Below the pieces are notes generated by a model. The model did no database searches. It was not told the origin of the DNA and worked only from the letters and a program-made list of their open reading frames with translations. The translations under genes were made by a program, and so were the position numbers. Positions 1 through 42,395 of a DNA stretch of 42,395 bases are shown here, one piece after another (the first letter of the stretch is position 1; each line of letters begins with the position of its first letter). The DNA comes from a virus. The stretch covers positions 1-42,395 of the IMG/VR virus record IMGVR_UViG_3300005613_000134, one strand, 5' to 3'.

Positions 1-94
1 TATATTAATAAAATATATTAATATATATTAAATATATATAAGATATATTATACAAATTTACATCCTGATGTCACTGCAGAGTTACATTAGACCT

Positions 95-123
95 TTGACA
101 CTAAAAGGTGAAAAGGATATAAT
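95..123 (+). promoter_or_regulatory. Exact sigma70-type promoter match (TTGACA-N17-TATAAT)
   Basis: TTGACA at 95-100 and TATAAT at 118-123 are separated by exactly 17 bases, a perfect match to the bacterial vegetative promoter. The start point would be near 130, giving a leader of about 55 bases to the gene at 186. It competes with the archaeal-type box 20 bases downstream; only one need be real. In AT-rich DNA a chance match is possible, but the position before the first gene of a long co-directional run is striking. Confidence 0.45.
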
Positions 124-134
124 GTATAGACAAT

Positions 135-150
135 AGAAAACTATATAAAT
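135..150 (+). promoter_or_regulatory. Archaeal-type BRE/TATA promoter candidate
   Basis: AGAAAAC (135-141) is followed directly by TATATAAAT (142-150). It resembles the boxes at 38974-38988 (minus) and 39524-39538 (plus). A start about 26 bases past the TATA centre would fall near 172, so the message would begin at the GAGGTGA Shine-Dalgarno and carry a short leader before the ATG at 186. Confidence 0.45.
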
Positions 151-185
151 GAGTACAGTTAAAATAACTAACGAGGTGATTTAGT

Positions 186-350
186 ATGACAAAACATTTT
201 TTAGTGAAAGAAGTCTCTGAAGATAAATTTGTAGAAGAGATGAATAGGATTTCTAGTGAGAATAATATCTTTGCTAGTCAGACCCATGTAATATTGAACC
301 CACCAGGGAATTGCTTGGTGTATGTTGCTGTTATGTTTGGGAAAGACTAA
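186..350 (+). CDS. Small protein of unknown function (54 aa)
   Basis: Starts MTKHFLVKEVSEDKF and ends in a hydrophobic stretch around VYVAVMFGKD. The ATG lies 7 bases after a strong GAGGTGA Shine-Dalgarno (172-178). It is the first gene after the promoter region at 95-150 and ends one base before the next ATG, so it opens an operon. I do not recognise the family. The short acidic/basic body and beta-like tail fit a small regulator or binding protein, but this is only an impression. Confidence 0.6.
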   Translation: MTKHFLVKEVSEDKFVEEMNRISSENNIFASQTHVILNPPGNCLVYVAVMFGKD

Positions 351-351
351 G

Positions 352-510
352 ATGGAAGAAGAGATAACAGTAGGATTTACGGAGCAATCAAAAGCAGTGA
401 CAGCTACCGTAAAAGTAACTGGAGGAGATAATCCATTAGCTAAAGCTAAAGCATTAATGGAAGAAGCTATGAATTATAGTAAAGTTAAAACATTACATAA
501 ATTGAGGTGA
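352..510 (+). CDS. Small protein of unknown function (52 aa)
   Basis: Begins MEEEITVGFTEQSK. An upstream in-frame ATG at 322 exists but lies inside the preceding gene and would add only a hydrophobic tail read from that gene's codons, so 352, just after the neighbour's stop, is preferred. The protein has a beta-like N-terminus (VTATVKVTGGDN) and an Ala/Lys-rich helix. Its stop overlaps the Shine-Dalgarno GAGGTGA of the next gene. No family recognised. Confidence 0.55.
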   Translation: MEEEITVGFTEQSKAVTATVKVTGGDNPLAKAKALMEEAMNYSKVKTLHKLR

Positions 511-515
511 AACAA

Positions 516-686
516 ATGGTAACATCATTAGAAAAATTAGATGAAAGACAAGACTATTTCAGTGAAAGGATAGCAGATCTTGAGAAATCTATTAGAGAAG
601 TAAGTAAGAATCTTGATAATCATAAGCATAAAAGACTATCTGGAAAAAGCTTTGTGGTTAATGAAGACTTAGAAGAGCGGTACTAA
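516..686 (+). CDS. Small charged coiled-coil-like protein (56 aa)
   Basis: MVTSLEKLDERQDYF is followed by heptad-like LEKSIREVSKNL; highly charged and predicted helical. A GAGGTGA Shine-Dalgarno sits at 504-510, and the stop is one base before the next ATG at 688, indicating a tightly packed operon. No known family; the reading frame is supported by spacing and the ribosome site only. Confidence 0.55.
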   Translation: MVTSLEKLDERQDYFSERIADLEKSIREVSKNLDNHKHKRLSGKSFVVNEDLEERY

Positions 687-687
687 A

Positions 688-1029
688 ATGAACTGGACTA
701 AAGAAGAACTAAAAAAACAGATTGATAGTAGAGAAGCAGAAAGATCAAGACTAACTGCTAGGATGAATCTGTATGATGATATGATTGAAGAATTGGATGC
801 CAAAGATGATGAACTTATCGAAGAGTTGATTGCATTAGAAGCGGAATATAAAGCAACACCAGAAGAGATTGAACTTGAGGTTTGTTTTAATGGTATGGTT
901 TATTTAACAGACGAGGAATCTAATTTTCATCAGAACTTTAGGTGTTCCCAAGGTCAAGGAATAGAACTTGAAAATCTGATAAATAATGCACAAGACGGAG
1001 ATAAATTTATCTTAACAAAAAAGAGGTAA
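688..1029 (+). CDS. Hypothetical protein with N-terminal coiled coil (113 aa)
   Basis: Residues 1-55 are a highly charged helix (KKQIDSREAERSRL, DELIEELIALEAEY) likely to form a coiled coil; the C-terminal half (VCFNGMVYLTDEE, GDKFILTKKR) looks beta-rich. It lies between small unknown genes and a possible OB-fold protein at 1034. An early replication-associated role is inferred from location only. No family recognised. Confidence 0.65.
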   Translation: MNWTKEELKKQIDSREAERSRLTARMNLYDDMIEELDAKDDELIEELIALEAEYKATPEEIELEVCFNGMVYLTDEESNFHQNFRCSQGQGIELENLINNAQDGDKFILTKKR

Positions 1030-1033
1030 TAAA

Positions 1034-1381
1034 ATGGTAGAACAAAAACTGGATATAGTTGAAAAAGGAGAGTACAAGAACATAGATTTAAGGAAACTTG
1101 ATAATGATAATCATATCATAGTAGAAAAGTTATTTCTTGAATGCAGAGAACAAAAAGCTACAGGTAGAGACGGTAGTTCATATACATTCTTTCCTACAAT
1201 AGTAAAGTATGGAGAAGATGAAGTAGGTATGGTATTACCTAAAGAAGAAGTAGCTAAAGAATTTGCAGACATAGCAGGTGTTGGAGATAAAGTTAAAATC
1301 ACATTACAGAAAGAGATGTATGTTGATAAGAAAGGAAAAGACAGAGTAGCAAAAAAATATCTCTTTGAAAAGGTAGAGTAA
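1034..1381 (+). CDS. Possible OB-fold single-stranded DNA-binding protein (115 aa)
   Basis: The protein is beta-rich: hydrophobic and charged residues alternate in IVEKLFLECREQ, YTFFPTIVKYG, DKVKITLQKEMYV and KKYLFEKVE, the final strand being preceded by a basic loop (KKGKDR). That pattern and its place just ahead of the helicase, nuclease and primase genes suggest a single-stranded DNA-binding or replication accessory protein. This is a fold-level guess with no diagnostic motif. A structure prediction matched against OB-fold proteins would decide it. Confidence 0.6.
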   Translation: MVEQKLDIVEKGEYKNIDLRKLDNDNHIIVEKLFLECREQKATGRDGSSYTFFPTIVKYGEDEVGMVLPKEEVAKEFADIAGVGDKVKITLQKEMYVDKKGKDRVAKKYLFEKVE

Positions 1382-1382
1382 G

Positions 1383-1565
1383 ATGACTGAGTATCTTAGG
1401 TTTCAATCTATAGTGAATTATAGAATACCTATAGTCAATGGAATACTAGGATCTCCTCAAATAGAAAGTAAGTGGACTAAAGAAATAGGTGCAGTGAAGA
1501 AGAAACCTAAGAAAAAAGTCATCATTCCTTTAACAGCAGAAAGTGTAGCAGAAGAAATTATGTAA
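1383..1565 (+). CDS. Small basic protein of unknown function (60 aa)
   Basis: Starts one base after the preceding stop. It has a Lys-rich centre (AVKKKPKKKV) and a hydrophobic C-terminal helix (PLTAESVAEEIM). The basic stretch could contact nucleic acid or act as a linker. No family recognised; support is operon packing and an uninterrupted frame. Confidence 0.5.
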   Translation: MTEYLRFQSIVNYRIPIVNGILGSPQIESKWTKEIGAVKKKPKKKVIIPLTAESVAEEIM

Positions 1566-1572
1566 TGTTGCC

Positions 1573-2967
1573 ATGAAGTGCTATATTCGCAGTGAGTTGT
1601 TGACTCTAGGCGTGGAGTATAAATTACGCACTTATTTAATTCAAGAGGTAGATAGCAGAATGAACTTATTATACTATGAAGCATTATCAGAATTTAATAA
1701 ACAGTATTATGCTGACCTATTAACACATGAGCATGTACGTTCTGGTAAGATTCATATTCCAAAGTTGTTACTTGATGATAACGTTTCAGAAGAGAATGAC
1801 TTTAAAGGATGGGAATTAGAAAAGAAAGGTGTAAAATATTTAATATCTGATACCATTCAACAAACTAAGATAGAACTTAAAGACATATTACCTATTAAAG
1901 CACAAGACTGTATGGAAGCTGCAGCTAAAGGTATGGTCTATAAATGGGTAATGCGACCAATATCAATGAAATTTAAAGAAGAAAAGGTCTTCTCATTTAA
2001 AGAATTAGTAGATAAGTTTTGTTCACTTGAACATAGTAACCCAAGGCATCAAAAACTTAATTGGTTCATAGGTCTTACTAGTGCATTAGACCGAATGAAT
2101 TCTAGAGTATGTACTCCTCCTGGGTTTGGTAAGGATTCTACAGTAGACATCTTAGGTAACTTGATAGGAGGATGTGCAACTATAGAAAATCCTACAGTAC
2201 CTAAGTTAGAAGAAAGAGCTAGTATTCTAAAATGGTTAGCAGTTAATGAAGTGTGTGATATTAGTAAAGCTAACTGGAGAGAGATTGAACAAATATTACT
2301 AGCTATGGGAGCATTCAAACCAGTAGTAACTAAGAGAAGTAAGGCACATGGTACAGTAGGAGAAGAGATTAACATTAGTACTTTTAGTATTAGCTTAATG
2401 TATAATGATATTAATACATATACTAAGATAGATAGATTCTTTGACATCGTGGCTAAGGGTGCAATTAAAGATAGATTTCCTGCGTTTAGATTATATGGTA
2501 CATTTAAAGAAGATTTCAATAGTGGTAGAAGGATTAAAATTCCAGACTATGTTAATACTTATTTTGAAGATTATAAAAATTTAGTTTATACTTTTATGTG
2601 GCATAAGAGACATATGCATGAACAAGTACATCATTATAATCAAGCTAAATTAGTACAGATGCCAGAGAGATGGTTAACAAATATAGGAAAATTATTGAAC
2701 ATTATTGATGTCTATTGTGACACACAGTCTGAATTTGATGCATGGATCATGACAATAAATAATTCATTAAAAGATTATAAAGATATGTTAGACTATCCAG
2801 ACTTACTTGAACGGTCTAAAGGTAAACTAAGTATAAAGAAGTTTCAAGAACTTAAGAAAGAACTCAAGAAAATGAATACGTTTACTGAGAAGAAACAATA
2901 CATAGAAAATAATATACTATCCGATAAAGGAATGCAAGATGTGAAGGTGAATGAATTTTGGAATTAA
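1573..2967 (+). CDS. P-loop ATPase, helicase-like (464 aa)
   Basis: Probably the replication or recombination motor of the virus. A glycine-rich P-loop-like sequence PPGFGKDS lies near residue 182-189, a hydrophobic strand ending in Asn-Glu (WLAVNEVCD, about 221-229) fits Walker B, SLMYND (about 274-279) fits a sensor Asn, and Arg residues in IKDRFPAFR (about 298-306) could act as an arginine finger. This order resembles AAA+/superfamily 3 helicases of phage and plasmid primase-helicases, but the P-loop is not canonical (KDS instead of KT/KS), so the family is not certain. It precedes a nuclease gene that starts inside its 3' end and lies upstream of the primase and polymerase. The start ATG has no obvious Shine-Dalgarno site. 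Confidence 0.7.
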   Translation: MKCYIRSELLTLGVEYKLRTYLIQEVDSRMNLLYYEALSEFNKQYYADLLTHEHVRSGKIHIPKLLLDDNVSEENDFKGWELEKKGVKYLISDTIQQTKIELKDILPIKAQDCMEAAAKGMVYKWVMRPISMKFKEEKVFSFKELVDKFCSLEHSNPRHQKLNWFIGLTSALDRMNSRVCTPPGFGKDSTVDILGNLIGGCATIENPTVPKLEERASILKWLAVNEVCDISKANWREIEQILLAMGAFKPVVTKRSKAHGTVGEEINISTFSISLMYNDINTYTKIDRFFDIVAKGAIKDRFPAFRLYGTFKEDFNSGRRIKIPDYVNTYFEDYKNLVYTFMWHKRHMHEQVHHYNQAKLVQMPERWLTNIGKLLNIIDVYCDTQSEFDAWIMTINNSLKDYKDMLDYPDLLERSKGKLSIKKFQELKKELKKMNTFTEKKQYIENNILSDKGMQDVKVNEFWN

Positions 2968-3641
2968 AGTTTGATAAGAAAAAACATAGATATTATCTAG
3001 ATACGAAAGAGCTTACATCTGTTACGAATTTCGTAAAGAAGTTTTTTAAGCCTTTTGATGTTAAAAAGATAGCAAAGTATGTAGCAAAGAATAGAAGAAA
3101 TAAAGGAGAAAAGATAACTGCTACACAAGTTAAGAAAGAATGGAAAGGTATTGCACAAGCAGGTACTGACATACATCAAGAGATTGAAGACTGGATAATG
3201 TGTCAAACACACCCACTTAATAATAAAGCAATACAAGGCATGATATGGTTTGAAGATATTCCAGAATTTGACCATGTTAAATGTGAAGAAATAGTGTGGA
3301 GTGAAGAACTAGGATTAGCAGGAACAATAGATTGTATGATAGTTCATGGAGATAATTCTGTTACTCTTGTTGACTGGAAAACTAATAAAGCAATAAAGAA
3401 AGGTGGATATAATTTTGGTACTCTACCACCAACAGCAGATATTAAAGACGGTAACTTGAATCAATATACATTACAATTAAGTTGTTATGCTTATATCTTA
3501 GAAAAAGAGTATGGGTATAAAATTAGAGATTTGGTATTGGTACATCTTAAAGATGATAGAACAATACCTTATGAAGTTGAGTATAAAAAAGATACAATAA
3601 AGGAGATGATAAAATGGCAAAAGGAACACAAGTTGGAATAA
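2958..3641 (+). CDS. PD-(D/E)XK nuclease, RecB/Cas4-like (227 aa)
   Basis: The sequence shows the full core of this nuclease superfamily: a conserved His in GTDIHQEIE (about H73), GTID (D125), the catalytic DWKTNK (D139, K141) and a C-terminal QLSCYAY helix (about 173-179). The protein probably processes DNA ends or flaps in replication/recombination. The start must be TTG at 2958: the codon two before it in this frame is a TGA stop, no ATG follows nearby, and GGTGA (2946-2950) lies 7 bases upstream. It overlaps the end of the ATPase gene by 10 bases, so the two are translationally coupled. No Fe-S cysteine set typical of Cas4 is visible. Confidence 0.85.
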   Translation: MELKFDKKKHRYYLDTKELTSVTNFVKKFFKPFDVKKIAKYVAKNRRNKGEKITATQVKKEWKGIAQAGTDIHQEIEDWIMCQTHPLNNKAIQGMIWFEDIPEFDHVKCEEIVWSEELGLAGTIDCMIVHGDNSVTLVDWKTNKAIKKGGYNFGTLPPTADIKDGNLNQYTLQLSCYAYILEKEYGYKIRDLVLVHLKDDRTIPYEVEYKKDTIKEMIKWQKEHKLE

Positions 3642-3754
3642 ATGTTGAAGGTTTCATAGGAACTATAATTGGATTATGTATAGGATTAGGAGTTATGTTT
3701 TTATCTTTATGGTTTTTAGTATGGTCTGCTAAAATGTTCTTTGGGTTGTGGTAA
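3614..3754 (+). CDS. Small single-pass membrane protein (46 aa)
   Basis: After MAKGTQVGINVEG comes one long hydrophobic segment rich in Gly (IGTIIGLCIGLGVMFL) ending in aromatic residues, so a single membrane helix is clear. The gene starts inside the end of the nuclease gene, after an AAGGAGATG Shine-Dalgarno. Function unknown; membrane attachment of a replication complex or a host-interaction role are both possible. Confidence 0.6.
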   Translation: MAKGTQVGINVEGFIGTIIGLCIGLGVMFLSLWFLVWSAKMFFGLW

Positions 3755-3756
3755 CA

Positions 3757-4143
3757 ATGGTAACTGTAAGGTCAGCAAAACAAAAAGGTAATGCTTTTGA
3801 ATATGATTGTCAAGCATCTTTGTACCCAATCTATAATTTAATTTATAGAACAGCAGAAAGAGGATTTCAAAGACAGTATGATCTTAGAGACGACAGAGCA
3901 GGAGTAGTATTTGAGTGTAAGAGACTAAAAGGAATCTCATGGAGTCAAGCTAAGAAATACTTTATGAAGCTTGTTGAGAAAGCAGATGTTGTAGGACATA
4001 ATTGTTATTTATTATTTAAGAGCAATCAACAACCTTGTTTAGTAATGTACTATAATTTACAATTAGAAAAAGTAGTTGTACAAGAATTTAATGATGTGTT
4101 TAATACACCATTTGTTAAGCATACTTCGACGAGGGCAAAATGA
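3757..4143 (+). CDS. Hjc-like PD-(D/E)XK nuclease, possible Holliday junction resolvase (128 aa)
   Basis: MVTVRSAKQKGNAFEYD matches the start of archaeal Hjc-like resolvases (basic patch plus a conserved Glu), and the catalytic pair appears as RDDRAGVVFECKRLKG (Asp, then ECK). The length is close to the Hjc norm. The role would be resolving branched DNA before packaging. ATG 3757 is preferred to an upstream GTG at 3748; neither has a strong Shine-Dalgarno. The stop overlaps the next start (ATGA), so the genes are coupled. It could also be a VRR-NUC type nuclease. Confidence 0.7.
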   Translation: MVTVRSAKQKGNAFEYDCQASLYPIYNLIYRTAERGFQRQYDLRDDRAGVVFECKRLKGISWSQAKKYFMKLVEKADVVGHNCYLLFKSNQQPCLVMYYNLQLEKVVVQEFNDVFNTPFVKHTSTRAK

Positions 4144-4496
4144 ATCTAAAAGACATACTAGAGTTATTAGATAAACTAAAAGTACCAATGGGCTTAGGGA
4201 TTTATACATTTACTATTGAATCTGATAAACGAGGTAATATTTATTTTAAGAATATTCAAGATAGGTGGGCAGAAGTAGAACATAATAAATGTGATGGTAC
4301 TGCAATGATAACTCTTACTAAAGAACTAAAACAAAAGCCTAAAGAATTTATTAGAAATGTATTAATTCATGAACTGGTACATATGAGAATTCATGCTTTT
4401 AATAAAGATATTGAATTTTATAGTGCAGATAAAGAAGAAGACCTAGTGAATGACTTAGTAAGAGCTATTGAAGAGGTGGAAACATGGAAAAAATAG
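4140..4496 (+). CDS. Zincin-like metalloprotease domain protein with HExxH (118 aa)
   Basis: The motif HELVHMRIH (about residues 80-88) is a HExxH zinc site inside a helix, preceded by a hydrophobic strand and followed by an acidic helix (KEEDLVNDLVRAIEEVE), as in SprT/ImmA-like zincins. Start and stop overlap both neighbours (ATGA with the Hjc-like gene; 13 bases with the phosphoesterase). In phages such proteins may cleave DNA-bound proteins or regulators; the substrate here is unknown. No zinc-ribbon tail as in full SprT is present. Confidence 0.75.
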   Translation: MNLKDILELLDKLKVPMGLGIYTFTIESDKRGNIYFKNIQDRWAEVEHNKCDGTAMITLTKELKQKPKEFIRNVLIHELVHMRIHAFNKDIEFYSADKEEDLVNDLVRAIEEVETWKK

Positions 4497-5203
4497 TTGT
4501 ATTACCTGATGTACATATGGATACAAGCATACCAAAAGCATATGAGGTTGTAAAAAAATTTATTAAAGATTTTAAACCTGATAAGGTTATACTCCTAGGA
4601 GATTTTATGGATGTATCTGCATTCTCTGCGTGGGACTTAGATAAGAAAAGACTTATGGAAGGTAGACGGTGGGAGAAAGAAGTTGAATTAGCTAATAGTG
4701 AGTTAGACTTCTTACAAAAATATAGTAAACAAATAATTTATCTGGAAGGTAATCATGAGGATAGAGTAGAAAGATATTTAGATAAACATCCAGAGATGGA
4801 AGGAATGATTGAAGTACCAATAGTATTAAATCTAAAAGAAAGAAAAATAGATTGGTACAAAATGAATGAATTATATAAACTAGGACATTGTTATTTTACT
4901 CATGGTATGTGGATAAATAAATATCATGCACAAGCTCATATGGCTAGACTAGGATGTAATATTATGTATGGTCATACTCATAGACCACAATCAGATAGTA
5001 TGTCTATGCAGATGCAGAAACCAATAAGAGCTTATGGATTAGGATGCCTTTGTGATAAAGCAGCACCTTACCTTAAAGGTCGACCAAGTAACTGGGGAAC
5101 AGAGTTTGCAGTTATTTACATGGATAAAGATAAACATTTTACAAGGTATCCTGTAGAAATATTTAATAATAAGTTTATTTTTAATGGGGTGTTATACCAA
5201 TGA
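4484..5203 (+). CDS. Calcineurin-like metallophosphoesterase (239 aa)
   Basis: All metal-binding blocks are present in order: PDVHMD (D9, H11), LGDFMD (D40), GNHED (89-93), an isolated THG His (about H140) and GHTH (163-166). The family includes phosphodiesterases and the nuclease Mre11/SbcD; the single-domain size here is closer to stand-alone phage phosphoesterases. Its position among nucleases suggests DNA end processing or nucleotide/RNA phosphodiester cleavage. It overlaps the zincin gene at its start and the next nuclease at its end by 4 bases (ATGA). Confidence 0.9.
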   Translation: MEKIVVLPDVHMDTSIPKAYEVVKKFIKDFKPDKVILLGDFMDVSAFSAWDLDKKRLMEGRRWEKEVELANSELDFLQKYSKQIIYLEGNHEDRVERYLDKHPEMEGMIEVPIVLNLKERKIDWYKMNELYKLGHCYFTHGMWINKYHAQAHMARLGCNIMYGHTHRPQSDSMSMQMQKPIRAYGLGCLCDKAAPYLKGRPSNWGTEFAVIYMDKDKHFTRYPVEIFNNKFIFNGVLYQ

Positions 5204-5898
5204 GTAAACATGATGATTTAGTGAGGCGAATAAGAGATACTCCAGCTATTGCAGGAGTTAAAAATGTAATAGAATCACATATGGAATATCCAATTATTGG
5301 TAGACAAGGACAACTATTAACTGAGGTTGATCTATGGATACTAAACAATTATGCATGTCATATCTTTGAAATGAAAACTCATGACGGAGAGAAGCCTAGG
5401 CATAAAGCAGTGAAACAATTAAAGATAGGTAAAAAGGGATTACAAAAAGAGTTTGGTTTTAAAGAATTTAGGTCTCTTTATGTCCATGATGACTTTGTTG
5501 TCGAAGAATTAAAAGAAGATGATACCTTTAGTCCAATAGAAATTTTATGTCAAGGACATTTCTTAGGTATGAGTAAAAATAGATATGCAATAGGTAACAC
5601 TTGTTATGGGTGTACTCCTGATTATAATGCATGGAATAATCCTTGTAATTATGATTGTGAAAACTTTAATCCTATTAGATGGCACTCATTTAATGTTGTA
5701 CCAAAGAAAGTATCTGGTGTACCTTCTTTTGAATCTGATTGTCCTATATGTGAGAAGAGAACACACTGGGATTATATTGGTGACCAAGAAACAGGAATAC
5801 CAGGACAAAGTTTACATTTGTTTGATTGTGAAGAATGTGGTGGAACACATAGTATAGGTTCTTTAATGAAATATAGACTACATTTAAGGGGTGAATAA
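5200..5898 (+). CDS. PD-(D/E)XK nuclease fused to zinc-cluster domains (232 aa)
   Basis: The N-terminal half carries a nuclease-like core: TEVDLWILNN (Glu-Val-Asp) followed by HIFEMKTHDG (EMK) and a helix KAVKQLKIGKK, as in NERD/VRR-type endonucleases. The C-terminal half has two Cys clusters: CYGC...CNYDC near 128-150 and CPICEKR...CEECGG near 183-215, both likely zinc sites. The combination suggests a DNA-recognising nuclease for replication or repair. Start overlaps the phosphoesterase stop (ATGA). The fusion is unfamiliar to me. Confidence 0.7.
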   Translation: MSKHDDLVRRIRDTPAIAGVKNVIESHMEYPIIGRQGQLLTEVDLWILNNYACHIFEMKTHDGEKPRHKAVKQLKIGKKGLQKEFGFKEFRSLYVHDDFVVEELKEDDTFSPIEILCQGHFLGMSKNRYAIGNTCYGCTPDYNAWNNPCNYDCENFNPIRWHSFNVVPKKVSGVPSFESDCPICEKRTHWDYIGDQETGIPGQSLHLFDCEECGGTHSIGSLMKYRLHLRGE

Positions 5899-6850
5899 TA
5901 TCACCACTCTTACTAACTATCTTAACATTTACTATAAGATACAGAATCAAATAATTGTATGTTATAGACCTACACTAAAGAATAGTTGGGGAGATAGATG
6001 TTTATATTTAAGTAAAGAATATAACATCAGAAAGAAGTATAATCATAGAAGTATCCTAGAGAAAGAAATAGTGATTGAATTTGATGAAGATAGTAAGAAA
6101 CAAAATAGAATTAATGCTGATGTAGTTGTCAAAAGATTAAGAAAGTATAATATTAAATGTGCAAAATGGACAAGTGGTAACAAAAGTGTTCATGTACATT
6201 GCATGGTAGATACAAAAGGTGCTAAGAATATTCAATTACTAAAGATTACTTTTATGAGATTTTTTGGTATAGTATACAAAGATGCTAAAGGTAAGTATTA
6301 CTATGACAAAGAAGACATCCAGGGAAAAGAGGTGAAACAGGTTGTGCCAGACTTACGTTTAGCTGCGTCCAATCATTTAATTCGTGCAGAGTATGGTATT
6401 CATGAGAAGACAGAACAGTATAAACACTTGATAAGTAAAGATAAACAGTATCCTTGTATTAGTAGAATACCAACTATAGTTTGGGATAAGTATCGACAAG
6501 CAGTGGAAATAGTAATGAAAAGAAGACTAACAAGTGACTTAAATAAGTTAGATACTCTGCCTGGGTTTAAGTTTATATTACAGAGTGAAAGATTTAGAAT
6601 AAGTAATGATGGTAGAGAAAGAGCATTATTTATGTTGATTCATGTACTTAAACCTAAGTATGTAGAGAAGAGAGATGAACTAATAAACTTTTTACAGCAG
6701 TGGTATAGATATAGTGGTGGTACTAAACTTAGTGATATAGATATAGAAAGAAAAGTAATCTATCATTGGAAAAGAGAATATAAGTTTGGGTTGAATTATC
6801 TAAATAATTTATTAACAGAAATAGGAAGGGAGGATTTGATAGCAGAATGA
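5891..6850 (+). CDS. Archaeo-eukaryotic primase (AEP) catalytic subunit-like (319 aa)
   Basis: Makes RNA or DNA primers for the family A polymerase encoded downstream. Conserved AEP signatures are visible: EFDED (63-67, metal-binding acidic motif), SGNKSVHVH (95-103, the S-x-H-x-H motif), a third acidic site in VVPDLR (D154) and HLIRAEYGIHEKT (162-174), which matches the R-x-x-x-S/G-x-H-x-K-T nucleotide-binding motif. No zinc-binding stem is obvious. The conventional start is GTG 5891, but that GTG is itself part of a GGGGTGA Shine-Dalgarno; an AUC codon at 5900, in frame and 5 bases after GGTGA, may be the true start. Overlaps the upstream gene's stop. Confidence 0.85.
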   Translation: MNNITTLTNYLNIYYKIQNQIIVCYRPTLKNSWGDRCLYLSKEYNIRKKYNHRSILEKEIVIEFDEDSKKQNRINADVVVKRLRKYNIKCAKWTSGNKSVHVHCMVDTKGAKNIQLLKITFMRFFGIVYKDAKGKYYYDKEDIQGKEVKQVVPDLRLAASNHLIRAEYGIHEKTEQYKHLISKDKQYPCISRIPTIVWDKYRQAVEIVMKRRLTSDLNKLDTLPGFKFILQSERFRISNDGRERALFMLIHVLKPKYVEKRDELINFLQQWYRYSGGTKLSDIDIERKVIYHWKREYKFGLNYLNNLLTEIGREDLIAE

Positions 6851-7143
6851 ATTTCACAGACACATTAAAGGAAATGGATAGAATACATACAATTAAGAAT
6901 GCAGACTATGCTAGTGAAAAAGATCCTTATAAGAATTTTAGGCTATGTAGTCATATAGGATTATGCTCAGTAGAAGAAGGTATTTTAGTAAGAATGACAG
7001 ATAAGCTGGGCAGGATAGTTAACATTCTTGGGCAAGAAGCACAAGTAGAAGATGAAAAGATTACAGACACACTATTAGACTTAGCTAACTATGCAGTTAT
7101 ACTTAAGTGTTACTTAGAAGAACACCGTTTAAGTAAACAATGA
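6847..7143 (+). CDS. DUF1599/Nmad1-like (MazG-type all-alpha) protein (98 aa)
   Basis: The pattern KNADYAS (17-23), then LVRMTDKLGRI and DTLLDLANYAVIL, matches the DUF1599 family (nucleotide modification associated domain 1), an all-alpha MazG-like fold found in phages and associated with nucleotide pools or DNA base modification. No other base-modification gene is recognisable here, so house-cleaning of NTPs is the safer inference. ATGA overlap with the primase gene suggests coupled translation. Confidence 0.8.
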   Translation: MNFTDTLKEMDRIHTIKNADYASEKDPYKNFRLCSHIGLCSVEEGILVRMTDKLGRIVNILGQEAQVEDEKITDTLLDLANYAVILKCYLEEHRLSKQ

Positions 7144-7147
7144 TAAA

Positions 7148-7327
7148 ATGGATTCAAAAGATAAATTAAAAGAGATAGCAAAGAGATTTAATTTTGGTAC
7201 TATGTACCTTGATGAAATTGAAGAATATGGAAATATAAGAGCTGATGAATATTGTCAAATAATTTTGAAAGAGAAAGAAGAATTAAAAAAACAATTAGAG
7301 AAATTATATAAATCAACTAAAAGGTGA
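7148..7327 (+). CDS. Small helical protein of unknown function (59 aa)
   Basis: MDSKDKLKEIAKRF and a C-terminal Lys/Glu coiled-coil-like segment (KEKEELKKQLEKLY). Its last bases form the AAGGTGA Shine-Dalgarno of the next gene. No family recognised; the frame is supported by packing between neighbours. Confidence 0.5.
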   Translation: MDSKDKLKEIAKRFNFGTMYLDEIEEYGNIRADEYCQIILKEKEELKKQLEKLYKSTKR

Positions 7328-7334
7328 ATGAAAG

Positions 7335-7547
7335 ATGAAAGCAGATGATAAAGTACAATATGTAGAAGGAGAAGACAAGGAAAAATATACTTACTTTGAA
7401 GAAATACATAGTAAAGTTGCTGTTCTACAAGAAGCAATAGAAGAAATACAATTAGCACTAAAACAGCATGATATTCATTTTACTGATAAAAAATATCCAG
7501 ATACTGACGTTGATAGAGAGGTTGCAGAGAGATTAGAAAATGAATAA
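7335..7547 (+). CDS. Small acidic helical protein (70 aa)
   Basis: AAGGTGA at 7321-7327 precedes the ATG by 7 bases. The centre is an amphipathic helix (SKVAVLQEAIEEIQLALK) and the tail is charged. The next gene starts within its last codons (ATGA-type overlap). Unknown function. Confidence 0.6.
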   Translation: MKADDKVQYVEGEDKEKYTYFEEIHSKVAVLQEAIEEIQLALKQHDIHFTDKKYPDTDVDREVAERLENE

Positions 7548-7716
7548 AATAAGATATGACAGTTATTGTCCAGGATGTGGAAAGAAGTTTGGTAAAGGAG
7601 ATACTATTAGAATATCAAAAGAAAGAATAGATTGTTGTAATATATGTGAACCACTACAACCATTACAAAATTATGAAGATTGTGAGAAATATAGAAAACT
7701 TCATCATGTTGAATAA
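7540..7716 (+). CDS. Small zinc-ribbon-like protein (58 aa)
   Basis: Contains CPGCGKKFGKG and a second Cys group CCNICEP about 22 residues later, forming a four-Cys zinc ribbon, with a further Cys in YEDCEKY. Overlaps the preceding gene by 8 bases. Such short ribbons are common in archaeal and phage early regions as regulators or accessory subunits; the target is unknown. Confidence 0.6.
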   Translation: MNKIRYDSYCPGCGKKFGKGDTIRISKERIDCCNICEPLQPLQNYEDCEKYRKLHHVE

Positions 7717-7718
7717 AA

Positions 7719-7886
7719 ATGAAATATTCCATAGAACAAATAAAAGAAGTTGTTGAAAAGGTCTGTATAAGTATAGCTTATCAAAAGAAGGGAAAGGATT
7801 TAGTTAGATATAATATTGACCATAGATTAATTATACCAAGAGTAGTTACAGAATTAAGCACTCTTTCGGACAACAATGAAGTTTAG
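7719..7886 (+). CDS. Small basic protein of unknown function (55 aa)
   Basis: MKYSIEQIKEVVEKV, then a basic segment (YQKKGKDLVRYNIDHR) and a short acidic tail. The stop lies inside the next gene. No family recognised. Packed start 2 bases after the preceding stop. Confidence 0.45.
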   Translation: MKYSIEQIKEVVEKVCISIAYQKKGKDLVRYNIDHRLIIPRVVTELSTLSDNNEV

Positions 7887-8013
7887 CCCAGATAAACCTT
7901 GTGGTGGAATGACACTAAAGGAAGCAGAGATAGCAATTAAGAAAAGAAGAAAACAACATAAATGGAGAAATAGGTTTGTAGAAAATGATGCCAATATTAC
8001 CAGGAGTGAATAG
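7876..8013 (+). CDS. Small basic protein of unknown function (45 aa)
   Basis: MKFSPDKPCGGMTLKEA is followed by a strongly basic helix (IKKRRKQHKWRNR). Overlaps both neighbours. Possibly nucleic-acid binding because of the basic helix; otherwise unknown. Confidence 0.45.
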   Translation: MKFSPDKPCGGMTLKEAEIAIKKRRKQHKWRNRFVENDANITRSE

Positions 8014-8116
8014 TAAATTAGTAACAATAGTTTCAGATACTCAGATACATAATGTATACTGTATACCTAATAAAATAATGATTGATGGGAGGGAAATATG
8101 GATAAAGAAACACTAA
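7985..8116 (+). CDS. Small protein overlapping the polymerase start (43 aa)
   Basis: MMPILPGVNSKLVTIV is followed by a beta-like stretch (IHNVYCIPNKIMIDGREIW). It fills the only gap before the polymerase gene and runs 19 bases into it, so it could help couple translation. Support is weak (open frame, position). Confidence 0.35.
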   Translation: MMPILPGVNSKLVTIVSDTQIHNVYCIPNKIMIDGREIWIKKH

Positions 8117-10848
8117 CACATGCTGCAGATGTTAACAGATGGATGTTAGAACATAAGACAGATGTTATTTCCTTTGACACCGAAACTAGTGATTTACAGT
8201 ATTCAGTACTACAATTAGAAGGTATTAGTATTTGTAATGGAACATCCTCTTTATACATAGACTTATTTGAGAATCCAGAGTTTGATAGAATTATAGAATT
8301 ATTAAGATTATTTTTTAAGTCAGTCGAAATAGTTATAGGACATAATTTAGTATTTGATTTGAAAGTATTACATAAATATGGAATTGATTGTAATCATTGT
8401 CAGTTATATGATACAATGGTGGCAGATCATTTAATTGATGAGAACCGTAGGCATGGGTTAAAATTTCTTGCAGGGACTATACTTGGTGAAGAGACGATAG
8501 AGTATGAGAAGGCATCAGTAGATAAGCATTCAGAAACATTTTACAACTATGCACATAATGACACTATATGGACGTGGAGATTAATGCAGTATTCAAAGCC
8601 AAAGTTATGTGAACAGGGATTACTAGAGTTGTTCAGAAACATTGAGATGCCTTTTCTATTCTCTTTAGTAGAAGCTGCTACTGAAGGAGTATTAGTAGAT
8701 TTATACAAAGTAGAACAAACTACTATTAAACTACAAAAAGAAATAGAAGACCTTACTATAAAAATGTTAGATATATTACAAGAAGATTATGACTTACAAT
8801 TAGATCTAGAAGGACATAGTACAATAGTAAGTAGTATAAATTTTAATAGTAGTATTGATTTAGCTAAGATACTATTTGAGAAATTAAACTTACCAGTGAC
8901 TGAAACTACTCCTAGTGGGAAACCAAGTGTAGGTAAGAAAACATTATATAATCTTAAAGGACAACATGAGTTTGTTACATTATTAGAACAATATAAGATA
9001 GCACAGAAATTACTTTCAAGTTTTTTTCTACCCTTACCTGGGCTTGTTGAAGATGATGATAAAGTTAGACCTAATTTCTTAGATTGTGGGACAAAGACAG
9101 GAAGATTATCCTGTAATAATCCTAATCTTCAACAACTTCCCAGGGTTAATAAAACATTAGCATATGATACTAGAGAATGTTTTATAGCACCTAAAGGATA
9201 TAAAATGATAGCATGTGATTACTCTGGACAAGAACTAAGAGTATTAACAGAGATAACCAAAGATCCAGTATTAGTAAGTACATTTAATGAAGATAAAGAT
9301 ATGCATCTAGCAACAGCTAAAGATTTCTTTAACTTAGATATACCTAAGGAAGCATTACATACTACTCACCCAGATAATGAAAAATATAAGGAGATGTATA
9401 AAGACGAAAGAAACAAAGCAAAATGTTTTCACCCGAATACAGAAGTACTGACTAAAGAAGGATGGAAAAAGATAGTAGATATAACCACAGATACAGAAAT
9501 TATACAAGCAATACCAGAAAGAGGTTGGTGTAAATTAGAATGGGCTAACCCTATAGAAGTTTTCACCCAATATCACGATAGTAAGAAGCTTATTTCATTA
9601 GAAAATGAGGGTACTTCCTTACAAGTGACACCTGACCACAGGATGTTAGCTTTTAACCACAGGAGAGAGCACTATGTAACAACACCACAGGAGTTTGGAA
9701 AAGCAAGATACTGGTGTAATGCAGGGTATTTACCAAATGATAGACCTATTGACTTAACAGAACCGAACTTTATTAAATTAATTGTTGCTACACAAGCAGA
9801 TGGTAGTTATACAAAAACTAATATCAGATTTGGTTTTACTAAAGAAAGAAAAATAAAAAGAATGGATGCAATTCTTTCTTCATACCCTAAAACTCAATGG
9901 TCAAAAACAATACAAAAAAACATGACAACTTTTAGAATTGTTGGAAACTTATGTCAAAGAATTAAAAGAACACTACCAGAAAAAACTTTTGATTACTCTT
10001 TATTAGATTTAGGTTTTACCCAAATTGGTATCTTTATAAATGAATTAAAATACTGGGATAGCCACCAAAATAAATTTAAAAGAAGTTTTACTTATAGTAC
10101 CAAACAAGAAATAAATGCAGATGTTGTTCAATCACTATGTTCAGTTAATCAGAGAAAATCATATAAAAGATATAATGGAAAGTGTTGGGTGCTGTCTATT
10201 AAAGACCATGCAACATCTAGGGGAGAAAACTTAAAAATAAAAGAAGTTGAATTTACAGATAAGGTATCATGTTTATCAGTACCTTCAACTTTTGTATTGG
10301 TGAGATATAATGGGAAAACAACAATTACAGGACAAACAATTAACTTCGGAATTGCATATGGGAAAGGAGCTTTCGGATTTAGCAAAGACTTTGGAATCTC
10401 TGAGGAAGAAGCACAAGGTATTCTGGACAAATACTTCGGAGCTCTTCCAGGAGTCAAGAAAGCAATTGAAGACTGTGACAGACAAGTCAAAACAAAAGGA
10501 TTTGTTAGAAGTTTAACAGGAAGGTATAGAAGATTTCAAGCTAAGGAAGTAGATGGGTATAGTTTCTACCCTAAATCATCCTTTAGACAGGCATTTAACT
10601 TTCTTATTCAAGGTTATAGTGCTGATATGATTAGGATGGCTATTAATAAAGTTTATAAAGGGCTAAAAAAAGAGTGGGACTGTAAGCTTATTATGACTGT
10701 GCATGATGAAGCAGTTTATACAGTTAAAGAAGAGTATGCAAAGGATGCTGCTAAATATATCAAAGAAACATTTGAATCAGCAGTTGAGCTGTGTATACCA
10801 CTTAAAGCTGATGTTAGTATAGGCAAAACATACTCAGAGGTGAAATAA
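8098..10848 (+). CDS. polA: Family A DNA polymerase with 3'-5' exonuclease, interrupted by an intein (916 aa precursor)
   Basis: Replicative polymerase of the virus. The N-terminal DnaQ-like proofreading domain has FDTETSD (D27, E29), IGHNLVFDLKVL and YAHNDTIWTW (ExoI-III). The polymerase domain shows motif A ACDYSGQELRVL (D374; usual form DYSQIELR), motif B RNKAK...TINFGIAYG and motif C VHDEAV (H869, D870). An intein (residues 443-746) splits motif B between the catalytic Lys 442 and Thr 747; after splicing the enzyme would be 612 aa, normal for phage PolA without a 5' nuclease domain. GGGAGGG lies just before the ATG. The intein must splice for activity because it separates the O-helix residues. 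Confidence 0.95.
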   Translation: MDKETLTHAADVNRWMLEHKTDVISFDTETSDLQYSVLQLEGISICNGTSSLYIDLFENPEFDRIIELLRLFFKSVEIVIGHNLVFDLKVLHKYGIDCNHCQLYDTMVADHLIDENRRHGLKFLAGTILGEETIEYEKASVDKHSETFYNYAHNDTIWTWRLMQYSKPKLCEQGLLELFRNIEMPFLFSLVEAATEGVLVDLYKVEQTTIKLQKEIEDLTIKMLDILQEDYDLQLDLEGHSTIVSSINFNSSIDLAKILFEKLNLPVTETTPSGKPSVGKKTLYNLKGQHEFVTLLEQYKIAQKLLSSFFLPLPGLVEDDDKVRPNFLDCGTKTGRLSCNNPNLQQLPRVNKTLAYDTRECFIAPKGYKMIACDYSGQELRVLTEITKDPVLVSTFNEDKDMHLATAKDFFNLDIPKEALHTTHPDNEKYKEMYKDERNKAKCFHPNTEVLTKEGWKKIVDITTDTEIIQAIPERGWCKLEWANPIEVFTQYHDSKKLISLENEGTSLQVTPDHRMLAFNHRREHYVTTPQEFGKARYWCNAGYLPNDRPIDLTEPNFIKLIVATQADGSYTKTNIRFGFTKERKIKRMDAILSSYPKTQWSKTIQKNMTTFRIVGNLCQRIKRTLPEKTFDYSLLDLGFTQIGIFINELKYWDSHQNKFKRSFTYSTKQEINADVVQSLCSVNQRKSYKRYNGKCWVLSIKDHATSRGENLKIKEVEFTDKVSCLSVPSTFVLVRYNGKTTITGQTINFGIAYGKGAFGFSKDFGISEEEAQGILDKYFGALPGVKKAIEDCDRQVKTKGFVRSLTGRYRRFQAKEVDGYSFYPKSSFRQAFNFLIQGYSADMIRMAINKVYKGLKKEWDCKLIMTVHDEAVYTVKEEYAKDAAKYIKETFESAVELCIPLKADVSIGKTYSEVK
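9424..10335 (+). mobile_element. LAGLIDADG-type intein in the polymerase O-helix (304 aa)
   Basis: Starts with Cys (CFHPNTEVLTKEGW, block A), then VTPDHRML (block B with T-x-x-H), homing endonuclease motifs around ATQADGSYTK and FINELKYWDS, block F VSCLSVPSTFVLVRYNG and block G ending ITGQ before extein Thr. The extein joint is RNKAK/TINFG, the most conserved part of motif B. The last residue is Gln instead of the usual Asn, and no penultimate His is present. Gln-ending inteins are known, so splicing is plausible. Both LAGLIDADG-like blocks keep an acidic residue, so the endonuclease may be active. Confidence 0.9.
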
Positions 10849-11109
10849 ATGTGGCATATATATAAAGAAACAAAAGAAGTATCAGGAGAAAACGGAATAA
10901 AACATATACAGTTTAAGTTTTTTCATGAACAAGTTAAAGCAGACTATGAAAAATCTTTTAAAGAACATGGAGAAGGTATGTCATCAGAATTTTTATTTAC
11001 ATTACCTATACAAGATCTATATGCTTTAGTAATATCATTAAATAAAGCAGATAAACAAGGTTTGTTTAATGAAGTTAAATCATTATGTACAGACCTAGAG
11101 GGGAAATAA
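10849..11109 (+). CDS. Hypothetical protein (86 aa)
   Basis: Directly follows the polymerase stop, with a GAGGTGA Shine-Dalgarno inside the polymerase's last codons. Aromatic, beta-like N-terminus (MWHIYKETKE, HIQFKFFHEQ), helical C-terminus (LYALVISLNKADKQG). Coupling to the polymerase suggests a replication accessory role; no family recognised. Confidence 0.6.
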   Translation: MWHIYKETKEVSGENGIKHIQFKFFHEQVKADYEKSFKEHGEGMSSEFLFTLPIQDLYALVISLNKADKQGLFNEVKSLCTDLEGK

Positions 11110-11223
11110 ATGCCATTTAATTGTGATGTATGTGGAGAAGAAGTAAGTTATGAAGAGAAGAGTTTTGAATTAAGAAATGGAGCAGAGATAGTAATTTGTA
11201 AAAAATGTTGGAGGAAAGCATAA
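11110..11223 (+). CDS. Small zinc-ribbon protein (37 aa)
   Basis: CDVCGEEV and, 25 residues later, CKKCWRKA form a compact two-CxxC zinc ribbon with little else. Starts directly after the preceding stop. It resembles the small ribbons at 7540 and 41748. Function unknown. Confidence 0.5.
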   Translation: MPFNCDVCGEEVSYEEKSFELRNGAEIVICKKCWRKA

Positions 11224-11224
11224 A

Positions 11225-11350
11225 ATGGAAGAAGATGTTATTAAGTTAGAACAAATGCAACAAGAGAAAGAAGCAATAGCTGCTGAAGCAGAAAGAGCTA
11301 TCAAATGTATAGCAGAACTTAAAGAGGTCTTAGCTAAATATGAGTACTAG
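11225..11350 (+). CDS. Small helical protein (41 aa)
   Basis: An uninterrupted acidic amphipathic helix (QEKEAIAAEAERAIKCI) likely to dimerise as a coiled coil. Sits one base after the zinc-ribbon gene and overlaps the start of the glycosyltransferase gene. No family recognised. Confidence 0.4.
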   Translation: MEEDVIKLEQMQQEKEAIAAEAERAIKCIAELKEVLAKYEY

Positions 11351-12158
11351 AGAATATATTATATGGTCACCCCCTTATACTCACACCAGTGGTGGTATAT
11401 CAGTTTTACACTACTTATGTCATTTGCTAAATGAGGGTGGCTATAGTGCTTATATTTCAAGTGCAGGGAATCCCTCTTGGAATGAGAAAGGAATAAGTAG
11501 GGTTGATCTTGATAAAAAGATGAAAGAAGGTGCTATTGCTGTCTATCCTGAGATAGTTAAAGGTAATCCGTATAACTCCCAAAGAGTTGTAAGGTGGGTA
11601 TTATACTTACCAGGGGTTATAGGTGGAGATAAAGAATATGATCCATCCGAAGCAGTGTTTTGTTATGATGCTAGGTTTTGTGATGCTGCTAAATCAGATA
11701 GATTGTTTGCAGTAGATATAGATGAATGTACAGAGTTTATTGATAAAGGTAATCCTAGAAAGGGAAACTTATTATGGGTAGGCAAAGGTAGAGATATGAA
11801 AAGAAGTGTTGTACAAGTACCAGTTAAAGAGATAACTTATGGAGAACCAAAGACTAGAGCAGAACTAGTTGATTGGTATAATGGTGCAGAGTTATTATAT
11901 AGTTTTGATAATATGACTAGAGTAATCAATGAAGCTAGATTATGTGGGTGTCCTGTAAGATTATATCCTAGACAAGGAGAAGAACTTAAACTACAACATA
12001 GTAAATATGGTATTGCTACTAATGATAATGAAATTCAGTTTGCTAAAGATACAGTACATATGTATAGAGAATATTATTTAGCATGGAGAGAATCGTTAGA
12101 AAAACAATTCTTAGATTTTGTTATGTTAACACAAGGTGATGAATTATGGCAAAGGTAA
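11340..12158 (+). CDS. Glycosyltransferase, GT-B fold (GT4-like) (272 aa)
   Basis: Likely transfers a sugar from a nucleotide donor. The N-terminal acceptor side shows the glycine-rich SGGISVLHYLCHLL typical of GT4 enzymes; the donor side has LLYSFDNMTRVINEARLCG, equivalent to the E-x7-E region that binds the nucleotide sugar. At 272 aa it is short for GT4 (usually 350-400). It opens a block of three glycosyltransferase genes that overlap or nearly touch. Virion or host surface glycosylation is the likely role. Confidence 0.75.
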   Translation: MSTREYIIWSPPYTHTSGGISVLHYLCHLLNEGGYSAYISSAGNPSWNEKGISRVDLDKKMKEGAIAVYPEIVKGNPYNSQRVVRWVLYLPGVIGGDKEYDPSEAVFCYDARFCDAAKSDRLFAVDIDECTEFIDKGNPRKGNLLWVGKGRDMKRSVVQVPVKEITYGEPKTRAELVDWYNGAELLYSFDNMTRVINEARLCGCPVRLYPRQGEELKLQHSKYGIATNDNEIQFAKDTVHMYREYYLAWRESLEKQFLDFVMLTQGDELWQR

Positions 12159-12787
12159 CTATTATTACAGCATATTATAATAAAGAAGAATTAACTTTAG
12201 AATGGTTAGATAATTTAGATAAAAATACTCCTTTAAATTGTGAAGTAATACTAGTAAACGCAGGAAGTAAACCTATTGAACATGGGTTTATTAGTAAACG
12301 TATTGACTTAGACCATAATGAAAGTTTTAGTAATTCAATGAATGCAGGGATTAGAGAAGCAACAGGAGATTATATTATTATAATGGGTAATGATACGTTT
12401 CCTCATGATCCTAACTGGGTAGATATTTTAATTAATTGTCAAAAAGAAACTAATGCAATGATAGTAGCACCTGATACAACTAGGCCAGGGTATAAAGCAT
12501 ATAGTCATATGATTAAAGATGGTCAAGAATATCATATGTTACCTGCTATATGTTGGTTATTACCAAAGAGTACTATAGACAAAGTAGGACTGTTTGATGA
12601 AAGATTCTTAATAGGATGTTATGAAGATAATGACTATTGTAAAAGAGTACAAAATGAAGAAGGTAAGATTGTATTATGTAATGATGTTATAGTAGAACAT
12701 AGATTAAGTCAAACAATGAATCAGTTTAATGTAGGAGAAGTAATGCAAACTAATAGACGTAAATTTTATGATAAATGGGGTGAATAA
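12146..12787 (+). CDS. Family 2 glycosyltransferase, GT-A fold (213 aa)
   Basis: Typical GT2 start VTIITAYYNKEELT, central NAGIREATGDYIIIMGNDT where the usual DxD metal site is replaced by an N-D-T, and a C-terminal CYEDNDYCKRV (catalytic-base-like ED). Soluble, with no membrane helix. Overlaps the preceding glycosyltransferase by 13 bases. Acceptor unknown; a surface glycan on virion proteins is a reasonable inference. Confidence 0.85.
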   Translation: MAKVTIITAYYNKEELTLEWLDNLDKNTPLNCEVILVNAGSKPIEHGFISKRIDLDHNESFSNSMNAGIREATGDYIIIMGNDTFPHDPNWVDILINCQKETNAMIVAPDTTRPGYKAYSHMIKDGQEYHMLPAICWLLPKSTIDKVGLFDERFLIGCYEDNDYCKRVQNEEGKIVLCNDVIVEHRLSQTMNQFNVGEVMQTNRRKFYDKWGE

Positions 12788-12788
12788 T

Positions 12789-13562
12789 ATGAGTAATGAA
12801 AAGATTGGATTAGCTGTAATTTCATATAATAGATTAGATTATTTAAAGAAATGTATTAAAGCATTAGATACTAATAACTGGGGTGGAGCTAAGTTAAGGA
12901 TCATAATTGATGACCATAGTAATACACCAGGATATATGACTTATCTTAAAGAACAAGAAAGAAAAGGTAAGATAGTTATAAGGAATAGAGAAAACTCAGG
13001 TGTAGCAGTGTCTAAGAATACTGCGTTAAAAATTATGATGAACCAAGGATGTGAACATCTATTCTTAATGGAAGATGATATACTAATGCAAATAAAAGAT
13101 ACTTGTACAATGTATATTGATTATGCTAAGAAACATAATTTACATCACCTTAACTTTGCATTGCATGGAGAGATGAATAAAGGTAAGAAGTTCTTATATA
13201 ACCATGAAATAACAGTTTATCCTCAGATAGTAGGTGCATTTAGTTACTACTCAAAGACAGCTATTGAAACAGTAGGACTAATGGATGAGAACTTTAAGAA
13301 TGCATGGGAACATGTAGAACATACATATAGAATGACATTAGCACAATTAACTACACCCTTCTGGCACTTTGCAGACCACCCTATTAGTGATATACTACTT
13401 AAAGAAATACCAGGGTCTATTGATACTAGTTCTATAAGACCTAGACCTGATTGGCAAAAGAATATTCAAGAAGGAAAGATGTACTGGATGGCTAAGCATG
13501 GTAGTTGGCTACCTAAGAAAGAAGAAGTAGAATTATATAATATAATAAAAAAAGAAAAATAA
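12789..13562 (+). CDS. Family 2 glycosyltransferase (257 aa)
   Basis: GT2 features: IGLAVISYNRLDYLKKCI, an RENSGVAVSKN segment and FLMEDDI as the DxD-like metal site. The start is taken as ATG 12789, which follows a GGGGTGA Shine-Dalgarno by about 5 bases; an upstream in-frame ATG at 12768 lies inside the previous gene. Last gene of the plus-strand unit, followed by a short hairpin at the convergence point. Confidence 0.85.
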   Translation: MSNEKIGLAVISYNRLDYLKKCIKALDTNNWGGAKLRIIIDDHSNTPGYMTYLKEQERKGKIVIRNRENSGVAVSKNTALKIMMNQGCEHLFLMEDDILMQIKDTCTMYIDYAKKHNLHHLNFALHGEMNKGKKFLYNHEITVYPQIVGAFSYYSKTAIETVGLMDENFKNAWEHVEHTYRMTLAQLTTPFWHFADHPISDILLKEIPGSIDTSSIRPRPDWQKNIQEGKMYWMAKHGSWLPKKEEVELYNIIKKEK

Positions 13563-13564
13563 AA

Positions 13565-13581
13565 GTGGATATTTAATCCAC
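13565..13581. terminator. Hairpin at the convergent gene junction
   Basis: GTGGAT and ATCCAC form a perfect 6-bp stem with a 5-base loop, sitting exactly between the two convergent units and overlapping the minus-strand stop codon. There is no long T-run on either side, so a two-way terminator function is only suggested by position. Confidence 0.35.
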
Positions 13582-14205
13582 ATATTTAGAAACGTTCTTG
13601 ATTTTAGCTTCTCCGTCTTCAACTTCAACAACAAACTCTACTTTGAATTTATCATCTTTATCGTCGTCTTCTACTTTAGCTAGAATCTTAAACTTATACT
13701 CATTGTCTTCATAGTCTGATCTGACAACTTCTATGTCTTCTAATTCACTATAGACTTTAATTAAGTCTGCATCATCTTCATCTTTGACTATGTCTTCGTC
13801 TTCTAGTTCATCAGCATAATCTTCTTTAATCATGTTGATAGCTAAAAGCAGTGCTTCATCTTCAGCTTTGATTTCTTTAACGACGTCTATTGCATCTTCA
13901 AAGATACCTTTATCTTCTAGGTATGCTGTAACAATGTCCATATCAGCATCAGCTTGTTCTAGTTGTTCAAGTAGTTCAACATTAGCTTGTTCTAAAGCCT
14001 CATTAACTGGGTTTTCTACTTCAACAGTTTCGATTTCTGTAACAACAGGTCCAGGTACATCAACATATTCTGTTTCTGTAACTGTAACATTCTTTGTTAC
14101 AATGGTTTCTGTAGGGAATAGTGTTGCACCTGCAAAACCTCCTACTATTAGAGCTACAACCATACAAATGGATGCAACCACTTTACTTACACTTATATTT
14201 TTCAT
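13573..14205 (-). CDS. Membrane-anchored acidic protein (210 aa)
   Basis: MKNISVSKVVASI leads into one membrane helix (VASICMVVALIVGGFAG), then a Thr/Val-rich stalk and a long very acidic domain (DEDIVKDEDDADL, KVEDDDKDDK). The acidic part would lie outside the membrane or on the virion surface. ATG 14205 is chosen because GGAGGT precedes it by 7 bases; an upstream ATG at 14220 overlaps that Shine-Dalgarno. Last gene of the minus unit, next to the lysis candidates. It may be a spanin-like or anchoring protein. No family recognised. Confidence 0.65.
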   Translation of the reverse strand: MKNISVSKVVASICMVVALIVGGFAGATLFPTETIVTKNVTVTETEYVDVPGPVVTEIETVEVENPVNEALEQANVELLEQLEQADADMDIVTAYLEDKGIFEDAIDVVKEIKAEDEALLLAINMIKEDYADELEDEDIVKDEDDADLIKVYSELEDIEVVRSDYEDNEYKFKILAKVEDDDKDDKFKVEFVVEVEDGEAKIKNVSKYVD

Positions 14206-14272
14206 CTTACCAACCTCCATTGGTTTATATTCTTCTCTCTAACCTAACAATTCAAAAAAGAAAAGAACATCC

Positions 14273-14449
14273 TTAAAACTTAATTCCTTGGTTTGTAACT
14301 GCTCTCAAAACAATGTTTGCTATACTTAGTCCTGATAGTGTTACTCCGTTCTGTATATCTCCACTTAAAGCTGTGGTAATTCCACCAATAATAGCTAGTA
14401 GATTTATCCAGAATGTTTTACTTTTCCAAAAACTTTTTGCATTTCTCAT
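14273..14449 (-). CDS. Small holin-like membrane protein (58 aa)
   Basis: MRNAKSFWKSKTFWINLLAI begins with a basic head, then one or two hydrophobic segments separated by a short polar turn (LSGDIQNG), ending NIVLRAVTNQGIKF. This layout is common in small phage membrane proteins described as holins. ATG 14449 is chosen because GGAGGT lies 7 bases upstream; an ORF start at 14518 would overlap the neighbour. Adjacent to the transglutaminase-like gene, suggesting a lysis pair. Confidence 0.6.
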   Translation of the reverse strand: MRNAKSFWKSKTFWINLLAIIGGITTALSGDIQNGVTLSGLSIANIVLRAVTNQGIKF

Positions 14450-14496
14450 ATTATACCTCCATAAAGAACAACTAGTATATAAATCTTTCGGTATAT

Positions 14497-15135
14497 TTAG
14501 CTGTTTTTCACTTTCCAAGAATCTTCTTCGTTAAATAAATAGAAGATCTTTGCGATACCATTCTTATCTATCTGGAAAGGTAATCTATCCTTGATAGGAG
14601 TGGTATTGATTTGATAAGTAGCATCTATGTTATATAGATAAGTTGCCTTACCATCATAAGACTTAGTACTCCAGTAGAATAAAGTAAAATGATCTAAATC
14701 GTCGTCTGGATCTGCAGTATCGACTATTCCACAATAAAGATTATACGAAGGAATACCAGCATATCTAGCTAAGACATATATTAAAGAATTCATACCATCA
14801 CAATCATCGTTACGTCTTCGTAGTATCTGTGTAGCATAGTACCACTGTTCTCCAATGTCTGATCTATAAGTTATATTCTTTAATACATAATTAAGAATGT
14901 TAATTATAGTTTCATCTGGATTTTTTCCTTTTAGTTTATCTGCAATCGATTGTAATGTCTGATTATCTGCTCTTATTTGTTTATTCAAGAACTCTGTAAC
15001 TTCTTCTGTTATTTTAAAGCGACTATCCAGAAACCATGTGAGATAATAATTAATGAATCCATCTATCTTATTTACTTGATTAAACTGTAGTTCTAATACT
15101 TCTTTCCGCATGTCATCCCTTATTATGTCTTTCAT
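14497..15135 (-). CDS. Transglutaminase-like cysteine peptidase, lysis candidate (212 aa)
   Basis: The papain-like Cys-His-Asp triad is visible: Cys in RRNDDCDGMNSL (about C112), His in LDHFTLFYW (about H149) and Asp in NIDATYQ (about D171). It is known that phage members cleave or crosslink proteins, and that some archaeal virus endoisopeptidases use the same triad. As no lysozyme, amidase or other lysin is recognisable and a holin-like gene follows, it is the best endolysin candidate; a virion-associated peptidase is the alternative. A second ATG at 15111 has a better Shine-Dalgarno (AAGGGATG), so the protein may start there. Confidence 0.7.
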   Translation of the reverse strand: MKDIIRDDMRKEVLELQFNQVNKIDGFINYYLTWFLDSRFKITEEVTEFLNKQIRADNQTLQSIADKLKGKNPDETIINILNYVLKNITYRSDIGEQWYYATQILRRRNDDCDGMNSLIYVLARYAGIPSYNLYCGIVDTADPDDDLDHFTLFYWSTKSYDGKATYLYNIDATYQINTTPIKDRLPFQIDKNGIAKIFYLFNEEDSWKVKNS

Positions 15136-15136
15136 T

Positions 15137-15709
15137 TTAGATCAATTTTAAAGATGTTTGAATGTTTGTAAAAGTTGCAGTCATTGAATCTGTAGGAGCA
15201 GTATTTCTAGTTACGTCTGCTTTTGAAAATACTTTAACTTGTACACCATTAGATTTTTCTCCTGCTGATAAAGTATGAATATAACTAAAGCTAGAAGTAT
15301 GATTCATACTATCAGTTTGATCTCCTATACAGGGTAATGCATGTAATGATACATATGCTAACGAATCTGAATATGAACCTCCTATCTCTTTTGTTTGTAT
15401 TTTAAATTGACTAGAAGCTATACCATTACCACCAGCACCACAATCCATATCTAACGTGTGTGTTCCTGATACTTGAATAACAAGATAGTCTCTATTATTA
15501 ACATCGTCTGATGATAATGAAGAAAACTCATAACTAGCTTCTTCACTAGTACTTGCTGATAAAGTAATAGATGTATCATATCCACTACCTGTATATACTG
15601 CTACAAATTCTGGTGCTGCTTTAAGAGCATCATCAAAATTTTCATTCAGTTCTGTACTAAAACTAGTATTAACTCCTGGTGCGAATGTGTTTGTTACAGT
15701 GGCTGCCAT
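15137..15709 (-). CDS. Virion-associated beta-rich protein (190 aa)
   Basis: Ser/Thr/Gly-rich beta sequence (MAATVTNTFAPGVNTSF, DYLVIQVSGTHTLDMD) resembling small phage tail-tip or fibre-associated proteins. Located just downstream of the fibre and LamG genes. Two Cys residues (DCGAGGNG and LPCIGDQ) could pair. Function is inferred from composition and place. Confidence 0.55.
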   Translation of the reverse strand: MAATVTNTFAPGVNTSFSTELNENFDDALKAAPEFVAVYTGSGYDTSITLSASTSEEASYEFSSLSSDDVNNRDYLVIQVSGTHTLDMDCGAGGNGIASSQFKIQTKEIGGSYSDSLAYVSLHALPCIGDQTDSMNHTSSFSYIHTLSAGEKSNGVQVKVFSKADVTRNTAPTDSMTATFTNIQTSLKLI

Positions 15710-15958
15710 TTATTTTACCTCCGCTTGTATCTTCCCATCTATAATATTTCTAGCTATACAAGGCTTATTTTTAGCAGGGTCTGGATCATGATTCATGTCT
15801 ATATACCTTGCTTTATGTTTTGTAATTATATCTTTGTTATCTTTGTAGAACTGTTCAGCTTCTGTTTCATCTGCTACATATTTAATTATGATTTCTTTTG
15901 GTCGCCATATCTCCCAAACATTAACATCTTCTATTATTTCAACATATTTTTCTCCCAT
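15710..15958 (-). CDS. Hypothetical small protein (82 aa)
   Basis: MGEKYVEIIEDVNVWEIW, then a charged helix and an acidic/His/Asn loop (DMNHDPDPAKNKPC). ATG 15958 follows AGGTG by about 6 bases; a GTG at 15967 is part of that Shine-Dalgarno. Between two virion genes, so a tail accessory or chaperone role is possible. No family recognised. Confidence 0.55.
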   Translation of the reverse strand: MGEKYVEIIEDVNVWEIWRPKEIIIKYVADETEAEQFYKDNKDIITKHKARYIDMNHDPDPAKNKPCIARNIIDGKIQAEVK

Positions 15959-15959
15959 C

Positions 15960-16709
15960 TTAAACACCTGTTACATTATCTATATCTGCTACTTCAATAT
16001 TATTAACTTTTGCTGGACTTTCAACACCATTAATTGTGTTTCCCCAGCCACTTGAAAATGGATAAGCTAAGCCATTACCACTATTATATAATGCAGTTAC
16101 TTCTGTTTGAGTAAGAACTTTAGTCCAATAACCTATTTCATCTATTCTACCATCAACCCAGGAACCACTACCTGCTACGTTACCACCCCAATATAGTGTT
16201 CCTGAACCAGCAGGAAAAGCTCTGTTAGCACCTGCAGTTGTAAAATTAATAGTTTGTTCTGTTCCATTCACATATATTTTATAGTTACCTGCTGTACCAT
16301 TACCTGATCCTGCTATAACAATATGATACCAAGTACCAGTAGATAATGAAGTAGTTGTTGATTTAAAAGTATTGTTACTTCCTGATGCTGCTCCAAAAGC
16401 ATACCAAATATATCCTCCTGTCACATATACATATTCATTAACTGTAGTACTACCTTTCCACATTATCATTTCATCAGTAGTTGCATCTAAGTTAATCCAA
16501 AAGGAATAAGATATTCCAGTACTAACGTGTGCTAAAGAACCTATAGTTACATAATCAGAAGAATTATCATAATCATATGCTCCGTTAATCTTACCACTAG
16601 CAGTATAAGTTGCTCCTGTTATAGTTCCATCATTACTACCATGAGCATCTGGAAAAGTGCCATTACTATCAGCTTTCCAGTATGAAACAATGCTGTCTGA
16701 TATTGCCAT
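15960..16709 (-). CDS. LamG/concanavalin A-like lectin domain protein, likely receptor binding (249 aa)
   Basis: The whole protein reads as a laminin-G-like jelly roll: SDSIVSYWKADSNGTFPDAHG, SFWINLDA, a NGTEQTI turn and DGRIDEIGYWTKVLTQTEV followed by ALYNSGNGLAYPF, the hallmark end of LamG_3 domains. Such domains bind glycans on phage tail tips. A 30-residue tail (GVESPAKVNNIEV) extends beyond the domain. Neighbour of the fibre gene, so host glycan recognition is likely. Confidence 0.8.
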   Translation of the reverse strand: MAISDSIVSYWKADSNGTFPDAHGSNDGTITGATYTASGKINGAYDYDNSSDYVTIGSLAHVSTGISYSFWINLDATTDEMIMWKGSTTVNEYVYVTGGYIWYAFGAASGSNNTFKSTTTSLSTGTWYHIVIAGSGNGTAGNYKIYVNGTEQTINFTTAGANRAFPAGSGTLYWGGNVAGSGSWVDGRIDEIGYWTKVLTQTEVTALYNSGNGLAYPFSSGWGNTINGVESPAKVNNIEVADIDNVTGV

Positions 16710-16711
16710 AT

Positions 16712-18118
16712 TTAAGCAACCTCAATATAAGTACCGTCTGGATTAAAATATAGTCTTGTAGTTGATATTGCATAACCTGCTATTCTAACTATATCTCCTG
16801 TACCTGATGGTGCTGTATCTGTTAATGCAGCAGCAGTAGTGCTTAAATAATATTCACTACCTGCTGTTAAACCTGATGTAGTATATGAACCTTTAATTAA
16901 AAAAGTACCTGTAGCATCTGCTGAGATTGTATCTAAACTCATTGCTAACATTCCTTTTGATGTTGCTACAGCATCTGCATCTGTCTTCCAAAACTTACCG
17001 TCTGATTTAAGATAACAAACATTACCTGCTACTACACTTTCACCTGCAGTAAGTTCTTCAGTAAAACCTTTTGAATTAATATCTAAGGCACCACCTAACT
17101 GTGGAGTAGTATCGTCTACTACATCTCCTAAAGCTCCTATATCACCCAATACTTCTGATGTTGATCTACTTTCAAGCCCACTGGATGTAAACCTTGCATA
17201 CTCATTATCAGCTACAGACCCTGAATTGATTGCTACAATATTAGTATCTGCTATACCTGTAGTTATACCATGTGTATGGGATGTTGCAGTTACTGCATTA
17301 CTAGATGCACTTGTTAATGTACCTGGAGTACCCATAGTAACTGAACCACTACCTGTAATAGTAGTAAAGTCTAAACCATTTCCTGCAGCTACAGAAGTTA
17401 CTGTACCACTACCAGCTACTGCAGCCCATTTCATACCACCTGATTTAGAATCATCAGCAGTAAGAACATAGTCATTAGTAGGTCCTACTTCTACTTTAAA
17501 GTTATCTACATCTACCACACTATCAGCTAGTAGTAAAGATGTTGAACCAGTTACTTCTCCTGTATGTGTAGCATTAGTTACTTTAGAATTATTAGTTGCT
17601 ATATTAGATTCCATAGTATCTAAATTAACTGCTTGTGTTACAGTAATATGTCCAACTTTAGTAGAGGATGTACTATCAAAAGTAACTTTAGATGTGTTAG
17701 CTGCTACTGCTGAATTATTTGCTACCTCTGTATCAAAATCACTTACATCAGAAGCTGTTAATGTAGCCCAGGCTGTATCTGTACCATCACTTTGTATTAC
17801 TTGTCCACTAGTACCTGTTGCTAATCTAGCTGTAGTATTTCCTGAATTTCTAAATATAATGTCTCCTCTTGTAGTCATTGGATCACTAAAACCACTAGCA
17901 GCATCTTCCCAACTGACATCTGTTCCATCACTAGTTAATACTTGTCCATTAGTACCTACAGGTAGTCTAGTTGTTATTGAAGAATTCCTATATAATATAT
18001 CTCCTCTAGTTGTTAGAGGGTCTGGTAAGGCTGCATCTATTACAGTACTCATTGCGTTCCACTCAGTACCATTCATGGACCATCCTACTTGTGTTGCATC
18101 ATCGTTATAATCTGACAT
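16712..18118 (-). CDS. Tail fibre protein with TTRGD repeats (468 aa)
   Basis: Two close copies of a roughly 45-residue unit lie near residues 33-75 and 79-120, each with DPLTTRGDILYRN or DPMTTRGDIIFRN followed by GTNGQVLTSDGTDVSW or GTSGQVIQSDGTDTAW. The repeat type is frequent in phage tail fibres. The rest is Ser/Thr/Asn-rich fibre sequence (KVTNATHTGEVTGS), ending in a beta-rich tip (YYLSTTAAAL). A good GAGGAGAT Shine-Dalgarno precedes the ATG. Probably the main distal fibre. Confidence 0.8.
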   Translation of the reverse strand: MSDYNDDATQVGWSMNGTEWNAMSTVIDAALPDPLTTRGDILYRNSSITTRLPVGTNGQVLTSDGTDVSWEDAASGFSDPMTTRGDIIFRNSGNTTARLATGTSGQVIQSDGTDTAWATLTASDVSDFDTEVANNSAVAANTSKVTFDSTSSTKVGHITVTQAVNLDTMESNIATNNSKVTNATHTGEVTGSTSLLLADSVVDVDNFKVEVGPTNDYVLTADDSKSGGMKWAAVAGSGTVTSVAAGNGLDFTTITGSGSVTMGTPGTLTSASSNAVTATSHTHGITTGIADTNIVAINSGSVADNEYARFTSSGLESRSTSEVLGDIGALGDVVDDTTPQLGGALDINSKGFTEELTAGESVVAGNVCYLKSDGKFWKTDADAVATSKGMLAMSLDTISADATGTFLIKGSYTTSGLTAGSEYYLSTTAAALTDTAPSGTGDIVRIAGYAISTTRLYFNPDGTYIEVA

Positions 18119-18137
18119 TGTTTATCTCCTCTTTAAT

Positions 18138-18470
18138 TTAAAATGATTGTGTATCTATTACTATGTCTCCACCTGTAAATTCAATTGGTATAGTAATCGG
18201 TATTGTTAATTCTCCACTTGAATAGCCACCATTTAGTTTTAATACTGCACTATCTAATTCTCCATATACAGGATGATCTAATATAAAACTATCAGTAGGG
18301 TACGTCTTTTTAGTAGCAGTTACGGCTCCTGAAAAGGAAAAAGTCAAACGTATAAAATATTGATCTAATGCTTCCACTACATCAGGACTCATGTTTTGTC
18401 GTACTATATCCTGGTCTTTATTTAAAGTACCAAGAATTTCTCCTAATTGACTTGCTGCATCTAATGGCAT
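18138..18470 (-). CDS. Tail-associated protein, unknown (110 aa)
   Basis: Helical N-terminus (PLDAASQLGEILGTL) and beta-rich C-terminus (GELTIPITIPIEFTGG). Lies between the fibre gene and another small structural gene in the tail-tip module, so a baseplate accessory role is inferred. No family recognised. Confidence 0.55.
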   Translation of the reverse strand: MPLDAASQLGEILGTLNKDQDIVRQNMSPDVVEALDQYFIRLTFSFSGAVTATKKTYPTDSFILDHPVYGELDSAVLKLNGGYSSGELTIPITIPIEFTGGDIVIDTQSF

Positions 18471-18475
18471 TATTC

Positions 18476-18853
18476 TTACCTTATTGGTTGGAGTTCATAA
18501 ATAAATTCTATATCAAAGTTTGTAGTTTGTAATATTCCTGCGTGTGATACACCACATAATAATGGATCAGATGCATTTGGTATTCCGTCTGCTTGTAGTC
18601 CACTACTTTCAATAGGTATTCCTGTAGGAGAGAGTATTACTGCTCCTGAACGAATAGATGAAAAACTTAATATAGTACTACTTCTATTTCCAATAAGTGC
18701 TGTTCTAGATAATAATTCTCCAGAGAGTATTGTGTCCGAAGTCTCAACGGATGTAATATCTGTAGTGCCTATACTTAAATACCCTGGTATATTGAAAGTT
18801 TCTCCATTAAGTCCTTTTGAAACTTCAAGTAAAAATGAGTCAGTAATTGTCAT
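18476..18853 (-). CDS. Tail-associated protein, unknown (125 aa)
   Basis: Begins MTITDSFLLEVSKGLNGE and is rich in beta-like and Ser/Ile stretches (STILSFSSIRSGAVILS). The length and place immediately downstream of the hub gene fit a baseplate component. It ends one gene before the fibre. No family recognised. Confidence 0.55.
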   Translation of the reverse strand: MTITDSFLLEVSKGLNGETFNIPGYLSIGTTDITSVETSDTILSGELLSRTALIGNRSSTILSFSSIRSGAVILSPTGIPIESSGLQADGIPNASDPLLCGVSHAGILQTTNFDIEFIYELQPIR

Positions 18854-18855
18854 GT

Positions 18856-20151
18856 TTATTCACTCCCTATATCTTCTTCTAAACTAAATGTATCAACATC
18901 AGTTGCATATTGTATATTTGCTACCCTTAGTTTTTTTATTGTATCACTACTGTTTGGTATATTACACTCAATGAGTTCTCCCAGTTTCCAGTTTGTTACA
19001 CCTGCAGCAAACCCTATATCTATTTTAAGCTTTCCTGCGTCTCTAGATTCTGCAAACTTTTGTCCTAAATCATATAGTCGTTTTGTTACCTCAGTACGAA
19101 TAAGTTCTGTGTATGCTTTCTTATTTTGAGATTCTGATCCTTTATTTATGCTCACTGGGTTGCCTTTTGTTACATTAATACTATAATTAGTTGTGGTATA
19201 ATTATAATTTGATTTCCACTTAGTTGTATAAGCATCTAGAGTAATATTAGGATAAGATATGGTAGTTTGTTCTGGACCATAATCTCTAGTTATATCTTGA
19301 TTAACTAATTCTTTTGCTCCATTAATATCTGAAACTAAAAAGTAATATTTAATACCATGCTTTTGAACACTTGTCCAAGAGATATATCTTGTTTGTATTT
19401 GTTTATTAGCAGGATCTAATCCTCCCTTTAAAATTATAAAGTTTTTAACCTGAGAGATATCTCTACTATCAACATAAGTTTTGAAATTACTTGTGTTATA
19501 ATTAAAAGAGTGCTGTTTAGTTAATAACTCTGGTCTCCATATTAGTCTATTTTGATGATCGATATACCAAAAGTAATTTCCATCATTTGTTCTACTATCT
19601 ACACTATATTTTTCTATTAAATCTTTTACGGTCTTATTAAACCATCTTTCTGATACAGTTGGAAATGAATCTCCATTCTGTTTTAGTAGAGGATTATCTG
19701 GATGCCATACTACTTGGAAGTTTGTGTTCTTTTCTCCTGCATTACTTAATGCTAGTTTTATTGCTTCTGGTATGGTCAAACCATCTACATCTGCAAAAGC
19801 TATTGCAGAAGTGACTGCTTCACTATAATTAAATCCTTTTAAATGAACATTATTTTTTTGATATGTAATGCTGTTAGGTAAATCCTTAGTTGTACCTATC
19901 ATTAATAAATTATTTGTAGTAACTAATGCTGTATTGGATGATCTATATATTGATATTTTATCACCAATATTAAAATAGTTGTCATAGTAATTGTGTATAT
20001 TAGTTATTTTAAAATCAAATGAATCTTTTGTTGTACCTAGACCAATATCTAAAATTATATCACGAGGTGTAGGTAATACTTCTGTTGAATCATTATCCCA
20101 AGCACCATTAACAAAGGGTGTCCTTTCAATCTTCCAAGTCACATAGCTCAT
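18856..20151 (-). CDS. Baseplate hub / tail-tip protein (gp27-like) candidate (431 aa)
   Basis: Follows the tape measure and one small gene, the usual position of the hub that closes the tail tube. Sequence features agree: beta barrel-like start (DIILDIGLGTTKDSFDFKI), a FNIGDKISIYR strand, a KGFNYSEAVTSAI region and a middle domain with WRPELLTKQHS typical of phage late control D/hub proteins. No peptidase or lysozyme domain is fused. Start overlaps the previous gene's stop by 4 bases (ATGA). Confidence 0.65.
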   Translation of the reverse strand: MSYVTWKIERTPFVNGAWDNDSTEVLPTPRDIILDIGLGTTKDSFDFKITNIHNYYDNYFNIGDKISIYRSSNTALVTTNNLLMIGTTKDLPNSITYQKNNVHLKGFNYSEAVTSAIAFADVDGLTIPEAIKLALSNAGEKNTNFQVVWHPDNPLLKQNGDSFPTVSERWFNKTVKDLIEKYSVDSRTNDGNYFWYIDHQNRLIWRPELLTKQHSFNYNTSNFKTYVDSRDISQVKNFIILKGGLDPANKQIQTRYISWTSVQKHGIKYYFLVSDINGAKELVNQDITRDYGPEQTTISYPNITLDAYTTKWKSNYNYTTTNYSINVTKGNPVSINKGSESQNKKAYTELIRTEVTKRLYDLGQKFAESRDAGKLKIDIGFAAGVTNWKLGELIECNIPNSSDTIKKLRVANIQYATDVDTFSLEEDIGSE

Positions 20152-20579
20152 TTTGTTTCCACAAAAGTTAAATTAAGTATTGGTAATTTTCCATCCTTAC
20201 TGTCTATTGCACTAATAGGTAATGAGAAAGTGTCTAAGATAACTTTTATACCTGTAGTTTCTTGTGATAAGTTTGGTAAAACTAATCCATTACCATATGT
20301 AATTGTTAATAGATTATAATTACTTCCTGAATATTTCTCTTTATACATAGTAAGTACATCATTATAGGTTAATGTATTTAGTGCATTAGTTAGGTGTACT
20401 CCAGAGATATTATATTTTAAATTTTCAAATGTATTAGTTTGTACTTCTGATAAGTCTAATCCAAGAGCATCAGGTGTATAAACATTATTACATTTACCTT
20501 GAACCATTACTTGTCCACTTAAAATTTTAACAGGTGTTCCTTCATTTATACTTGTACTCTGTAAATATAAGCTTGTCAT
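20148..20579 (-). CDS. Tail protein between tape measure and hub (143 aa)
   Basis: MTSLYLQSTSINEGTPVKIL and an all-beta body (LLTITYGNGLVLPNL, LPILNLTFVETK). It sits between the tape measure and hub, where siphoviruses encode the distal tail protein, so it may be a short Dit-like adaptor. No signature confirms this. Joined to both neighbours by short overlaps. Confidence 0.55.
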   Translation of the reverse strand: MTSLYLQSTSINEGTPVKILSGQVMVQGKCNNVYTPDALGLDLSEVQTNTFENLKYNISGVHLTNALNTLTYNDVLTMYKEKYSGSNYNLLTITYGNGLVLPNLSQETTGIKVILDTFSLPISAIDSKDGKLPILNLTFVETK

Positions 20580-21949
20580 TAGTTATTCCCCACATATGAT
20601 TGAATTATAGGACTATACATATTATCTGTATTTTGTTGATAAGGGTCTGCAGCAGTATAATAATTATCTCCATAGTTATTATATGTTGTTGCTGTGGTAG
20701 ATGTTGCTGTAGGTTTTCCTAAATTATTAGCAGTATCAATAATATTAGATAATGCTAAATCAAATTCTTTTCCTTTTTGTATAGATGCTGCTAGTCCTTG
20801 AGTAAAATCGTCTATAAACATTTTAGCATAGTTATTTTGGTCAAAAGTTAATCCTCTTGCATATTCATCTACTCTTTTATGCATTCCAGATGTATCAATT
20901 TTCATTAGCTCCATTAAAGGTTTAAATCCAGGAAGATGTCCTAAAGCCCAGATAATACCATCAACAATACCAGATACAACAGCTATCTTTAATGCATACT
21001 GTATAGTATCTCCAATAATTTTAGCTGTAGTTCGAAAAATAGCTGCAATGAATGCACCCACTATTCCAAATACTGTAAAAATTGATGTAAAAAATACTCC
21101 TTGGTCTATTAATTCTAATGCTACACCAATTGCTATTAATGCTCCACCACCTTTAGCTCCTTTTAGAACTTTAATTCCACCAATTAGTAATGCAGCCGAA
21201 GATAATGCGTTTATCATTCCTGAAAATACTTTACCTTCTTTAAAATCTTTAAAAGCATCCACTGCTTGAACTAATCCATAGCCTATTGAAATAAAACCTA
21301 TTCCTTTTTTGATTACTTCTCCTGTTCTAGCCCAATTCATGCCCTCAATTTTTCCTTGTTCCCCAAGAGCTACTATTCCTAATTTACCAAATAGATCAAT
21401 AAAACCATTAACTGCTAAGGCTGCTGCACCACCTATAGCAAAAACAGTACCTATTACTGTTCCTACAGCAACTATTCCAGCAAATAATTTTTCATTCCTC
21501 ATTATCCAATCTGTAATCATATCTATAATTGGGATAATATAAAATAATAAAGGTTCTAAGGCTGCTCCTGCAACAAACTGTAAATACTTTATACTGCCAC
21601 CTAGCATATCAAACTGAGTAACGGTACCTTCTACTGAATGCATAACATCATTAAATGTCTTTTGTGAATTTCTCCAAATACTAGAAAAAGCTCTTTGTAA
21701 TGCCATACCAAAGAACATTATTGACATAGCCCATCCTTGAAACGCCCTAGTACCTTGTTTCATTGACATACCCATTGTATTAACAGACTCTCCAGTTTTC
21801 TTTATAGAAGAATTTATTAACATATTAGCCTTGCCTACTGTAGTACTTGCCGATTTCATAACTGCATTAATTCTAGCTTTGGTTTTCTTCATATCAGCCA
21901 TGAATGTACCATTTACTAACTCCATATCAATTAGAATATCTGCTGTCAT
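20579..21949 (-). CDS. Tail tape measure protein (456 aa)
   Basis: Helical N-terminal third with many Lys/Met/Ser (KKTKARINAVMKSAS), several long hydrophobic segments (about residues 70-90, 130-180, 250-300) rich in Gly/Ala/Ile, and a low-complexity Thr/Tyr/Asn C-terminus (TATSTTATTYNNYG), as expected for a tape measure. From the usual 1.5 angstrom per residue the tail would be about 65-70 nm. It directly follows the two chaperone-like genes. No muramidase or peptidase domain is visible. Confidence 0.85.
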   Translation of the reverse strand: MTADILIDMELVNGTFMADMKKTKARINAVMKSASTTVGKANMLINSSIKKTGESVNTMGMSMKQGTRAFQGWAMSIMFFGMALQRAFSSIWRNSQKTFNDVMHSVEGTVTQFDMLGGSIKYLQFVAGAALEPLLFYIIPIIDMITDWIMRNEKLFAGIVAVGTVIGTVFAIGGAAALAVNGFIDLFGKLGIVALGEQGKIEGMNWARTGEVIKKGIGFISIGYGLVQAVDAFKDFKEGKVFSGMINALSSAALLIGGIKVLKGAKGGGALIAIGVALELIDQGVFFTSIFTVFGIVGAFIAAIFRTTAKIIGDTIQYALKIAVVSGIVDGIIWALGHLPGFKPLMELMKIDTSGMHKRVDEYARGLTFDQNNYAKMFIDDFTQGLAASIQKGKEFDLALSNIIDTANNLGKPTATSTTATTYNNYGDNYYTAADPYQQNTDNMYSPIIQSYVGNN

Positions 21950-22155
21950 TATCGTCTCCTCGCATTCTTTTTAATTTCGGCTTCTTCTTTTTCTCTAACA
22001 TAGTTGAATGTTTTTAAAATAGACATAATATAAGGTATTGGTAATTTATTAAATTCTTCTAAAGTTACACCTTTTTCCCAAAAGACATAATATACTATCT
22101 CTATATGAGAAGGTATATTTGACTTATCAACTAAACAGTCTAAGTCTAGCTTCAT
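21949..22155 (-). CDS. Second tail assembly chaperone-like ORF (68 aa)
   Basis: A short helical protein between the first chaperone-like gene and the tape measure, the classical place of the GT-type partner. Begins at an ATGA overlap with the upstream gene and shares one base with the tape measure start. The frame differs from the upstream gene; I see no slippery heptamer at the junction, so coupled re-initiation is more likely than a programmed shift. Confidence 0.65.
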   Translation of the reverse strand: MKLDLDCLVDKSNIPSHIEIVYYVFWEKGVTLEEFNKLPIPYIMSILKTFNYVREKEEAEIKKNARRR

Positions 22156-22490
22156 TTCTTAGTTATCACGTCTGTTTGCATATTTACTTGCATTAAAGGT
22201 TCAAAGAGTTGTAATAGGTTTTGTGATACAAACTCTTCAAGTTTTTCTACATTTTCGTTAGGATAACTTTTTTTAAATGTCTCTAATAACAATTCATGTA
22301 ATTTTGTTATTGAGTCTTCGTCTAGTAGTTTAAATGCTGCTGAACTAGTCTTATCTTTTTCATCCATATTTTCAAATTTGTTTATAATTGCATATAATTT
22401 AGGTAAGAATCTACCACTTAGTGGTCTAAGTTTATATGTTAATTCTCCTACTTTTACTTCTTTTGTATATATTTCGAACATCTCGGACAT
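22152..22490 (-). CDS. Tail assembly chaperone-like protein (112 aa)
   Basis: Pattern EVKVGELTYKLRPLSGRF, then a helical body (FKLLDEDSITKLHELLLETF), resembles the first tail assembly chaperone of siphoviruses, which binds the tape measure during tail building. Location one gene before the tape measure supports this. No membrane or catalytic features. Confidence 0.65.
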   Translation of the reverse strand: MSEMFEIYTKEVKVGELTYKLRPLSGRFLPKLYAIINKFENMDEKDKTSSAAFKLLDEDSITKLHELLLETFKKSYPNENVEKLEEFVSQNLLQLFEPLMQVNMQTDVITKK

Positions 22491-22492
22491 GT

Positions 22493-22951
22493 CTATTCAC
22501 CTTCTTTTATTTTTATCAATTCATCCAACTTAAGTATGTTTTTATGTGCTAATCTGTGACAATTAGGGCATAAACAAATTAAGTTATCTTCTTTGTTCTG
22601 TCCCCCTATTCCAAGAGGGATAATATGGTGAAGATCTACTGTAGATTGATTCCAACCACAAACTTCACAATATTTAATTTCTCTTTTATACTGATTTAAT
22701 TTAGCATGAAAACCTTTTCTCAAATTAGGTTTAATTTTTTGTAGTATATTTCCTTTTCTTGTTTTTAGACCTAAAGTAGCTATTCTCTTATTCACGTAGG
22801 AATGACTTAAACCAGTCAGTTCAGCTATTTTCTTCTGAGTGTATACTTTCCTAGTATAATAATGTATAATTAAATCATCTGTTAATACTTCTTTACATCT
22901 TTTAGCTTTGTCTGCATTAGACTTAAGTAGATTCTTAGTACCTTGATTAAT
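22493..22951 (-). CDS. HTH-HNH homing endonuclease with apparent AUU start (152 aa)
   Basis: The C-terminal HNH fold is clear: CEVCGW, VDLHHIIPLGIGGQNKEDN, CPNCHRLAH (two CxxC plus the catalytic His). Upstream in the same frame are 52 residues that read as a DNA-binding helix-turn-helix (YTQKKIAELTGLSHSYVNKR). A standard start exists only at GTG 22795, which would cut off that domain. An AUU codon at 22951 lies 7 bases after GGGGTG and would give a complete protein. Alternatively the preceding gene shifts +1 at its stop (GTG TTT TGA). It appears to be an inserted homing nuclease in the tail operon. Confidence 0.75.
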   Translation of the reverse strand: MNQGTKNLLKSNADKAKRCKEVLTDDLIIHYYTRKVYTQKKIAELTGLSHSYVNKRIATLGLKTRKGNILQKIKPNLRKGFHAKLNQYKREIKYCEVCGWNQSTVDLHHIIPLGIGGQNKEDNLICLCPNCHRLAHKNILKLDELIKIKEGE

Positions 22952-22952
22952 T

Positions 22953-23270
22953 TCAAAACACCCCTTCGTCTTCTTCTTTATTTTCTTTCTTTACTGGTTC
23001 TTTTAGTTTTTCTTCTAAGCTTAGGACTCTATCTTCTAGAGTTTTCATATGTTCCCAAACAGCTTCAAACTTAGCATCACCGTCTGCTATTTCTAATAAT
23101 CTTTTAAGTCCTAGAGTATAATTATCATCACTCTCAAACTTACAGAACTCTTTAAATGCTTTATGTACTATTTCATTTTCTTTAGTATCAGTAGCTTTTA
23201 TACTAAATCGTATAAATCCTGATGCTAAGTCTTTCAATCCTTTATGTACGTCTGTACCCACTTCTGTCAT
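22953..23270 (-). CDS. Hypothetical protein in the tail module (105 aa)
   Basis: Helical body containing KEFCKFESDDNYTLGLKRLL and a C-terminal coiled coil (LEDRVLSLEEKLKEP) with a charged tail. It sits after the major tail protein, where other siphoviruses encode chaperones. Of two in-frame ATGs (23276, 23270) the second is 7 bases from AGGTGA and preferred. Its stop context GGGGTG TTT TGA resembles a +1 frameshift site leading into the HTH-HNH frame. Confidence 0.65.
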   Translation of the reverse strand: MTEVGTDVHKGLKDLASGFIRFSIKATDTKENEIVHKAFKEFCKFESDDNYTLGLKRLLEIADGDAKFEAVWEHMKTLEDRVLSLEEKLKEPVKKENKEEDEGVF

Positions 23271-23283
23271 GTTCATTTCACCT

Positions 23284-23319
23284 GTTTATAATAAATAAAA
23301 AATAAAAGGGTATTAACCC
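23284..23319 (-). terminator. T-rich terminator after the major tail protein gene
   Basis: On the minus strand a small GGGT/ACCC stem (23308-23319) is followed by a run of T with few interruptions for about 20 bases. It lies in the 45-base gap after the major tail protein gene. A partial terminator would lower expression of downstream tail genes relative to the abundant tube protein. Confidence 0.6.
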
Positions 23320-23321
23320 AA

Positions 23322-23867
23322 TTAATTGTTGTCTAGTTCTGTCCAGTCTGGCATACTAGCTAATGCTGTTCCCAAAGTCATAAAGTTAGAAACACCTGAA
23401 CTATTAGTTGGAGAGAATTTTAGTGTCATGTTAGCTGTCTGATTATCATCAGCATTATGTTCTAAGTCTAATACTGTTACATTACAATTATTAAATCCCC
23501 ATGATTTATTACCTGCTACAGCATCTACTGCTGAAATAAATACTGCTTTATCAGTTTTTTGTGTTGATGTTGCAGAAGCCATTGTGTATACTCCTGTAGC
23601 TACATCACTTGAATAAGCCATTGCTGACCACCTGTCTGCTGATTCTAATGATGGTACTATTTCAAACTCTACTTCTACTTGACTGATAGGTTTTTCTTTA
23701 TCAACGAATCCACCAAATACTGGGTCTGATTCTACATCTTCGTCTCCACCTGATTTACTATAAGATTTAATCTCACCAGTAATCAAGTCTGAACTTGCTA
23801 GTGATGAAGCATTTGTATCTGCATCTGCTATATATATTGAAACCTTTTTTCTACTTATTGCTGTCAT
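23322..23867 (-). CDS. Major tail (tube) protein (181 aa)
   Basis: MTAISRKKVSIYIADAD, then GEIKSYSKSGGDEDVES, a VEVEFEIVP strand, and NVTVLDLEHNADDNQTANM followed by LKFSP match the layout of siphovirus tube proteins (beta sandwich with a long loop and helix). Located between the neck genes and the chaperones, with its own downstream terminator, as is common for the most abundant tail subunit. Confidence 0.75.
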   Translation of the reverse strand: MTAISRKKVSIYIADADTNASSLASSDLITGEIKSYSKSGGDEDVESDPVFGGFVDKEKPISQVEVEFEIVPSLESADRWSAMAYSSDVATGVYTMASATSTQKTDKAVFISAVDAVAGNKSWGFNNCNVTVLDLEHNADDNQTANMTLKFSPTNSSGVSNFMTLGTALASMPDWTELDNN

Positions 23868-23869
23868 TT

Positions 23870-24334
23870 TTACCTCAAATTGATATTTTTAAATGTGCCT
23901 TGTGCAACTCCTTTCTTTATACTGTTCAAATAAACTTTGGTAGTTCTCATAAACCTTGGGTCACCAGTTCGTATATGTTTTGTTCCTGCCTTTCCAAATG
24001 GATTATCACTTTGAAATATTCCATTAGTTTCTGCCATCCATTTTACTAAATTAAATTGACTTCCATACTTTCCTGGTCCAAGGATTCTATGCGTTCCACC
24101 TTTAGTAGGATTTTGTGCTTGAATTTGATACCTGATTCCTTGATTAGTTCTTAGTTTTTGTAATCTTATTAATGATGCTGTTCTTCCTGAATCTTTAGGT
24201 GCTAACTGTCTTGCTTTATTTTTTCCTAGTTTTCCTAATTCATGTAATGCTTTATCTGAACCTTTAGCAATTAATCTTTTTACTCGTGCTAAGTGTCTTT
24301 TCATACCACTTGTATCTACTGTTACATATGCCAT
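23870..24334 (-). CDS. HK97 gp10-like tail completion/neck protein (154 aa)
   Basis: Basic helical N-terminus (SGMKRHLARVKRLIAKG) followed by KNKARQLAPKDSGRTASL, the signature stretch of the HK97 gp10-like family. Sits between terminator-like and tube genes, as in many siphoviruses. Start overlaps the upstream stop by one base. Strongly basic throughout. Confidence 0.75.
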   Translation of the reverse strand: MAYVTVDTSGMKRHLARVKRLIAKGSDKALHELGKLGKNKARQLAPKDSGRTASLIRLQKLRTNQGIRYQIQAQNPTKGGTHRILGPGKYGSQFNLVKWMAETNGIFQSDNPFGKAGTKHIRTGDPRFMRTTKVYLNSIKKGVAQGTFKNINLR

Positions 24335-24759
24335 TATTCTCTATCATAGGAAAAGGTTATTGATTTTAAATGATACTTATTTTCTCCTGAGACATCAAAA
24401 GCTACATCACTTGTTATACCTACTAATTCAATACCAGCTATTTCATTTGTCTTAAGTGTATCTTCTACCTGGTCAGCCATTTGGTCTATACCTAAAGAGT
24501 TTTTATAATAACAATCTACCATTATATCAATAAACTTTCTACCTTGATTACCTCCAAACTTCCATTCACCTTCTGACATATTTATAGGGTGTATAATGAT
24601 CTGAGGTCTTGTTGGTATCTTATCATTATAGGCTGCATTAATTGCTGCTGCAGTTGTTGCACTTGTAGAAGAGTTAGTTACATATGGTGCTGCTGCTACT
24701 ATCTTACTTCTAACTTCTGTCCATACACTAGAATTTATTGTACTGTCTGTTATAGCCAT
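24334..24759 (-). CDS. Tail terminator-like protein (141 aa)
   Basis: Helix near the N-terminus (STINSSVWTEVRSKIVAAAP), a central strand (TRPQIIIHPINMSE) and FIDIMVDCYYKNSLGIDQM with a C-terminal beta hairpin resemble the tail-terminator family (gp17/U type). Position between the head-closure candidate and the HK97 gp10-like gene agrees. No Shine-Dalgarno is obvious before the ATG. Confidence 0.6.
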   Translation of the reverse strand: MAITDSTINSSVWTEVRSKIVAAAPYVTNSSTSATTAAAINAAYNDKIPTRPQIIIHPINMSEGEWKFGGNQGRKFIDIMVDCYYKNSLGIDQMADQVEDTLKTNEIAGIELVGITSDVAFDVSGENKYHLKSITFSYDRE

Positions 24760-24795
24760 GATAATAAGTGCCTAAGCAAAGATGGGTCTATACCC

Positions 24796-25164
24796 TTAAG
24801 ATTGGTCCTTGACCATACGAATGATTGTAACTACATTGTCAGGAAGATAATTAGGATTAATATCCTTAACATCATAAGTATCTCCTTCCATAATAATCTT
24901 ATCTCCTACGTTAACAGTGACTGTATAAGGAACAGCAGCATCAGTTTCACCTTCTTGTATATCACCAAAAGGTTCATATGCTTGTCTGTCTGCTATGAGG
25001 TTGTAAGGAATTAAGGTAATGGAGGTATTTGTAAAAGTTTGAGATTCTTCTTCCCCTCTAGTATTATATACTGGTGTGGATTTACTTTTAAGGGTAACCG
25101 TTTTACCTATTACACCAAAGAGTTCAGACTGTAAATCACTCCGTATTTCGTCTTGTATTGCGAT
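24796..25164 (-). CDS. Head-closure protein candidate with apparent AUC start (122 aa)
   Basis: This frame is open from a TGA at 25171-25173 to the TAA at 24796-24798 and has no ATG, GTG or TTG for the first 98 codons, yet it reads as a good protein: AIQDEIRSDLQSELFGVIGK, VTLKSKSTPVYNTRG, YTVTVNVGDKIIMEGDTYDV, ending IIRMVKDQS. GAGGTGA sits 6 bases before an AUC at 25164, the spacing used by normal genes here. The small beta-barrel-like layout and position between the connector and the tail terminator fit a gp16/stopper head-closure protein. Without it there would be a 400-base hole in a packed operon. Confidence 0.65.
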   Translation of the reverse strand: MAIQDEIRSDLQSELFGVIGKTVTLKSKSTPVYNTRGEEESQTFTNTSITLIPYNLIADRQAYEPFGDIQEGETDAAVPYTVTVNVGDKIIMEGDTYDVKDINPNYLPDNVVTIIRMVKDQS

Positions 25165-25175
25165 TTTCTTTCACC

Positions 25176-25829
25176 TCAGTATGAATCATACCTATATATT
25201 CCAAATCCTTTTGAAAGATCATCTTCTAACTTACTAATATCAGTTTGTAACATTTTATATTGATTGATACCTAAGTTAGATGATTTAACAATGCTAATAC
25301 TTCCTACACTAACTGATTTTCCAGTATTGTTTTCATTAAGGTTTTGTTCCATAATAGAATCTATTACACGTTTTGCTACCAATTTAGTTGATAACATTTG
25401 TACTGTCTTAGGAGTAGTAGCATAACCTGCTGTGTATGTTATCTCAAACATCTTAGGACCAGATTTAGGTTGAAAGTTTTGTGTTAAGATTAATACTTCT
25501 CCTGCATCTGTATAAACTGCATAATCTGTATCTTCGGTAGCAGTATTAGTTAATCCATATCCTGTACTACCTAATTTACTAGTACTATACAAAAAGGATG
25601 TTACTGATACTATTGGTGCATGTTTAAGTTGAATTCTATCGTCTCCAGTATAATCCATAGTAGATGTATAAGAAGTTACACCAAAAGATCTTCCATAATC
25701 ATTATCAATCTTAGCATCTGCTTCGCCTATCCATCTATTAACATCATCTTCTGATGGTATAGTTGTATTACTAAATGATGTAGTAGTATGTAACTCTGAT
25801 GCTACAAAATCTGTATTTGTGTATGCCAT
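25176..25829 (-). CDS. Head-tail connector/adaptor protein (gp6/gp15-like) (217 aa)
   Basis: IPSEDDVNRWIGEADAKIDN and YGRSF are the typical N-terminal helices of the connector family; a beta insertion (IQLKHAPIVSVTSFLYSTSK) and a C-terminal helical part (QMLSTKLVAKRVIDSIMEQN) follow. It would form the ring under the portal. Good GGAGGT Shine-Dalgarno. Confidence 0.75.
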   Translation of the reverse strand: MAYTNTDFVASELHTTTSFSNTTIPSEDDVNRWIGEADAKIDNDYGRSFGVTSYTSTMDYTGDDRIQLKHAPIVSVTSFLYSTSKLGSTGYGLTNTATEDTDYAVYTDAGEVLILTQNFQPKSGPKMFEITYTAGYATTPKTVQMLSTKLVAKRVIDSIMEQNLNENNTGKSVSVGSISIVKSSNLGINQYKMLQTDISKLEDDLSKGFGIYRYDSY

Positions 25830-26167
25830 TATACGCTACCTCCCAAGTCAGGATTAATTATTATATCCATATACCCTTCTGCAGGATAGGTCTGATATAC
25901 ATCTGAACCCCAATTTACTTCAAATTCTGCCTGATATGAACCTGATGTATCTGTATCTCCTGTTGTCCAAGTATATGATACCGTTCCATCAGTAGCAGTT
26001 ATTATTGCTGCTGAACTATCTACTTTAGCTGTAGAGCTTGAAGGACTCTTCATTATAAATTTAATTCCAGTTGATGTAGATAAATCTATTGCATCACCAC
26101 TTGCATCTGTTAAAGTGGCAGTTACTATTGGTTTTAAATCATCTTTCTTTAATACTAATCTAGCCAT
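25829..26167 (-). CDS. BppU-like/Ig-like virion domain protein (112 aa)
   Basis: MARLVLKKDDLKPIVTATL, the LSTSTGIKFIMKSP strand, DGTVSYTWTTGDTDTSG followed by YQAEFEVNW, and a YPAEGYMDIII end are the hallmark of the widespread phage baseplate-upper-protein N-terminal domain. ATG 26167 follows AGGTGA by 5 bases; a GTG at 26176 is part of that site. Here it is a stand-alone domain placed before the connector, beside the repeat protein, and may anchor an adhesin. Confidence 0.75.
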   Translation of the reverse strand: MARLVLKKDDLKPIVTATLTDASGDAIDLSTSTGIKFIMKSPSSSTAKVDSSAAIITATDGTVSYTWTTGDTDTSGSYQAEFEVNWGSDVYQTYPAEGYMDIIINPDLGGSV

Positions 26168-26176
26168 TATAATCAC

Positions 26177-27514
26177 CTATATTGTTAATGTTTTATTTCC
26201 TCCTTTAAGAGTCAATGTTTTATTTTTGTCAGATAAAGTTATTGATTTATCTCCACCTTTTAATGTTACTCCGTTACTTCCATTCTTTAATATTGATATA
26301 ACTTCACCATTCTTTAAGGTGAGCATCTTTTCAATAACAACTACGGGTAAGGTAATAGTTACTGTTGGAATTGAAAAGGATGAAGTAAGAGGATTGACTG
26401 TTATTGCTGGATTACCTTCAGTACTTATTGTTGGTGAAGGTATACTAAATGTACCTACTGATACACTTGGATTTATAGTAACAGGACCTGTGGATGATAT
26501 AGTTGGAGTAGGTATACTGAATGTAGTTGTAATTTGTGTTGGAGTATTTACAACCCCTATGCCTTCAGTTATTACTGCAGCATTAGTATTAAATGTTGAT
26601 GTTAAGTTACTAGGTGTTTCAACACTTGTACCTGATATAGTAGGACTGTTAATATTAAATGTTGATTGTAATATACTTGGTTCAATCGAAATATTACCTT
26701 CTGTGGTAATGGTTGGAGTAGGTATACTTACTGTTGTAGCTAATACATCTGGTTCAATAACTGTAGTTCCTACAATAGATACCGTAACTTCTGGTATACT
26801 AAATGATGAGGTAACAGGATCTTCTGTTGTTAAACTATCTCCTGTTAAGGTTATACTGTTTGTATTAAATGTGACTGACTGAGTAGTAGGTTCAACTGAA
26901 ACACCTACTCCTTCTGTGATACTTGAACTAGGTGTACTAAATGTTGCTGATTGAACATTGATTGCATTAGATACATTTTCAATAGCAGATACTGTTGCTT
27001 CTGGTAATGTAAAGGATGCTGTTAATGATGTTGGTGATACTATTACACCACCCTCTGCAGTAATCGTAGCTTCTGGGACACTAAAGGTAACTGTTTGAGT
27101 TGAAGCAGTAGTACTTCCATCCCCTGTTACTGTTCTTGATGGTGTACTAAAAGTTAATGTTAATTCATCAGGAGCGTCTGTAAGACCTGTTCCTTGAATT
27201 AATGATACTGATGGTGTACTAAAAGATAATACTTGCTCATCAGCTGTACTAGTTATATTCTGTATAGCACTAATAGTAGCTAAGGGTATTGTAAATGATG
27301 ATGTTAATACTGCAGGTTCTTGTGTAGTATTTTCAATAGCAGTAATAGTTTGTTCTGGTAGACTAAATGATAATACTTGTTCATCTGGAGTAACAGATAC
27401 ATTTTCTGTAACGGTAATAGTAACACTTGGAATAGTAAATGATACAGTTTGAACCCCTGGAAATATGGACCTACTTACTGTTTCATTAATTCCAAAGATA
27501 CTTGATTCTGCCAT
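26177..27514 (-). CDS. Beta-repeat adhesin-like protein, about 16 repeats of 24 aa (445 aa)
   Basis: Residues of about 22 to 390 consist of some 16 copies of a 24-residue unit with core SFSIPxxTIT or variants (FTIPSVTI, FSLPEQTI, FNTNSITL, FSIPTPTI), joined by Gly/Glu/Asn-rich turns. The C-terminal 45 residues switch to a shorter TLKGGxKxxTL-type repeat. No signal peptide. The regular period predicts an elongated beta-solenoid or stacked Ig-like rod, suited to a head or neck fibre. Neighbours are a BppU-like domain and a giant anchored protein. Confidence 0.75.
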   Translation of the reverse strand: MAESSIFGINETVSRSIFPGVQTVSFTIPSVTITVTENVSVTPDEQVLSFSLPEQTITAIENTTQEPAVLTSSFTIPLATISAIQNITSTADEQVLSFSTPSVSLIQGTGLTDAPDELTLTFSTPSRTVTGDGSTTASTQTVTFSVPEATITAEGGVIVSPTSLTASFTLPEATVSAIENVSNAINVQSATFSTPSSSITEGVGVSVEPTTQSVTFNTNSITLTGDSLTTEDPVTSSFSIPEVTVSIVGTTVIEPDVLATTVSIPTPTITTEGNISIEPSILQSTFNINSPTISGTSVETPSNLTSTFNTNAAVITEGIGVVNTPTQITTTFSIPTPTISSTGPVTINPSVSVGTFSIPSPTISTEGNPAITVNPLTSSFSIPTVTITLPVVVIEKMLTLKNGEVISILKNGSNGVTLKGGDKSITLSDKNKTLTLKGGNKTLTI

Positions 27515-27517
27515 TGT

Positions 27518-30436
27518 TTACTCCAAGTTAAATCTATATCCACCTGAATCAGCTGTTATCACTGAAGAGTTAATCCACCTCTCACACCATATTAATACTT
27601 GTTCATCTGCATCTACTGGGTTCTTAAATTCTTGATATGTTGTACTTAAGTTTATACCGTTAGATCCATAAGCAGTATGATAACATCTATCTGTTTTATT
27701 TTCATTAACTTCTGTAATCTTCATACTTAAGTTACCTGAACTTGTTCCTGTATTTGTAATATTAATAAGACATTGGCTTCCTGTTTGTCCTGTAGCATTT
27801 ACTACTTGTGGGTCAGCAAATGTAGGAGGATCATTATCTAATATAATATGGTCATAATCTATACTTGTAATACCATTACAATATCCTGCAGACATAGAAA
27901 TAGCTGAATTATAATTAATAGCTTCTGTTTGTGTATGATTCATAACAACACCATTATATGTTGCATTTAAGAACAAATCAACTAATCCTGTTCCACTTGG
28001 TACTGTTACATTAATTTGCCAAAAAGAACCATCAAAACCAAACTCAGCTTCAGTTCCTTGTGTACATCCTGCGTCTGAACAATTTGTATCACATTCATCT
28101 AATGAACAGGAAGAACAAGAACCAGCTTCAACTGCATTACAAGTTTCTCCTATTATATCAAAACTTAAATCATCATTATCATGATAATTAGATACTGCAC
28201 AACTATTATCAGCACCATAATAATCAGCTATACATCTTGCATAATATGTTCCAGTTGCAGAAGTATCCGTAATGGTAACACTAACATTTTCATCTGCTGA
28301 ATTAGCACAATTATCTGAAATTAACTGTTCCCATGTAGTATTTGGGTATCTTACCCATAATTCATATTCAGTACTACCTGAATAACATCCAATATAACAA
28401 GATAATTTTACATCATCATTTACTACTGCTGTCGTAATATTAAGATAAGAATTATCTACATAACCATATCCTGAGTAAGTCCCCCAGGAATCACAATCAT
28501 CTATCGTATTATCTCCATCATCTGGAGTAGCTGAACAATCACTGCTCCAATAAGTATCACAATCTATTGCAGTATAATCTGGAGAAGCAACTCCCCAACT
28601 ACATTGACTACAATTATTACAGGTTGATTCTACAGAATAACCTGAACAATCTAGTGTTCCAGAACAAACATTATTTGATAATATACTAGCTAATGAACTA
28701 TCTATAGTAACGTTATCTATAGTTACACCAGAAGTAACATTAACATCATTATAAATTACACTAAAATTTATTGATATATCATCATCTGTAGCAACATCTA
28801 AAGATGACGCTGTAGTAGGACCAACAATATAAAGAGTATAATTCTCTGAAAAGAATATTGAATAATTATTAAACCATACATTATTAGCATCTTCATAAAT
28901 ATAATTAACAACATCAGTCATCCCAGCAAATGATGGATAATATTGATCTGCTAATCTAGGACTACCTGCAGTAGCTGTCATTTCTGTTCTAGCATCAAAT
29001 GTAACCCCATCAGTTGAGTTACTTCTATAAACTTCTCCAGAATCTGTCTGTTGTTCACCATATAGTATTTGTATATTATTATTTAGATTTACTCCTAATG
29101 ATGCAGAGAAACTTGCACTACTATCAACTGTGGTACATGACCAAGTAGTAGGTGTATCTACAGTTGAATTACATAATATTAAATCCGCATCAACAACAAA
29201 GTTAATAAATATTTTTTCTATATTATCTATTACTTCTATTTGCATAGAAATTTCGTTTCCAGTTGTATATGTTCCACCATCATATACTTCTATTCTATTA
29301 CTATCTCCCCATCCAGTATCACTAGTCCATATATCTAAATCATCTTGGTCAGAACCAATACCAGCTATCCATATTACACCATTACTATCTACAACAATAT
29401 CAGCTTGGTCGGTATCATCTCCTGTGTTTGTATTTATATCTATTAATGTAGTAAAGTCAGTTTCATTAATATAATATAAAATATCATTATAATCATCTCT
29501 TAGAACACAATGCATAAAATCATTTTTATCTACTACACAGAATGGTTCTGCATAGTTTTCATAAAAACCTCCTGATTGTACAGTTTGTACACTACCCCAA
29601 TTATCTCCACCATCTGTACTATTAATTATATATATCTTATATAAATAAGAAGAAGCAATAAATAAATTATCGTTTTCTCTACAAACTATATTTGTATCTC
29701 TATAACCAACTGTTGAAAGTTCTGTTAAATCCCATGTAGCACCACCATCAGCACTGTTTCCATACCATAGATCTTGACCACTATCAACATAAACTATGTT
29801 TAAATTTCCGTCTTCACTCATACATATTTTTTCTGCTCCACCATATAATGTATTTGCAGTACCACCACTACTAACAACTTGTGTGGAACTTTCTCCTATA
29901 GATAACCTAAATTCTTTTGTTCCGTCTGGTACAGTGAAATATATACCTTTAGAAATATCTTTTTTTGTTAACTTCTCTTTAAGAATTGTAAGCTTTCCAC
30001 TTACATTTAATATTACTTTAAATTTATAATCTAATTTATTAACTTTGGTTTCATTATATATAGAAGCAAATAAAATGAAATCAGTATTAGATAATTGTTC
30101 TATTTCAACTGATAATTCATCTTGTTTAATAACTGTCGTTTCAAACGTAATTCCACCTACTGCAATAAACCCTGGTATATGTTTATTCTTCATCTTAAGA
30201 TATTCAGCTTCTTGAAAAGTTTCTTTAATCTTTTTTTTATCCTGTTTATCCCAATCAGTTTTAGATATATCAGTTAAATTTTGAACATAGTTTTCTTTGA
30301 GAATAATACTATTAAAATCTGTACTTCCAGTATTTCCTGGAGGATTATCTGGATGTAAGATGTCTGTATAAGATACAGCACCTAGACATACCAGTAATAC
30401 TGCTACAAGAATCCCTAATATACTCTTCCATTCCAT
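27518..30436 (-). CDS. Large membrane-anchored surface protein with Asp-box and Cys-rich domains (972 aa)
   Basis: The N-terminus is a signal anchor (WKSILGILVAVLLVCLGAV). Residues about 195-500 hold sialidase-type Asp boxes: SADGGATW (228-235), STDGGDNW (273-280), STDGVTF (474-480), suggesting a beta propeller. Residues about 590-800 are Cys-rich (CSGTLDC, CNNCSQCSW, CSSCSLDECDTNC), then an Ig-like end (LFLNATYNGVVMN). More than twenty N-x-S/T sequons are present. The style is like DPANN-archaeal surface proteins. Candidate receptor-binding or glycan-acting protein; a virion protein with a signal anchor is unusual. Confidence 0.75.
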   Translation of the reverse strand: MEWKSILGILVAVLLVCLGAVSYTDILHPDNPPGNTGSTDFNSIILKENYVQNLTDISKTDWDKQDKKKIKETFQEAEYLKMKNKHIPGFIAVGGITFETTVIKQDELSVEIEQLSNTDFILFASIYNETKVNKLDYKFKVILNVSGKLTILKEKLTKKDISKGIYFTVPDGTKEFRLSIGESSTQVVSSGGTANTLYGGAEKICMSEDGNLNIVYVDSGQDLWYGNSADGGATWDLTELSTVGYRDTNIVCRENDNLFIASSYLYKIYIINSTDGGDNWGSVQTVQSGGFYENYAEPFCVVDKNDFMHCVLRDDYNDILYYINETDFTTLIDINTNTGDDTDQADIVVDSNGVIWIAGIGSDQDDLDIWTSDTGWGDSNRIEVYDGGTYTTGNEISMQIEVIDNIEKIFINFVVDADLILCNSTVDTPTTWSCTTVDSSASFSASLGVNLNNNIQILYGEQQTDSGEVYRSNSTDGVTFDARTEMTATAGSPRLADQYYPSFAGMTDVVNYIYEDANNVWFNNYSIFFSENYTLYIVGPTTASSLDVATDDDISINFSVIYNDVNVTSGVTIDNVTIDSSLASILSNNVCSGTLDCSGYSVESTCNNCSQCSWGVASPDYTAIDCDTYWSSDCSATPDDGDNTIDDCDSWGTYSGYGYVDNSYLNITTAVVNDDVKLSCYIGCYSGSTEYELWVRYPNTTWEQLISDNCANSADENVSVTITDTSATGTYYARCIADYYGADNSCAVSNYHDNDDLSFDIIGETCNAVEAGSCSSCSLDECDTNCSDAGCTQGTEAEFGFDGSFWQINVTVPSGTGLVDLFLNATYNGVVMNHTQTEAINYNSAISMSAGYCNGITSIDYDHIILDNDPPTFADPQVVNATGQTGSQCLINITNTGTSSGNLSMKITEVNENKTDRCYHTAYGSNGINLSTTYQEFKNPVDADEQVLIWCERWINSSVITADSGGYRFNLE

Positions 30437-30438
30437 GA

Positions 30439-30861
30439 TTATCCTAAGTTAAGTATACCTTCTGAGTTCCATTCAATAGTAAAATCTCCTGCTGTAGAAG
30501 TTTTATCACTACCAAAATCAATGTATGCAATCAATGCACTAGTTGATGGTGTACCAGTATCTTCGTAAAGAACAGCACCTCTTGCTGTGATAGTTGAAGA
30601 ACTCCATGTTACATTTGCTGCATCAAATACACCTTCATTATCAGTATTATCTGCAGTAACTGCTTTACTTGCTAAAGCTGCTCCTTCTTGTACATAACCA
30701 GTACCTACTACTTCGTTAGTAATGTCATCAAAGAATTCATGAGCGTCTTGATCTGGTGTATAAGATGATGTTACTAATGCTACTCTGATTACATCATTTT
30801 CCAAATCTATTGTTCCATTCATTATGTTTTTTTTAAATGCGTTATATATTACGTCTGCCAT
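30439..30861 (-). CDS. Conserved phage virion protein (140 aa)
   Basis: MADVIYNAFKKNIMNGTIDL, then VIRVALVTSSYTPD, TGYVQEGAALASKAVT and VTWSSSTITARGAVLYED match a family very common in tailed phages and placed in structural modules (tail or head decoration, exact job unknown to me). Compact all-beta fold expected. Between the membrane-anchored protein and the XhlA-like gene. Confidence 0.75.
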   Translation of the reverse strand: MADVIYNAFKKNIMNGTIDLENDVIRVALVTSSYTPDQDAHEFFDDITNEVVGTGYVQEGAALASKAVTADNTDNEGVFDAANVTWSSSTITARGAVLYEDTGTPSTSALIAYIDFGSDKTSTAGDFTIEWNSEGILNLG

Positions 30862-30867
30862 TTTATT

Positions 30868-31107
30868 TTATCCTCCTGCTACTATTGTAAAAATTGTCAT
30901 TGCCATTCCAGCCAATAAACTAATCAATGTGCCTAATGCTACTTTCTCTACCCATTTCCCTGCAAACTTGGTGTTTAGCTTATCTAGTTTTTGAAATACT
31001 TTATCAAAATCTTCTCGTTGTTCATGAACATGATTATCTATTTTACTATCTATGTCCCTTGTTCTTGTTTCGATTGTTGCCATTCTTTCACCCATGTTTT
31101 TTGTCAT
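30868..31107 (-). CDS. XhlA-like coiled coil plus membrane helix (holin-associated) (79 aa)
   Basis: Heptad region (MATIETRTRDIDSKI, FDKVFQKLDKLN) followed by one C-terminal membrane helix (LGTLISLLAGMAMTIFTIV). This order is that of haemolysin XhlA-type proteins, which act with holins at the membrane. ATG 31107 has AGGA 7 bases upstream; the longer ORF start at 31158 overlaps the previous gene. It is far from the other lysis candidates at 14 kb, so a virion membrane-penetration role is also possible. Confidence 0.65.
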   Translation of the reverse strand: MTKNMGERMATIETRTRDIDSKIDNHVHEQREDFDKVFQKLDKLNTKFAGKWVEKVALGTLISLLAGMAMTIFTIVAGG

Positions 31108-31129
31108 TGTAGTCCTTTTATTTCTATAT

Positions 31130-31279
31130 TCATAGCATAAAGCATAATAGTCTATCAACTAAGTGTAAAGAATTAATAAAACTATTAATATGTTGGTTAA
31201 GAAAAGATTTTATAGTAGACTGAGTGTATACTACTCCCTCTACAAATTTGTTTGATTCTAAGTCTTCGTAAGCTGTCAT
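31130..31279 (-). CDS. Small protein of unknown function (49 aa)
   Basis: MTAYEDLESNKFVEGVVYTQ followed by a helical hydrophobic end (LHLVDRLLCFML). Starts 3 bases after the preceding stop. Only the packed spacing and open frame support it; it may anchor to a membrane. Confidence 0.5.
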   Translation of the reverse strand: MTAYEDLESNKFVEGVVYTQSTIKSFLNQHINSFINSLHLVDRLLCFML

Positions 31280-31281
31280 TT

Positions 31282-31569
31282 TTATGAATTATCATCGAAA
31301 TACTGCTTTCTCTGGTCTATTACATTCCCGTCTAAACCTTCTGATGATAGAAATAATTTCCAAGCATCTCCTTGTTTCTTAGCTGAATTAAGTACTACTG
31401 GATCTATACTTTTAGATATAAATAAATCTCTCCACATATCTTGTACATTACCACTAGTTTTGCTAAGTTCACTTAATAGAAAGTCTCTTTCTAAGTCAAC
31501 AATATTTCCAGAGGTGACACTAAGTTGATTAAGATAAAAGTTCCGTTCCGCATCTCGATATCCTGTCAT
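31282..31569 (-). CDS. Virion protein with internal repeats (95 aa)
   Basis: Two copies of a unit (RNFYLNQLSVTSGNIVDL and RDFLLSELSKTSGNVQDM) near residues 9-26 and 28-45. Similar YLxxLSxxSGxxxDL-type units occur in small structural proteins of tailed phages. It follows the capsid gene after a terminator, and GAGGA precedes the ATG. Exact location in the virion unknown. Confidence 0.6.
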   Translation of the reverse strand: MTGYRDAERNFYLNQLSVTSGNIVDLERDFLLSELSKTSGNVQDMWRDLFISKSIDPVVLNSAKKQGDAWKLFLSSEGLDGNVIDQRKQYFDDNS

Positions 31570-31587
31570 TTTGAATCCTCTATTTTA

Positions 31588-31631
31588 ATAAAATAAAAAA
31601 AAAGAAAAAAAGTGTTATGCTTATGCATAAC
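31588..31631 (-). terminator. Hairpin and T-tract terminator after the capsid gene
   Basis: A 7-bp stem GTTATGC/GCATAAC with a 4-base loop (31614-31631, overlapping the capsid stop) is followed on the minus strand by a nearly unbroken T-tract of about 25 bases. This has the form of a bacterial intrinsic terminator and would also satisfy archaeal oligo-T termination. It should make the capsid message more abundant than those of the genes after it. Confidence 0.8.
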
Positions 31632-32535
31632 TTAGTATGGAACAAATTGCGTTTGGATGTAATACTTGGAATTCATACTCTTCATGAGCTACGATGTCCC
31701 AATATCTTCCTCTTGCATGATATTCTTTCTCAATCATAGGATCTCTCTTGATTGCATATCCGAAAGCTTTCTCACCTGTTCCTGTTTCAGCAATTACTAA
31801 AGCATAAGCTCTATTAGCTGTAGTTGTTACGCTATGTGAAGCAAATACCATTAGTCCGAAAAGTTCTCCAATTAGACCTTTTTGGATAGCATCTCTTGTT
31901 CCAAACTCATTAGCTTTGTTTATTGTACCTAGGTTCAATAATTGTTGCTTTTGTGAATGGTTTATGATAAGATACTTATTTCCTGTATAGTAGTCTTCTT
32001 CATTAGCCTTAATTGCGTTTGTAATAGCTGCATAATTAAGTGTGTCAGTTGAAGCAATATCAGTTGCTACAGATACACTGTTTACAACAACAGAATTACC
32101 TACTCCTGCTAGAGCAGTTGAATAAGCCAAGTTGTCCTTTCTAAGTGCTAGTGAATAACCAAGTTTTTTGACCATTCTATCAGCTACATTAAAGAAACCT
32201 CTTACTGCTTCTTTTCTTGTTAATTGATAAGCTGCACCTTGTTCTGTAGGTGTGAAGGTAACATTTCTAGTTGTGAAAGCACTGATTGTTACATCAATTG
32301 TTTCTGTTAAAGCTGATGCTGCACTAGGTGCTTCATCAATTGTTACAGTGTTATCTACACCAGGCATTCTAAAATCAAATGCTTCTGCTAGAGGAGTTAT
32401 GATTAAGTTTTGTTCCTCATACTCTCTAAGTCTCCTGTCCCAAATATTTGGATTTACTGCTGTAGCTTCTGAATTATTGTCAGCAGTGAAAGCGTTTGTT
32501 GCAATTGCTTTCTTAATATATTCTCTTTTGTTCAT
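31621..32535 (-). CDS. Major capsid protein, HK97 fold (304 aa)
   Basis: Order is typical: helical N-terminus (NKREYIKKAIATN), IWDRRLREYEEQNLIITPLA, an E-loop-like region, FTPTEQGAAYQLTRKEAVRG (spine), then the P-domain IGELFGLMVFASHSV and C-terminal KRDPMIEKEYHARGRYWDIV with YEFQVLHPNAI. Flanked by scaffold-like coiled-coil genes upstream and a strong terminator downstream, as expected for the most abundant virion protein. No N-terminal delta domain is obvious; scaffolding is probably by the separate gene at 32551. Confidence 0.85.
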   Translation of the reverse strand: MNKREYIKKAIATNAFTADNNSEATAVNPNIWDRRLREYEEQNLIITPLAEAFDFRMPGVDNTVTIDEAPSAASALTETIDVTISAFTTRNVTFTPTEQGAAYQLTRKEAVRGFFNVADRMVKKLGYSLALRKDNLAYSTALAGVGNSVVVNSVSVATDIASTDTLNYAAITNAIKANEEDYYTGNKYLIINHSQKQQLLNLGTINKANEFGTRDAIQKGLIGELFGLMVFASHSVTTTANRAYALVIAETGTGEKAFGYAIKRDPMIEKEYHARGRYWDIVAHEEYEFQVLHPNAICSILSYA

Positions 32536-32550
32536 TTTTATCTCCTAAAT

Positions 32551-33003
32551 TTATAATCCTTGTCTAAGCATATGTTCGTATTCTTCTCCAAAGAATGCTC
32601 TTGCAGATTTTTCTTCGATGTCATCCACCGTTTCATCAGACATTCTGTCTACATCAATGTTAGATCCTTCATCTTTAAAAGGATCGTCTCTCTTTATAGA
32701 AGCCTTACTACTGATTATATCATCAACCCTTGCTTGAATTTTATCAAGCCTATCAGCTGCTTCTTTTTCTTGTTTCTCTTTTTCAGCTTTTAATGTAGCA
32801 ATTTGTTTATCTTGCTCTTCTAGCTTTTGTTTTGTCTCTAACTCTTTCATGAGTTCTTCTTTTGTCTGTTTTTTTGCTTCTTCAATCTGTTGTTGCATCT
32901 CTTTGGAGATTAACTTAGACTTTGCATCTGCTATATCTTGTTCAATAGCTGCCTTATCTTCTGGAGACATCTCGTTTGACTTCTCCTCTGTTTCTTCACT
33001 CAC
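32551..33003 (-). CDS. Scaffold-like acidic coiled-coil protein, GTG start (150 aa)
   Basis: Almost wholly helical and charged (AAIEQDIADAKSKLISKE, LKAEKEKQEKEAADRLDKIQ), ending in a mixed tail (FFGEEYEHMLRQGL). This composition just before the capsid gene suggests the capsid scaffold. GTG 33003 is chosen since GGTGA lies 5 bases upstream and it overlaps the upstream stop; the ATG at 33018 precedes that Shine-Dalgarno. Confidence 0.7.
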   Translation of the reverse strand: MSEETEEKSNEMSPEDKAAIEQDIADAKSKLISKEMQQQIEEAKKQTKEELMKELETKQKLEEQDKQIATLKAEKEKQEKEAADRLDKIQARVDDIISSKASIKRDDPFKDEGSNIDVDRMSDETVDDIEEKSARAFFGEEYEHMLRQGL

Positions 33004-33436
33004 TTGAATCACCATCATTTAATTCTTTTAGTTTATTAGTAGCACTGTCAAGTTGTTCTTGTAATGCTTCTAATTCTTTATCAGTTTGTTTTAACCAACC
33101 TTCATATCGTGCTTGTTCTTGTTCAAAAGACCATGCATGTTTTTGTTTCATTAATTCCCAGTATCTAGGGTTAAGTTCAAAAGCCATTTTAGGTTCTGCA
33201 CCTGTGTGAAAACCTTCTTGCTGGATTTCAAATACTTCTTTATCAACAGCCCACTGTTCTACTACTCTCTTTTTATTTTTTCTATTATCTTCTATTCTTT
33301 CAGTAAACTGTTTAACTTCTTTTTCTAGTGATTTCTTTTGCTCTTCCACAATAACTTCTCCTAAGTTATCATCAATACCAACATCACTTTTTACTTTATC
33401 ATCTTTTTTGACTTCTTCTTGTCCCATTTCATTCAC
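32996..33436 (-). CDS. Coiled-coil protein upstream of the scaffold (146 aa)
   Basis: Charged helical segments (SLEKEVKQFTERIEDNRKN and ELEALQEQLDSATNKLKEL) flank a short aromatic part (FELNPRYWELMKQKH). Overlaps the scaffold gene by 8 bases. Possibly a second scaffold or head-assembly factor. No family recognised. Confidence 0.6.
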   Translation of the reverse strand: MNEMGQEEVKKDDKVKSDVGIDDNLGEVIVEEQKKSLEKEVKQFTERIEDNRKNKKRVVEQWAVDKEVFEIQQEGFHTGAEPKMAFELNPRYWELMKQKHAWSFEQEQARYEGWLKQTDKELEALQEQLDSATNKLKELNDGDSSE

Positions 33437-33437
33437 C

Positions 33438-34142
33438 TCATCTATCTTTCACATCTAACCAATCACTGTTCTTGTGGTCACAGATAACATCTGTATCTAC
33501 AAAAGCAGGAATGTTCCCCCTAAACAAATCATTAAAAAAATATATATCACTATGACCTTTAAACCTTGGATCATAGTTGAACCTAATTTTTTTGAAAACA
33601 TCTTTATGTATTAATGCACAACCAAACCCACCAGCAGCAACCCTTTTAATTCCTTGGTTTCTATATTCAGGAAATTCTTCTGGACTTAATAATCTTGTTC
33701 CAAAGGCTTTTAGTGTCTCACTCCATTGTGGTAATGTTATGCATGGAATTAATCCTTTGAATTGTTTTTGTCCTATGAAATATAATCCAGTGATTACATT
33801 TTTTCCACTTGACATTAACTTTTGTATTATGTTTGTCGGAGGAAATATATCACTTTCCAAGGAAAATAAATAATCGTAACCTTCTTTAATCGCCATATCC
33901 CTGGCAAAATTCTGTGACCTAGCAAGTGCTTCCCTGGAATTATTACCTCGTTCAACTCGGTATACTTCAAGGTCTAGTTTTTTTAATCTTTGATAATACT
34001 TTCCACCATCATCTGTATTATCAATATAGATATGCCTTTTATTAGGATATGTTAGTTTGTTTGAAGATTCAATAAAATCTTTCAGACAATAATCCTTTTG
34101 GTCATATGTAATTGTAAATATTAATACTTTCGGTAAGCTCAT
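33438..34142 (-). CDS. Glycosyltransferase-like protein (GT2/GT-A) in the head module (234 aa)
   Basis: PKVLIFTITYDQKDYCL is a GT-A nucleotide-binding start; NFARDMAIKEGYDYLFSLES and DIFPP give the DxD-like metal site (ESD); KRVAAGGFGCALIHKDVF and HSDIYFFND form the acceptor side. It is placed between the protease-like and scaffold genes, not with the other three glycosyltransferases. Modification of capsid or decoration proteins is the natural inference. Confidence 0.75.
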   Translation of the reverse strand: MSLPKVLIFTITYDQKDYCLKDFIESSNKLTYPNKRHIYIDNTDDGGKYYQRLKKLDLEVYRVERGNNSREALARSQNFARDMAIKEGYDYLFSLESDIFPPTNIIQKLMSSGKNVITGLYFIGQKQFKGLIPCITLPQWSETLKAFGTRLLSPEEFPEYRNQGIKRVAAGGFGCALIHKDVFKKIRFNYDPRFKGHSDIYFFNDLFRGNIPAFVDTDVICDHKNSDWLDVKDR

Positions 34143-34822
34143 ACTGCAACCCCTAATCTAGGGTTAGCTGCTTGTTCATTTATCATAAATGAGAATCCAT
34201 CAAGCCTACCTTCTGTTGCTACATTATTTATTGAATCACTAATGTATGCTTCTAAGGATACTCCTGCTTTCTCAATTATTTTTCTATATCTCTTATCAAT
34301 AAGAGCTTTCACCCATAGCTTTCCCTTTTCAAATACTGCTTTAATTGTTTTAGCTACTCCTTGTTTATTTCGTAACCTTTGACCTATTTCATCTGATGAC
34401 CCTGATGTCTGTACGATATTATCGTACTCTTTATGATCGAAATCACCAACAATAACGTTTCCTGCATTAATATCATCTGCCCATTTTTGTAATAACTCTG
34501 CAGTGAAACTTTCTCCATCACCATCAGGCAATGTATCTGCTAATGTAAAACTTACATATTCTTCTCCATCAGCTGATTTCTTAATAAATTTTCCTTCTGT
34601 ATCTAAATCGAATTTAATAACTCTTGTTTTTAATGATTTAGCAACTTGTTTTGGTTTACTAGCTTCTCTAAGTAACATTTTATTAGCTACTATGAAAGCC
34701 ATCTCTTCACCTTCTTTCTTGAATACTGTATTAAATACATTAACCCATTTACTACGTAAAGCTGTTGATAACTTCTTCACATTCTTTGGTAATGATGAAT
34801 CATTAGGTCCTGAGTATGGCAT
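34139..34822 (-). CDS. ChaB-domain capsid protease-like protein (227 aa)
   Basis: Residues 1-55 match the ChaB pattern (MPYSGPNDSSLPKNVKKL ... WVNVFNTVFKK ... AFIVANKML). The rest resembles phage prohead protease/core proteins: SFTLADTLPDGDG, a strand with a His (VIVGDFDHKEYD), GKLWVKALIDKRYRKIIE and GVSLEAYI with a possible catalytic Ser, ending DGFSFMINEQ. Location between portal and capsid is the usual protease site. The Ser/His assignment is inferred. Confidence 0.65.
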   Translation of the reverse strand: MPYSGPNDSSLPKNVKKLSTALRSKWVNVFNTVFKKEGEEMAFIVANKMLLREASKPKQVAKSLKTRVIKFDLDTEGKFIKKSADGEEYVSFTLADTLPDGDGESFTAELLQKWADDINAGNVIVGDFDHKEYDNIVQTSGSSDEIGQRLRNKQGVAKTIKAVFEKGKLWVKALIDKRYRKIIEKAGVSLEAYISDSINNVATEGRLDGFSFMINEQAANPRLGVAV

Positions 34823-34827
34823 TATAG

Positions 34828-36120
34828 TTACACCTTCTTTAATTGATCTTCTCTAGTTTTAGGTTCGCCTTTATCTGCATCAGCTTTCTTAAGCCTGCTA
34901 GGCATAGTATCTATATCTTTTTTAATTCCTGGTTGTTCTACATCAGGAGTCATTGATTGTGTAGCTTTAGCCATCTTCATTGCTTCTTTCACTGGGTCTG
35001 CAAATAAAGTATCTGTATCCCAAAACATTCCAACATCTGATAAGTATTCTTTGATTGCTTGTTCTGTCATACCAATGTTTTTCATGGTATTAACATTTTC
35101 CATTATCTGTTTAATTTCAAATCTATTGTTAGGTCCGAATTTTAGTAATTGATTACCTTTAAACATTCTTGGGAATAACTCAAAATTAATTGTATCTTCA
35201 AACGTTTTCTTCCATGATGTTACTGTAGCTGCAATGTTATTATTTTGTGCATCAGCATTACTTCTTCCAGAAGCATCAGGTATACCTGCATCAATTGGTG
35301 GTACTCTAAGTAAAATTAATGTTTGTGAATCATAATATTTGAATAGTTCAACAAGAGATTCAGTTTCTTTCATATCTCTAAGAACTTTAGTTTCCATTTC
35401 TCCTTTAGCTAAGAAAGGAGCAGTATAGTTATCATCATGTTTCTTGTTATAAACAATAAAATCATTAATATCTTGTTCCCCTGCTTGTTTAAAGTTGTAG
35501 ATAAGTCTATACTGTCCTGTTTTCCATAACCATGCTACATATCTTTTAACATAGTCTTTAGCCAATAAGTTTTCCCATAATGCTCTTAAATCAACAGGAG
35601 CATAACCAATAGACCTATCACCTAGTTTCATCCATACAATATCATTAGCACTCCAGTAAGTATACACGCCTGTTTCATGGTTAGGTGTTCTTGTTTTAAA
35701 TTGTAAAGGATCTCCGTTAGGTTCAGTTATAGGTTCAATATTCATTGAATCTAAAACATTAAGTGCTTTAATACCGCCTTCTGTAGTACGTACTAATTCA
35801 ATATAAATATTATTAAATAATCTTCCTAATAGGAAAGCTTTCTTCATAATTTGATCTCTAAATCTATACTTTTGATTTAGTCTTAGTTTCTCTTTACTAT
35901 CAGCTTGTAGTGGTTTATCTAGATTAACTATGTTATAGTCTCCTTCCATACACTTATCTACAAAATGATTAATTGCACCTCTAGCTACTGGGTCATTATT
36001 AACCATGTTTATTACTGCTTGGAAACTAAAATCAGGAAAGACTGTAGCTTCTTTAGAATTAGGTGTCCAACCTAGAAGTGGTGCATGACTGTTTGCTTTT
36101 TTTATATATTTTTTATTCAT
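34828..36120 (-). CDS. Portal protein (430 aa)
   Basis: Recognisable portal blocks: NDPVARGAINHFVDKCMEGD, KAFLLGRLFNNIYIELV, LNVLDSMNIEPITEPNGDPL and DIVWMKLGDRSIGYAPVDL followed by the long stem helix region (LWENLLAKDYVKRYVAWLW). Forms the dodecameric DNA gate. ATG 36120 is preferred; a TTG at 36165 in the same frame lies within structured leader sequence. No Shine-Dalgarno precedes the ATG closely, so initiation may depend on the two leader hairpins. The C-terminus is polar and charged. Confidence 0.8.
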   Translation of the reverse strand: MNKKYIKKANSHAPLLGWTPNSKEATVFPDFSFQAVINMVNNDPVARGAINHFVDKCMEGDYNIVNLDKPLQADSKEKLRLNQKYRFRDQIMKKAFLLGRLFNNIYIELVRTTEGGIKALNVLDSMNIEPITEPNGDPLQFKTRTPNHETGVYTYWSANDIVWMKLGDRSIGYAPVDLRALWENLLAKDYVKRYVAWLWKTGQYRLIYNFKQAGEQDINDFIVYNKKHDDNYTAPFLAKGEMETKVLRDMKETESLVELFKYYDSQTLILLRVPPIDAGIPDASGRSNADAQNNNIAATVTSWKKTFEDTINFELFPRMFKGNQLLKFGPNNRFEIKQIMENVNTMKNIGMTEQAIKEYLSDVGMFWDTDTLFADPVKEAMKMAKATQSMTPDVEQPGIKKDIDTMPSRLKKADADKGEPKTREDQLKKV

Positions 36121-36135
36121 CTTAAAAGGAGTGAT

Positions 36136-36190
36136 GGGAGTAGCTTTAACTACTCCCTCCCACAAGGGGAAAGTATCATGATACTACCCC
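36136..36190 (-). promoter_or_regulatory. Twin hairpin leader of the portal gene
   Basis: On the minus strand GGGG-AGTAT-CATG-ATACT-CCCC (36166-36190, with one unpaired base on one side and two on the other) is followed by GGGAGTAG/CTACTCCC (36136-36157; 8-bp stem, 6-base loop). The inner 14 bases of the first are a perfect palindrome. Both lie between a TATA-like box and the portal ATG and would form the 5' leader. They could be an operator, a stability element or a translation control. Confidence 0.55.
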
Positions 36191-36210
36191 TATATACTGG
36201 TGTTATATAG

Positions 36211-36218
36211 TATATAAG
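36211..36218 (-). promoter_or_regulatory. TATA-like box before the portal gene
   Basis: CTTATATA on the minus strand, within a very AT-rich 40 bases at the end of the upstream gene. A start about 26 bases downstream would fall at the GGGG that opens the first leader hairpin. There is no clear BRE; confidence is limited. Confidence 0.35.
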
Positions 36219-36221
36219 GCT

Positions 36222-36458
36222 TTATAAAATCTTGCCCTTTTCTGTATATTTGTAAGGCAAAACAGCAGAGTTGTTCCTATAATCCTTCCACCTGACTCTA
36301 TAAGATCTTAAGTAATCTAAGTTATCTAAGTACCATCTAGTATTGTCTAGTATATCTTGAATCTGTCTATCATATACTTTTATTTCATCTTTTAGACAAT
36401 AGCCTTGTTCACTAAGATGTTGTGTGTTTGTATGTCTAAATGCTATCTTTATCATCAT
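36222..36458 (-). CDS. Hypothetical protein between terminase and portal (78 aa)
   Basis: Starting at MMIKIAFRHTN it reads YCLKDEIKVYDRQIQDIL and WYLDNLDYLRSYRVRWKDY, a mostly helical, Tyr/Arg-rich protein. A longer ORF from 36506 would begin in poly-T-encoded sequence with no ribosome site. No family recognised; small genes at this site are common and poorly characterised. Confidence 0.5.
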   Translation of the reverse strand: MMIKIAFRHTNTQHLSEQGYCLKDEIKVYDRQIQDILDNTRWYLDNLDYLRSYRVRWKDYRNNSAVLPYKYTEKGKIL

Positions 36459-36558
36459 AATCACTTTCATAAAAAAAATTATATGCTTTCTTATCACTAT
36501 AGTCATAATAATTTCTAGCTATTTCATCTTTAGGTACATAGAACTTTCTTCTAATCAT
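36436..36558 (-). CDS. Small Tyr/Asp-rich protein coupled to terminase (40 aa)
   Basis: MIRRKFYVPKDEIARNYYDY, then an acidic end (YESDYDDKDSI). The ATG overlaps the terminase stop (ATGA) and the frame runs 40 codons. It partly overlaps the next gene's start. Support is position and overlap only. Confidence 0.4.
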   Translation of the reverse strand: MIRRKFYVPKDEIARNYYDYSDKKAYNFFYESDYDDKDSI

Positions 36559-38201
36559 ATATGCCATGCATAGTCACACTCCTGGCATACTCTATTAACA
36601 TCATCAAAAACTATGTTAGTAGAATCACAAGCAGGACATTTATGTTCCTCTTCTCCACTATCCCAATCAAACATTTTAAACCCTCCTTCTTCAAATACAT
36701 AGAAGTAACTACTCATTACAAATGAATCTATAAGATCATCTCTATACCCAGGTGCAGCTCTAAGTACTGATTGTCTACTACCTTGTCCAAACTCCATTGC
36801 TAACATTTCAGTTTTAAGGTCATCATCTTGATAACTTATAATGTTACCTCTGTTAAGTGCTGACCTAAATGCTCCATACTTAGAAACTTTCTCTGATCTA
36901 AAGCTCATCTTTTGTATGGTCCATCCTCTATCTTCCATTTCCATTATAAGATACTGCCCTGCTGGACAATCGTCCACTATAATACGCTGTATATTAAACA
37001 GTTCTTTGTACTTAGCAATATCTTCTATTAACGTTTTATCTTTTCCAACTTCATAAGCTTGATGAGCTAACCTTACAACTTGTCCATCTTTATTTAGCTC
37101 TGATATAGTAATAACAGTTCTACTTGTTACTTGTCCACCAAAGTCTACACCCATGTCACAAGGACCTTTATAGGCTACTGCTTCTATGTAATCATCTCTG
37201 AATACACTATACACTTTATCTGGATCAAAATAAGACTTTTCTCCTTTTACAAATCTACAATAGTATGCTCTTTGTACTTCATCTTGCTTACCATCTTTAT
37301 CCATCTGGATAACAGTTTTCATTACTGTGTTATAATACTTTTCATTTTCTAATTTGATTGCATCGATAGTAAAGACCATAACATTAGTATCAATGTCAGA
37401 ATAAATATTATCAGGATCGACCATTCTGTAGAAGAAACCACTACAGACCCAAGGAGTACTAATATAAATACGAATAGCATCAGTACTGTTTCCAGTCGGG
37501 TACATATATTCATAAAAGAACTCATCAGTAATTTTATCGGTTTTCCCAGCTTCATCTATAATCACCACCGTAAATGTTTCACCTAATACTTTAGAAGTAG
37601 GAGGGTAAGTTTTAATGACACTACCGCTTAATGTTCCTTTAAGAAGATAGTCACCATGTATTTGTTCTTTATATGGTTTTAATGAAATTGTTGAAGTATT
37701 GTTAGCTTGACTATCATCTAGTAAGTCTGTAAAGAAATGTTCACCAAAGATTGGTTTATCTTCATCATTTCTATACTTACTTTTCATGAAAGTATCTCCT
37801 AGTCTCATGAGTTTCTTCATTTCACTAAGTAATTTCTTAGCTTGTTCATCTGATGCACTGGCAATACCAATAATAGTATTCTTTGCTATAGTGCCTGGAT
37901 ACTTATTAAATATTGCTGCCCAAATAGATATTGCAGCTACTACTGTAGACTTACCTACTTGTCTACTAGTCATACCTAAGAATTCTCTTTGTTTGTTATT
38001 CTCTGGATCATTCATTGCATCAATTATACCTTTAGAAAAGTGTACTTGCCATGCATATAATCTAAATCCTAACATCTTTTCACAGAAGACTACGAAGTTA
38101 GTACTACATTCTTCTATAAGTCCTTTCTTCTTATCTGGTATTCTATACTCATTCATCTGTTTGATGAATACTTCATCAATATTAATTGTTTGTACTGCCA
38201 T
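36555..38201 (-). CDS. terL: Terminase large subunit with C-terminal zinc ribbon (548 aa)
   Basis: Packaging ATPase-nuclease. Walker A TSRQVGKST (78-86), Walker B VVIIDEA (212-218), motif STPW (about 249), and an RNase H-like nuclease with MGVDFGG (D353), RIIVDDCPAG (D410/411) and YRDDLIDSF (D488/489, D492). The C-terminal 30 residues hold a four-Cys zinc ribbon (CPACDS, CQECDYAW; C522, C525, C539, C542), not a usual part of TerL. The start lies within the preceding zinc-protein gene. Confidence 0.9.
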   Translation of the reverse strand: MAVQTINIDEVFIKQMNEYRIPDKKKGLIEECSTNFVVFCEKMLGFRLYAWQVHFSKGIIDAMNDPENNKQREFLGMTSRQVGKSTVVAAISIWAAIFNKYPGTIAKNTIIGIASASDEQAKKLLSEMKKLMRLGDTFMKSKYRNDEDKPIFGEHFFTDLLDDSQANNTSTISLKPYKEQIHGDYLLKGTLSGSVIKTYPPTSKVLGETFTVVIIDEAGKTDKITDEFFYEYMYPTGNSTDAIRIYISTPWVCSGFFYRMVDPDNIYSDIDTNVMVFTIDAIKLENEKYYNTVMKTVIQMDKDGKQDEVQRAYYCRFVKGEKSYFDPDKVYSVFRDDYIEAVAYKGPCDMGVDFGGQVTSRTVITISELNKDGQVVRLAHQAYEVGKDKTLIEDIAKYKELFNIQRIIVDDCPAGQYLIMEMEDRGWTIQKMSFRSEKVSKYGAFRSALNRGNIISYQDDDLKTEMLAMEFGQGSRQSVLRAAPGYRDDLIDSFVMSSYFYVFEEGGFKMFDWDSGEEEHKCPACDSTNIVFDDVNRVCQECDYAWHI

Positions 38202-38430
38202 TGTCTTTATTTATGTAAGGTACATCTTCATTTTCTGCTACTTCACAAGCTTCATCTTTCTCTCTGTCTTGTGTTACTACTACTGGTTTGTTAATCTTGA
38301 ACCCTACTTGGTATTCTTTCTTAACACAATCAGTACATATTCTTGAAACATTAGTTTGTATTCCTCTAGGTACTTTCATTACTCTTCCACAATGACTACA
38401 CGTCATGTCTACTTCTACTTCTATTCCCAT
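38182..38430 (-). CDS. Zinc-ribbon protein next to terminase (82 aa)
   Basis: CSHCGRV (C11, C14) and ICTDCVKKEYQ form one four-Cys ribbon; the rest is polar with an acidic tail. GAGGTG precedes the ATG, and the gene overlaps the terminase start by 20 bases. As no ordinary small terminase is recognisable, it could contribute DNA recognition for packaging, but this is inferred from place only. Confidence 0.65.
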   Translation of the reverse strand: MGIEVEVDMTCSHCGRVMKVPRGIQTNVSRICTDCVKKEYQVGFKINKPVVVTQDREKDEACEVAENEDVPYINKDNGSTNN

Positions 38431-38431
38431 T

Positions 38432-38770
38432 TTACCACACCTCTACATCTTTATAATTTTCCATTTGTTTATTATCCTTTAATTGTTTAGTACTAAGACT
38501 ATCATCAGATGTAGTTATTATCCCTGCAGCTTTATCTTTCTCTGCTTGGACCTTTGCTAGACCATCTGGGTCATATAAGGGACTCTTCTTAAATCGCCAA
38601 GGTGCAACCCTTAATGGTAGTCTAGTTAAAACCATCATCTTATAGTCATTACCATCTTTAACAAAGTTCCTCATCCATTCAGTGCTAGTAATGAACATAT
38701 TACCTTGCTCATCAATGAACTGGATACTCTTTCCATTCTTACTCTTTCTTACTATCGCCATGTTATCCAT
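38432..38770 (-). CDS. Hypothetical protein upstream of terminase, possible packaging factor (112 aa)
   Basis: MAIVRKSKNGKSIQFI, EGNMFITSTEWMRN-like strands and a central basic stretch (LPLRVAPWRFKKSP), then a charged tail. Starts at 38821, 38770 and 38761 are all in frame and none has a Shine-Dalgarno; the two later ones begin just before the conserved-looking part. It is the first sizeable gene of the minus unit and might be a small terminase replacement. No family recognised. Confidence 0.55.
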   Translation of the reverse strand: MDNMAIVRKSKNGKSIQFIDEQGNMFITSTEWMRNFVKDGNDYKMMVLTRLPLRVAPWRFKKSPLYDPDGLAKVQAEKDKAAGIITTSDDSLSTKQLKDNKQMENYKDVEVW

Positions 38771-38842
38771 AGAAAGATACTTAAATATATAACGTCTAAT
38801 ATAAAGAATACAATAGTCCATTGAAGGATAGTGTATAATAAC

Positions 38843-38950
38843 TTATTCAAATCTGTAACTTTGTTTGTTAATACCATTGTTAAAGTATGGACCAAGACAG
38901 TAGGGATCTATTTGACAATGCAGGTATAGCATATGCTGTGCCAGGTCCAT
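38843..38950 (-). CDS. Possible leaderless mini-gene (35 aa)
   Basis: The ATG at 38950 lies about 27 bases after the centre of the TTTATATA box at 38974-38981, the geometry of archaeal leaderless messages. The peptide (MDLAQHMLYLHCQIDPYCL and GPYFNNGINKQSYRFE) has no known family. It may instead be an untranslated leader. Confidence is low because the ORF is short. Confidence 0.3.
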   Translation of the reverse strand: MDLAQHMLYLHCQIDPYCLGPYFNNGINKQSYRFE

Positions 38951-38973
38951 ATACCACTATATGGAAGTACTAC

Positions 38974-38988
38974 TATATAAAGTTTTCT
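38974..38988 (-). promoter_or_regulatory. BRE/TATA promoter for the minus (structural) unit
   Basis: On the minus strand AGAAAAC (BRE-like) is followed by TTTATATA, giving AGAAAACTTTATATAG. This differs at one position from the plus promoter AGAAAAGTTTATATAG at 39524-39539. TTTATATA is the archaeal TATA consensus (TTTAWATA). Drives the terminase-to-lysis direction. Confidence 0.65.
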
Positions 38989-39036
38989 ATAGAAAAGAAC
39001 ATGTTTAAAGAGTATGTGTATACTGTAATATAGAGA

Positions 39037-39110
39037 TTATATATTTAGACTGTATGTTCAGTATAGCTTATATATTAGAGGCTTATGTATTTAGAGTGTA
39101 TGTTCAATAT
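39037..39110 (+). repeat. 28-bp direct repeat pair
   Basis: Copies at 39037-39064 and 39083-39110 match at 25 of 28 bases (TTATRTATTTAGASTGTATG then TTCARTAT), with a 46-base period. They lie just upstream (in the plus direction) of the dyad cluster. Possible binding sites for a viral regulator or initiator. Confidence 0.7.
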
Positions 39111-39178
39111 TCATCCATATTTGAAGCTAATGTCCTCGATCTATAAGCCATTACTACTACATAGTGAAATTCATGAAG

Positions 39179-39257
39179 TTAGTGTATATATTACACTAAG
39201 TAAAAGAGATAGTGTATATACTACACTATGTAAGGTAGTGGTGGTATATGTCACCAC
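39179..39257. promoter_or_regulatory. Three evenly spaced dyads (operator candidates)
   Basis: TTAGTGTA-N5-TACACTAA (39179-39199) and ATAGTGTA-N5-TACACTAT (39209-39229) share the core TAGTGTA/TACACTA and are 30 bp apart centre to centre, about three helical turns. A third, different dyad GTGGTG-N8-CACCAC (39238-39257) lies about 28 bp further. Single half-sites occur at 38828 (ATAGTGTA) and near 39511 (TACACTAA). This is the layout of cooperative dimer binding. Confidence 0.7.
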
Positions 39258-39273
39258 AGATATAAGTATACTA

Positions 39274-39314
39274 CAAAGAAATAACAAAGAAATAACAAAG
39301 AAACAAAGAAATAA
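39274..39314 (+). repeat. Iteron-like tandem repeat CAAAGAAATAA
   Basis: Four direct units in a row: three of 11 bases (CAAAGAAATAA) and one shortened to 8 (CAAAGAAA), without spacers. Placed between the dyads and the AT-rich tract. Too short and unspaced to be a CRISPR array; typical of initiator-binding iterons or a promoter-upstream A-tract element. Confidence 0.75.
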
Positions 39315-39328
39315 CATACTTACCAGAT

Positions 39329-39500
39329 ATATATCTAATATCTAATATAAGCTTATATTAGCATATATTATATATCTAATATATATATACATATATCTAA
39401 TATATGTGTCTATATTTAGCTTATATTAGCTTATATAGATATATCTATATATATCTAATATATCTAATATATATCTAATATATATATAATATATATGTAT
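39329..39500. repeat. AT-rich tract with ATCTAATAT repeats (unwinding-element candidate)
   Basis: About 170 bases of nearly pure A/T, with about seven copies of ATCTAATAT and two of TAGCTTATATTAGC (itself a near palindrome). It sits directly beyond the iteron-like repeats, as a DNA unwinding element would. No ORF. Confidence 0.6.
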
Positions 39501-39523
39501 GTGTTATATCTACACTAAGTAGG

Positions 39524-39538
39524 AGAAAAGTTTATATA
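39524..39538 (+). promoter_or_regulatory. BRE/TATA promoter for the plus (early) unit
   Basis: AGAAAAG then TTTATATA (39531-39538), an exact archaeal TATA consensus with a purine-rich BRE. The start is expected near 39561, giving a leader of about 38 bases with AAGGAGGAA before the ATG at 39599. A TACACTAA half-site lies just upstream, so the regulator of the dyads may act here. Confidence 0.65.
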
Positions 39539-39598
39539 GAAGAAAGCCTAGTATATCTCTATTGCTTAAATATAAGCAAATAAGGAGGAACAAACAAA

Positions 39599-39790
39599 AT
39601 GACAAAAACAAATGAGAATAAACCAATAATGAGCTTAAGCAACTGTCCAACATGTGGCGATGAAATAAAAGCTCTAGTAAGGTACTATACAGGCTCAACA
39701 CTAGGAAGATTTACCCTAGAAAAAGCACTGGAAGAAGTCACTAAGAATGATGAGAAAATTAAACAACTCAAGGAGGAATTAACAAAATGA
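39599..39790 (+). CDS. First early gene: small Cys/coiled-coil protein (63 aa)
   Basis: Holds one CPTCGDE knuckle and a C-terminal heptad helix (LEEVTKNDEKIKQLKEEL), suggesting a dimer that shares a zinc site. Strong AAGGAGGAA Shine-Dalgarno. First gene after the plus promoter; a regulator or host-takeover factor is plausible. Its stop overlaps the next ATG. Confidence 0.65.
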   Translation: MTKTNENKPIMSLSNCPTCGDEIKALVRYYTGSTLGRFTLEKALEEVTKNDEKIKQLKEELTK

Positions 39791-39909
39791 ATCAATTAAA
39801 AATAATTAAGTTTATGCTTGAATTGTGGAATAGTGAAAAAGAATTTATCCCTGTTGGGATGGATTCAACACTAAAAAAGCAATTAAACAAAAAAGGTTTA
39901 TGCAATTAA
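39787..39909 (+). CDS. Small early protein (40 aa)
   Basis: MNQLKIIKFMLELWN with a basic C-terminal part (LKKQLNKKGLCN). ATGA overlap and AAGGAGGAA Shine-Dalgarno. Its stop lies in the loop of the following terminator hairpin. Unknown function. Confidence 0.55.
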   Translation: MNQLKIIKFMLELWNSEKEFIPVGMDSTLKKQLNKKGLCN

Positions 39910-39931
39910 GCATAATCCTTATTTTTTCTTT
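39895..39931 (+). terminator. Hairpin and T-tract terminator in the early unit
   Basis: Stem 39895-39903 with 39910-39918 (9 pairs, one T-T mismatch), 6-base loop, then T-rich TTATTTTTTC. The core TTATGC/GCATAA is shared with the terminator after the capsid gene. It probably limits read-through from the first two early genes. Confidence 0.65.
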
Positions 39932-39960
39932 AAAGGCAAAAATACGGAGGATATAATAAA

Positions 39961-40284
39961 ATGACTGAAAAAACATTAAGATACACAACACTTAAAGGGT
40001 TAATAAGTAAACAACAACAATTTAGTTTAAACACTTTCTTAAGTGGTAGAATGCATCATATTAAATTTGGTTGGTGTAAGTTTAAAATGACTGATAAATT
40101 AAGGACAGAAATATATAATTTATTTAGTAGTTTTTTAGGAGGCATTAATTTACCTTATCCTAATACTGTAAGTTATGGTATTTTTGACAGCTTGATAATA
40201 AGTAAAAGGTTAAGGGTTGAGTATATCGCAGGACAAGATTACCCAGGAGAAATTAGATATTTAAAAAAACTAATAAGAGGTTAA
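39961..40284 (+). CDS. Hypothetical early protein (107 aa)
   Basis: MTEKTLRYTTLKGLISKQQQ, an aromatic FGWCKFKM segment and SFLGGINLPYPNTVSYG. Mixed alpha/beta, no motif recognised. GGAGGAT precedes the ATG. First gene after the early terminator, so it may have its own promoter in 39919-39960, though none is clear. Confidence 0.6.
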   Translation: MTEKTLRYTTLKGLISKQQQFSLNTFLSGRMHHIKFGWCKFKMTDKLRTEIYNLFSSFLGGINLPYPNTVSYGIFDSLIISKRLRVEYIAGQDYPGEIRYLKKLIRG

Positions 40285-40290
40285 AACAAA

Positions 40291-40872
40291 ATGGAACCAG
40301 AAACATTAAAAAACTATTACAATAAAATCAAGTGGGTAGAATGCCCAGACTTTGAAATTAAACCTATTGAGAAGTTTCCAGCGTCACCAGGATACTTATT
40401 AATAGAGCTTATTAAAAGGTATAAGATACCATTTAAGGCCTTAGGCTATCATCATAATATAGTGGGCATTAGAACAAAAAAACAGGCTATGTTATGGCGT
40501 GATACTGGCATCGGTGCAACCTTTTTAGGTCTTATTAATTTAGATAATAACACCATAGAAATAAAAGAAGACACAGAGAAACCACAACAAGATAAACCTT
40601 TTAATTCTTTTAAGGAATTATCAGCAGAAATAAAGAAAAGGGATTATAATAATATCTTAGGCTTAAAAGCGACCATTACAGAAGAAGATTATTATTATTT
40701 CCTGGAAGTACTGCCACCGTTAAAAATGGGTTCAAATTGGTTTATTTTAGGTGAGGCTCTAAGCGACGAAAGATATTATAAATTTATTAAATATCCGTCA
40801 CAAAATATATTTATCTGTGAAGTAGTACAGATAGAACAAGAGGAATTAATCAAAATAGAACAACAGTATTAA
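40291..40872 (+). CDS. Hypothetical early protein, weak DUF1419-like similarity (193 aa)
   Basis: The C-terminal half contains ITEEDYYYFLEVLPPLKMG and NWFILGEALSDERYYKF, reminiscent of the DUF1419 family of plasmid/phage proteins of unknown function. The N-terminal half (SPGYLLIELIKRYKIPFKAL) is mixed alpha/beta and may be a separate domain. The largest gene of the early block. Confidence 0.6.
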   Translation: MEPETLKNYYNKIKWVECPDFEIKPIEKFPASPGYLLIELIKRYKIPFKALGYHHNIVGIRTKKQAMLWRDTGIGATFLGLINLDNNTIEIKEDTEKPQQDKPFNSFKELSAEIKKRDYNNILGLKATITEEDYYYFLEVLPPLKMGSNWFILGEALSDERYYKFIKYPSQNIFICEVVQIEQEELIKIEQQY

Positions 40873-40893
40873 TAAACTTTGAGGTGGAATAAG

Positions 40894-41070
40894 ATGGAAA
40901 CACAAACAGAAATAAAGAAATATTCTGTAATATATGATTTATTGCAGGATTTAGATGAGTACGCACTAGCAGAAATTATAGAGGATAAACTTAAAGAAAA
41001 GGGCTATAAGGTTTTTGTTGTTAGGGATAAATATAAATTTAAATATGTAGGTGAAATAAATGGTATTTAA
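40894..41070 (+). CDS. Small hypothetical protein (58 aa)
   Basis: Acidic helical front (IYDLLQDLDEYALAEIIED) and a basic strand-rich end (YKVFVVRDKYKFKYV). ATG 40894 follows GAGGTGG; a GTG at 40879 is part of that site. Overlaps the next gene by 11 bases. Unknown function. Confidence 0.55.
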   Translation: METQTEIKKYSVIYDLLQDLDEYALAEIIEDKLKEKGYKVFVVRDKYKFKYVGEINGI

Positions 41071-41224
41071 AGGAGATACAATTGTTCAAGTTGGAAGAGA
41101 GTTTTATTCTTTGAGAAAAATAAACTCTTTTTCTGTTGATAGTGGTGATAAGGTAGACTTTCACAAACTTAAGAGAATACTTGAAAATTATGATGTTAGG
41201 TTATTGAAAGAAGAGGTGGAATAA
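41060..41224 (+). CDS. Small hypothetical protein (54 aa)
   Basis: MVFKGDTIVQVGREFYSL suggests a small beta barrel (SH3-like), then a helix (FHKLKRILENYDVRLL). Preceded by AGGTGA and overlapping both neighbours closely; its end provides GAGGTGG for the next gene. Unknown function. Confidence 0.5.
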   Translation: MVFKGDTIVQVGREFYSLRKINSFSVDSGDKVDFHKLKRILENYDVRLLKEEVE

Positions 41225-41225
41225 A

Positions 41226-41375
41226 ATGAATCAAAAACAAGAACAAGAAATTAAAGACACTATGAAAGTATTAACTACTCAAGAAAAGTTAATATTTTTA
41301 AAAGGATATTCCCTGGGTGGTACTCATGGAATTGATACAGCCTATGATAGAATACTTAAAAAAGAGGTGGAATAA
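41226..41375 (+). CDS. Small hypothetical protein (49 aa)
   Basis: Helical MNQKQEQEIKDTMKVLTT, then a Gly-rich centre (FLKGYSLGGTHGIDTAYDR). GAGGTGG precedes and follows it. No family recognised. Confidence 0.5.
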   Translation: MNQKQEQEIKDTMKVLTTQEKLIFLKGYSLGGTHGIDTAYDRILKKEVE

Positions 41376-41573
41376 ATGACATTAAAAGAATGCACACACA
41401 ATAAAGTAATTAAAACCAATTTTACATATAAATGTCTCACTTGTGGACAAGAGTTTATACTTGAACAGGTTGAGACCGATTTATGTCCAGAATGTAAAAG
41501 GATGTCTCTATTAGTCTATGAGGACAATGTTATAAAATGTTGTCTTTGTGGACATAGTGACAGGGAGCTATAA
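41376..41573 (+). CDS. Double zinc-ribbon early protein (65 aa)
   Basis: Cys pairs CLTCGQE, CPECKRM and CCLCGHS, plus an early CTHNK, can build two zinc sites. Starts directly after the upstream stop with GAGGTGG. The ribbon pairs resemble transcription-factor or RNA polymerase-subunit-type zinc ribbons, so interference with host transcription is a reasonable idea but not shown. Confidence 0.6.
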   Translation: MTLKECTHNKVIKTNFTYKCLTCGQEFILEQVETDLCPECKRMSLLVYEDNVIKCCLCGHSDREL

Positions 41574-41574
41574 A

Positions 41575-41745
41575 ATGATGTACTCAGAAATAAAAATGGA
41601 AGCCTTAGCAGAAAGACAAGAGGAAGCTAAAAATGTATGGATACAGGAACACTTGGACGAACTTAGACAGGATTTTATAGAGGAGAAACACGCAGAAGCT
41701 TTTGAGACTTTTTGCAATAATGAATTTTATAACATGGAGGGATAA
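41575..41745 (+). CDS. Small acidic helical protein (56 aa)
   Basis: Nearly all helix and acidic (EALAERQEEAKNVWIQEH, LRQDFIEEKHAEAFETF). ATG 41575 follows GGGAG; a longer GTG start at 41548 lies within the neighbour. Possibly a nucleic-acid mimic or dimeric regulator; unknown. Confidence 0.5.
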   Translation: MMYSEIKMEALAERQEEAKNVWIQEHLDELRQDFIEEKHAEAFETFCNNEFYNMEG

Positions 41746-41747
41746 AA

Positions 41748-41879
41748 ATGATAGAATTAGACGAGGATTTAATCCCAGGATACCACTGTGTAAAATGTGG
41801 TGGTGGATGTTGTAAGGACGATGTCTTTAAACGTATTAAAGGCATGGATGTAATTTGTTTAGAGTGTGGAGGAATGTAA
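41748..41879 (+). CDS. Small zinc-binding protein (43 aa)
   Basis: CVKCGGGCC and CLECGG about 18 residues apart make a zinc ribbon with an unusual GGGCC turn. GGAGGG lies upstream of the ATG. The stop is one base before the next ATG. Unknown function. Confidence 0.55.
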   Translation: MIELDEDLIPGYHCVKCGGGCCKDDVFKRIKGMDVICLECGGM

Positions 41880-41880
41880 A

Positions 41881-42138
41881 ATGAAATCAAAAGAATTAAT
41901 TAAGTACATAGAATCAGAGATTGAAGAGGCAGAAGAATATTTGAAAGAGAATGATACCAATTATGAGGAGGTATTAAACAATGAGGACACCGACGGATAT
42001 GATGAGGATGGAGAGAATAATAACTTTGAAGCAGGGATAATTGCAGGATTACAAAAGGTATTAAGGAAACTTAAAGAAGATTTTAAACAAGGTGAACAAT
42101 TAGAAAATCAAGCTAATCAAGAGCTTAAGGAGGACTAA
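41881..42138 (+). CDS. Acidic helical early protein (85 aa)
   Basis: Very acidic (IESEIEEAEEYLKEND, NNEDTDGYDEDGENNN), then a helix (AGIIAGLQKVLRKLKED). ATG 41881 follows GGAGG by about 8 bases; an earlier ATG at 41866 lies in the neighbour. A DNA-mimic type protein is possible from composition; not demonstrated. Confidence 0.6.
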   Translation: MKSKELIKYIESEIEEAEEYLKENDTNYEEVLNNEDTDGYDEDGENNNFEAGIIAGLQKVLRKLKEDFKQGEQLENQANQELKED

Positions 42139-42139
42139 A

Positions 42140-42271
42140 ATGACAATAATTAGACCTAGACACGAGATTGAGGAAATAGGAGAAATCCTACAGAAACAGG
42201 AGGATAAAAAGAATGAACAAGAAAGCAATAGTAGAGATAACAGCAGACGAAGTAAGAAGACTAAGACTTAG
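42140..42271 (+). CDS. Small charged protein (43 aa)
   Basis: MTIIRPRHEIEEIGEILQKQ, then a Lys/Arg/Ser-rich tail (RDNSRRSKKTKT). Strong AAGGAGG Shine-Dalgarno. Overlaps the next gene by 59 bases, a long overlap, so only one of the two may be fully used, although both have Shine-Dalgarno sites. Confidence 0.4.
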   Translation: MTIIRPRHEIEEIGEILQKQEDKKNEQESNSRDNSRRSKKTKT

Positions 42272-42395
42272 TGGAAATACAATAGAAGCCCAGGCAATGC
42301 ATAATAATTATTTGAAAGAACTTAAGGAGGTGAAAAAACAAGAACTAAAAAATATTAGAGCAAGAGAGAAAATAGTAAGAGAGTTTGTTAGACAG
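42213..42395 (+). CDS. Small basic/helical protein, cut by the window end (61+ aa)
   Basis: MNKKAIVEITADEVRRLRLS and a basic helix (KEVKKQELKNIRAREKIV), still open at 42395 after REFVRQ. CAGGAGGAT precedes the ATG. If the molecule is circular, reading continues at base 1 as YINKIY and stops at 19-21, giving a 67-aa protein with a natural-looking amphipathic end. Unknown function. Confidence 0.6.
   Translation, partial: MNKKAIVEITADEVRRLRLSGNTIEAQAMHNNYLKELKEVKKQELKNIRAREKIVREFVRQ

Follow-up and report, generated by a model that had tools for sequence, protein, structure and literature searches.

The window analysed here is the whole of IMG/VR record IMGVR_UViG_3300005613_000134 (42.4 kb), which belongs to a tailed virus and carries its head, connector and tail genes (i.e., terminase, portal, capsid, adaptor and tail terminator). 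Within the tail operon, on the minus strand, lies an open reading frame (ORF) for an HTH-HNH endonuclease (22493..22951), with a 107-aa gene on one side and a 112-aa gene on the other. The frame opens at 22990, 13 codons before ATT 22951, closes with a stop at 22493 and contains no ATG at all. Standard starts appear only from GTG 22795 onwards, with TTG codons following at 22723, 22528 and 22519. The preliminary description of this DNA had counted 52 codons upstream of GTG 22795, which is exact, and had called that codon the only standard start, which overlooks the three TTGs further in.

The preceding tail-module gene (22953..23276, minus strand) can be read from ATG 23276 (107 aa) or from ATG 23270 (105 aa), and SD spacing favours the SD-led ATG 23270. 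Its 3' end contains the Shine-Dalgarno sequence (SD) GGGGTG (22959..22964, minus strand), with a duplex energy of -8.9 kcal/mol, 7 nt before ATT 22951. On the minus strand the junction reads GAA GGG GTG TTT TGA for the preceding gene, followed by A ATT AAT CAA GGT for the HTH-HNH frame, so that both the gene end and the 7-nt distance are as first described. The ATT (22949..22951, minus strand), proposed as an AUU start codon, stands 1 nt after the upstream TGA at the spacing of GGTG-led starts and would open an ORF of 152 codons. The same junction holds a candidate +1 slip site, TTT TGA (22953..22958, minus strand), which is followed by A and not by C.

The protein has a secure HNH domain, matching PF01844 with E=6e-10 and 39.5 bits (cut-off 21.4), and its CxxC and LHHI...N...CPNCH motifs can be read directly. 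The 52-codon extension between 22951 and 22795 looks like coding sequence: it scores +0.15 bits/codon compared to -0.42 +/- 0.31 for off-frame windows, a value reached by 4.9% of off-frame windows, with 10.6% of in-frame windows equally low, and the other five frames of this stretch all score negative. A helix-turn-helix had been called convincing in this extension. The two matches to HTH families (Pfam HTH_24, E=0.008; HTH_23, E=0.04) are weak and fall below the Pfam cut-offs, and the HTH is here a putative one. A single-sequence AlphaFold2 model places helices where an HTH would have them, at residues 3-34, 39-46 and 50-59 with a pLDDT of ~71-82 over residues 11-60, in a model that is poor as a whole (mean 63). 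Residues 2-63 can be aligned, at 35% identity, to the HTH at the N-terminus of an HNH endonuclease from Bacillus phage 015DV002 (MW419086), which is encoded in an interrupted nrdE. As in our protein, the HTH of the Bacillus phage enzyme lies close to the start; it differs in having an ordinary ATG with AAGGAGG and in its C-terminal part, which does not align to our HNH. HNH matches elsewhere have only the HNH core in common with the HTH-HNH protein and are therefore uninformative on the conservation of its N-terminus. We infer that the protein is a homing endonuclease; searches of viral_contigs returned no relative that covers the tail region and has an empty site for its gene.

The starts of this virus were listed, picking each by its SD. 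The list comprises 67 ATG, 2 ATC, 1 ATT, 1 TTG and no GTG. GGTG-led starts keep an SD-start spacing of 6, 7 or 8 nt, apart from two starts at 5 and 1 nt, and GGGGTG itself also leads ATG 5200 (8 nt) and ATG 12789 (6 nt). Duplexes of -8 kcal/mol or better occur at only ~1% of all positions. Among tight SD-led junctions, 21 of 25 have the SD before or within the upstream stop, and the 1-nt gap after the previous stop seen at ATT 22951 is common to many neighbours, including ATG-started ones. The sole non-ATG start of the NTG type in the list is that of the exonuclease gene, TTG 2958 (plus strand), with an in-frame ATT at 2955 directly before it; ATT 2955 was dropped as a start, since TTG 2958 has the spacing usual for this virus (8 nt vs 5).

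Scanning the window for SD-led near-cognate codons yielded two further cases, both with ATC. The first falls in the gap 24760-25175, which contains a 122-codon ORF (24796..25164, minus strand) beginning with ATC 25164 behind GAGGTGAAAGAAA; the SD, GAGGTGA, has a duplex energy of -11.5 kcal/mol. From ATC 25164 the frame runs for 91 codons before it meets an ATG, and has no GTG or TTG over that length either. The product matches phrog_161 (Hc1) with E=3.5e-5, residues 4-106 of 122 aligning to profile positions 4-105, and it is flanked by a gene matching adaptor phrog_442 (7e-14) and one weakly matching tail terminator phrog_347 (0.0036). A profile match over most of the length together with adaptor and tail-terminator flanks identifies it as a head-closure gene of the Hc1-like family PHROG 161. 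An in-frame TGA at 25173-25171, two codons upstream of ATC 25164, means that no simple frameshift could fuse this ORF to the gene before it.

The second case is a primase-like ORF (5900..6850, plus strand; weak primase match, E=0.028), which probably starts at ATC 5900 behind GGGGTGAATAAT (-10.9 kcal/mol). This 12-nt leader is identical to that of ATG 12789, and both codons stand 1 nt after a TAA. The mechanical ORF list starts this gene at GTG 5891, a codon that is itself part of the SD and is a possible alternative start. Other SD-led near-cognate codons returned by the scan were set aside, since they fall deep within longer genes or have an SD-led ATG next to them.

The AUU and AUC candidates all have a strong SD at the usual spacing and no SD-led AUG, GUG or UUG nearby. 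One mechanical filter was applied to this virus and to controls. It returns three SD-led AUY ORFs against 21 SD-led ATG ORFs in the virus; in five annotated AT-rich phages the numbers are 0 and 125, and over the controls as a whole (496 kb) they are 2 and 189. The corresponding Fisher p-values, 0.004 against the five annotated phages and 0.011 against all controls, are descriptive only, because the filter was refined after the candidates had been seen: its first version excluded every ORF that overlapped a longer one, 25164 among them, and the second was relaxed with 25164 already known.

Relatives were sought in viral_contigs. None were detected for the proteins of the preceding tail-module gene (22953..23276), the tail tube, a tail protein, the terminase, the primase-like ORF or the head-closure ORF. 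A capsid search returned two 9-kb relatives, L033 and L034, with ~70% identical capsids and a shared head gene order. Both contigs reach only the head genes, ending just past the capsid, and within these head genes no SD-led near-cognate start was found. The terminase large-subunit gene of L033 (1509-3179) contains one in-frame TAA, which is either an error or a mutation.

For the HTH-HNH gene, AUU initiation is the most likely reading and is favoured over the RF2-like +1 programmed frameshift that the preliminary description had offered beside it. In the latter, UUU UGA A would slip to UUU and be read on as GAA AUU, the +1 shift on TTT (22955) yielding a tail-module/HTH-HNH fusion of ~258-260 aa. 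Such a shift keeps a small probability because UUU to UUU slippage is chemically possible, with pairing again perfect in the +1 frame. In its favour, GGGG stands 2 nt ahead of the P-site codon and UGA occupies the A site. An SD-like G run and an NUU-UGA slip are also what likens the site to the prfB (RF2) cassette. The spacing in E. coli prfB is 3 nt, however, and here the SD is explained by the start of the next gene: an SD ahead of the upstream stop is the usual arrangement in this virus (21/25) and is thus no pointer to an RF2-like site, while the +1 relation of the two frames follows from the 1-nt intergenic gap. The base after UGA is A, whereas in RF2 genes it is nearly always C (PMC5009743), and no stable 3' structure that could act as a frameshift stimulator is present downstream of TTT TGA (z=0.47). 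Although tail genes of Listeria phages PSA, A118 and A500 (PMC5009743) and of SPP1 (PMC6316719) are known to undergo +1 shifts at their ends, the shift proposed here would fuse the nuclease to an unrelated protein and would leave the ATC-started head-closure ORF, which is out of reach of a simple frameshift, unexplained. Taken together, these observations make the frameshift quite unlikely, and they speak for AUU initiation, with an SD at normal spacing and a recurrence as one of three SD-led AUY starts.

Homing nucleases are dispensable and their genes are often degenerate, so the gene might instead be decaying, with a former ATG mutated to ATT, the SD left as a relic and the nuclease poorly or not expressed. 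ATT is indeed one base from ATG and the SD is intact; but so are the ORF and the HNH motif, and the same change occurs at the head-closure gene, which the virus should be unable to do without, making decay unlikely. An error of sequencing or assembly at the start codon(s) is conceivable in a single metagenomic contig, all the more as the related L033 has its TAA inside the terminase gene. Three chance cases would nevertheless need ~6% substitutions, with ~137 premature stops, and none of the window's genes looks broken. Given this, the probability that random change made at least three such start codons is ~4e-5, an estimate that assumes unselected random substitutions and stays compatible with an error in one of the three codons; we regard random error as very unlikely. 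Finally, the real product could be the 100-aa HNH part from GTG 22795, the frame upstream being open by chance. GTG is a common alternative start, yet GTG 22795 has no SD (score +0.8) and would leave a gap of 157 nt in a tightly packed operon, and the extension dropped in this way scores as coding and matches HTH; we judge this start highly improbable.

AUU initiation would accordingly make the HTH-HNH gene a separate cistron led by its own SD. This arrangement, with AUC used at 25164 and probably at 5900, is the likely one, and we infer that the AUU and AUC codons are in actual use with a throttled output. The ORFs, the SDs, their spacing, their recurrence and the lack of better starts were all read from one metagenomic contig. 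Ribosomes would bind GGGGTG in the last codons of the preceding gene, either fresh or re-initiating after UGA, and those finishing the preceding gene may aid initiation. The strong SD would hold the 30S subunit at a fixed distance over AUU or AUC, compensating for the weak start-codon pairing, and the initiator tRNA would start with methionine at reduced efficiency. The predicted product would be ~152 aa long and carry the HTH at its N-terminus and the HNH nuclease at its C-terminus. The same route, with AUC, could serve the head-closure gene (25164) and probably the primase-like gene (5900). Low output would suit proteins of which few copies are required or an excess does harm, such as a nuclease, a few-copy connector ring and a primase-like protein.

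Initiation at AUN codons is itself already known. AUU and AUA starts behind an extended SD in S. aureus reach ~10% of the output of AUG, up to 30% in one case (PMC13009471). The S. aureus genes cvfC1 (AUU) and ccpN, citZ and infC (AUA) resemble our candidates in having a near-cognate AUN behind a strong SD, with a lowered output known there; they differ in being genes of a single cellular genome whose starts profiling has confirmed, whereas ours are three candidates in one virus, AUC included. The E. coli genes infC and pcnB, as cited in PMC13009471 and PMC2268962, also initiate at AUU, which limits their expression; they are isolated regulatory cases, in contrast to the virion structural gene and nuclease gene considered here. 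Across 36 groups of related prokaryote genomes, only 1 of 61,358 ancestral AUG starts had changed to AUU, compared to 363 to GUG and 113 to UUG (PMC5622118). Since switches to AUU are this rare, it is unusual for one small genome to have three AUY starts. No report of AUU or AUC starts in phage genes was found among open-licence papers, and the wider literature may hold some.

The start list, with three AUY, one UUG and no GUG, reverses the usual prokaryotic order. On this basis we tentatively raise the possibility, doubtful as it is, that the virus, and perhaps its host, relaxes the third position of the start codon (AUN) and not the first (NUG), with AUY setting the output of selected genes.

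Common gene finders seek ATG, GTG and TTG. Read in this way, the HNH gene was trimmed to its C-terminal part and the head-closure gene was left unlisted. Should AUU and AUC starts prove genuine and recur in some viruses, virome annotation would be missing structural genes as well as nuclease domains, and SD-anchored near-cognate starts would offer a testable route to phage protein stoichiometry within a packed operon.

Several other features of the window were noted. Just before the probable tape-measure gene, ORFs of 112 aa and 68 aa (21949-22490, minus strand) overlap by ATGA; they are possibly a tail assembly chaperone pair, and show no family match. A 972-aa protein (27518-30436, minus strand) has a signal-like N-terminus, many N-x-S/T motifs and cysteines, and no family match, features that might hint at an archaeal host. 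The DNA polymerase A gene (8098-10848, plus strand) is split by an intein, the intein N-terminal splicing model matching residues 443-517. Glycosyltransferase-like genes with matches to Glycos_transf_2 and Anp1 are found at 11340-13562 and 33438-34142.
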